From positions 1 to 34,153 of IMG/VR virus record IMGVR_UViG_3300042991_000574: a stretch of 34,153 bases of DNA; one strand, written 5' to 3'. The stretch is from a virus. Positions 1 through 34,153 of the stretch are shown in pieces. The stretch's first letter is position 1. Each line of letters opens with the position of its first letter. The notes below the pieces were generated by a model that saw only the letters and a program-made list of their open reading frames with translations, ran no database searches and was not told the origin of the DNA. The position numbers and the translations under genes are program-made.

Positions 1-1
1 C

Positions 2-595
2 ATCACCCACTCGGCAGAGGATGCCTACCTCACGAGCCTGATCGCAGTCGCGACTCAGATGACTGAGGACTATCTCAGTCGCTGCCTTCTGTCTCGCACC
101 GTCAAGATGTGGATGGACTTCCTTCCCGGCACCGGGAATGAATACACACTCTACGGTGCTGGAACTGCTCAGATTCCTGTCCGCTATGCGAACATCGGAA
201 TGTTCCGCTGGTTCGAGCTCTTCAAGGTTCCTGTCGCCACCGTAAACTCCATCAAGTTCATCCCGAACAACGGCCTTCCAGAAGTAGTCTATGACCCGAT
301 CAACTACATCGTTGATGTCACTGACCCTGACATGCCTGCGCGCATCATTCTCCAACGTGGTGCAGTTTGGCCGACCGATCTTCAAGTTGCTCATGCTCTC
401 TCTGTGGAGTATGTTGTGGGTTATGGTCTTGCTGCCGATATCCCTCCTGCTCTGCGTCATGGTGTTCTTCTTGTCGCTGCCGCTCTTTGGTCGAATCGTG
501 GTGACAATGCTGATGCCCAAGCGGACATCCTCCAGCTCCCCGCCATCAAGTCAGTCCTCCATCCCTACAAAGTCATCCGTCTGAGCACGATGTGA
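2..595 (+). CDS. Head-tail connector (gp6-like), 5' partial
   Basis: The reading frame is open from the left edge (codons start at position 2) and gives at least 197 residues, so the true start is upstream. The first visible residues, ITHSAEDAYLTSLI, followed by a helix and SRCL, resemble the N-terminal helical repeat of HK97 gp6 / SPP1 gp15-type connector proteins, which form the ring under the portal. An internal ATG at 59 exists but would remove conserved helix sequence, so I do not use it. The stop codon overlaps the GTG start of the next gene. The gene heads the head-to-tail joining module, which supports the call. The family assignment is by pattern, not by search. Confidence 0.75.
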   Translation: MTHSAEDAYLTSLIAVATQMTEDYLSRCLLSRTVKMWMDFLPGTGNEYTLYGAGTAQIPVRYANIGMFRWFELFKVPVATVNSIKFIPNNGLPEVVYDPINYIVDVTDPDMPARIILQRGAVWPTDLQVAHALSVEYVVGYGLAADIPPALRHGVLLVAAALWSNRGDNADAQADILQLPAIKSVLHPYKVIRLSTM

Positions 596-945
596 AGAAG
601 ACCGCAGACATCACTGCCGGAGAGTTTCGCTTCCCCGTGGAAGTGCAACGTCCGTCATACACCGACGATGGATCAGGTGGCCAGAATAAAACCTGGCCCA
701 CTGTGATTCCGGTGGTGTTCTGCGCTGTCGAGAATCGTCAAGGCTCAGAACCTTATGGCGACAAAGACAAGGGTCGCATTCGCACCTTCCAGACTTTCTC
801 CTTCACCACTTGGTGGAGGGATGACATTCAGGTGACGGATCGTCTTCTGTTCCAAGGCACTCTCTTCAACATTCGTCGGATCAACAACCTTGATCTTCGG
901 AACAAGTTCCTCCAGATCATCGCTGACTCGGGAGTCGAGCAGTGA
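592..945 (+). CDS. Head closure / head-tail adaptor protein
   Basis: This 117-residue protein starts at a GTG that overlaps the previous stop (ATGTGA), a coupling pattern repeated in this phage. The visible sequence fits the SPP1 gp16 / phage head-tail adaptor family: a short beta-rich protein with an N-terminal extension (GEFRFPVEVQRP), a central segment of R-F-x-F-T-x-R type and a terminal strand (FNIRRINNLDLRNKFLQI). Such proteins form the stopper ring that closes the capsid after packaging. Length and gene order (connector, closure, gp10-like, terminator) match the family. Identification rests on size, order and sequence pattern. Confidence 0.7.
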   Translation: MKKTADITAGEFRFPVEVQRPSYTDDGSGGQNKTWPTVIPVVFCAVENRQGSEPYGDKDKGRIRTFQTFSFTTWWRDDIQVTDRLLFQGTLFNIRRINNLDLRNKFLQIIADSGVEQ

Positions 946-1394
946 GCACCTCGCAGCAGATCACTTTCACGCCTGAGAGTCTCGCACGCGTGAAGCTAGC
1001 TCTTGAGACCAAGAGCAAAATCATGGAACGCGCGTGTGCGCGAGCCACGACTCGGTGTGCGATGCTGATCCGGAATGCCGCAGTCAAGAAGATCATGAAT
1101 GGTCCGAAGACCGGCATCGTCTACACCGATGGAAACATCTCACATCGTGCTTCGGCTCCCGGGCAAGCTCCGGCGAATGATCTTGGAAATCTCCAGTCTT
1201 CGATCAACATCGTTGCTGCGACTCCTGCTCGCCGATGCGAAGCTCAAGTCCTCGCGCGTGCACCATATGCTCAGTGGCTTGAGTTCGGAACCACGAAGAT
1301 GAATGCTCGTCCGTTCCTTGCTCCGTCCGCCGCTGAGAACGCGCGCAAATGTCAGCAGATTCTCAAGGATGAACTCGAGGCAGCAAGCGCATGA
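942..1394 (+). CDS. HK97 gp10-like tail component
   Basis: This 150-residue protein starts at GTG 942 within a GTGA overlap. The region PYAQWLEFGTTKMNARPFLAPS (about residues 107-128) is the diagnostic motif of the HK97 gp10 / phage minor tail protein family: an A-x-x-V/L-E-F-G-T-x-x-x-x-A-R-P-F-L pattern. These proteins act at the head-proximal end of the tail during completion. The N-terminal helix carries many Arg and Lys residues. Order between head closure and the DUF3168-like terminator is canonical. Its stop overlaps the ATG of the next gene. Confidence 0.85.
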   Translation: MSTSQQITFTPESLARVKLALETKSKIMERACARATTRCAMLIRNAAVKKIMNGPKTGIVYTDGNISHRASAPGQAPANDLGNLQSSINIVAATPARRCEAQVLARAPYAQWLEFGTTKMNARPFLAPSAAENARKCQQILKDELEAASA

Positions 1395-1795
1395 GCAGTC
1401 CCTCACACGCTGAGATTCTCAAGGCTTCCATCAATCACTTGATCGGGAACGCTCCCTTCATGGCCTTGATGAACAACAACGTCTTCAACCATGTTCCGCA
1501 GGAACGTCCTCTTCCTTGCTGTCGAGTTCGTTGGGCTCAAGCCGGAGAATGGGACACCAAGGACAGCGACGGAGTCGAGGGATATATCTTCGTCGATGTG
1601 TGGACCGATCATCGCGGAGACAAGAAAGCTCTTGAAGCTGCCGATGCCGCGATCAATCTCTTGCACCTCCAACCTCTGACTCTCCCTGACGCTCAATCCT
1701 TGATTCTTCGTCGGGATTACATGGACGCCTTCACCGAACCTGATGGATTGACACACCACACGGTTGTGCGCTTCCGTCATATCGCAACCAACTAA
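1391..1795 (+). CDS. Tail terminator/completion protein (DUF3168-like)
   Basis: This 134-residue protein starts at an ATGA overlap. Features of the DUF3168 / SPP1 gp17-like tail terminator fold are visible: a long first helix, then HVPQERPLPCCRV as the 'h-v-P-x-x-x-P-x-P-y-v' strand, then VDVWTD and a helix KKALEAADAAINLL. The protein caps the tail tube so it can join the head. It is followed immediately (TAATATG) by the homing endonuclease gene, so the intruder sits exactly at the boundary with the tail tube gene. Confidence 0.75.
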   Translation: MSSPSHAEILKASINHLIGNAPFMALMNNNVFNHVPQERPLPCCRVRWAQAGEWDTKDSDGVEGYIFVDVWTDHRGDKKALEAADAAINLLHLQPLTLPDAQSLILRRDYMDAFTEPDGLTHHTVVRFRHIATN

Positions 1796-1796
1796 T

Positions 1797-2267
1797 ATGT
1801 GGAAAAGCATTAAAGGAACAGACTATCGGGTCAGCGATAGAGGCGATGTCGAACGCAACGGGCGTTTGATCGGTGGTTATGTTGTAACAGGCGGATACAT
1901 GGTTGTTGGACTGAGTTGTGATGGTAAAAGAAATTACCACTTGCGACACAGACTAGTCCTTGAAACATTTATCAGCGAGTGCCCAGATGGCTGCGAAGCT
2001 GACCACATCAACGGCGATGTCACAGACAATCGTCTGGAAAATCTTCGTTGGTTGAATCGATATGAAAACCGAAGCAGGCAGAGATTAGGCTGTCTGAACC
2101 ATCAATGCAGAATGACCCCCGGCGATATTTCAGCTATTCGCAAAATGCGAGAGCGTGGTATGTTGCTCAGAGTTATTGCAAGCAAGTTCAATTGTTCGTT
2201 TGCTACCGTTTCTAGGATCGCAAACGGACAAAGACATTCAACCACCAACAACGACATCTGTCGTTAG
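1797..2267 (+). CDS. HNH homing endonuclease with NUMOD4-like region
   Basis: This 156-residue protein starts at ATG 1797, one base past the previous stop; the longer in-frame start at 1764 would overlap the terminator gene and is less likely. The N-terminus (KSIKGTDYRVSDRGDVERNGR) fits the NUMOD4 pattern W-x-x-I-x-G-x-x-x-Y-x-V-S-x-x-G. The centre (about residues 63-86) holds the HNH_3 motif EADHINGDVTDNRLENL with the following R-W and N residues. The C-terminus (ISAIRKMRERGMLLRVIASKF..) looks like a DNA-binding helix-turn-helix. It is richer in A/T and uses rarer codons than its neighbours, in keeping with a selfish gene inserted between structural genes. Function follows the family; no target is shown. 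Confidence 0.92.
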   Translation: MWKSIKGTDYRVSDRGDVERNGRLIGGYVVTGGYMVVGLSCDGKRNYHLRHRLVLETFISECPDGCEADHINGDVTDNRLENLRWLNRYENRSRQRLGCLNHQCRMTPGDISAIRKMRERGMLLRVIASKFNCSFATVSRIANGQRHSTTNNDICR

Positions 2268-2279
2268 GAGTATTCTACC

Positions 2280-2690
2280 ATGGCGAAATACTGCGGGAAG
2301 GATCTTCTGATCCAGCGGCTCAAGACCGCTCCTTCCACCTATGAGACGATCGCGGGCATGCGCTCGACTTCGCTCAAGATCAACAACGAGCAGGTGGACG
2401 TCACCGACAAGGGTGATGTTCCCTGGCGTCAGCTGCTCGCTTGCGGCATTCGCTCGATGGAGCTTTCCGCTTCGGGTGTGTTCTCGGATGCGACCACGCT
2501 GGCCGACATCATGACCGACGTCACCACTGGCGCCATCGTCCAGTTCCAGGTCATCTCTGGTCGTGGCGACAAGTTCGTGGGCCTGTTCCTCGTTGCCTCG
2601 TGTGAGCGCAATGGTGAATACAACGGCGCGGAACAGTACTCGCTCACGCTGGCTTCCGCCGGCGCGATCGCCTACACGCCCGCTCCCTGA
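2280..2690 (+). CDS. Major tail tube protein (TP901-1 / GTA type)
   Basis: This 136-residue protein has a good ribosome-binding site (AGGAG, spacing 8). The opening MAKYCGKDLLIQRL, the segment IAGMRSTSLKINNEQVDVTDKGD and the central ELSASGVFSDA closely fit the TP901-1-type major tail protein family used by gene transfer agents. Subunits polymerise around the tape measure to form the tail tube. The base composition is G+C-rich and strongly codon-biased compared with neighbours, as expected for a highly expressed structural protein. Confidence 0.88.
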   Translation: MAKYCGKDLLIQRLKTAPSTYETIAGMRSTSLKINNEQVDVTDKGDVPWRQLLACGIRSMELSASGVFSDATTLADIMTDVTTGAIVQFQVISGRGDKFVGLFLVASCERNGEYNGAEQYSLTLASAGAIAYTPAP

Positions 2691-2733
2691 TTTCTAGTCC
2701 GCTCAACAAGCCATTTTCTGTAAGGAGGAAAAC

Positions 2734-3105
2734 ATGGCGAACAAAGCAGCTGGCGAGATGGAGATCATCATCGACAGCAAATCATTCACACTCCGTCCAT
2801 CGTTCATGTGCATCATGGACTTCGAGGAGAAGGCTGGCTTATCGGTCTTCGAGGCGATGAGGGCGGTCGGTGAGAAGCAGTCTGTCCCAATGAAGAGTGT
2901 CGCGGCGGCTTTCCATGCTGGCATCAAAGCCGCATGGAAGCCGACCAACGGCAAGCTTCCGACTTTCGAGGAAATCGGGATGGCCATCCGCAAGGACGGT
3001 CTCACGAATCATCTCGAAAGCTATATGCGATTCCTTGCCAACATGATGACCGGCGAGCACGCGCTCGAGAACGCGGAAAAAGGGTTGGCCGAGGGAAAAG
3101 CATAG
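2734..3105 (+). CDS. Tail assembly chaperone (GTA-gp10 / TAC type), short form
   Basis: This 123-residue protein has a strong Shine-Dalgarno (AAGGAGG). The pattern 'I-x-S-K-S-F-T-L-R-P-S-F-x-x-I-M-D-F-E-E' near the N-terminus and the following helix resemble the GTA gp10-like tail chaperone family, which keeps the tape measure soluble during tail assembly. Position between tail tube and tape measure is diagnostic. Near its end lies an in-frame slippery heptamer followed within two codons by the stop, and the -1 frame continues with a conserved-looking domain. This is therefore the G part of a G/G-T frameshift pair. Confidence 0.85.
   Translation: MANKAAGEMEIIIDSKSFTLRPSFMCIMDFEEKAGLSVFEAMRAVGEKQSVPMKSVAAAFHAGIKAAWKPTNGKLPTFEEIGMAIRKDGLTNHLESYMRFLANMMTGEHALENAEKGLAEGKA
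3093..3099 (+). promoter_or_regulatory. -1 programmed ribosomal frameshift site GGGAAAA
   Basis: The heptamer G GGA AAA is in the correct zero-frame phase for the X XXY YYZ rule: zero-frame codons are GAG GGA AAA GCA TAG. Slipping -1 after AAA leads to AGC ATA GAG GAC GAT and a further 82 codons. Lambda and many siphophages use a similar site to make the gpG-T chaperone fusion. I saw no obvious pseudoknot, but I cannot fold the downstream RNA here. Confidence 0.85.
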
Positions 3106-3347
3106 AGGACGATGAAGATGACGATGCAGGAGGTGTCGCAGAAGTCGACTGGCCCTCCTGCGTTGCTCTTCTCGTCATCGAGTTCCATCAGCCGATGGAG
3201 TCGGCTTGGAATATGACCTATCGGGAATATTGCTTGCTGTTCGATGTGAAGCGCCAGATTCGTGGCGTGGTGAAGTCCAAGCAGTTCTATTCTGCTGAAC
3301 GTGTGAGCGGTCTCGAGGCTCACTTGAAGAACATCGGAGCGCTGTGA
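3099..3347 (+). CDS. Tail chaperone T extension made by -1 frameshift
   Basis: This is the -1 frame continuation, 82 residues after the slip, giving a fusion of about 204 residues when joined to the short form at 2734. It begins with an acidic linker (SIEDDEDDDAGG), then a compact domain (VDWPSCVALLVIEF, NMTYREYCLLFDVKRQI) like the C-terminal domain of TAC-type tail chaperones. No usable start codon precedes this conserved part in its frame; the first ATG is at 3195, inside the domain. Translation therefore requires the frameshift. The final TGA overlaps the tape measure start. Confidence 0.82.
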   Translation, partial: SIEDDEDDDAGGVAEVDWPSCVALLVIEFHQPMESAWNMTYREYCLLFDVKRQIRGVVKSKQFYSAERVSGLEAHLKNIGAL

Positions 3348-5845
3348 TGAGTGAAACCCTGCCGCCTCTTGTCCTCCCCATCGTTGGGGATACGACTGGG
3401 ATTCAAACTGCCCTGACGAAAACGCAGCAAATGGCTGCTCAGTTCGGCGGAAAGATTGGAGCTGCTTTCAACGGCGTGCAGGGGACTCTCACCAAACTCG
3501 GTGAAAGCTTCAAGGGATTGCTCGGACCGATCGTCGCAGCAGCTGCCGCATATGCTACTTTCCATGCGGCGATGGAAGCGCTCAATCGAGCGGATGAACT
3601 TGGAAAGGCAGCTGCCTCTCTGGGAATCACCGTCGAGAAGCTTCAAGAGCTTCAGGCAACCGCTCGCTTGACGGGTGGAAGCGCTGAAGGTATGAACATG
3701 GCTCTTCGCGAGATGGGCAGGAACATTGCCCAGGCGAACGCCGGAGAAGAGTCGGCCATCGAGTCTTTCGCAAAGCTCGGTCTTCAGATGCGGGATATTC
3801 AGGGACTGAAACCTGATGAAGCATTCTTGAAGATCGCCGATGCGATGGCGAACATGTCCAACGCCCAGGATCGTCTGCAGGTCAGTCAAGAGATCTTCGG
3901 CAGAGGCAGTCGTGACCTCGCCGAGACTCTGACTCTTGGGCGCAAGGAGATCGAAGCAACCGCAGCCGAAGCCAAGAAACTTGGGTTGGTGCTCAACGCT
4001 TCTCAGATCGGTTCTCTCAAGGAGATGAATGACACGATCGAAGCGATGAAACTCCAGTTCGAGGTGATCGTCGCCAAGGTGATGACCAACTTCTCCGATC
4101 TTGTGAGTGTGATCGCCGACGAGTTCGGGCGGACAGCCAAGAATGTGAATGGAGTCAGCGATGGTCTGAGCGGACTTGGTGATTTCCTCTCGCTGATTGC
4201 GGTCGGAGTCATCGACATCGGCAAGCTGTTCGTTGCCGGTGGAATGATCATCGGCGGAATCCTCTCGAATATCGCCAACGCAATTCTTCAGCTTGTCGGT
4301 GTGTTCTACAACGCTGGCTCGAACATCACGGCGATGTTTGTCGGTGTTGGTGACATGGCAATGTCCACCTGGGACCTCATCGTCGGATATGCCACCAAGG
4401 CATTCTTGAAGATGAAAGAAGGTCTCGCAAGTGTTCTCTCTGGTTTGTTCAAGGCAGTCGGCGAATCAATCTCAACTCTCGGTGATGCACTCGGTGATAT
4501 GCCTGGAGGCGAGAGTCTTCGCGACCTTGGACAAGCGGCTTCTGAACTCGGGAAGAACATTTCCGGAGATGTCGTCGATGAGATGAAGAAGGCCGATGAC
4601 GACATCAACAAGGCTCTCGACAGCATTGGAACCGGCTTCGATGAGATGGTCGACAAGTCTCGTGATTTGAACGATGACACCGGACTTCCTGAGTGGTTGG
4701 CCGAGTCTCTCAAGTTCACCGATGAACTCGGCAGCGAGTACGGTGCAACTCTCGATGGGATGGAATCGAGCACCGTCAATCTCTTGAAGAAGTGGACAAG
4801 CGTCAAGACCGAAGTCGACATGGTGCACTCGAAGATGGGGACGACAACTGTCTCGATCCTCGATAGTGTCAAAGCAACTCAAGCTCTGACCGCTGAATAT
4901 GCCAAGTTCCTGGAGAAGGTGAGCGCCTACTCTGAGAAGGGCAAAAAGGCAGCTCAAGGCGATGATCCGATTAAAGCGCTCCAAGCAGAGCACGATGCAA
5001 TGCTTGCAGAGCTCGATCGTTTCCACGAGTCTGACATCGGGAAGACCGTCAAGTACAACGAAGAGAAGCTCAAGATTGACACGGCCTACAACGAGCAGAG
5101 AGCCAAGTTGGTCGGAGATCAGCACGCCGCGATTCAGACTGAGATCGATTCCTTCAACCAGACTGACTGGGGCACTCGCCTCGCGCATCTCGAGTCGATC
5201 GCCGCGATGGAGGAAGAGAACTACGCCGCTCAACTCGAGGTTGCTGCCGCTCGTCAAGAGGATGATCTTGGGCACGCGACTGAGGAGGAAGAAGCCGCTC
5301 AGGTTCACGCGAACAACATGATCGCCATCGAGGAACAGAGGTCACAAGTCGAGACTCAGATCAACCAAGCTCGCGCTGCGACCATCGCTGGAATCCTCGG
5401 GCAAGCTGCCGCATTGATGGACAAGAATAACAAAGCTCAATTCACCGCGTGGAAAGTCTTCGCGTCCGGTCAAGCAATCATCAATGCTCTCCTCTCGTTC
5501 TCGACCATCATGGGTGATCCCAAGAATGAGCTGATGTTCGGACCTGCTGGTCAGATCGCTCTCGCCACCACGAGTCTTGGTCTTGGAATGGCAGCAGCCG
5601 CCAAGATCGCATCCACTCCTTATGGCGGAAGCGGTGGAAGTGCTTCGCTTGGTGGAAGTGCTGGAGGTGGAGGTGGATCAGCTGCTTCTTCCGCGCGCTC
5701 GCAATCCGAAGCAAGCTCCTCGACCAATATGAATGTGACTCTTTACGGTGACAACTTCTCTGGCTCAAGCGTCCGCGGATTGATCGGAGCGATCAATGAA
5801 GCTGCGGGCGACAACGCCAACATCAAGATGCAGGTGAACTCATGA
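3347..5845 (+). CDS. Tail tape measure protein
   Basis: This 832-residue protein is the longest in the late region and sits directly after the tail chaperones. ATG 3347 is preferred over GTG 3344 because GGAG at 3336 is then 7 nt away. Long helical segments with Ala, Gly and Lys/Glu repeats dominate. A hydrophobic stretch around residues 275-330 (many I, V, L and G) probably crosses membrane during DNA injection. A second coiled-coil region spans about 540-680, and the C-terminus is Gly/Ser-rich (GGSGGSASLGGSAGG). The early segment (SLGITVEKLQELQATARLTGG) is common in phage tape measures. Its length implies a tail of roughly 125 nm using the usual 0.15 nm per residue, which is an estimate only. 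Confidence 0.95.
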   Translation: MSETLPPLVLPIVGDTTGIQTALTKTQQMAAQFGGKIGAAFNGVQGTLTKLGESFKGLLGPIVAAAAAYATFHAAMEALNRADELGKAAASLGITVEKLQELQATARLTGGSAEGMNMALREMGRNIAQANAGEESAIESFAKLGLQMRDIQGLKPDEAFLKIADAMANMSNAQDRLQVSQEIFGRGSRDLAETLTLGRKEIEATAAEAKKLGLVLNASQIGSLKEMNDTIEAMKLQFEVIVAKVMTNFSDLVSVIADEFGRTAKNVNGVSDGLSGLGDFLSLIAVGVIDIGKLFVAGGMIIGGILSNIANAILQLVGVFYNAGSNITAMFVGVGDMAMSTWDLIVGYATKAFLKMKEGLASVLSGLFKAVGESISTLGDALGDMPGGESLRDLGQAASELGKNISGDVVDEMKKADDDINKALDSIGTGFDEMVDKSRDLNDDTGLPEWLAESLKFTDELGSEYGATLDGMESSTVNLLKKWTSVKTEVDMVHSKMGTTTVSILDSVKATQALTAEYAKFLEKVSAYSEKGKKAAQGDDPIKALQAEHDAMLAELDRFHESDIGKTVKYNEEKLKIDTAYNEQRAKLVGDQHAAIQTEIDSFNQTDWGTRLAHLESIAAMEEENYAAQLEVAAARQEDDLGHATEEEEAAQVHANNMIAIEEQRSQVETQINQARAATIAGILGQAAALMDKNNKAQFTAWKVFASGQAIINALLSFSTIMGDPKNELMFGPAGQIALATTSLGLGMAAAAKIASTPYGGSGGSASLGGSAGGGGGSAASSARSQSEASSSTNMNVTLYGDNFSGSSVRGLIGAINEAAGDNANIKMQVNS

Positions 5846-6633
5846 GCGGCATTCCGGATATGACTCTGGCACAGGTGCTCTATGACAATGCTCTGCGAAA
5901 AGGAACTGTCAGCTACAACGGCGTGATCATTCCTGGCTTCGAGCCGGTGAATGCTTACGACTGGAGGGACTTCAGTCTGTTCCGCTGGGAACCAGCTGCT
6001 GGCTCTCGCGTTCTCATGGTTCAAATCGATTCGGCCATCCTTGTCGACAGCCTTGTGTTCTGGGCGACCGCTGAGATTCCTGCCGGCTTGGTCTTCGGTC
6101 TTGACTGGAGCACAGATGGAATCGGATGGACTCCTCTTCTCAGTGGACTGACTGTTGCCGGTGAAATGCAATGGCTCGATGTTCCGACTCCTGTCACAGT
6201 GCCTGCAACCAAGTGGCTCAGGTTCTATCTCCACAATTCCACTGGTTTGCCGATAGATTTCAGGCAAATCAGTTTCGGTCCGAAGCTCCAATTCCCAATG
6301 GGCCAGTGGAACGGAATCGCTCCTCCGAAGCTTTTGCACGGAGTCGTGGTCGAGACTGTCATCAGCGTCAATGGTTCGATCCTCGGTCGCAACCTTCGTC
6401 GCATCACGAAGGAAGGAATGCTCAGTCTGAACTACCTGACGCAAGACTGGGTTCGCAATTCATGGAATCCCTTTGCGATTCACGCGAGCAAGTATGCTTT
6501 CTGGTGGCGGTGGAATCCTGTCACCTATCCTACCGAGATCGCCCTCACGGTCGCGGATAAGATCGAAGCTCCCAAGAACAGCTCACCTCCTGGACGGATG
6601 GAAGTGAGCATGCCGCTTCTCTACCTGTCATGA
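5842..6633 (+). CDS. Distal tail / minor tail protein
   Basis: This 263-residue protein starts in an ATGA overlap with the tape measure. The first half is beta-rich, with alternating W/F residues (DWRDFSLFRW, LVDSLVFWA, FGLDWSTDGIGWTPL, KWLRFYLHNS) like a discoidin/galactose-binding-like jelly roll. The second half (GVVVETVISVNGSILGRNLRRIT) has the R-x-L strand pattern of distal tail proteins. Position between the tape measure and the hub matches the Dit role: the ring that closes the tube tip and holds the hub. Carbohydrate contact is possible but unproven. Confidence 0.6.
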   Translation: MSGIPDMTLAQVLYDNALRKGTVSYNGVIIPGFEPVNAYDWRDFSLFRWEPAAGSRVLMVQIDSAILVDSLVFWATAEIPAGLVFGLDWSTDGIGWTPLLSGLTVAGEMQWLDVPTPVTVPATKWLRFYLHNSTGLPIDFRQISFGPKLQFPMGQWNGIAPPKLLHGVVVETVISVNGSILGRNLRRITKEGMLSLNYLTQDWVRNSWNPFAIHASKYAFWWRWNPVTYPTEIALTVADKIEAPKNSSPPGRMEVSMPLLYLS

Positions 6634-8489
6634 CCTACGCTGCTCAATCCCAGAAATACGGCAAGCAAGCCGTTCAGATTGTCGAGCTCTATCTCGACAC
6701 GTGCTCGCTCACGTATGGTGTTGCTCCTTGCACCGGAGCAATCGGAGTCACTGGAACGCAGAAGTGTTTCAACACGCGAGCCACATGCCAGAGTGCGGCG
6801 AACTACGCGCGCACGAGCAAGGTCTACCGCTTCTCGACGACTCGCGTTGATGGGATTCAGCAACCCGGAGATGGACCGACTTTCCCGACTCTCCTCTCGG
6901 TGAAGAGCGCTCCGACTGTTCTCACTCCTGGAAAAGGTCTCGGCATCCGCTCGTCATTGAGCATCTCAATCGCCGACCATCCTTGGACTGATTCCGGCAT
7001 CGACAAATATCAAGGCACTCGCGGATATGATGCCGACCTTCGTGGATCATTCTGGGGGAAGTTCGTCACGCGCAATCGGTACTACGAGAACCGTCGAATC
7101 GATGTTCTGACCGGTTTCTTGAATGATGATGGATCCTATGACGTCGCGAACTTCAAGCGGCGGACGTACATCATCACCAAGATCAGCGGACCAACTGGTG
7201 GAAATGTTTCGATTGAAGCAAAGGATCCTCTTCGTCTTGCTGACGGCGAGAAAGCCAAGTGGCCCAAAGCGTCACAAGCCATTCTTTCTGTTCCTGTCGA
7301 CGAGCTGGCGACGAGCATCTCGATCACCGATCCAGAACAGTCCATCACCGAGTGGTGGAATCTTGGACAACGCTACATCCGATGCGAAGACGAGATCATG
7401 CGAGCCACTGGAATCGCTGGTCTCGCGACCACGACTCCTGTTCTGACTGTTGTCCGCGGAAGCATGCCGACGTGGTACAACTTCTCGTTGAACATCGCCT
7501 ATCCGCACGAGCTCGATGCTTCTCTGCAGCCTTGTCATCTCTTCGATGATGCTCCGGTCTATGATATTGTTTATTTCCTCTTGAACTCCGTGGCTGGAAT
7601 CGATCCAGTCTATCTCCCTTTGAGTGAGTGGACCGCCGCGATCGAGGACGAAGGATTCCAATATCTCCGCTTCAATGCTTTGCTCATCGAACCCGTTGAT
7701 GTCAAGACTCTTCTCACGGAAATCACTGAGCTCTCGGTTCTCATCTGGTGGGATGAGCGCTCAAGCGTTGTCCGTCTCAAGGGTCTTCGCTTCGTCGAGT
7801 TGATCGGCGACCAGTTCAACGATTCAAATGCAATCGTCTCCGAGTCTGTTTCGGTGAGTGAAGACACCGGATCGCTGATGACTCAGCATTGGTTGTTCTT
7901 CGACTTGTCATGGCCGCTTGCCAACATGAGTCAGCTCAAGAACTACCGAGTGGTGGATGTTCGCGCGAACCTTGAGAAGGAAGGCGCTGATCAATACGGC
8001 AAGGCAGCCATCGCTCAGAAGAAGACTCGCTGGTTGAATCGTGGAGATGCAGGTGTTGCGATGGAAGTCGGCTTCACCATGCTGAAGCAATACCAAGAGG
8101 TCCGCAAGATCATCACCTGGACGATGGATCCGAAGGATGATGCATTCTGGGTTGGAAGCACTGTTGGTGTTGCGACCAAGTACGTCCAAGATCAGTATGG
8201 TTCTTCTGAACCGCGCAACTATCTTGTGACTCAGGTCGAGGAGATCATGTCGAACGGAGGAGTGAAGCTCAAGTATACCGGACTCGAGCTGTTCTCTTTC
8301 ATTCGCACCGGTCTCATCACGCATCCTTCTACTTTTCAAGGCGATCCGCCTGATCCGATTCCTGCTCCTGCGAACTACTCTTCCGCTTCCGCTCTCGAGA
8401 AGTCCAAGTGGGCTTACATCTGCTACGACGATCGTGGGGATGGCCAGCCTGGATTCCTCGATGGAACCGGTCCATATCAAATCGTCTAA
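6630..8489 (+). CDS. Tail hub / baseplate-like tip protein with N-terminal Cys cluster
   Basis: This 619-residue protein starts in an ATGA overlap. The N-terminal region has four spaced cysteines (C26, C34, C47, C53 in LDTCSLTYGVAPC..KCFNTRATCQ), followed by TTRVDGIQQPGDG and a long beta-rich body with R-Y-I-R-C and L-R-F motifs. This layout is typical of large tip/hub proteins of siphophages and GTA-like tails. Lambda gpL carries an Fe-S cluster on tail-tip cysteines, so metal binding here is a reasonable but untested inference. The C-terminus ends in a Pro-rich linker and an Asp/Gly-rich tail (DDRGDGQPGFLDG) that may contact the fibre encoded next. Confidence 0.72.
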   Translation: MTYAAQSQKYGKQAVQIVELYLDTCSLTYGVAPCTGAIGVTGTQKCFNTRATCQSAANYARTSKVYRFSTTRVDGIQQPGDGPTFPTLLSVKSAPTVLTPGKGLGIRSSLSISIADHPWTDSGIDKYQGTRGYDADLRGSFWGKFVTRNRYYENRRIDVLTGFLNDDGSYDVANFKRRTYIITKISGPTGGNVSIEAKDPLRLADGEKAKWPKASQAILSVPVDELATSISITDPEQSITEWWNLGQRYIRCEDEIMRATGIAGLATTTPVLTVVRGSMPTWYNFSLNIAYPHELDASLQPCHLFDDAPVYDIVYFLLNSVAGIDPVYLPLSEWTAAIEDEGFQYLRFNALLIEPVDVKTLLTEITELSVLIWWDERSSVVRLKGLRFVELIGDQFNDSNAIVSESVSVSEDTGSLMTQHWLFFDLSWPLANMSQLKNYRVVDVRANLEKEGADQYGKAAIAQKKTRWLNRGDAGVAMEVGFTMLKQYQEVRKIITWTMDPKDDAFWVGSTVGVATKYVQDQYGSSEPRNYLVTQVEEIMSNGGVKLKYTGLELFSFIRTGLITHPSTFQGDPPDPIPAPANYSSASALEKSKWAYICYDDRGDGQPGFLDGTGPYQIV

Positions 8490-8498
8490 GGATACACC

Positions 8499-9221
8499 AT
8501 GCCTGTTCCTTCCTATACGCCGATCGCCGACAGTGAGATCGATCCTGAGTCACCGATCACGAGCAGCTTGATCCAGCGACTTCGTGACAACTGGCTTTCA
8601 TTGTTTGGGATTGATCCAAGCGATCCAGCGCCAGTAATCGGCTTGCCTTCAAGTATTTTAGGGGTTGGATCCACCGGACGATGGAATGCATGGGTACAGT
8701 CAGGAGGTACGACAAGCGCAGAAGAAATCATCTCTGTGATCTTGGATTCTGTCGAATGGATGGAACTCAGGCATTCAGCCAGTTCAGGCATGAGCGACAA
8801 TCCTGCTTCTACGCTCACGAACAACGGCAACGTGCATCCTCACTTCTCATTTGGGACTCCATACAGTGACTACACGACAATAGGCGGGGGGATATACCAG
8901 ATATTCACAAATGTGCGCCTGGTGCAGACCATCTATAGCTCCGGCAATCCAACCGGTGTTCGCATCGTGCTTGACGAAACAATACACTATGTCGATGGAG
9001 GTGGAACGCTTAACGTCACGCAAACCAGTCATGATGTTACTGTTCCGTTGACAAACACCTTCGTGACAATCAGAACCAGCACATTCGGAACAATCCAAGC
9101 CAAGGCTCGTGCGCTTTCTGGTCAGGTGCTATTGACATGGAATGCGAGTTCTGCCGCGACCGGAATAGTCATTGATATTCCATTCAATCGTCGTGTATTC
9201 GTGAACAAGGCAGCCGTGTGA
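8499..9221 (+). CDS. Putative tail fibre / receptor-binding protein
   Basis: This 240-residue protein has a Shine-Dalgarno AAGGA before ATG 8499. The N-terminus (SYTPIADSEIDPESPITSSLIQRLRDNW) is a pattern found at the tail-attached end of many phage tip proteins. The rest is Thr/Ser/Val-rich and beta-predicted, ending in VDIPFNRRVFVNKAAV. Codon use is less biased than in upstream genes, as often seen in fast-evolving host-range genes. No enzymatic motif is visible. Function is inferred from position after the hub and composition. Confidence 0.55.
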   Translation: MPVPSYTPIADSEIDPESPITSSLIQRLRDNWLSLFGIDPSDPAPVIGLPSSILGVGSTGRWNAWVQSGGTTSAEEIISVILDSVEWMELRHSASSGMSDNPASTLTNNGNVHPHFSFGTPYSDYTTIGGGIYQIFTNVRLVQTIYSSGNPTGVRIVLDETIHYVDGGGTLNVTQTSHDVTVPLTNTFVTIRTSTFGTIQAKARALSGQVLLTWNASSAATGIVIDIPFNRRVFVNKAAV

Positions 9222-9652
9222 TCATGGACTACGTTGAACTTCTCAAGCAGTTTGGCTTCCCTGTCGCAGCGGCGATCATCGTCGGATATGCCTATTGGAA
9301 AGCCACCAGCGATCGAATAAAGAAGCTGGAGTCGATCACAACCAAGCAAGGAGCAACAATCGAAGAGCTCCAAGAGGATCGTCTGAGGCGGGCGGAAGGA
9401 TATGCGCACGTTCTCCGGGAGATTGCTCTCAAGATCGGAGGAGCATTGAAGGAGCAATCGGCTGCGACCAAAGAGCAGTCAACAGTGATGCGTGAACAGC
9501 ACACCATTCTTCGTGAAGCTGTCCGTGCTTTCCAAACTCAGTGCCAAGGTAAACGCACTCCATCGTCGCCTGAGATTCCTGCTGCTCAACCTCGCAATGA
9601 GAAAGAGCACACGACAGATCTTTTCCCGCACACCGATTCAACTCCTTCTTGA
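9218..9652 (+). CDS. Small membrane protein with coiled coil, holin candidate
   Basis: The GTG at 9218 overlaps the previous stop (GTGA) and gives 144 residues; ATG 9224 is the alternative start. One hydrophobic segment lies near the N-terminus (about residues 9-27, FGFPVAAAIIVGYAYW). A long charged helix follows (DRIKKLESITTKQGATIEELQEDRLRR and heptad-like EQSAATKEQSTVMREQ), then a polar tail. A single N-terminal membrane anchor with a cytoplasmic coiled coil fits some phage lysis-cassette membrane proteins (holin or holin-associated), and its place after the fibre gene supports that. It could also be a tail-associated or unrelated membrane protein. Confidence 0.5.
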   Translation: MIMDYVELLKQFGFPVAAAIIVGYAYWKATSDRIKKLESITTKQGATIEELQEDRLRRAEGYAHVLREIALKIGGALKEQSAATKEQSTVMREQHTILREAVRAFQTQCQGKRTPSSPEIPAAQPRNEKEHTTDLFPHTDSTPS

Positions 9653-9663
9653 GGTAGCCTGCC

Positions 9664-10341
9664 ATGAACCGGATTCTCCTCCTTGCCGTAGTAGTGGCAG
9701 GCTGTCTCTTGTCTTCGTGCACTCGCATCACTGAGGAACAAGGCAAACAGCTTGCTCAGGCAAAAGCAGATGTCGAAGCAGCTCGTCAAGTCGAAGATCA
9801 AGAAGCACGCAATGCATTGTATGCTTCCGCTAGTTCTCGCTTGATGGCCGGATTGTTCGACGTTGAACTTCCTCCTCCGTTTGTACCAGCCGCAACTCTT
9901 GCTCGTGATCCTGTCGCAGTCCAAACAGAAGTCAAAGAATCAATGGCCGCGGAGAAAGATCCACCGAGCGGAACAGGAACAGCTTGGGCTTGGATCGCAG
10001 GAGGAGGTCTTGCAGCTCTCGGTCTTTTGAGATTTGTTCCAGGAGCAGGAGGGATGGTTGCCAATCTCGCCTACAGCTACTTTGCTTCCAAGGTAGACAA
10101 GGACGTCGATCGGAAAGCCCATCAACTCTATCAACATGGAGCTGCAGTAGTTCAATACGGCGTTGAGATGGCACATGTAGCAGAAGCAGTTGCTCCGGCT
10201 GAAGCTGCTGCGATTCAAGAGAGAGCAATAGAGATTCAACAGAAGCTTGGACTCAAGGAGACCATCGAACAATTGGTCGTCGCCGCAAAAGCTTCAGCTC
10301 AGAAGATGCCACTTGGTGATCGAGGTGGAGATCACGGTTGA
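9664..10341 (+). CDS. Phage lipoprotein with internal membrane segment
   Basis: This 225-residue protein has a lipoprotein signal: MNRILLLAVVVAGCLLSSC, with possible lipobox cysteines at 14 (VAGC) or 19 (LSSC). A helical region (about 25-60) is followed by a Pro-rich link and a second hydrophobic segment (about 105-125, AWAWIAGGGLAALGLLRFVPG). An Ala/Glu-rich helix finishes the protein. It follows the holin-like gene, so an outer- or inner-membrane lysis role such as a spanin is possible. The two hydrophobic regions do not match a simple two-component spanin. It is the last gene of the rightward operon, and its 3' end overlaps a leftward reading frame. Confidence 0.65.
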   Translation: MNRILLLAVVVAGCLLSSCTRITEEQGKQLAQAKADVEAARQVEDQEARNALYASASSRLMAGLFDVELPPPFVPAATLARDPVAVQTEVKESMAAEKDPPSGTGTAWAWIAGGGLAALGLLRFVPGAGGMVANLAYSYFASKVDKDVDRKAHQLYQHGAAVVQYGVEMAHVAEAVAPAEAAAIQERAIEIQQKLGLKETIEQLVVAAKASAQKMPLGDRGGDHG

Positions 10342-10482
10342 GTCGACTTTGCCTTGAGCTTTGAGACTTGCGAGACAACCAACCATCTCGCAAGTCGTAA
10401 CATTCACAAACTCCGCGAGCTCGCACGCACGACAAGGGCCAGCTTCTCGCAGGAGAAAGAGAACCTTCTTCTCTAGTTCCAC
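10294..10482 (-). CDS. Possible small winged-helix protein
   Basis: GTG 10482 overlaps the stop of the upstream lipoprotein gene by 10 bases and gives 62 residues; ATG 10521 in the same frame would give 75 but has AAGG touching the start codon and overlaps the upstream gene more. The sequence (VELEKKVLFLLREAGPCRACELAEFVNVTTCEMVGCLASLKAQGKV) has the helix, helix-turn-helix and wing pattern of small MarR/Lrp-like domains. Its 3' end overlaps the convergent lipoprotein gene by 48 bases. The reading frame contains the 11-bp inverted repeat at 10365. The ribosome-binding site is weak, so the call is tentative. Confidence 0.45.
   Translation of the reverse strand: MELEKKVLFLLREAGPCRACELAEFVNVTTCEMVGCLASLKAQGKVDSTVISTSITKWHLLS
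10365..10396. repeat. Perfect 11-bp inverted repeat between convergent operons
   Basis: The arms GACTTGCGAGA (10365-10375) and TCTCGCAAGTC (10386-10396) pair perfectly around a 10-nt loop. It lies 24 bases after the end of the rightward operon and inside the possible leftward winged-helix gene. There is no T-run on either side, so it is not a standard intrinsic terminator. It could slow convergent transcription or serve as an operator. Confidence 0.6.
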
Positions 10483-10889
10483 GTTGCCCCGACATAGCGC
10501 ACAGTGAAACTTGTGTACCATCCTTGCGGATCAGCTTGCAGCTCGATGAGATGATCGCCTGCTTGACCGGCCGCGTTCCATAAATGAATCTGAGCGACAA
10601 AGCTCTCGCCTGGATTCAGAGTTGGAATGAAAGGCGATTGCATCTGCACTCCATCCTTGAACCATTTCAGGTTGGTGTAGTTTCCACTGTTGCCGATATT
10701 TCTTATAGTCACGTCAACGGTCGGCGAAGAATCATATGACGCCGAGTAGTAAACTGACGTTGGAGCAGAATATGCGAAGGACATGTCTTGCACGACGACA
10801 GGAGATTGGTCTGCTCCTGTCGATCCGCTTGGACTTCCGCCCAGATTGCATCCGGCGAGAATGAGAACAGAGAGAAGGAGAAGTTTCAT
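10473..10889 (-). CDS. Secreted lipoprotein with CARDB-like domain
   Basis: This 138-residue protein begins with a clear lipoprotein signal (MKLLLLSVLILAGC, Cys14). A Gly/Ser linker follows, then a single beta-sandwich-like domain (TVDVTIRNIGNSGNYTNLKWFKDG..LNPGESFVAQI..AGDHLIELQAD) with the pattern of CARDB/Ig-like adhesion domains: V-x-V-x-I-x-N-x-G-x-x and L-x-P-G-x-x-x. The start is in an ATGA overlap. Phage-encoded surface lipoproteins often block receptors or DNA entry of other phages, so superinfection exclusion is a candidate role. That role is inferred; only the signal and fold pattern are seen. Confidence 0.7.
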   Translation of the reverse strand: MKLLLLSVLILAGCNLGGSPSGSTGADQSPVVVQDMSFAYSAPTSVYYSASYDSSPTVDVTIRNIGNSGNYTNLKWFKDGVQMQSPFIPTLNPGESFVAQIHLWNAAGQAGDHLIELQADPQGWYTSFTVRYVGATWN

Positions 10890-11086
10890 GGTGTATTATA
10901 CTGAAAGAGAGCTTTAAGCACCCCTTTGATTTGTTGATTGTTCAAGGTGACATGCGGATCAGACGCTTTGTGATTTGTCATTGTTTCACCGGTGCGAGCA
11001 TTCTTGTATGTTCGTCCGTATAATATCTCAGGACAAGGAACAGCATCGACTTCGCGAATCACTGGACCCGGAAGATTCTCTGTCAT
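10886..11086 (-). CDS. Small hypothetical protein, 66 aa
   Basis: I do not recognise this protein. It starts in an ATGA overlap with the upstream gene and ends in an ATGA overlap with the lipoprotein gene, so it is part of the same translationally coupled run. The sequence is soluble, with a Pro-rich N-terminus (ENLPGPVIREVDAVPCPEI), a region resembling a small beta hairpin (GRTYKNARTGETM) and a C-terminal helix (NNQQIKGVLKALFQY). No catalytic or metal-binding motif is visible. Confidence 0.65.
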   Translation of the reverse strand: MTENLPGPVIREVDAVPCPEILYGRTYKNARTGETMTNHKASDPHVTLNNQQIKGVLKALFQYNTP

Positions 11087-11271
11087 GGCTCAAGCCGATC
11101 GCTTGCGACTTCTACTCCGATCAGAGCGACAGCGACGAAACCGAATGATCCATGCTTTTTAATCGTAGCGACCAATTCATCGTGAGCCGCCATGATCTTG
11201 GCTTGGACTTCAGGCTTCTGTTCGGCGATATGTCCCTTCATTAAGAGGAACATAGTTTCTTGCTCATTCAT
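11083..11271 (-). CDS. Small hypothetical protein, 62 aa
   Basis: Not recognised. The N-terminal half is an amphipathic helix (KGHIAEQKPEVQAKIMAAHDELVATIKKH). It is followed by a short hydrophobic stretch (GSFGFVAVALIGVEVA) that may be a beta hairpin or a weak membrane segment. It sits between the 3D-domain gene (stop 2 bases upstream) and the 66-residue gene (ATGA overlap). Context next to a secreted cell-wall-type protein may hint at a lysis or envelope role, but nothing in the sequence proves it. Confidence 0.65.
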   Translation of the reverse strand: MNEQETMFLLMKGHIAEQKPEVQAKIMAAHDELVATIKKHGSFGFVAVALIGVEVASDRLEP

Positions 11272-11273
11272 GA

Positions 11274-11672
11274 TTAGTCCTTCCAGACATAGATGGTGAT
11301 TGTTTTCTTCCCGAACTTCAAGGCGTTCGAGTGCCTGACGAATCGAAGGTCGATGTGCACTATTCCTGTCCGCCGGGTGTTTCTGCGGATGAGTCCTCCT
11401 GTGTCGTCGACTGTGAATTGTCTCTGGTCATCAGTCGGCCGAGAATGATCGAGGTATCCAATTCCAGTGGGAATCCAGACGGTTGATCCGTACGGCAACT
11501 GCTTTGGATCGGATGCGACTCCATATGGTTCCTCGCGTGTGTCTGTTCCATCAGCCGTGATTCTAACGCCTCTGACTCCGCAGCAAATCTTGCAAGGACA
11601 ATATGCCGTTGCAACAACCTCAAGAGGCTGCCAGTCGGCGGCGAGCATCGACGCGAGAATGATTGAAATCAT
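11274..11672 (-). CDS. Secreted 3D-domain protein, putative peptidoglycan lytic enzyme
   Basis: This 132-residue protein has a short hydrophobic N-terminus (MISIILASMLAADW) that may be a signal peptide. The rest is a 3D (Asp-Asp-Asp) double-psi barrel domain as in MltA and YuiC/Sps-type lytic transglycosylases. ATAYCPCKICCG, ITADGT (Asp41), YGVASDPKQLPYGSTVWIP, VDDTGG (Asp89/90) and HIDLRF (Asp108) give the typical order and the three acidic residues. It probably cleaves glycan strands or binds the wall. It is the only wall-active candidate in the window and is encoded in the leftward operon. The unusual CxCxxCC cluster (residues 25-31) occurs in some family members. Confidence 0.82.
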   Translation of the reverse strand: MISIILASMLAADWQPLEVVATAYCPCKICCGVRGVRITADGTDTREEPYGVASDPKQLPYGSTVWIPTGIGYLDHSRPTDDQRQFTVDDTGGLIRRNTRRTGIVHIDLRFVRHSNALKFGKKTITIYVWKD

Positions 11673-12004
11673 CGGAGAGCTTCGGTCTGAATCTCATAGA
11701 CGAACTTCTGCATATGTGCGGGATAATTCTTTGGATTGCCTTCGAGAATCTTCGCTCCATTTTGGACGATGGTCTTGATCCTTCTCGCCGTTGCTTTCTC
11801 CGCTCGCAGACTCTCTTCAAGATTGGCGATCCGCTTCTTGACTTCGCTCTCTTCGTTTATCATGTTGATGCATCGAAGGAGAATATCCGAAACACGCTGA
11901 GACATTTTCTTGGTCTCTTCGTCTTTCTCCGCGCTGGAATGAACGGCACTCGCTCCAAGCACCATCTTCAGAATCTCTTGGTCAGTCATGTTATCGGTGT
12001 TCAT
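11669..12004 (-). CDS. Hypothetical helical protein, 111 aa
   Basis: I choose ATG 12004 because GAGGA lies 5-9 bases upstream; a longer frame from 12046 has no such site and overlaps the preceding gene. The product (MNTDNMTDQEILKMVLGASAVHS..) is strongly helical and charged, with a probable coiled coil in the middle (SEVKKRIANLEESLRAEKATARRIKTI). No known family is recognised. The stop overlaps the start of the 3D-domain gene (ATGA). Confidence 0.72.
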   Translation of the reverse strand: MNTDNMTDQEILKMVLGASAVHSSAEKDEETKKMSQRVSDILLRCINMINEESEVKKRIANLEESLRAEKATARRIKTIVQNGAKILEGNPKNYPAHMQKFVYEIQTEALR

Positions 12005-12011
12005 GGTGTCC

Positions 12012-12194
12012 TCAGAAGTCGAAGGGGTAATGGCACACGGTGACATGTCGAGGGATGGTCATGCAATAGTCGCCATTGCAATCTTTCACGCAAAGAGTGT
12101 TCTTTGCAAAAGGGAACATCACAGTTCCAAGACGTCCGTCGTGCATCTTCACTCGCGTGCCTATTGGATATTCTAGAGAATATTTGCTGTCCAC
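12012..12194 (-). CDS. Small beta-rich (KOW/SH3-like) protein, 60 aa
   Basis: GTG 12194 overlaps the end of the kinase gene by 22 bases. A longer frame from 12302 is an out-of-frame shadow of the kinase in its first part, so the short form is chosen. The segment YPIGTRVKMHDGRLGTVMFPFAKNTLCVKDCNGDY has the pattern 'G-x-x-V-x-x-x-D-G-R-x-G-x-V' of KOW/SH3-like barrels. Such small proteins often bind nucleic acid or protein partners, but no function can be assigned. The start codon is uncertain. Confidence 0.6.
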   Translation of the reverse strand: MDSKYSLEYPIGTRVKMHDGRLGTVMFPFAKNTLCVKDCNGDYCMTIPRHVTVCHYPFDF

Positions 12195-12787
12195 TCCAGC
12201 AAATCCTGGCGCTGTTGCAAGAGCAGTATCTCGCTTGTGTTTTTCATGTGAATGATCTTGTCCACGATTTCTTGCGGAGTCAGCTTGTTTGTGTCGACGC
12301 ATGGAACAGACTCCGGCATGGTCCGATAGATCGCGCGGACATTATCTTTGAAGAAAGAGCCTTCATCTTTCTCTTTGCCGCGTTCACCCATCCGCTCGTT
12401 GAGAACTTCATCGGCTCCATCGAGTCGAATAACGAAGCAGTCATTCGGCATGAGGAAAAGAGAATCAAGATCTATTAACTCTTGAAGCAGGAAAACTTGA
12501 AGAGGTTCGCTCGCGGCTTTCCGATAGACAACACCTGAAATGCCGCAGCGATCGAGAACCACGTCGAGACCTTCATATTCCGCGTGCGCATCATAGTCCA
12601 CAGTTGCGAACAACATGCAGCGGACTCGCTCGTTCATCTGCCGCGAATCCTTGAGGATCGGACGCACGTGCTCACCAAGAGTCGTGGATCCAGGACAACG
12701 GGCATATGGTACGCCGAGTTGTTCCGCCAGCATTCTGGCGATGGTGGTCTTTCCAGAACCGTCTGGTCCTTCGATGCAGAGTTTCAT
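12173..12787 (-). CDS. Deoxynucleoside monophosphate kinase (thymidylate-kinase family)
   Basis: This 204-residue protein starts at ATG 12787 (ATGA overlap with the upstream gene); the frame is open further upstream but that part shadows another gene. The P-loop GPDGSGKTT (residues 7-15) right after MKLCIE is typical of thymidylate kinases. A DR-type motif follows (VVLDRCGISGVVYR), with a lid-like region (ERMGERGKEKDEGSFF). It would phosphorylate dTMP or a modified dNMP to the diphosphate. Its place in a cassette with a ThyA-family enzyme of probable dCMP specificity suggests it may act on 5-substituted dCMP, as T4 gp1 does with hydroxymethyl-dCMP. That substrate is an inference. Confidence 0.85.
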   Translation of the reverse strand: MKLCIEGPDGSGKTTIARMLAEQLGVPYARCPGSTTLGEHVRPILKDSRQMNERVRCMLFATVDYDAHAEYEGLDVVLDRCGISGVVYRKAASEPLQVFLLQELIDLDSLFLMPNDCFVIRLDGADEVLNERMGERGKEKDEGSFFKDNVRAIYRTMPESVPCVDTNKLTPQEIVDKIIHMKNTSEILLLQQRQDLLEWTANIL

Positions 12788-13458
12788 GAACGGCCTTTCG
12801 TTTGGCAATAGTGTATCGCCTTGATGGCGGTTGTACACCATTTGTAGTGCGTCGGAAGAAGGGACAGAGCGACGAAAAGATCTTCGGTCTTCAAAGCCGC
12901 GAGAGCGACTTTGATTCGAGAATATGGTTTGAAGAGATCTTCCACTTCCTCTCGACAAATCGGCGGAGAGACCCATTCACTTCCATTCGGATCGTCGAGC
13001 ATGGTGTCTGCCATCTCATTCACTGCTGACTCTTGCAGAAGAGTCACCGCTGAGAAATGATGGAAGCAAGGACGACTGCCGTGCATTGCCGAGAGCAGAC
13101 AGTTGAGCTGGTTCAGAACGAAGTAGGAATAGAGTGCTCGCGAGTTTATCTGCAGCTCGTAGATTGTCGCGACAAGATGAGTGACATCTTCGTGAGGCAC
13201 GATTTGCAAGCCATATTCTTGATATCTGCCAGACAGTCGATGAGGACTCACTGCTTTGTTGTCGATGGCATTGAGCACATCGAGGAATCCGAGCCCGAGA
13301 GAGAATGCACTGTTCCTCCCTCCTCCGACCCAAGACTGTTGCGGCTTGTCGATAGTGAAATGTTTGGCGACAAGTATTCGTCGCCCTCTCATCTCAAGAA
13401 GCTGGCCGAGTTGATCGCGCCAAACTCCTGTCATCGTCGACGGTTGCTTGAGTCTCAT
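12784..13458 (-). CDS. Unknown protein in nucleotide cassette, 224 aa
   Basis: I cannot assign this protein to a family. It lies between the ThyA-like gene (ATGA overlap at its start) and the kinase gene (ATGA overlap at its end), so the three are probably translated together. It begins with a basic segment (MRLKQPSTMTGVWRDQLGQLLEMRGRRI), followed by GGGRNSAFSLGLGFLDVLNAID, a long helical middle (EDVTHLVATIYELQINSRALYSYFVL) and His/Cys residues (GSRPCFHHF, C124-type positions). No P-loop, Rossmann glycine motif or HNH is clear. A role in nucleotide or DNA modification is suggested only by its neighbours. Confidence 0.8.
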   Translation of the reverse strand: MRLKQPSTMTGVWRDQLGQLLEMRGRRILVAKHFTIDKPQQSWVGGGRNSAFSLGLGFLDVLNAIDNKAVSPHRLSGRYQEYGLQIVPHEDVTHLVATIYELQINSRALYSYFVLNQLNCLLSAMHGSRPCFHHFSAVTLLQESAVNEMADTMLDDPNGSEWVSPPICREEVEDLFKPYSRIKVALAALKTEDLFVALSLLPTHYKWCTTAIKAIHYCQTKGRS

Positions 13459-14297
13459 GCCGTCACCGGAATCTTGATCGCTTCATGTGGAGCATAGTCG
13501 GACAGCTCGCAATACTCTGGACTGAATCCAAGAAGCTGATCGAAGCCGGTTCCGAGATGGCGAAGACTCAGTGATGGAGTCAGTGTGCAACTCCTGTCTC
13601 GCATGATATTGGCCGCTTCGAATTGGTTCTCGTAGATGTGAAGATCACCAACAGAGACCATCAGCTTGCGCGGTTCATATCCGGTGACGTGCGCCATGAG
13701 ATGGAGGAACAAAGCGAACTGAGCGATGTCGTGTGGACCGCCGACGGGGAAGTCCATGGATCGTTGAGTCGCGAGAAGATTCAGACCTCCGTCTTTCACA
13801 CCGAACTGGAACATGACATGGCACGGAGGGAGAGCCATCTCATCGAGTTCATTTGGTGACCAGAGACTCATGATGATACGCCGAGAATCTGGATCCTTGG
13901 TGATGAGATCATAGACGAGCTTCAGCTGATCGGTGCCATCGATCTTTCCGAAGTTTCGCCATTGAGCTCCGTAGATCCGACCGAGGTCTCCCTCTGGCAA
14001 AAGTCCAGGCTCTCGTTCGGCGAGAATGTTCTGCCATTTGTCCCAGATGTGACAGCCATTGTCGTGAAGGAACTTAGTCGTATGTCCACCGTGAATCATC
14101 CACTGCAGCTCGAGAGCGGGCATCTTCATTCCGAGCTTGCGAAGTCCGAGCAACGGGAATCCGTTCCGCATGTCCCAGCTGAATGATTCACCGAACAAGG
14201 AGAGAGTCTGAACTCCAGTCCTGTTCTTGCAGAGATCACCGTGAAGCAGAATGCGCGTGAGCATCTGCTGATAGAGATTGTCGAAGTTGGGTGTCAT
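13455..14297 (-). CDS. ThyA-family pyrimidine C5-methyltransferase, predicted dCMP-specific
   Basis: This 280-residue protein aligns over its full length with thymidylate synthase. Seen: folate/phosphate Arg26 (KNRTGV), Glu63 and Trp85 (HIWDKW), catalytic Cys159 (LPPCHVMFQF), phosphate-binding QRS (178-180), GDLHIY (His220, Tyr222), and a canonical C-terminus (HEAIKIPV). The usual G-x-P-F-N-I-A reads GGPHDIA, so Asp190 replaces the Asn (Asn177 of E. coli ThyA) that binds the dUMP base. In established work, Asn-to-Asp changes in thymidylate synthase switch preference to dCMP, and T4 dCMP hydroxymethylase has Asp179 at this place. The enzyme is therefore predicted to make 5-methyl- or 5-hydroxymethyl-dCMP. 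Which of the two cannot be told; the retained Trp85 and C-terminus do not exclude a methyl product. Plain dTMP synthesis remains possible. Confidence 0.85.
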   Translation of the reverse strand: MTPNFDNLYQQMLTRILLHGDLCKNRTGVQTLSLFGESFSWDMRNGFPLLGLRKLGMKMPALELQWMIHGGHTTKFLHDNGCHIWDKWQNILAEREPGLLPEGDLGRIYGAQWRNFGKIDGTDQLKLVYDLITKDPDSRRIIMSLWSPNELDEMALPPCHVMFQFGVKDGGLNLLATQRSMDFPVGGPHDIAQFALFLHLMAHVTGYEPRKLMVSVGDLHIYENQFEAANIMRDRSCTLTPSLSLRHLGTGFDQLLGFSPEYCELSDYAPHEAIKIPVTA

Positions 14298-14767
14298 AAA
14301 TCCCTCAGAGTGAGTTGAACGGATGGAATGATTCGAGCAATGTGCATGCTCTTGGTCAAGATGTTGCGGGCTTCTTTGTTCTCATTGAGAAGGATGCCCG
14401 CGTTGTATTCAAGATAGAGCACTTCGTTGATCTTGTTGGCCTTGATTTCTCGAAGACAAGCAAGGCATGGATACATCGTGCAGACCAGAGTGCAATCGTC
14501 AAGAGGAGTGCCGAGAGCTGCTGTCGCTTTCCTCATGGCGTTGACTTCGGCATGGATCACAAAGTCGTGTTTCTCTTGACTTTTCCACAGCGTTTCATCA
14601 TCGATGACTCCGCTCGGGAATCCATTGTAGCCGAGAAAGATTCCATGCGACTTGCGATGGATCACTGCTGCTCCGACTTTGGTGTTGCCCTTGGATCGCA
14701 ACTCGGCCCAAAGCATGGCAATGTGAAAAGCAGATTCCTCGATGGAGCACCGTGATTCGCGAATCAT
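14294..14767 (-). CDS. dCMP deaminase
   Basis: ATG 14767 is in an ATGA overlap with the preceding frame, giving 157 residues, the usual family length. The frame is open far upstream to 15259, but the extension does not fit the deaminase family, whose N-terminus is close to MIRESRCSIEESAFHIAMLWA. The zinc site is intact: HAEVNA (His72, Glu74) and PCLAC (Cys101, Cys104). GYNGFPSG (about 47-54) is the typical substrate loop. The enzyme converts dCMP to dUMP. Beside a possible dCMP-modifying enzyme it could both supply dUMP for thymine and drain unmodified dCMP, as in T4. Its stop overlaps the ThyA-family start. Confidence 0.93.
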   Translation of the reverse strand: MIRESRCSIEESAFHIAMLWAELRSKGNTKVGAAVIHRKSHGIFLGYNGFPSGVIDDETLWKSQEKHDFVIHAEVNAMRKATAALGTPLDDCTLVCTMYPCLACLREIKANKINEVLYLEYNAGILLNENKEARNILTKSMHIARIIPSVQLTLRDL

Positions 14768-15214
14768 ACCTTGGAGCCTTTCGAGCGGAGGTAGTCGAGC
14801 ATGATCTTTGCATATAGCACATAGTCGTTGACGAAGATTTGCGGATGATTCTTGCGGACCACGAGCATCGGCCGACTTCTGCGGACGCAAACAGTATGTC
14901 GAGCGCCAACGCCAATATGATTTCGCGCACGCGTGAGATGGAATAACTTCAGCAAGAGCATGAGCAACATGGATACACAACTCCCATTGAGTGATTGATT
15001 CGAGCGAGAAGGTGACACAAGGATGGTGCTTGTGTGTTATTCCGTAAGGCGTGCCATCTTTTTTGAGCATCTCGGTCTTGTTGAAAAGAAGATGGTCGAC
15101 AGTCGCGAGAATCTGACAGCACTCGAGGAGTTGCTTACGCGCTCGGATTGGATCTTTCTCCAAGAACTCGCGAGCAGAGATGCTCGGACTCGGATCGATG
15201 AGAAAGATATTCAC
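14764..15214 (-). CDS. Pyrimidine-dimer-glycosylase-like protein with an internal frame break
   Basis: GTG 15214 forms a GTGA overlap with the small helix-turn-helix gene and starts VNIFLIDPSPSISAREFLEKD.., which, with the later THKHHPCVTFSLESI, resembles a phage family annotated as pyrimidine dimer DNA glycosylase (NIFxLDxDPxxAA.. and HxNHPSxxWxxxS). About 100 codons in this frame look coding. Near 14905 the coding signal moves to another frame, which ends with well-chosen codons (NHPQIFVNDYVLYAKIMLDYL) and stops in an ATGA overlap with dCMP deaminase. A -2 or +1 change is required; reading W-R-W then G-A-R-H across 14907-14905 would restore a family-like R-W-G-x-R-H motif. It may be a real frameshift, a mutation or a sequence error. 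Confidence 0.55.
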
Positions 15215-15354
15215 GGCCAAGTTGCCCGTGTCACGATGTAGTGGATATTGCTTTGGCATGTATCAAAGCACAGAGCAAGATCAACTTGAGAAACCCCTTC
15301 GCGATACCATTTGCGAATGAGCTTGACGGTTGCGAGAGTCTGTCTATGATACAT
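15211..15354 (-). CDS. Small helix-turn-helix protein, 47 aa
   Basis: ATG 15354 follows the shared CCCGAAAGGAT ribosome-binding element and gives MYHRQTLATVKLIRKW then REGVSQVDLALCFDTCQSNIHY. This is a compact helix-turn-helix of the homeodomain-like/resolvase type common in phages: V-K-x-I-R-x-x-Y/W-x-x-G-V-S-Q-x-x-L-A. The stop overlaps the GTG start of the next gene. It is a candidate DNA-binding regulator and could recognise one of the palindromes described in this window, though that link is speculative. Confidence 0.75.
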   Translation of the reverse strand: MYHRQTLATVKLIRKWYREGVSQVDLALCFDTCQSNIHYIVTRATWP

Positions 15355-15357
15355 GGC

Positions 15358-15368
15358 ATCCTTTCGGG
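15358..15368 (-). promoter_or_regulatory. Shared CCCGAAAGGAT ribosome-binding element, copy 1
   Basis: On the minus strand the 11 bases CCCGAAAGGAT lie 3 bases before the start of the helix-turn-helix gene. The AAGGA core is the Shine-Dalgarno. TCC and GGA around CGAAA can pair and partly hide it. Identical copies occur at 17140, 17811 and 18099. Confidence 0.65.
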
Positions 15369-15382
15369 AATGCGAGTTGTGG

Positions 15383-15410
15383 ACCGAGCCGTTTTGGATG
15401 GTGGCTCGGT
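15383..15410 (-). repeat. Intergenic hairpin repeat, copy 1
   Basis: ACCGAGCC (15383-15390) and GGCTCGGT (15403-15410) form a perfect 8-bp stem with a 12-nt loop, in the gap between the MazG-like gene and the helix-turn-helix gene. The flanks GGACCGAGCCGTT and GGTGGCTCGGTGGAACC are shared with copies at 16504, 17170 and 23099 (one base differs in the 17170 copy). No T-run follows on the minus strand. Confidence 0.8.
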
Positions 15411-15417
15411 GGAACCA

Positions 15418-15876
15418 TCAGCTGAAGGCTTGGTGCTTGGTCAGTATAGCGGCAATGTTTGCCGGAATAAAGCCTGAACCTTTTCCCTTGTCCCCACTGT
15501 GTGATGCTGCTCGCGATGATTTCGTCATGTTCGATCGGTGGACTTCTTCGAATGCTTCCGTGAATGGAAGATTGAAAGACGTCGCGGTTCCGATAACCAC
15601 ATAAGCAGAATCAACCAAGCCATCGAGAGTCTTCTCTTGATTGTTCTGCGAGATGCCTTCGAGAACTTCTCCGAGCTCTTCAAGCATCAATTCAACACGG
15701 AGAAACGCGTTGTTTTTTGTCTGCTTGAAGAGATTCTTGAAAGCGAAGGAACTCGCTCGCAGTTCTCTGGCTTGCGCCGCGATGAGTTCTGCCTCTCCTT
15801 CCGTGAGACGCGGCCAAGATGGAGCAGGAGCTCCGACATGCCGCTGGAAGGAGAGGACCGCTTCTTCGAGATTCAT
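15418..15876 (-). CDS. MazG-like nucleotide pyrophosphohydrolase
   Basis: ATG 15876, just after the previous stop (AAGGCCTGAGATG), gives 152 residues; the longer frame from 15921 shadows the upstream gene. The all-alpha MazG/dCTPase-type metal motif is visible: ELMLEELGEV (Glu62, Glu66, Glu67, Glu70) followed by DGLVDSAYVVIG (Asp85, Asp89). EVHRSNMTK (110-118) is typical of the phage/PRA-PH-like subgroup. It hydrolyses a (d)NTP to the monophosphate. In a phage that modifies cytosine, removal of dCTP is needed, so a dCTPase role is plausible but not shown. Confidence 0.82.
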   Translation of the reverse strand: MNLEEAVLSFQRHVGAPAPSWPRLTEGEAELIAAQARELRASSFAFKNLFKQTKNNAFLRVELMLEELGEVLEGISQNNQEKTLDGLVDSAYVVIGTATSFNLPFTEAFEEVHRSNMTKSSRAASHSGDKGKGSGFIPANIAAILTKHQAFS

Positions 15877-15877
15877 C

Positions 15878-16468
15878 TCAGGCCTTCTTGAGCCAACCCT
15901 TGCGGAGCAGGTCGAGAACATACCACGAGATGTAGCCGCGGGGATTCTTCTCGAAGGAAGGACTGAGATCGCGCGACTTCTTCCACTCGGCGACGATGGA
16001 GTCGATGACCGAGACGGGAGTGGTCGCTTTCTTGAAGTACTTGAGAATCATCTCGGGCGCGGAACCTTCGCGCGGTTCACCCTTCTTGGTGTCGATCAGC
16101 TTGGCGGCATTGATCGAGCCTTCGCGCGCGGTCGCTTCGCCGGTCTTGACCTTCTTCTCGGCCTTCGCCGGCTTGCTGACCTTCTTCTCGACCTTGACCT
16201 TCTCGGCCTTGGTCTCGATCTTCTTGGACTTCTTCTCGGTCTTGGCTTCCTTCACGGGTTCCTCCTTGCTGCCTTTGGCAGACGTGGTGATTGGGTATTT
16301 CTGGCCGCAACCGCAGACGAGATCCGTCCCGCGGATGCAACCAGCTTCTTCGAGATCATTGCCGCATTCGCTGCACTTCTCGGAGATATCAGCGAACTGC
16401 ACCTTGTTGGAAGCGAGCGCTTTGTCGCTCAACTTGATGCTGTCGCCGTTGATGGTGATCGTGGCCAT
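15878..16468 (-). CDS. Zinc-ribbon, Lys/Glu-rich protein with C-terminal winged-helix-like region
   Basis: ATG 16468 has a near-perfect AAGGAGG upstream and gives 196 residues. The N-terminal region (about 32-55) holds C-x2-C, a single Cys, then C-x-C (CSECG..GCIR..CGCG), consistent with a zinc ribbon. A long Lys/Glu/Ala-rich segment (about 65-130, KAEKKVKTG-like repeats) is a flexible charged linker. The C-terminus (SAPEMILKYFKKATTPVSVIDSIVAEW..PRGYISWYVLDLLRKGWL) resembles a small helical or winged-helix domain. A role in DNA binding or transcription is suggested by these features only. Its long antisense open frame is an effect of base composition. Confidence 0.85.
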   Translation of the reverse strand: MATITINGDSIKLSDKALASNKVQFADISEKCSECGNDLEEAGCIRGTDLVCGCGQKYPITTSAKGSKEEPVKEAKTEKKSKKIETKAEKVKVEKKVSKPAKAEKKVKTGEATAREGSINAAKLIDTKKGEPREGSAPEMILKYFKKATTPVSVIDSIVAEWKKSRDLSPSFEKNPRGYISWYVLDLLRKGWLKKA

Positions 16469-16503
16469 GTGATGTCCTCCTTGGGACGGGTTGGGGATTT
16501 TGG

Positions 16504-16527
16504 ACCGAGCCGTTGAGGTGGCTCGGT
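16504..16527 (-). repeat. Intergenic hairpin repeat, copy 2
   Basis: ACCGAGCC (16504-16511) and GGCTCGGT (16520-16527) pair perfectly around an 8-nt loop. The element sits between the stop of the 198-residue gene and the Shine-Dalgarno of the zinc-ribbon gene. On the minus strand the stem is followed by a short A-run, not a T-run, so it does not resemble an intrinsic terminator. Confidence 0.8.
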
Positions 16528-16536
16528 GGAACCTTC

Positions 16537-17133
16537 TTACTTGAAGCTGTGGAGATCGATGAAGTCGACCTTCTCGCTCTTGATGACCTGAACCTTGCAT
16601 CCGCCCTTGAGCCAAGCAGTGATGCTCGTGGCCAGCTCGTCGTTCTCAGCCGCAGCATTGATGAATCGCAGCTTCATCTTGCTCGCCGCTTCCTTGTCGG
16701 TCTCGGCTTCGACGACGACATCCGCATGGACGAGAGGCTTGCCGCCGATCAGCGGACGATAGCCGTGGACTTCCTTGCCATCTTCATCCTTGCCCTTGAG
16801 TCGCGAGATGGAAGTGATCTTGCCATTGTGCTCGACGACTTGCCGACCGTGACGCTCCTCGATGACCTTGGCGAACAGAGCGGGAGTGAACTCACCCTTG
16901 AGAACATCGGTCTCCATAAGGGTGGCGATGTTGCTCGTGATGGCGCCGACATCTGAGAGAACACGAGGATTCATCGAGGAGGCGAAGTCTTCGATGAGGA
17001 TTCCCTGGAACTTGTACGACGTGCCATTCTTGATGAAGATGGCGGAGACGGGAAATCCAATGGGATCAGGCAAAGCGGCGAGTCGGCACGCGAGCTTGTC
17101 GTTGATGATCTTGGAGTTGATGGCGAGACGCAT
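16537..17133 (-). CDS. Hypothetical protein, 198 aa
   Basis: Not recognised. ATG 17133 lies 6 bases after the shared CCCGAAAGGAT element; the longer frame to 17220 crosses the hairpin repeat and is not expected to be translated. The protein is a mixed alpha/beta globular domain: MRLAINSKIINDKLACRL, a central FTPALFAKVIEERHGRQVVE, then HADVVVEAETDKEAASKMKLRFINAA. A cluster of Lys/Asp residues occurs in SRLKGKDEDGKEVHGY. No signal or membrane segment is seen. The careful codon choice and leader suggest good expression. Confidence 0.85.
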   Translation of the reverse strand: MRLAINSKIINDKLACRLAALPDPIGFPVSAIFIKNGTSYKFQGILIEDFASSMNPRVLSDVGAITSNIATLMETDVLKGEFTPALFAKVIEERHGRQVVEHNGKITSISRLKGKDEDGKEVHGYRPLIGGKPLVHADVVVEAETDKEAASKMKLRFINAAAENDELATSITAWLKGGCKVQVIKSEKVDFIDLHSFK

Positions 17134-17139
17134 GGGATG

Positions 17140-17150
17140 ATCCTTTCGGG
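17140..17150 (-). promoter_or_regulatory. Shared CCCGAAAGGAT ribosome-binding element, copy 2
   Basis: The same 11-base element precedes the 198-residue gene. Here GATCC and GGATC can form a 5-bp stem around CCGAAA, so the AAGGA Shine-Dalgarno core is inside the hairpin. Confidence 0.65.
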
Positions 17151-17169
17151 GATCGGGTTGGGGAATGGT

Positions 17170-17191
17170 CCGAGCCGTTGAGGTGGCTCGG
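17170..17191 (-). repeat. Intergenic hairpin repeat, copy 3
   Basis: CCGAGCC (17170-17176) and GGCTCGG (17185-17191) form a 7-bp stem with an 8-nt loop identical to that of copy 2. It lies between the 35-residue membrane protein gene and the 198-residue gene. One base differs from the consensus next to the stem. Confidence 0.78.
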
Positions 17192-17198
17192 TGGAACC

Positions 17199-17306
17199 TT
17201 AGATTGGAAATCCGAACCAATGTCCAGTGATCGTCTTGAGGAGGATTGCCGTGAGTGTCATTCCGAAGATGATTCCCGGCAGCATGATTCTGAAGGCAGC
17301 AAGCAT
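17199..17306 (-). CDS. Small membrane protein, 35 aa
   Basis: ATG 17306 is preceded by AAGGA 7 bases away. The peptide (MLAAFRIMLPGIIFGMTLTAILL, then a short polar tail GHWFGFPI) is almost entirely one hydrophobic helix. It ends just before hairpin copy 3. Tiny membrane proteins in early phage operons often act on host membrane enzymes, but nothing here identifies a target. The ribosome-binding site overlaps a possible -10 box. Confidence 0.6.
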   Translation of the reverse strand: MLAAFRIMLPGIIFGMTLTAILLKTITGHWFGFPI

Positions 17307-17314
17307 GGATATTC

Positions 17315-17342
17315 CTTATATGCTAGAGGTTTGAGTTGTAAA
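17315..17342 (-). promoter_or_regulatory. Promoter candidate TTTACA-16-TATAAG
   Basis: On the minus strand TTTACA (17342-17337) and TATAAG (17320-17315) are separated by 16 bases, the same spacing as at 18263. The -35 region lies in a 19-base sequence (17336-17354) repeated exactly at 18153-18171. The -10 is only 8 bases from the ATG at 17306, so a transcript starting here would be almost leaderless for that gene. Confidence 0.45.
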
Positions 17343-17351
17343 CAAGAAAAC

Positions 17352-17555
17352 CTATTCTTGAATCCATCCGCGCTTCTCAAGCTCCATGACTTCAGCAACC
17401 TTGGCTTGCATCGTCACTCGCTTGGATCCGACTCCCGTCCACTCATCTCGACGGAGATCATCTCTCTCCAAGCGTCGACGGTAGACTTTGCCCGGATAGA
17501 AAGCGAATTGGATTGCGTTGTATCCTTCAGGCGAGATGAAGCGGATGGAAGCCAC
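17352..17555 (-). CDS. Small hypothetical protein, 67 aa
   Basis: GTG 17555 follows the upstream stop by one base, with AAGGGA about 9 bases before it; the longer frame to 17606 shadows the preceding gene. The product (VASIRFISPEGYNAIQFAFYPGKVYRRRLERDD..) has a beta-hairpin-like start and a basic patch, then a helix (TMQAKVAEVMELEKRGWIQE). No family is recognised. It ends just before the 19-base repeat that contains a promoter-like -35. Confidence 0.65.
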   Translation of the reverse strand: MASIRFISPEGYNAIQFAFYPGKVYRRRLERDDLRRDEWTGVGSKRVTMQAKVAEVMELEKRGWIQE

Positions 17556-17556
17556 C

Positions 17557-17805
17557 TTAGTTTCCCTTGAAGCTGCAAGCGATGAAGGCGAGCGGACGCG
17601 TGCCATCGGGAATGTTCTTCGGATAGATCGAGATCAAGAAATCTCCATCTTCATCGACTTCTCCGACGTGAGCTCGGAGATCTTCGCCTTCATAGTAAGG
17701 CGATTCGTTGGCATCAAAGTCTTCCTTGCCGATCGTCTGCTCGTTGATCTTCTCGGCGAGTCGATCGCAGTTTTCGATATCGAAGATTTCGGAGAGGAGT
17801 TTCAT
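17557..17805 (-). CDS. Acidic hypothetical protein, 82 aa
   Basis: ATG 17805 follows the shared CCCGAAAGGAT element by 5 bases. The protein is acidic (many D and E, for instance EGEDLRAHVGEVDEDGDF) and looks like a small soluble alpha/beta protein ending in LAFIACSFKGN. No family is recognised. Acidic small early proteins of phages can be DNA mimics or inhibitors, but there is no specific evidence for that here. Confidence 0.72.
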   Translation of the reverse strand: MKLLSEIFDIENCDRLAEKINEQTIGKEDFDANESPYYEGEDLRAHVGEVDEDGDFLISIYPKNIPDGTRPLAFIACSFKGN

Positions 17806-17810
17806 GGTGG

Positions 17811-17821
17811 ATCCTTTCGGG
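17811..17821 (-). promoter_or_regulatory. Shared CCCGAAAGGAT ribosome-binding element, copy 3
   Basis: Identical 11-base element before the 82-residue gene. ATCC and GGAT around CGAAA can pair and hide the Shine-Dalgarno. Hairpin copy 5 lies directly upstream, so the composite leader (GC hairpin, then element) recurs as at 15358 and 17140. Confidence 0.65.
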
Positions 17822-17829
17822 ATGTTTGG

Positions 17830-17852
17830 GCCGAGAGCTTTCCCTTCTCGGC
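17830..17852 (-). repeat. Intergenic hairpin repeat, variant copy 5
   Basis: GCCGAGA (17830-17836) and TCTCGGC (17846-17852) form a 7-bp stem with a 9-nt loop, in the gap between the 75- and 82-residue genes. The stem sequence differs from the main group (CCGAGA in place of CCGAGCC) but keeps pairing, like the copy at 25503. Confidence 0.68.
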
Positions 17853-17865
17853 GGCGGGATGAGAT

Positions 17866-18093
17866 TCAGAACTTTTTTATCTTCTCCATCACCTTGTCGA
17901 ACATCTTATTCACTTCATCATTCAGCGCATCGCACTTGGTCTCGTCATAGCAAAGCTTGTTGTCGATTCCATCAAGAGACTCGAAAGCATAGTCATGAGT
18001 GTGCTGATCGTTCTCGAGGATGTGAAGGACGGAAGCGATGACTGCATCCTTGGCCTTCTTCTTTTCCGCGGCGGTGAGCTTCTTGGATTTCAT
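17866..18093 (-). CDS. Lys-rich hypothetical protein, 75 aa
   Basis: ATG 18093 is placed 5 bases after the shared CCCGAAAGGAT element; an upstream ATG at 18114 lies before the element and is unlikely. The protein begins with a basic segment (MKSKKLTAAEKKKAKDAVIASVLHILE) and continues as an acidic helical protein (HDYAFESLDGIDNKLCYDETKCDALNDEVNKMFDKVMEKIKKF). No family is recognised. Confidence 0.72.
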   Translation of the reverse strand: MKSKKLTAAEKKKAKDAVIASVLHILENDQHTHDYAFESLDGIDNKLCYDETKCDALNDEVNKMFDKVMEKIKKF

Positions 18094-18098
18094 GAGGT

Positions 18099-18109
18099 AT
18101 CCTTTCGGG
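18099..18109 (-). promoter_or_regulatory. Shared CCCGAAAGGAT ribosome-binding element, copy 4
   Basis: Identical 11-base element before the 75-residue gene, with ATCC/GGAT able to pair around CGAAA. No GC hairpin lies upstream here; a weak promoter-like TTTACA (18159-18154) lies about 50 bases before it instead. Confidence 0.62.
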
Positions 18110-18168
18110 ATCATCCTTGGTTGATGGGTTTATCTTGTCGAGCAGTCTTGGATTGTAAACAAGAAAAC

Positions 18169-18237
18169 CTAGGAGACGTGTCCGGCTTTCTTGGCGGCCT
18201 TGATGATGCGGTAAGCGTTCTGAAAGTGGAGGGGCAT
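18169..18237 (-). CDS. Possible 22-aa peptide
   Basis: ATG 18237 gives MPLHFQNAYRIIKAAKKAGHVS, a short basic amphipathic peptide. It is the first frame downstream of the promoter at 18263-18290, about 26 bases past the -10. Only a weak GGGA precedes the start. Its stop overlaps the 19-base repeat at 18153. Coding is suggested by position and typical codons (ATC, AAG, GCC), but the frame is so short that it could be chance. Confidence 0.35.
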   Translation of the reverse strand: MPLHFQNAYRIIKAAKKAGHVS

Positions 18238-18262
18238 GGGATGTTCCCAGGGTGATGGGTCT

Positions 18263-18290
18263 AGTATACCAAGACTTGAGAAGATGTAAA
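18263..18290 (-). promoter_or_regulatory. Promoter TTTACA-16-TATACT with palindrome in the spacer
   Basis: On the minus strand TTTACA (18290-18285) and TATACT (18268-18263) are separated by 16 bases. The spacer holds the 9-base palindrome CAAGTCTTG (18270-18278) next to the -10, a good place for a repressor to act. It would drive the small genes and nucleotide cassette leftward from the end of the helicase gene. Confidence 0.65.
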
Positions 18291-18500
18291 TAGGTGTCTT
18301 TCTGGGCCCAGATTCTTGAGAAAGCCCTATTTTTGGCCTTTCCACAAGTGCTTTGTTTTCAAGAGTTTACAAACAGGCTCAAATCTACAAGGCAAACGGC
18401 TTGGGTCACTTCAAGGATTCAGTATTTTCCCACGAGTAGTCCAGATGGAAGTACACAAGAAAGTTCTCAAGGATATTGGTTTACTTTTCAAGGAAGCTTG
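18291..18500. other. Non-coding gap with repeated CTTGA/TCAAG motifs
   Basis: This 210-base stretch between the helicase stop and the promoter holds no convincing gene. It is A/T-rich relative to its surroundings and has TCAAG or CTTGA cores at about 18314, 18359, 18413, 18470 and 18491, often in the context TTCTCAAG or TTTTCAAG. It may hold operator sites or a small RNA. I see no strong terminator hairpin with a T-run in it. Confidence 0.5.
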
Positions 18501-19895
18501 CTAGGAGCTGAAGACCGATTTCCTGCTTCGATCAGCGAGAGCCTTGAGAAGAGAGGCTTGAGTGAAGTCTTTTCCCTTGAGAGCCTTCGCCACCGACTCG
18601 TCGACAGAATCCTGGACGATCAACCGATGGACGACGACGGGTTTGGTCTGTCCGATTCTCTGAAGTCTGTGGATCGTCTGATGGTAGGCTTCTCCGCTCC
18701 AAGGGAGAACGGTGAAGATGAGATTGTTCCCGCCGTGTTGAAGGTTGATCCCGTGACCGACCGAGAGCGGATGCATGAAGAGGACATCCGTCTTGCGGGT
18801 GTTCCACTTCTCCACGATCGCTCTCGCATCTTTGTCCTTGACTCCGCTTCCAAGGATCGGAGCTTTCGGCCAACGCTTTCGGATTTCCTTCATCTCCCAT
18901 TGATACCAGAACGAGATCAGCAATGGCTCTTCTGCTTCGTCGATTATTTCCTGGAGCATATCCATCTTCGCCGAGTGAATGTGCTTGACTTCTCTCTTCT
19001 CATCTTCGCCAAGATACAATGCTCCACTTGCAGCTTGCCGGCACTTCTCTCCGACGATGGCCGCATTTCCAGCGATCACTTCCTGGTTGTCAATCTTCGT
19101 GATCATCTCATGCTCGAGCTCTGAATAAATCTTCCGAGCAGAAGCAGGAAGCTCGATCGGTATATCATTCACGACCACCTTCGGAAGACTCAACCAGTCC
19201 TCTCCGCGAAGGGCAAGCGTGATGTCTGCGATCTTCTCTTCGATTTCTTTCGGCGCTCCCTTTCGCATGGTACGTTGGAATCTGTTGTATGGATTCTCAA
19301 CCATCCAACGCGAGCGGAAGTGGGAGATGAATCCCATCAAGCGCTGACCTTTGTCAAGCAGATAATACTGCGACCAAAGGTTCTCATACTTCTCTGGCAT
19401 CGGAGTGCCAGTCATCTCTATGACGCGCTTGAAGAGAGAAGAGGTGGCAACAACTTTGAATTGCTTGAACCTCTTGCTTGCCGACGATTTCAGTTTGGTG
19501 GATTCATCGAGGACCAATGTATCGAACGGCAAATCGTCACGGCAAGCAATGATCCATTCGCACATCCATTGCATGATGTCATAGTTGACAATGTAGATTT
19601 CATGGTGCTCTGACAACAGTCTGAGTCTGTCTTGTATCGTTCCACGGATCACAACATAGTCTAAACCCTGGAGATGATCCCATTTGTTCACTTCATCCGG
19701 CCAGGTGAGAGTCGCGACTTTGAGAGGAGCAAAGACGAGAACTCCACGACAAGCAAAGTTGTCAAGGAGTTTCTTCAACGCCGAGAGGACTGCCGCAGTC
19801 TTTCCGAGACCCATACCAATATGCAGAGCACACCGCTTGTTGTCGATGACAAAGCGGAAAGCTGTTCTCTGATAATTGTATGGGTTATATTTCAC
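18501..19895 (-). CDS. SNF2-like DEAD/DEAH-box helicase
   Basis: This 464-residue protein starts at a GTG in a GTGA overlap with the 56-residue gene. Superfamily 2 motifs are in order: Q-like MKYNPYNYQ, Walker A GMGLGKT (27-33), LVFAPLKV (motif Ia), DEST (130-133, motif II), MTGTP (161-165, motif III), then a second RecA domain with HGINLQHGGNNLIF and HRLQRIGQTKPV (motifs V and VI). Phage helicases of this length occur next to VRR-NUC and DNA polymerase genes and probably help replication or recombination. The C-terminus is short and basic. It lacks extra SNF2 domains seen in chromatin remodellers. Confidence 0.95.
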   Translation of the reverse strand: MKYNPYNYQRTAFRFVIDNKRCALHIGMGLGKTAAVLSALKKLLDNFACRGVLVFAPLKVATLTWPDEVNKWDHLQGLDYVVIRGTIQDRLRLLSEHHEIYIVNYDIMQWMCEWIIACRDDLPFDTLVLDESTKLKSSASKRFKQFKVVATSSLFKRVIEMTGTPMPEKYENLWSQYYLLDKGQRLMGFISHFRSRWMVENPYNRFQRTMRKGAPKEIEEKIADITLALRGEDWLSLPKVVVNDIPIELPASARKIYSELEHEMITKIDNQEVIAGNAAIVGEKCRQAASGALYLGEDEKREVKHIHSAKMDMLQEIIDEAEEPLLISFWYQWEMKEIRKRWPKAPILGSGVKDKDARAIVEKWNTRKTDVLFMHPLSVGHGINLQHGGNNLIFTVLPWSGEAYHQTIHRLQRIGQTKPVVVHRLIVQDSVDESVAKALKGKDFTQASLLKALADRSRKSVFSS

Positions 19896-20062
19896 TTCTC
19901 AAGCTCTCGACGGATCGCGTGACATTCTTCTTTGGTGCCTTCGTAAATGATCACCCATTTGTAAAGACCATTTATCAAACAACGGCAGAGCAACTTGCGA
20001 TCTTTGTTATTCGACTTCAGACACTTCAGACTTAGAACTGGCATGCAATAGCGATAATTCAC
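19892..20062 (-). CDS. Small Cys/Lys-rich protein, 56 aa
   Basis: GTG 20062 overlaps the VRR-NUC stop, and the TGA at 19892-19894 overlaps the helicase start, so it is coupled on both sides by GTGA junctions. The product (VNYRYCMPVLSLKCLKSNNKDRKLLCRCLINGLYKW..YEGTKEECHAIRRELEK) has five cysteines and ends in a charged helix. No zinc motif can be defined with certainty. The exact fit between neighbours is the main evidence that it is real. Confidence 0.72.
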   Translation of the reverse strand: MNYRYCMPVLSLKCLKSNNKDRKLLCRCLINGLYKWVIIYEGTKEECHAIRRELEK

Positions 20063-20328
20063 GGAACAACCTCGTCTATCTGTTTGATGGATCGGATCAC
20101 GTATACTTCTGCGCCGGCTTCTCTCATCTTCCTGATCATGGCCTTCTGAAGCTTGCGCACTTTTCCTGTTGGTCTCTTGAGCTCGACGAAGAATGTATCA
20201 CCGCCGAGAATCACAACACGGTCAGGAACTCCTGAGACCGCTGAAGTGAACTTGAAGACAAGTCCACCTCTCTGCTTTACTCTTTTGCAGAAGGCCTTCT
20301 CGACATCACGCTCGAGGAGATTGCGCAT
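20059..20328 (-). CDS. VRR-NUC domain nuclease
   Basis: ATG 20328 with AGGA 8 bases upstream gives 89 residues, the standard length for a stand-alone phage VRR-NUC; a longer frame from 20409 shadows the upstream gene. The motif order is right: an N-terminal helix with Glu (MRNLLERDVEKAFCKRVK), GGLVFKFTSAVSGVPDRVVIL (metal-binding Asp in GxPDR), then FFVELKRP (Glu and Lys) and a final helix with Gln. VRR-NUC enzymes are PD-(D/E)XK nucleases that cut branched DNA. It lies next to the helicase and polymerase genes, fitting a role in recombination-linked replication. Confidence 0.94.
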   Translation of the reverse strand: MRNLLERDVEKAFCKRVKQRGGLVFKFTSAVSGVPDRVVILGGDTFFVELKRPTGKVRKLQKAMIRKMREAGAEVYVIRSIKQIDEVVP

Positions 20329-20533
20329 CGCGACGATCCTGGTAGTAGTTCTGAAGGGAGATGGCTCTTTGCTGCAGCTTCTCGATGGCTTCAAGAAGCT
20401 GACGCTCACGGCGCCCGATCCTTCCGAACTTCCTCACATCATGGAGCAGATCATTCGCGCCGACGATTGCTTCGTCGAGCGAGGTCGCAATGTCTGCGGT
20501 GGTCTGTTCCCAAGCATCGAAGTCATCAGGCAC
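20306..20533 (-). CDS. Hypothetical helical protein, 75 aa
   Basis: GTG 20533 has a strong AAGGAGG about 6 bases upstream, so the longer frame to 20593 is rejected. The protein is mostly helix with a probable coiled coil (ATSLDEAIVGANDLLHDVRKFGRIGRRERQLLEAIEKLQQRAISLQNYY). It overlaps the upstream gene by 8 bases and the VRR-NUC gene by 23. No family is recognised. Confidence 0.78.
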   Translation of the reverse strand: MPDDFDAWEQTTADIATSLDEAIVGANDLLHDVRKFGRIGRRERQLLEAIEKLQQRAISLQNYYQDRRDAQSPRA

Positions 20534-20840
20534 GGACCACCTCCTTGTTGCGAACGCGATAACCACAACCAGGTGCGAGTCCCTGAAGCTCATGCCACAG
20601 ATTCTCGCGGTTCATCCTGACCGCGCGTGCGAATGGACGCGCGATGAACTCGGGTCGAGGTTTATCTCGTTCAGTGAGCTCCTTGATCATGATATAGATA
20701 CACTCATCGCGGTTGAGTTTGCCGACATGAGGTGCAAAGGTCATCCAGCTCGAGCACATCTCGTCAAGCTGCTTGATCCGCTTCTCACTGATCTTCTTCG
20801 AGATCTTCATCCATGTCGGAAGTTTGTCCTTCGTGATCAT
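20526..20840 (-). CDS. Hypothetical protein, 104 aa
   Basis: ATG 20840 has AAGGA about 9 bases upstream and overlaps the polymerase 3' end by 56 bases. The next in-frame ATG (20810) would shorten it to 94 residues. The protein is basic and helical (WMKISKKISEKRIKQLDEM, ECIYIMIKELTERDKPRPEFIARPFARAVR), ending in GLAPGCGYRVRNKEVVRA. No family is recognised. Position between polymerase and nuclease genes suggests a replication accessory role only by association. Confidence 0.72.
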   Translation of the reverse strand: MITKDKLPTWMKISKKISEKRIKQLDEMCSSWMTFAPHVGKLNRDECIYIMIKELTERDKPRPEFIARPFARAVRMNRENLWHELQGLAPGCGYRVRNKEVVRA

Positions 20841-22740
20841 TTGATTTTTCCTTAGTCGAGTTGATGAGTTTCCAAGCTTGCCCGATGTAATACTCATGGC
20901 TCAGATCTTTCGGAATGCCGAAGACGTCATGGCCACGAACATCAAGAGCGAGGATTGCGCTTTTTCCATTGGGAATACCGTCGAGAGATCCATCCGGATT
21001 CTTACGCTTGATCGGTTGACCTTCGCCGGCATGAGTCACATACCAGCGAGCGATCTTTCCCACGAGCTGCTTGCCGTGATAGATCGAACCGCCGTTCTTA
21101 ACGCGCTGATAGTACAAGAAGTCCATGAGCTTCGTGTGCTCTTCAATGGTCTTCTCCGGTGGTATATCATTCATCAAGAACTTCTCGGCGGCCGTCTTGA
21201 CGATCACGCCATCCCACTTGCCGGTCAACGGCCACGGAGTGAATGCGCCCTTGCGCTTCACTTCACCGTTCGAAAGCAAAGCAAGATAAGCATTGACATC
21301 TCGCCGGCAATAGCGCGTGAACTCCGCCGTCTCGAGAATGTGTCCGGTCGTCTGCTCCCATTCTTTCATGATGGCGGGAAGCTTCTTCATGGTCGTCTTG
21401 TCGGCGTCGACCGTGACTCCATCGGTATTCGATGAGAGAATCTTGAAGCCGGCAATCTCGAGCTGCTCGATCAGCATGAGAAGCATCAGCTGACCATTGA
21501 CCGTGACTCTCAACGCATCTGGAATAGAACGCAATGGCGAGTAGGCGTCGTTGAGTTTGCCAAAGGTCGAATTGAGAATGATCTTCGAGCAGGCGTTGAT
21601 ACCCTTGGCGTGTTTCTCCGCGGCTTTGTCTCCGGCTTTCTTCGCAGCCTTCTCATCCTTCTTGGCCTTCAGACGAGCGTCAGTGAGGTCGGCCATGTTC
21701 TGCACGAACTCTGGGCCAATCTGTTTCGGATAGAGTTGTTCCTGAATGATCAACGACGGATAATACGAGGCGACATCGAGATCGGTGATGATACGCGAGC
21801 CAGCGATGAAGACTCCGGGCTTATCAACAGTATGAAGACCTCCGACTCCGATCTTATACTTTCTTGAACCAAGAGTGATGGCGCTCTTGTATTTCGGATC
21901 AAGCTTCCACTTGGTTCCTGCTTTGTCGCCTTTGGCTGCCGTCTTTCTGAACTCATTGAGGAAAGCCTTGAAGTCTTTTGTTTCATAATGGACGCGATCG
22001 GAGATGATCTTCTCCATCGGCCATTCGCGCGCTTTGTTGTCTGGATTCTGCATCGCATTCTCGCGAAGAGCAGTGATCCAAAGTCCAGTGCGTTCCTGAT
22101 TCAACTGCACGAACACCATCTGAGCCAACCCCGCATCGCCAACCACATATGCTCTATTGCTCAGCTTGTAGGTCTTGACCAGGTTTGCACGAATCTCGAC
22201 GAGGTGCCAATTCTTCTTAAGCAAGCGCCAAGTCGCTCGAGTATCCACAGAGCAATAGTCGCGAATCTCAGGAACTCGCTCGCTCGCAAGAGGCTTGGTG
22301 AAGTCGCAAGGAGACTCGACGACTCTCGGCATCTGCTCTTTGCATTCCCACTCCTTCAACGATCCGCGCTTGTTGAGGAACTGAAAGATGTCGAGAGAGT
22401 AGGCCCAAGGAGCAGGCGAGTATTGGATCTTGAATATGCCCTTGTCGTTCCGTCCGCCGTTGATGATCCTCGAGCTCAGTTCGTAGATGCTTTTATTAGT
22501 GACCTTACCGTCTTGCTGTGCAATCCACTTAAGCACAGTATCGTCATAGCCAAAGTTGTTGAAACCAGCAAGGACGACTTCTTCGCGGATGAAGTCGAGC
22601 AAGGAGGTGAAGGAGCTTTTGTCATTCATCACCTCGAAAGTGTGCCACGTCTTTGCGCCATCGAAAAAGGTGGCAAGGAAATAATTGGGAAAGACCTCCA
22701 AGTCATAGACCCAGATGTCATTGCCATCCGGAGTCTTCAC
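20785..22740 (-). CDS. DNA polymerase, family B with 3'-5' exonuclease
   Basis: This 651-residue protein starts at GTG 22740 in a GTGA overlap. Exonuclease motifs: VYDLEVF (Asp13, Glu15), FNNFGYDD (about 60-67) and YCSVDTRA (Tyr162, Asp166). Polymerase motif A is DLDVASYYPSL (Asp320-Ser329), motif B KIILNSTFGK (386-395) and motif C SSNTDGV (436-442). The usual DTD of motif C is NTD, so the first Asp is Asn438 while the catalytic Asp440 remains. An Ala/Lys-rich insert (KAKKDEKAAKKAGDKAAEK, about 358-376) sits between motifs A and B. It replicates the phage genome. A polymerase accepting modified dCTP would fit the cassette described here, but this is not visible in sequence. Confidence 0.95.
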   Translation of the reverse strand: MKTPDGNDIWVYDLEVFPNYFLATFFDGAKTWHTFEVMNDKSSFTSLLDFIREEVVLAGFNNFGYDDTVLKWIAQQDGKVTNKSIYELSSRIINGGRNDKGIFKIQYSPAPWAYSLDIFQFLNKRGSLKEWECKEQMPRVVESPCDFTKPLASERVPEIRDYCSVDTRATWRLLKKNWHLVEIRANLVKTYKLSNRAYVVGDAGLAQMVFVQLNQERTGLWITALRENAMQNPDNKAREWPMEKIISDRVHYETKDFKAFLNEFRKTAAKGDKAGTKWKLDPKYKSAITLGSRKYKIGVGGLHTVDKPGVFIAGSRIITDLDVASYYPSLIIQEQLYPKQIGPEFVQNMADLTDARLKAKKDEKAAKKAGDKAAEKHAKGINACSKIILNSTFGKLNDAYSPLRSIPDALRVTVNGQLMLLMLIEQLEIAGFKILSSNTDGVTVDADKTTMKKLPAIMKEWEQTTGHILETAEFTRYCRRDVNAYLALLSNGEVKRKGAFTPWPLTGKWDGVIVKTAAEKFLMNDIPPEKTIEEHTKLMDFLYYQRVKNGGSIYHGKQLVGKIARWYVTHAGEGQPIKRKNPDGSLDGIPNGKSAILALDVRGHDVFGIPKDLSHEYYIGQAWKLINSTKEKSNDHEGQTSDMDEDLEEDQ

Positions 22741-22874
22741 TTGTTGGTCTCGACAATGGCTCGCGCGTCGAGAGCAAAGGCTTTGACTTCCATATCCTTC
22801 AGGAATATCACGAGACTCTGCATCGTCGGCACGAGTCGAGTGAGTTGAAGGCGAGGAGGTTCAGTGGTTTCCAT
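22737..22874 (-). CDS. Small hypothetical protein, 45 aa
   Basis: ATG 22874 overlaps the upstream gene by 14 bases and the stop overlaps the polymerase GTG start (GTGA), so it bridges the two genes exactly. The sequence (METTEPPRLQLTRLVPTMQSLVIFLKDMEVKAFALDARAIVETNK) is a helix-rich small protein. The ribosome-binding site is weak; translation may rely on coupling. It is not recognised as any family. Confidence 0.6.
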   Translation of the reverse strand: METTEPPRLQLTRLVPTMQSLVIFLKDMEVKAFALDARAIVETNK

Positions 22875-23094
22875 AACCGTTGCTCAGTTCTTCAAGTCGA
22901 GTCTCGTAGGCCATGACTGCGGCTTGCATGTTGGTGAATGGTGCGCCGATGTGTTCGGCGTTTCCGAAGAATGCTTTGTATCCGAGTCTGTCGGCAATGA
23001 TACTGCCATCCGCCGTCTCAAGGCGAAGGACTGCATCCTTCTTCTGAAGGTAGTCTTGAGAAGCTTCCAAACCGGTTTCGTGGTTGAGAATCAT
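22861..23094 (-). CDS. Hypothetical protein, 77 aa
   Basis: ATG 23094 lies 4 bases beyond the hairpin repeat at 23099 and has no clear Shine-Dalgarno. The product (MILNHETGLEASQDYLQKKDAVLRLETADGSIIADRLGYKAFFGNAEHIG..) looks like a small alpha/beta protein with a C-terminal helix. No family is recognised. It sits between the ssDNA-binding protein and polymerase genes. Confidence 0.7.
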   Translation of the reverse strand: MILNHETGLEASQDYLQKKDAVLRLETADGSIIADRLGYKAFFGNAEHIGAPFTNMQAAVMAYETRLEELSNGYGNH

Positions 23095-23098
23095 ATGG

Positions 23099-23125
23099 AC
23101 CGAGCCGTTTCGTTGGTGGCTCGGT
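23099..23125 (-). repeat. Intergenic hairpin repeat, copy 4
   Basis: ACCGAGCC (23099-23106) and GGCTCGGT (23118-23125) pair perfectly with an 11-nt loop, between the ssDNA-binding protein gene and the 77-residue gene. The flanks match copies 1 and 2. Here the next start codon is only 4 bases past the stem and no Shine-Dalgarno is seen. Confidence 0.8.
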
Positions 23126-23195
23126 GGAACCTTTTGATTGTTATGCAGCTTGCCCTTTTGGGCGTCGTCAGCTCTTTCGCTGTACCTTGTGCTGC

Positions 23196-23825
23196 TTAGA
23201 AAGGAGGTTCGTCGTCGACAGGCCGCTTCTTCTTACGGGGAATCTCATCGTCCTCAGACTTCTTGGCCTTCCTCTTGGGAGCGGGCACATCATCGAAGTC
23301 GCTTTCGTCGAAGCTGCTGCCACCGAACTTCTCGCCGTCGTCGACCTTGAGAACACCGTTGAGACTGATCGAGATGCCCTTGCCGAACGAGTTGCTCCAC
23401 GCGTAAGGAACCACGGAAGCATGATACCAAGCGCCGGAATAAATCTCGCTATCGTTCTCAACCGCACGACGAGTGCCATCGGATTCCATCACGAGGATTC
23501 CAGGCTGACGCTTGTTCTTGGTCCGCACGAGCCAGCAGTTAGCATGCTCGGGATGCTCGTCCGCATCGTCGTCACCGTCCGCGATCGGGAAATGCTTGCA
23601 CTTCTCAAAGGGAATCTCCTTCCCAAGCTTCTCGACCATCGCGAGCTTCATCCGCTTCTTCAAGCCGGCGATGAACTCGTCCGTGCCATCAGCATCCTTG
23701 TCGAGAACGATGAGCATGCCATACTCAGGCTCCGACTCTTCGTTCTGCTTGCGGGGTTTCATGAGGTTGCAATAGCTTCCCCGGAACTTCGGGGAAACGA
23801 TCTTCAGTGGATTCTCTTCGGCCAT
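23196..23825 (-). CDS. ssDNA-binding protein (DUF2815-like OB fold)
   Basis: This 209-residue protein has AAGGAG before ATG 23825. The sequence has the hallmarks of phage DUF2815 ssDNA-binding proteins: an N-terminal NPLKIVSPKFRGSYCNLMKPRK, a middle with GMLIVLDKDADG, a basic/acidic region and SEIYSGAWYHASVVPYAWSNSFGKGISISLNGVL with the strand-rich OB core. The C-terminal tail is acidic and Lys-rich, ending DDEPPF, as in T7 gp2.5-type proteins whose terminal Phe contacts replication partners. It lies directly downstream of the nuclease gene and upstream of the polymerase. Confidence 0.88.
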   Translation of the reverse strand: MAEENPLKIVSPKFRGSYCNLMKPRKQNEESEPEYGMLIVLDKDADGTDEFIAGLKKRMKLAMVEKLGKEIPFEKCKHFPIADGDDDADEHPEHANCWLVRTKNKRQPGILVMESDGTRRAVENDSEIYSGAWYHASVVPYAWSNSFGKGISISLNGVLKVDDGEKFGGSSFDESDFDDVPAPKRKAKKSEDDEIPRKKKRPVDDEPPF

Positions 23826-23828
23826 GGT

Positions 23829-25121
23829 TCACTCCTTGGTTGGGTTCGGGATGCAGTCGAAGTCGGCTGCGGGGTTGATTGCGGGACGTGGATCATTCTT
23901 GAAGACGAGACATGGCTTGCCTTCAGGACGGATGGTGTTCTTCTTGAGGAACTCCTCGCGCTTCTTCTTGTCGGAGAAGAGCTCGGAGATGACGCCAAGG
24001 CCTTTGAGACTGCGAGGCATGAAGTCGTCTTCCTCGAATCCGATCTTCTTGAGTTGAGCGATGACCTTCTCCTCGTCCTTCCACTTGCGATTGCTGTCGC
24101 CTTGGACGACCTTGAAGTCAGTGAGCTTGCCTTTCGCCGCCATCTCATAGATGTGATTCTCGAAAGATGAGAGCCACTGTTTGAAGAAGATGAGATTCAG
24201 TGCAAGCTTGTTCACATCGTCTGGATTCAAGAAGGTCTTCTGCTTCTCGGCTTTGATTACCGCATCCTTCTTGGTGAACTGCTTCGATGAGACGTCCTTG
24301 AAGTCAAGGCCTGCGGATTGTATCACCGAGGCAGCAAGAGCTGAGCAGTTACGCCGAAGCGGACACCACATGCAACCCTTCTCCGTCGGTACGAACTCAA
24401 CAAGGCCTTCTGCCGCTTCGATAAGTTTAGCGGGATCAGTGATTTTCTTGAAAGCTTTCGAGGAGAGGAAGTCGTTGATCTTCTCACGCTTACTTGTGAC
24501 AGTCGCCTCGAAGGCGAAGAGATTCTCTGGAGTATCCATCCACCGATCAGGCTCGCGTGAGAAGCGGGGTTGGACGATGATGAGCTCAATCTCCGAAAGC
24601 TCTTTGCGGATATACAGCTTGTCGATCATCCCGAGTGCATAGAGACGCATCTGCTTGTTCTCTTTGGCCGGAACCGGAACACCACGACCATGCTTGTAGT
24701 CGATGATCTTGATCTTCCACAGCTTGCCGATCTTCTTCGTGGCGGCAATGTCGACCGTCCCTCCTTCACGCGTGCATTGGATGGCGTTCTTCTGCTCGCT
24801 GTAGATCTTCCACCCATCGAGCTCGAGCTCGAGAGCCAGATCATAGCAGACTTGAACCGCCTCCGCCATCTCGCGAGTGACTTTCCAAACCTTGTTGAAG
24901 GTCTTTCCGAGCCACCGCTTGTCTGTCGGTGCCTTCTGCGCTTTGATCGAAGCCTCGAGCAACTCGTGAGCTGCAGTTCCTTCATCTCCTGCTGCCGTCC
25001 GTGTGTCGGGAGGATTCAAGAGCTTGATGAGAGGGATCGACGCAGTACAGTTGAACCACATCTCCGCCTTGGATGGCGAGAGAGTAGCGTGCGCTCGATC
25101 AGAGTGAGCGACGGCAGCCAT
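23829..25121 (-). CDS. PD-(D/E)XK nuclease (DUF2800 / Cas4-like)
   Basis: ATG 25121 is in a TAATG overlap, giving 430 residues; the frame is open to a TTG at 25127. Seen features: N-terminal SPSKAEMWFNCTAS (a conserved S-x-x-x-x-W-x-x-C), DEGTAAHELLE, then GGTVDIAA and IIDYKHGRG (the D-x-K part of the PD-(D/E)XK core), followed by KQMRLYALG (Q-x-x-x-Y) and a C-terminal cysteine cluster (CMWCPLRRNC) that resembles the Fe-S site of Cas4/AddB nucleases. Such proteins are common in phage replication modules with DUF2815 proteins. A recombination or end-processing exonuclease is the likely role. Confidence 0.9.
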   Translation of the reverse strand: MAAVAHSDRAHATLSPSKAEMWFNCTASIPLIKLLNPPDTRTAAGDEGTAAHELLEASIKAQKAPTDKRWLGKTFNKVWKVTREMAEAVQVCYDLALELELDGWKIYSEQKNAIQCTREGGTVDIAATKKIGKLWKIKIIDYKHGRGVPVPAKENKQMRLYALGMIDKLYIRKELSEIELIIVQPRFSREPDRWMDTPENLFAFEATVTSKREKINDFLSSKAFKKITDPAKLIEAAEGLVEFVPTEKGCMWCPLRRNCSALAASVIQSAGLDFKDVSSKQFTKKDAVIKAEKQKTFLNPDDVNKLALNLIFFKQWLSSFENHIYEMAAKGKLTDFKVVQGDSNRKWKDEEKVIAQLKKIGFEEDDFMPRSLKGLGVISELFSDKKKREEFLKKNTIRPEGKPCLVFKNDPRPAINPAADFDCIPNPTKE

Positions 25122-25387
25122 TACCAATCGCTCGCTTCATCGGCCTTGATCTTGGCGACAGCCTTCTTCTTGTCAGCCGGCTTCTCGTCGATGTATTTAT
25201 CGGCGAGCTTCTGAAGGCGGGTGCGGAGAGGAGCGGTCAGCTTGATCAACTGCTCCTTGGTCTTGGTCTCACGGATCGGGGTGACTTTCCCATCCATGTG
25301 ATTCTCGACAGGATAATGCGCGAGCTCCGATTCCTTGAGAATCTCAAGGAGACAGAGAACACCGACTTGCTTTGGACTGAGGCTCAT
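25121..25387 (-). CDS. Hypothetical protein, 88 aa
   Basis: ATG 25387 overlaps the stop of the small membrane protein gene (ATGA). The N-terminal half (MSLSPKQVGVLCLLEILKESELAHYPVENHMDG) looks like a small helix bundle. The second half is basic and Lys-rich (KTKEQLIKLTAPLRTRLQKLADKYIDEKPADKKKAVAKIKADEASDW). The order directly before the DUF2800 nuclease is shared by many phages that carry a short gene there, but I cannot name a family. Confidence 0.78.
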   Translation of the reverse strand: MSLSPKQVGVLCLLEILKESELAHYPVENHMDGKVTPIRETKTKEQLIKLTAPLRTRLQKLADKYIDEKPADKKKAVAKIKADEASDW

Positions 25388-25497
25388 GTTGGTCCTTCCG
25401 AGTCATCGGAATAGGTGGCATAGATGATGGCGATTATGATGGCGATTATGATGAACCCGCAAAGGGAGATGATAGCCCCGAGAACAGGAAGAAGCAT
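25384..25497 (-). CDS. Small membrane protein, 37 aa
   Basis: ATG 25497 to TGA 25384 gives MLLPVLGAIISLCGFIIIAII then AIIYATYSDDSEGPT: one strong hydrophobic helix and an acidic tail. The stop overlaps the next start (ATGA). The start lies 5 bases beyond the hairpin at 25503 with no visible Shine-Dalgarno, so start usage is uncertain. The repeated ATAATCGCC units in this gene encode the I-I-A repeat. It is probably a single-pass membrane peptide of unknown role. Confidence 0.6.
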   Translation of the reverse strand: MLLPVLGAIISLCGFIIIAIIIAIIYATYSDDSEGPT

Positions 25498-25502
25498 GTG
25501 GG

Positions 25503-25525
25503 CCGAGAGTTTTAGGTCGTCTCGG
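25503..25525 (-). repeat. Intergenic hairpin repeat, variant copy 6
   Basis: CCGAGA (25503-25508) and TCTCGG (25520-25525) form a 6-bp stem with an 11-nt loop, between the 113-residue gene and the small membrane protein gene. Like copy 5 it carries the CCGAGA/TCTCGG variant, with the change kept on both arms. The flank TCTCGGTGGAGACC partly follows the main group. Confidence 0.62.
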
Positions 25526-25538
25526 TGGAGACCATCCG

Positions 25539-25880
25539 TCAAGCCGCTTCGATGGCCGCTTCGATCTTCTCCTTCAGTTCCTCGAGATCGCCCTCGTCCA
25601 CCTCGTCGACCGACTCGGCGTACTTGTTCAGAATCTTCATGGCCGTCTTGCGGTCAGTCGCCTCGGACAGCTTGCGGAGAGCAGCGCGGATTTCATCCTT
25701 GATGTCGTCGCCTTCCGGTTCTTTGGCCTTCTTCTTGGCGGGCTTCTCGTCCGCATCTTCTTCCTTCGCGGCCTTCTTCGCCGGCTTCTCTTCCTTCTCG
25801 ACGGTGCCATCCAGCTTGGCGAGCAGCTCGTCCAGCTCCTCGCGCGATTCGCACTTGATGGTCAGGGAGTATTCGGTCAT
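25539..25880 (-). CDS. Lys/Glu-rich early protein, 113 aa
   Basis: The first gene of the leftward operon, with AAGGAG before ATG 25880. The protein begins with a short strand (MTEYSLTIKCESREELDELLAKLDG), followed by a Lys/Glu/Ala-rich flexible region (about 28-60, EEKPAKKAAKEEDADEKPAKK) and a helical C-terminus (DEIRAALRKLSEATDRKTAMKILNKYAESVDEV..EELKEKIEAAIEAA). The C-terminal part resembles small phage early proteins of unknown function, some of which bind DNA or RNA polymerase. No family is certain. Confidence 0.82.
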   Translation of the reverse strand: MTEYSLTIKCESREELDELLAKLDGTVEKEEKPAKKAAKEEDADEKPAKKKAKEPEGDDIKDEIRAALRKLSEATDRKTAMKILNKYAESVDEVDEGDLEELKEKIEAAIEAA

Positions 25881-25922
25881 CTGTTTCTCCTTGCGACGTG
25901 TGTCGCGGCGGGTGATAGGTTA

Positions 25923-25951
25923 TGTATACTCGTAAACGTATTCCTTGGGAA
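25923..25951 (-). promoter_or_regulatory. Leftward early promoter candidate
   Basis: On the minus strand TTCCCA (25951-25946) and TATACA (25928-25923) are 17 bases apart, ahead of the first early gene. The -35 lies in the left arm of the inverted repeat at 25943-25991, so a regulator bound there could block it. The -10 is good, the -35 moderate. Confidence 0.45.
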
Positions 25952-25991
25952 GTCTTTTTTCTCAAGACTTCTGTTTCAAGTATTCCCAAGG
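25943..25991. repeat. Nested inverted repeats in the divergent control region
   Basis: The outer arms CCTTGGGAA (25943-25951) and TTCCCAAGG (25983-25991) match perfectly. Inside, AAGTCTT (25950-25956) and AAGACTT (25964-25970) form a second stem around a T-rich loop. The element lies between divergent operons, so it is likely a regulatory site with symmetrical action. Each outer arm also offers a TTCCCA -35-like box facing outward. Confidence 0.7.
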
Positions 25992-26023
25992 GAGTGCTTG
26001 CATATATCATGCGTAACATAAGA

Positions 26024-26058
26024 ACAAGTGCCAGATGGAACATCCACCTGGCTCTTGT
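26024..26058 (+). repeat. Leader hairpin upstream of the VapE-type gene
   Basis: ACAAG-GCCAG-TGG (26024-26038) pairs with CCA-CTGGC-CTTGT (26044-26058) with two single mismatches and a 5-nt loop. A smaller stem CCGAG/CTCGG (26075-26079, 26086-26090) follows before the gene start. Together they give a structured leader that could act as an attenuator or protect the mRNA. No T-run follows the first stem directly. Confidence 0.55.
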
Positions 26059-26113
26059 CCTCCCTTAACCCGACCCGAGCACGAACTCGGCTCACATGCG
26101 AGGAGTATCATAT

Positions 26114-28231
26114 ATGCCGTCTCTGTTTGTAAATGCCCACGCGCTCAAACCCGAAAAAACGCTTTCTCTTTCGGAAATCGAACAGCGCATAAGGAAAGCA
26201 GATAAAGAACTGAAGCAGACTATCGAGCTGCTGCGAATCGAACCGGACGAGACGCTGCAGACGAAGATGAAGCGAATGCTACCCGCTGTCACCTTCTCAG
26301 GCGACTTCTCCCGTCGCAATGCTTCGAGTCTCGAGACGCACTCGAGCTACTACATCTATGATCTCGATGGAGTCAATCCGAAGAAGATGAAGAAGCTGAT
26401 CGCCGATGAGCCTTCGCTTCTGATGGCCTTCATGAGTCCGCGAGCGAACGGTCTGAAGGTTGTCTTGCAAGGACCGATCGCCGAAGATGCGAAGATCCAC
26501 AAGAAGTTCTGGGAAGTCGGAGCGTCCATCGTCGAGGAGCGCACTGGTCAGAAGCTTGATCGCAGCGGCTCGGACGTGTGCCGGTTGTGTTTCTTGAGCA
26601 GTGATCCAGGTTTGATCAAAGGAGATGGCAAGGAGTTCGATGTCAAGAAGGTTCTCGAGCCCTCGATGAAGGACGAGCATGGTGACATCATGCGTGGTGT
26701 CCCCGAACCGAAGGCAGACTTCAAAGAATACACCCAACCCATCGCCAAGGAAATGCTCTGGGCGGTTGGTGCGGATCTTCCCTACGATAAGTGGCGCAAT
26801 ATCATCTGGGCCATGACCAATCGTTTCGGTCAGGAAGAGTGGGTTCATGATTTGCTGCTGAGGTGGTCCATCGAGCGAGGCGGTGATCGGGCTTTGGACA
26901 GCGAGGATGACAAGAAGACCTTCGAGTCAGTGTATGCCGGCACAGGGAAAGGAATCACCTTCGCTTCACTGATCGCCGAAGCCAAGAAAGCCGGATGGAC
27001 GGATTGGCGGAAGTCCATGCGGCGTGATGAGGATGGCGAGTTGCTCCATGATGATGCCAACCTCATGATCATCCTCACGCAGCATCCTGATTTCAAGGGA
27101 CGCATCTGGATGGATGAGATCACCGAGCAACAGATGATGTCGCCGAAAGAAGATGCTCTCATCTGCGCCGTCTCTCGGATGGGTGGATATGTCGAAGAGA
27201 GTTTGGCATTCAACGTGCTCGTGGATATTCAACAGCACTTGAAGATCGGATTCAGAGGGACGAGATCGGTGTTGTGTGCACTCGCGGCCATCGCTTGCAA
27301 CAACAAGAGGAACTTCCGAAAAGAATGGCTTGATGAATTAGTCTGGGATGGAGTGCCAAGACTCAACCGACTCTTCATCGATGGCTTCGGAGCCGAGAAC
27401 GTCGAACGTAATGAGGCTCTGGCTTCCGCCTTCATGGCTTCTGCCGCGGCTCGTATCATGCGACCGGGTGTCTCGGTTCAGGTTGTTCCGATCTTGATGG
27501 GGCCGCAAGGATGTGGGAAGTCGTCTGGACTCAAAGCATTGTGTCCTCAGTCAGAATGGTTCTGCGACTCCTTCATCGACTTCGAGTCGAAGGCTGGATA
27601 TGAAGTCGTGTTGAGAGCGTCCATTGTGGAACTCTCCGAACTCTCGGCCATCCGCAAGGCCGACATGGAGAAGGTCAAGCAGTTCGTGACTCAGCAATTC
27701 GTGCGCTTCAGAGCGCCTTATGAAAAGCAGACGCGAGATCATGCTGCTGCTTGGGTCTTCATCGGAACAACCAACGAGGAAGAGTTTCTCAAGGACACCT
27801 CGGGCAATCGTCGCTTTGCACCGATCAAGATCGTCGAGGCAAAGGTCGAGAAGGTGGTGGAGTGGATCGAGGAGAGGCGAGAACAGTTGTGGGCTGAAGC
27901 AGTGACTCTCTGTCGTCGTGGCTTCAAGAACGGTGCCGATACATGGGGAATCCCCAAGAAGTATTGGGATGAGCTGTCCATCGCCGCGGAGAAAGCCCGT
28001 GAGCGTGATCCATGGGAAGACGTGCTGAATGAATATGGCAACGACTTGCTTCGAAAGAACAAGCGAGTCCAGAAGAGTCTGCGAGAGATTTCCATCGAGT
28101 CAGGACTCAATCTCAAAGGAAGGTCTGACGAATTGCATCTTGGAAAGGTTCTCCGTTTGTGCGGATGGGAGAGAAAGGTCGTCAGATTATCCGATAAACT
28201 CGCTCGCCGGTGGATCCTCGGTCAGATGTAG
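26114..28231 (+). CDS. Primase / VapE-type helicase fusion
   Basis: ATG 26114 has GAGGAG about 8 bases upstream and is preferred to ATG 26096, giving 705 residues. The N-terminal third holds a prim-pol-like domain (VirE N-terminal type): YYIYDLDGV (Asp83, Asp85) and SPRANGLKVVL (108-118). A linker helical region follows. The C-terminal half is the VapE (PF05272-type) helicase: PILMGPQGCGKSSGLKAL with Walker A at 463-471, SIVELSELSAI as Walker B near 507, and FIGTTNEEEFLKD with GNRRFAPI as sensor motifs. It combines priming and unwinding at the phage origin. It is transcribed away from the other replication genes and ends at a strong terminator. Confidence 0.93.
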   Translation: MPSLFVNAHALKPEKTLSLSEIEQRIRKADKELKQTIELLRIEPDETLQTKMKRMLPAVTFSGDFSRRNASSLETHSSYYIYDLDGVNPKKMKKLIADEPSLLMAFMSPRANGLKVVLQGPIAEDAKIHKKFWEVGASIVEERTGQKLDRSGSDVCRLCFLSSDPGLIKGDGKEFDVKKVLEPSMKDEHGDIMRGVPEPKADFKEYTQPIAKEMLWAVGADLPYDKWRNIIWAMTNRFGQEEWVHDLLLRWSIERGGDRALDSEDDKKTFESVYAGTGKGITFASLIAEAKKAGWTDWRKSMRRDEDGELLHDDANLMIILTQHPDFKGRIWMDEITEQQMMSPKEDALICAVSRMGGYVEESLAFNVLVDIQQHLKIGFRGTRSVLCALAAIACNNKRNFRKEWLDELVWDGVPRLNRLFIDGFGAENVERNEALASAFMASAAARIMRPGVSVQVVPILMGPQGCGKSSGLKALCPQSEWFCDSFIDFESKAGYEVVLRASIVELSELSAIRKADMEKVKQFVTQQFVRFRAPYEKQTRDHAAAWVFIGTTNEEEFLKDTSGNRRFAPIKIVEAKVEKVVEWIEERREQLWAEAVTLCRRGFKNGADTWGIPKKYWDELSIAAEKARERDPWEDVLNEYGNDLLRKNKRVQKSLREISIESGLNLKGRSDELHLGKVLRLCGWERKVVRLSDKLARRWILGQM

Positions 28232-28239
28232 GGAGCAAA

Positions 28240-28286
28240 CCGGAGGGCAACGGAGGTCAGAAATCCCGTTGCCCTTCGGAGCTTTT
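28240..28286 (+). terminator. Intrinsic terminator after the primase/helicase gene
   Basis: CCGGAGGGCAACGG (28240-28253) pairs with CCGTTGCCCTTCGG (28266-28279) as a 14-bp stem with one G-U pair and a 12-nt loop, followed by AGCTTTT. It starts 9 bases after the stop codon at 28229-28231. It could also work in reverse, since the minus strand has a shorter T-run. Confidence 0.88.
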
Positions 28287-28313
28287 ATCCTTGAAAAGAT
28301 GCGTATCGAGCAC

Positions 28314-28342
28314 CAAGATTCTTGAAAATCACACAAGACTTG
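28314..28342. promoter_or_regulatory. Two palindromes, candidate operator pair
   Basis: CAAGATTCTTG (28314-28324) and CAAGACTTG (28334-28342) are short palindromes of the same type as the site inside the promoter at 18263-18290. They lie between the terminator and a minus-strand promoter candidate (28344-28371), the second one at its likely start point. Confidence 0.45.
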
Positions 28343-28343
28343 T

Positions 28344-28371
28344 TTTTTATTTTGACTCGGCGATGTGTAAA
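28344..28371 (-). promoter_or_regulatory. Minus-strand promoter candidate TTTACA-16-TAAAAA
   Basis: TTTACA (28371-28366) and TAAAAA (28349-28344) keep the 16-base spacing seen at 17315 and 18263. No leftward gene follows. A transcript would run about 100 bases to the stem at 28240-28279, which might end it, making a small RNA. Confidence 0.35.
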
Positions 28372-28454
28372 CAAAGAAAATCGTCAAACCGATCAATTTA
28401 TTACTATTTACTCTGTTACTTATATTCTATATCTATTTAATAAAAGATATTTAT
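28372..28454. other. AT-rich block, possible origin or late-promoter region
   Basis: This stretch and the promoter after it are almost entirely A/T, in sharp contrast to the rest of the window. A 61-codon frame crosses it but has unlikely composition. It lies next to the primase/helicase gene and could be an unwinding element of the replication origin. I see no clear iterons. Confidence 0.4.
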
Positions 28455-28482
28455 TTGATATTTTAATAGAAATTGATATATT
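28455..28482 (+). promoter_or_regulatory. Late promoter candidate TTGATA-16-TATATT
   Basis: TTGATA (28455-28460) and TATATT (28477-28482) are 16 bases apart in an AT-rich block and face the terminase genes. This is the only good promoter before the long rightward late operon. The transcript would have a leader of about 40 bases. Confidence 0.6.
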
Positions 28483-28528
28483 ATATAGGGAAGATGCTGA
28501 AAGGTAGGCTGACTATGTAACAGCGTAT

Positions 28529-29149
28529 ATGTACAAGAGTCGACCAACTCGCATAGTGGGGATCGTGGCCAAAGTAAAACCTCGAGCAAAGCGCTTCTCA
28601 AGACCGACTCAAGACTATGAGCCGAAGTATGGCGGCATTCCCTCGATCGATTCAAAAGAGATTCCCGGGATCGATGACACCGAGAACCTGATGCACGCTG
28701 TCTCTCATGGACTTGGCATCGAAGCGTCCAGTGCTTATGCCAACCTTCCTGCTCCTCTTGTGAGGAACTGGTTGGCTCGTGGCCGCAAGCAAGAGGTTGA
28801 ACCTTTCGACGTCTCGATCTATGATGACCCTGAAGTTCGCCGTCATCATCTTGACATCCACGAGGAGATCACCACTCCTTGCTTTCAGCTTTGGATGGAG
28901 TGGAGACGCACACGAGCAGAGTTCATCATCCACAACGTGAAGAAGATTCGCAACTCGAAAGATTGGCGAGCTCAAGCGTGGTTGCTCGAGCGTGCGGAAC
29001 CGAACAACTACAACAAGCCGTCTGCTAGTCCTCCGATCAAGAGAGACTTGAATCTCAATGAGAAGGAGGTCGAAGCCGAAGTGATCCAAGGCGGGAACGA
29101 TGTGGCTCGCGTGACTTTCTATTGCCCGGACAACAATCGTGCCGGTTGA
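28529..29149 (+). CDS. Terminase small subunit
   Basis: The 206-residue frame from ATG 28529 lacks a strong Shine-Dalgarno; GTG 28556 or 28565 are alternatives. The protein has a basic N-terminus (AKVKPRAKRFSRP), a helix-turn-helix-like region (VSHGLGIEASSAYANLPAPLVRNWLARGRK, about 59-88) and the C-terminal segment IRNSKDWRAQAWLLERAEPNNYNKP, which is characteristic of small terminases next to GTA/HK97-like large subunits. It recognises phage DNA to start packaging. It is directly followed by the large subunit with overlapping ends. Confidence 0.82.
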   Translation: MYKSRPTRIVGIVAKVKPRAKRFSRPTQDYEPKYGGIPSIDSKEIPGIDDTENLMHAVSHGLGIEASSAYANLPAPLVRNWLARGRKQEVEPFDVSIYDDPEVRRHHLDIHEEITTPCFQLWMEWRRTRAEFIIHNVKKIRNSKDWRAQAWLLERAEPNNYNKPSASPPIKRDLNLNEKEVEAEVIQGGNDVARVTFYCPDNNRAG

Positions 29150-30491
29150 GATCCGTCCTCTGCCTGGTCCACAGGAACGCTTCCTCGCGTGCACTGCCGA
29201 CATAGCGATCTATGGAGGAGCAGCAGGTGGTGCGAAGACCTATGGACTTCTCCTTGATGGAGGCAGGTGGCTTTGGAAACCCAACTATGCCGGCTTGATC
29301 TTCCGCAGAACATTTCCACAGATCATGGCACCAGGCGGTCTGTGGGATACATCGATGGAGATCTTCGCGCCTCTTGGTCTTGTCGCAAAACAAGCCGGCA
29401 CCGAGTGGGTGAATCCCAAGACCTCCTCTCGTCTCAAGTTCTCACACATGCAACATGTGAAGAACATGCACGATTGGCAAGGTGCTCAGATGGCCTTCAT
29501 CGGATTCGATGAGCTGACCCACTTCGCTCAAGAGCAGTTCTTCTACATGATGTCACGCAACCGCTCAATTTGCGGTGTCCGTCCATACATGAGAGGCACG
29601 TGCAATCCTGATCCAGACTCATGGGTTCGCAGATTCCTCGATTGGTGGATCGACGAGGAGACTGGATTTCCCATTCGCGAACGTGATGGACAGATCAGGT
29701 GGATGGCCAGAGAAGGCGGAGAGATCATCTGGGCGGATGAACCAGAGGAGCTTCGCAAGAAAGGTCTCGATCCGAAGTCGGTGACCTTCATTGCCGCGAA
29801 TGTCCAGGATAACACGGTTCTGATGAAGCGTGATCCAGGCTACATCGCGTCACTCAAGGCAATGGTCTCTCATGAGCGTGAGCGACTGCTTAAGGGAAAC
29901 TGGAATGCACGTGCAACTCCTGGCTCCTACTTCAAGCGTCAGTGGTTCGAGGTCATCGATGCAGCTCCAGAAGGTGGAGAGGACATCCGCTATTGGGATC
30001 GAGCCGCCACTGAGCCTCATGAGACGAACCTGGATCCTGACTGGACATGTGGTTGCAAGATGCGGAGAGTCGGGAACACTTTCTATGTGCTTCATATGGA
30101 GAGGTTCCGTGGAACTCCGCAGAAAGTCGAGAGCGCGATCAAGCGGACAGCTTCGCAAGAGCCAGATACCCAAGTCTATCTCGAAGAAGATCCAGGACAA
30201 AGCGGCAAAGCAGAAATCGGCTATCTGATCCGCTCACTCGCAGGATATTCCGTGGGCACCAACAAGGTAGTTCATAGCAAGGATGTCCGCGCTCGTCCAG
30301 TCTCAAGCCAGTGTGAAGCTGGCAATGTGAAGATTGTCCGTGGTCGTTGGAATGATGCCTTCTTCGATGAGCTGGAAGGATTCCCTGCTCCGAAGGACAA
30401 AGGCCATGATGACCAGGTAGACGCTTTCTCCGGTGCTTTCAACATGCTAACACGTCGAGGCGCTCCAGGCGTCAGAGAGATAACCCAATGA
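29139..30491 (+). CDS. Terminase large subunit
   Basis: This 450-residue protein starts at GTG 29139 inside the small-subunit gene. The ATPase domain has Walker A GGAAGGAKT (26-34), a Q-like PGPQERF, and Walker B MAFIGFDELTHF (118-129). The RNase-H-like nuclease domain carries acidic residues Asp287 (YWDRAAT), Asp351 (LEEDPGQSG) and Asp424/Asp425/Asp428 (GHDDQVDAF). It forms the packaging motor at the portal and cuts the concatemer. Length and motif order fit Terminase_6/GTA-type large subunits. Confidence 0.96.
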   Translation: MPVEIRPLPGPQERFLACTADIAIYGGAAGGAKTYGLLLDGGRWLWKPNYAGLIFRRTFPQIMAPGGLWDTSMEIFAPLGLVAKQAGTEWVNPKTSSRLKFSHMQHVKNMHDWQGAQMAFIGFDELTHFAQEQFFYMMSRNRSICGVRPYMRGTCNPDPDSWVRRFLDWWIDEETGFPIRERDGQIRWMAREGGEIIWADEPEELRKKGLDPKSVTFIAANVQDNTVLMKRDPGYIASLKAMVSHERERLLKGNWNARATPGSYFKRQWFEVIDAAPEGGEDIRYWDRAATEPHETNLDPDWTCGCKMRRVGNTFYVLHMERFRGTPQKVESAIKRTASQEPDTQVYLEEDPGQSGKAEIGYLIRSLAGYSVGTNKVVHSKDVRARPVSSQCEAGNVKIVRGRWNDAFFDELEGFPAPKDKGHDDQVDAFSGAFNMLTRRGAPGVREITQ

Positions 30492-31924
30492 AAATCCAAG
30501 CCTTTGGACTTGAACTCGGACTCAAGATGCCGTGGGAGAAGAAAGCCAGTGAGACGGCTCCCATCATCTATCTCGGATATGGTCAGCAAGTCCGCGGAGT
30601 CTATCATCCGCGGAATCCTGCCCAGTACGCGGACGACGCCTATCGTCGGAACGTCGTGGCCTATCGTGCAATCTCAGTGATCGCCCGATCCGCTGCTTTC
30701 ATTCCGCTCGAGGTTATGATCGGAGACAAGGAAGCTGATCCCAAGCATCCGCTCGCGATGTTGCTCAAGCGTCCGAACCCGTGGCAAGGTGGAGCAGCAT
30801 TCATCGAGTCGGTGATCGGCTACTATCTCCTGGCCGGCAACACTTTCATGGAAGGAGTTGGTCCTGAAGGGCAAGCTCCTCGCGAGTTGTGGTCTCTTCG
30901 TGCCGACAGGACTCGTGTCCTTCCTGGCAAGTATGGTCCTGAAGGATATACCTACGAAGTCAACGGTCAATACAAGAATTGGAAGGCTGATCCGCTCGAC
31001 GGCAAGTCTCCGATCATGCACATGAAAACCTGGAATCCTCTTTCGGACTGGTATGGAATGAGTCCAGTCGAAGCGGCTGCCTGGTCCATCGATGCACACA
31101 ACATGGCGGGAGAGTGGAATCAGGGTCTCCTCCAGAATAGTGCTCGTCCTTCTGGCGCTCTCGTGTATTCAAACGAGAACGGAGGCACGATGACCGACAA
31201 GCAATTCGAGCGACTCAAGGAGCAGATCAACTCTGCATACTCTGGCACGCGCAATGCTGGTCGTCCGATCATTCTCGAAGGCGACCTCGACTGGAAGCAG
31301 ATGAGTCTCTCGCCTGCGGAGATGGACTGGATCAACGGCAAGAACATCAACTCGCGTGAGATTGCTCAAGTCTTCGGATGCCCGCCTCAGATTCTCGGAA
31401 TCCCTGGTGACAACACCTATTCCAACTATCAAGAGGCTCGGATGGCCCTCTATGAGGACACGGTGATTCCGATCCTCGATCAACTCTGCGACCATTTGAA
31501 TGTGTGGCTTGCTCCGGCTTTCGGAGAAGACATCACGATCAAAGCCGACATGGAGAACCTGCCTGCACTCGCTCCCAAGCGCGAGAAGCGGTGGACGATG
31601 GTTCAGAATGCCACCTGGCTGACCACCAACGAGAAGCGGGAAGCCACAGGATATGAGGCTCTTGATGCTCCTGAAGCCGACGAGGTTCTGATCGCTTCTG
31701 GAATGGTGCCTCTCACGATGGAGGCTGACACCGACGAGCCGAAGCTCGGACCGGATGGCAAGCCGATCATTGAGGACGATGAGAATCCTGAAGCAGATCT
31801 TGAAGGCGATGAAGAGCAGGAGACCGGCAAACCGCCTAAGGGAACTCCTCCTGCGAAAGGCGGCAAACCGAACTTCATGCCCAAGAAGGAAAAGAAGTTC
31901 TTCGGATTCCTCGAGAAGCTCTGA
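30488..31924 (+). CDS. Portal protein (HK97 family)
   Basis: This 478-residue protein starts in an ATGA overlap. The sequence has the HK97-type portal features: a start with YADDAYRRNVVAYRAISVIARSAAFIPLEV, then HPLAMLLKRPNPWQGGAAFIESV, YYLLAGNTFMEG and the long LSPAEMDWINGKNINSREIAQVFGCPPQILGIPGDNTYSNYQEARM block typical of this family. The C-terminus is an acidic/Pro/Lys-rich tail (EADLEGDEEQETGKPPKGTPPAKGG) that is probably flexible. Twelve subunits form the DNA channel. Confidence 0.95.
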   Translation: MKIQAFGLELGLKMPWEKKASETAPIIYLGYGQQVRGVYHPRNPAQYADDAYRRNVVAYRAISVIARSAAFIPLEVMIGDKEADPKHPLAMLLKRPNPWQGGAAFIESVIGYYLLAGNTFMEGVGPEGQAPRELWSLRADRTRVLPGKYGPEGYTYEVNGQYKNWKADPLDGKSPIMHMKTWNPLSDWYGMSPVEAAAWSIDAHNMAGEWNQGLLQNSARPSGALVYSNENGGTMTDKQFERLKEQINSAYSGTRNAGRPIILEGDLDWKQMSLSPAEMDWINGKNINSREIAQVFGCPPQILGIPGDNTYSNYQEARMALYEDTVIPILDQLCDHLNVWLAPAFGEDITIKADMENLPALAPKREKRWTMVQNATWLTTNEKREATGYEALDAPEADEVLIASGMVPLTMEADTDEPKLGPDGKPIIEDDENPEADLEGDEEQETGKPPKGTPPAKGGKPNFMPKKEKKFFGFLEKL

Positions 31925-32361
31925 TGCGCTGTCCTGCGTGCAGTTCCCATCTTGACGACGGCTTTGGCTTCTGCCATCGCTGTCTGACTCACATGGAGAA
32001 AGACGATGCTGAATCTCAAGACAAGAGCGCTTCAACGCAGGGAAGCTCTCTCTCAGCTTCGATTGATTACAGCCGGTCAACGGCGGATGGCTTCTGCGAT
32101 CGCCAAGGTGCTGGCGCTGTCAAGATCGAAGATCGCAGAAGCAGTGGCGGACAATCGGGACTGGAAGAAAGTCCTAGCTCAGTCGACTCCGATGTTAGAG
32201 CAGGTGATTCTCCATCACACGATGGCGATAGCTCAAGCAATGGGACAGAGAGCTCGCCGTGCGATCATGACGGCCCACGAAAAAAAGATGGACACAGAGC
32301 AAGAGCTCCAAGCACGAATCAAAAAGTGGGCAAAGGAAAACGCGGCGGCAAAAGTCGTTGA
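31924..32361 (+). CDS. Possible zinc-ribbon ORF overlapping the head protein
   Basis: ATG 31924 overlaps the portal stop (TGATG). The first 25 residues (MRCPACSSHLDDGFGFCHRCL) hold two CxxC pairs, a classic zinc ribbon, and lie outside the next gene. From 32006 on the frame lies under the MuF-type gene and is very Ser/Asp/Gly-rich, as expected for an out-of-frame shadow. Either a small real zinc-ribbon protein with a long shadow tail exists, or the CxxC pattern is chance. The start lacks a strong Shine-Dalgarno. Confidence 0.35.
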   Translation: MRCPACSSHLDDGFGFCHRCLTHMEKDDAESQDKSASTQGSSLSASIDYSRSTADGFCDRQGAGAVKIEDRRSSGGQSGLEESPSSVDSDVRAGDSPSHDGDSSSNGTESSPCDHDGPRKKDGHRARAPSTNQKVGKGKRGGKSR

Positions 32362-32797
32362 CGTCACAGTCGCGACAAGGAAGAGGATCACGCGAATCAT
32401 TCAGGAGAGCGCACCGAACGCCCTTGGCTATCGTGAAGCAGCCCGCGAGATCGCGAAGCATGGATTTGACGAGGTGAGAGCTTTGCGAATCGCTCGCACT
32501 GAGTCTCACGCAGCAGGCATGAGTGGTCAATACATCTCTGTCTCAGACATGAGCGCTGAACTGGATTTGGTATTCCTGAAGAAGTGGATCGCTACTGAAG
32601 ACAACCGCACTCGATCGGCTCACAGCGAGATGGACGGAGTGATGGTCGGCATGGAGGAATCATTCGTGGTTGAGAATCCAGACACAGGCGATAAGGATGA
32701 GATCATGCACCCTGGCGATTCATCCGGAGAACCCTGGAACGTCATCAACTGTCGATGCGCGATGACCTTTGAGGAACCGAAGAAAAGCAAGAAATAG
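32006..32797 (+). CDS. MuF-type head morphogenesis protein
   Basis: This 263-residue protein has GGAG 7 bases before ATG 32006. The C-terminal half carries the phage Mu F / SPP1 gp7 signature: ARTESHAAGM (about 167-176), KKWIATEDNRTRSAHSEMDG (191-211), HPGDSSGEPWNVINCRCAM with the terminal Cys pair. The N-terminal half is helical and basic. The protein is a minor head component between portal and protease that is packed in the capsid and may enter the cell with DNA. Gene order matches the HK97-like module. Confidence 0.92.
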   Translation: MLNLKTRALQRREALSQLRLITAGQRRMASAIAKVLALSRSKIAEAVADNRDWKKVLAQSTPMLEQVILHHTMAIAQAMGQRARRAIMTAHEKKMDTEQELQARIKKWAKENAAAKVVDVTVATRKRITRIIQESAPNALGYREAAREIAKHGFDEVRALRIARTESHAAGMSGQYISVSDMSAELDLVFLKKWIATEDNRTRSAHSEMDGVMVGMEESFVVENPDTGDKDEIMHPGDSSGEPWNVINCRCAMTFEEPKKSKK

Positions 32798-32882
32798 CGC
32801 GCATTGCGGAATAACGCGAAAAGCAGTACAGAACATATAGAGTCTGAAAAAACCTCTTGAGTAAATACGTAAAAACAACATC

Positions 32883-32910
32883 TTCGCATTCACTCCCTTC
32901 CTGTTATAGT
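32883..32910 (+). promoter_or_regulatory. Promoter candidate TTCGCA-16-TATAGT before the protease
   Basis: TTCGCA (32883-32888) and TATAGT (32905-32910) are 16 bases apart. The -10 ends 9 bases before ATG 32920, so the transcript would start a few bases before the gene. No Shine-Dalgarno is present, which fits a leaderless or nearly leaderless mRNA. It lies in the 122-base gap after the MuF gene. Confidence 0.5.
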
Positions 32911-32919
32911 ACTTTTACC

Positions 32920-34153
32920 ATGGACCTGATCGCTGCTCCAATCCTTGAGCTCAAGTTCTCCGACACAGAGAACGAGCGTGGTCTCTTCACCGGATACGCT
33001 TCCATCTTTGGGAACGTGGACAACGGGAAAGACATCTGCGTGAAGGGCTGCTTCGCCGAAGACCTCAAGTCTTCTGATGATAAGCGCCTGATGCTGTGGA
33101 TGCACGATCAGAAGGAACCGATTGGTGAATGGGTGGAGATGCGAGAGGATGCCAAGGGACTCTATGTCAAGGGTCAACTCTGGTTGAATCGTGGAATCCA
33201 GCGTGCTGAACAAGCTCACGCTCTTCTCCAGTCCAAGCAAGGTGGTCTCTCGATCGGATACATCACTGACAAGTCCCAGATCAACAATCGTGAAGGTACC
33301 CGCTCGCTGCTAAAGGTGAAGACCAAGGAAGTCTCGGTCGTCACCATTCCGATGAACCCCAAGGCCAAGATCATCTCGGTCAAGAACGAAGACGAGATGA
33401 ATCAGATCGTCTCTGGGCTTCACAACTTGTTGACTCCTGCCGATGAGGACATCGCCAAGAATCTCAGCACCAAGATGAATGAGAACCACGACGACAAGGG
33501 ACGGTTCGCTTCAGGCGATGGTGGTGGAGGTGGTTCAAGTGGAGTAGGTGGTACACCTGGAAACTTCGGGCACCAAGGTGGATCATTCGGTTATTCCCCT
33601 TTTGCAACATCAACCACTCCGACTCGCAGCGCATCCGCCGCCAATTCACGAATTGATCGGATGGCTCGTTCATCTTTCGACCCTCGTGAAGATGGCAAGG
33701 TGATACCACATGCTGAGACCAGCAAAGCAGTTGAAGCAGGTAGAGATGCCATTAAGGAAAAGTCTCCAGCTGGTTATGCGAAAGCGGCTGAAGCACACTT
33801 GAAGGCCGCAAAAACTCTTCGCAAGACCGGTCTCGGCAAGCACCTAAACACGGCTGCTGAACATGAACTCGCTGCAAGCTACTTCTCCATGGCTGCTTCC
33901 AAGAAAGCCGATGACATGACTCTGGAAACCAAGATCGAGAAAGATCATCCGGCTCATGTTGCCGCCGCGATCAGCAAGGCGGCGCACCTGACCGCGAGCA
34001 CGTCAAACGCCGCAAGTCCGAACCAGCGCGAGCGATCCACCAAGAATCTCAGCACCAAGATGAATGAGAACCACGACGACAAGGGAAGGTTCGCTTCTGG
34101 TGATGGTGATGGTGGAGGTGGCGGTGGTTCAACTGGCGGAGCAAATGCACCGA
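32920..34153 (+). CDS. Prohead protease fused to a long extension, 3' partial
   Basis: The frame from ATG 32920 is open to the right edge (at least 411 codons). The first 155 residues are an HK97-type prohead protease (S78): RGLFTGYASIFGNVDNGKDI, WMHDQKEPIGEW (catalytic His) and GGLSIGYIT (catalytic Ser), with KEVSVVTIPMNPKA near its end. The N-terminus fits the family, so the start is sound despite the missing Shine-Dalgarno. A long extension follows: a GRFASG-Gly-rich linker (about 180-210), a helical Ala/Lys-rich region (265-370) and a second copy of the linker (about 374-411). The extension may act as scaffold or link to a further domain beyond the window. Confidence 0.9.
   Translation, partial: MDLIAAPILELKFSDTENERGLFTGYASIFGNVDNGKDICVKGCFAEDLKSSDDKRLMLWMHDQKEPIGEWVEMREDAKGLYVKGQLWLNRGIQRAEQAHALLQSKQGGLSIGYITDKSQINNREGTRSLLKVKTKEVSVVTIPMNPKAKIISVKNEDEMNQIVSGLHNLLTPADEDIAKNLSTKMNENHDDKGRFASGDGGGGGSSGVGGTPGNFGHQGGSFGYSPFATSTTPTRSASAANSRIDRMARSSFDPREDGKVIPHAETSKAVEAGRDAIKEKSPAGYAKAAEAHLKAAKTLRKTGLGKHLNTAAEHELAASYFSMAASKKADDMTLETKIEKDHPAHVAAAISKAAHLTASTSNAASPNQRERSTKNLSTKMNENHDDKGRFASGDGDGGGGGGSTGGANAP
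33455..33501 (+). repeat. 47-bp direct repeat in the protease gene, copy 1
   Basis: The 47 bases at 33455-33501 recur exactly at 34040-34086, in the same frame (585 bases apart). They encode KNLSTKMNENHDDKG; the similarity continues with RFASGDG and a Gly-rich run in both copies. Repeats of this type can recombine. Confidence 0.9.
34040..34086 (+). repeat. 47-bp direct repeat in the protease gene, copy 2
   Basis: Exact second copy of the sequence at 33455-33501. The Gly-rich part that follows is slightly longer here. The window ends soon after, so a further copy could lie beyond it. Confidence 0.9.

Follow-up and report, generated by a model that had tools for sequence, protein, structure and literature searches.

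We propose that the thymidylate synthase (TS)-family gene of an uncultured phage, located on the minus strand at 14297 to 13455 of the 34,153-base stretch of DNA analysed here (the window, which is one IMG/VR record and may be incomplete), encodes a folate-dependent dCMP C5-methylase working within a cytosine-replacing cassette, so that the cytosine of the phage genome would be largely or fully 5-methylcytosine (5mC). We give this reading a probability of about three in four, and its substrate, its product, the modified DNA and the resulting protection are what we infer. The window TS stands as a new divergent example of an enzyme type that phage Xp12 is known to have and that environmental phages commonly carry; the Asp177 TS and its accompanying gene set in modified-cytosine phages (PMC8670742), and the 5mC phage Xp12, have already been described. 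What is newly added here is the strand, the operon, the call of a methyl-type enzyme, a matched neighbour test and the His176-Asp177 pair.

The gene is an uninterrupted open reading frame of 280 aa, and the plus-strand reading of 13455-14297 was discarded because it contains stops. Its product is a bona fide PF00303 member, with a full-length Pfam match (E 3e-76), PHROG 160, thymidylate synthase, as the best PHROG (E 1.6e-87), and solved TS structures matching at ~35-40% identity, E. coli ThyA among them at ~36%. Aligned with the MG1655 ThyA sequence, the protein keeps R21, E58, W80, D81, Y94, R126, R127, C146, H147 and Q165, and also R166, S167, D169, G173, P175, H207 and Y209, which bears out the claim of an earlier sequence-only reading that the main TS catalytic residues are kept. 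An AlphaFold2 (AF2) model built from 49 aligned family members (pLDDT 94.7) superposes on the E. coli TS structure with Z 38 and an rmsd of ~1.1 Å over 262 residues at 36% identity; given a homologous 280-aa frame whose model superposes in this way, chance is not an issue. The profile match, the catalytic Cys/Arg/Glu/Tyr/Asp set and the TS fold that define the PF00303 superfamily are thus all present.

The residue that sets this protein apart is Asp190 (GAC codon at 13728-13730, minus strand), which lies in the motif GGPHDIA and occupies the column of E. coli Asn177, so that the Asn that marks a canonical dUMP thymidylate synthase is absent. Asp179 of T4 gp42, the dCMP hydroxymethylase, falls in the same column, and the SPO1 dUMP hydroxymethylase has Asn there. 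Both the motif with its Asp and the T4 correspondence had been put forward by the sequence-only reading, and the placement held in the alignment with E. coli ThyA, T4 gp42 and phage Asp177 TSs. Replacement of Asn by Asp at this position converts TS to a dCMP methylase (cited in PMC8670742 from Liu and Santi 1992 and Hardy and Nalivaika 1992). The preceding residue, His189, sits at E. coli Phe176, a position where none of the 169 other aligned family members has His. The pattern GxPHDIA was also tried as a route to near relatives and gave 13 viral matches, all of them non-TS, with no TS form of it in the genome contigs scanned; the His176-Asp177 pair therefore appears, so far, to be unique to the window TS among the sequences searched.

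The sequence-only reading had left the product as either 5-methyl- or 5-hydroxymethyl-dCMP, and of these two the methyl product is favoured. Two residues mark hydroxymethylation, an acid (Asp or, in some enzymes, Glu) at the third place ahead of the catalytic Cys and a Ser or Thr at the second place ahead of the Tyr, and T4 dCH is without the TS C-terminal tail (PMC6400193). In E. coli numbering, position 143, which is Asp in T4 gp42 and SPO1 gp29, is Leu (Leu156) in the window protein, position 92 is Arg, and the protein retains both Trp83 (window Trp88) and the whole length of the C-terminal tail (IKIPVTA), so that neither the signature nor the missing tail of a T4-type hydroxymethylase is found, whereas the features expected of a dCMP methylase (Asp177 with the TS catalytic set, Leu143, Trp83 and the tail) are all in place. 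Leu143, Arg92, Trp83 and the retained tail favour hydride transfer and a methyl product. The Xp12-type phage TSs, with Asn143 and without a tail that can be aligned, presumably make 5-methyl-dCMP, which would render Leu143 dispensable for methylation; it is the absent acid at 143, and not Leu143 itself, that speaks against hydroxymethylation. The best prediction from these residues is a dCMP methylase making 5-methyl-dCMP rather than a hydroxymethylase. We consider it unlikely that the protein is a T4-like dCMP hydroxymethylase, in which water would attack the exocyclic methylene intermediate to give 5-hydroxymethyl-dCMP: Asp177 is indeed common to the window TS and gp42, and TS homologues underlie 5hmC-derived systems among the modified contigs of MetaGPA (PMC8670742), but the active site carries neither signature residue where gp42 has Asp145 and Ser94 and no tail, and the window ORFs that were scanned yielded no hmC-modifying transferase of either the glycosyl or the carbamoyl type, whereas T4 adds glucosyltransferases.

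The methylase assignment gains most from the genes around it, all on the minus strand, and we regard the operon of MazG/PRA-PH enzyme, dCMP deaminase and dNMP kinase as stronger evidence than the Asp residue alone. Immediately upstream, at 14294-15259, a PHROG_624 N-terminal domain is fused to a dCMP deaminase domain (PF00383, E 1.7e-16; PF14437, E 2.6e-9; phrog_174) with intact HAE and PCxxC zinc motifs, its start being possibly a GTG at ~15214. No phage record covers ≥80% of this fused query, and the fusion looks unusual; the PHROG_624 domain is annotated as "DNA binding protein". Downstream of the TS gene lie a translationally coupled orphan gene (12784-13458, 224 aa) and then a thymidylate-kinase-like dNMP kinase (12173-12787, 204 aa; PF02223, E 6e-15; phrog_761), a candidate for phosphorylating 5-methyl-dCMP. 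The orphan protein has no match in Pfam, PHROGs, NCBIfam, phages or viral contigs, and its single-sequence AF2 model (pLDDT 34) is useless. Four-bp ATGA overlaps join deaminase, TS, orphan gene and kinase in that order, and ~160-210 bp upstream of them, the range being set by the deaminase start, is the gene of a 152-aa MazG/PRA-PH nucleotide pyrophosphohydrolase (15418-15876; PF01503, E 1e-9; phrog_671, E 4e-22), likely a dCTP-clearing enzyme if its substrate is as predicted. Taken together, the cassette would follow the logic of cytosine replacement, that is, removal of dCTP, modification of dCMP, deamination of the rest and phosphorylation of the modified nucleotide. Neither a C5 DNA methyltransferase (PF00145) nor ThyX, DHFR or a second TS was found in the window.

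The link between Asp177 and these neighbours was examined in 2.9 million viral contigs (IMG/VR), where the pattern Q-[R]-S-x-D-x3-G-x-P-x-D-I-A found at least 119 loci with an Asp-type TS and its Asn version 120. After clustering the TS loci at 70% identity and requiring flanks of ≥1.5 kb, a MazG/PRA-PH gene was found within 1.5 kb of 16 of the 24 Asp177 clusters and of none of the 50 Asn177 clusters (Fisher p = 1.1e-10, among the matches listed), and with flanks of 2.5 kb the counts were 13/18 and 0/38, again among the matches listed. The MazG/PRA-PH profile was iterated and may have drifted; for this reason 10 matches were checked against Pfam, and nine scored above the curated MazG or PRA-PH cut-off, with L082 just below. 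The window deaminase profile, made from the window protein alone, found few neighbours beside metagenomic TS loci. A maximum-likelihood (ML) tree calculated without column 177 has six Asp/Asn changes, three of them forced by supported branches, and several separate Asp177 lineages carry MazG/PRA-PH; the phylogenetically independent contrasts number only 3-5, so the association is not separable from ancestry. In the same tree the window TS is a lone long branch, which makes kinship a weak guide to its function. In the largest Asp177 clade (L040:5147-5956, L072:601-1371, L034:6792-7583 and others), the MazG domain makes up the C-terminal portion of a longer protein, and the N-terminal portion of that protein is similar to a T5orf172/GIY-YIG-like domain (T5orf172 scores above the cut-off in L040 and under it in L037), so that a nuclease-like domain and a nucleotide pyrophosphohydrolase are fused beside the cytosine-modifying enzyme.

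This comparison also bears on whether the gene encodes a working or dual-substrate thymidylate synthase, with a His189-Asp190 pocket that keeps dUMP activity and a cassette that boosts dTTP. The dCMP deaminase next door makes dUMP, no other ThyA or ThyX was found in the window, and the TS scaffold is fully conserved including His147, which the window protein shares with ordinary TSs and also with 91 of the 119 Asp-type loci (among the matches listed). Nevertheless, ordinary phage TSs retain Asn177, and the absence of MazG/PRA-PH from all the Asn-type clusters does not fit such a role, which we hold to be improbable. The dCMP specificity put forward by the sequence-only reading is, in our view, well supported by residue 177 and the gene neighbourhood.

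Isolated phages show the same arrangement. Asp177 is found by alignment in the TSs of AXL1 (gp63), PaMx28 (gp52), RDJL1 (ThyA) and JWX (39), and in all four it is accompanied by a PRA-PH and a dCMP deaminase, the adjacency also seen in the window. These genes carry the annotation "thymidylate synthase" (L174:6623-7564 in AXL1, L175:37882-38778 in PaMx28, L178:2986-3873 in RDJL Phi 1 and L179:2869-3729 in JWX), and, judging from their residues, they are likely misannotated dCMP methylases. The DNA of Xanthomonas phage Xp12 has complete 5mC, and its close relative AXL1 has DNA with similar restriction resistance (PMC9206674). As in the window, the Xp12/Pamexvirus-type system (AXL1 gp61-64, PaMx28 gp49-53) places PRA-PH, Asp177 TS and dCMP deaminase close together on one strand; in contrast to the window, its TS has Asn143, Pro147, Phe83, Tyr176 and no alignable tail, and these phages have DHFR, which the window lacks while having the kinase, the orphan gene and the fused deaminase. 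The Xp12-type enzymes are thus analogues of the window TS and not close orthologues.

The T4 system shares with the window the Asp at the specificity position and the logic of pyrophosphatase, deaminase, base-modifying enzyme and dNMP kinase (gp56 dCTPase, cd, gp42 and gp1), in which we take cd and gp1 to be the counterparts of the window deaminase and kinase; gp56, however, belongs to PF08761 and the window pyrophosphohydrolase to PF01503. In MetaGPA (PMC8670742), Asp177 is a top residue enriched in modified-cytosine phage contigs, TS co-occurs with PF01503, PF00383 and PF14437, and the two positions that differ most include the His147 site; the window has Asp177 and all three families, but unlike the MetaGPA homologues it keeps His147, which counts against the methylase reading, has His at 176 and yielded no carbamoyltransferase among the ORFs scanned. 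The engineered dCMP methylases L. casei TS N229D and E. coli TS N177D likewise place Asp for Asn on a TS-like active site with its tail, the window TS differing as a natural protein with further changes (His189, Gly187 and a C-terminal Ala).

As for the mechanism, Cys159 would attack C6 of dCMP, while Asp190 would recognise and protonate the cytosine N3/N4 edge; the carbon would come from methylene-THF, and the folate would then transfer hydride, a step enabled by the TS-derived Trp88, Leu156 and C-terminal tail, to yield 5-methyl-dCMP. The adjacent kinase may then phosphorylate this product, the MazG/PRA-PH enzyme would remove dCTP, and the deaminase would drain dCMP to dUMP for dTTP, leaving the phage polymerase to build DNA with cytosine largely or fully replaced by 5mC, which could be shielded from many host restriction enzymes. 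The kinase and pyrophosphatase specificities are predictions, and phage MazG-like enzymes have varied substrates, which counts against this reading. A far less probable scheme is an inverted thymidylate route, in which the TS makes 5-methyl-dCMP and the fused deaminase converts it to dTMP, bypassing dUMP; a single enzyme pair would then govern how much 5mC and how much T the phage has available, and the orphan 224-aa protein might act as a specificity factor, a notion just as remote. The ATGA overlap of the deaminase and methylase genes and the intact zinc motifs agree with it, but no precedent was found in the literature searched, MazG/PRA-PH would be left unexplained, and Xp12-type phages with the same gene pair are linked to 5mC DNA. 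Least credible of all is that the assembly has one wrong base in what is really an ordinary phage TS: GAC and AAC do differ by one base, in a single contig with no second assembly, but the gene context (MazG/PRA-PH, dCMP deaminase and kinase) is that of Asp-type loci, and the MazG/PRA-PH neighbour independently predicts Asp190.

As regards lineage, megablast of the window against 50,697 phage records gave no match, and contigs with a related terminase hold no TS, though most are short fragments. The window also has a dinucleotide bias, with TA at 0.33, GA at 1.48 and TC at 1.47 of expectation. If the dCMP methylase reading is true, an uncultured phage without a close sequenced relative very likely has cytosine-modified DNA, which would affect restriction, CRISPR and type IV defence. 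An Asp177 TS beside MazG/PRA-PH (16/24 against 0/50 clusters among the matches listed) may offer an easy way to predict cytosine-replacing phages from their genomes. Finally, unlike the strongly diverged Xp12-type enzymes, the window TS would correspond in nature to the engineered TS N177D, and could therefore show cleanly how a single residue decides the choice of pyrimidine.
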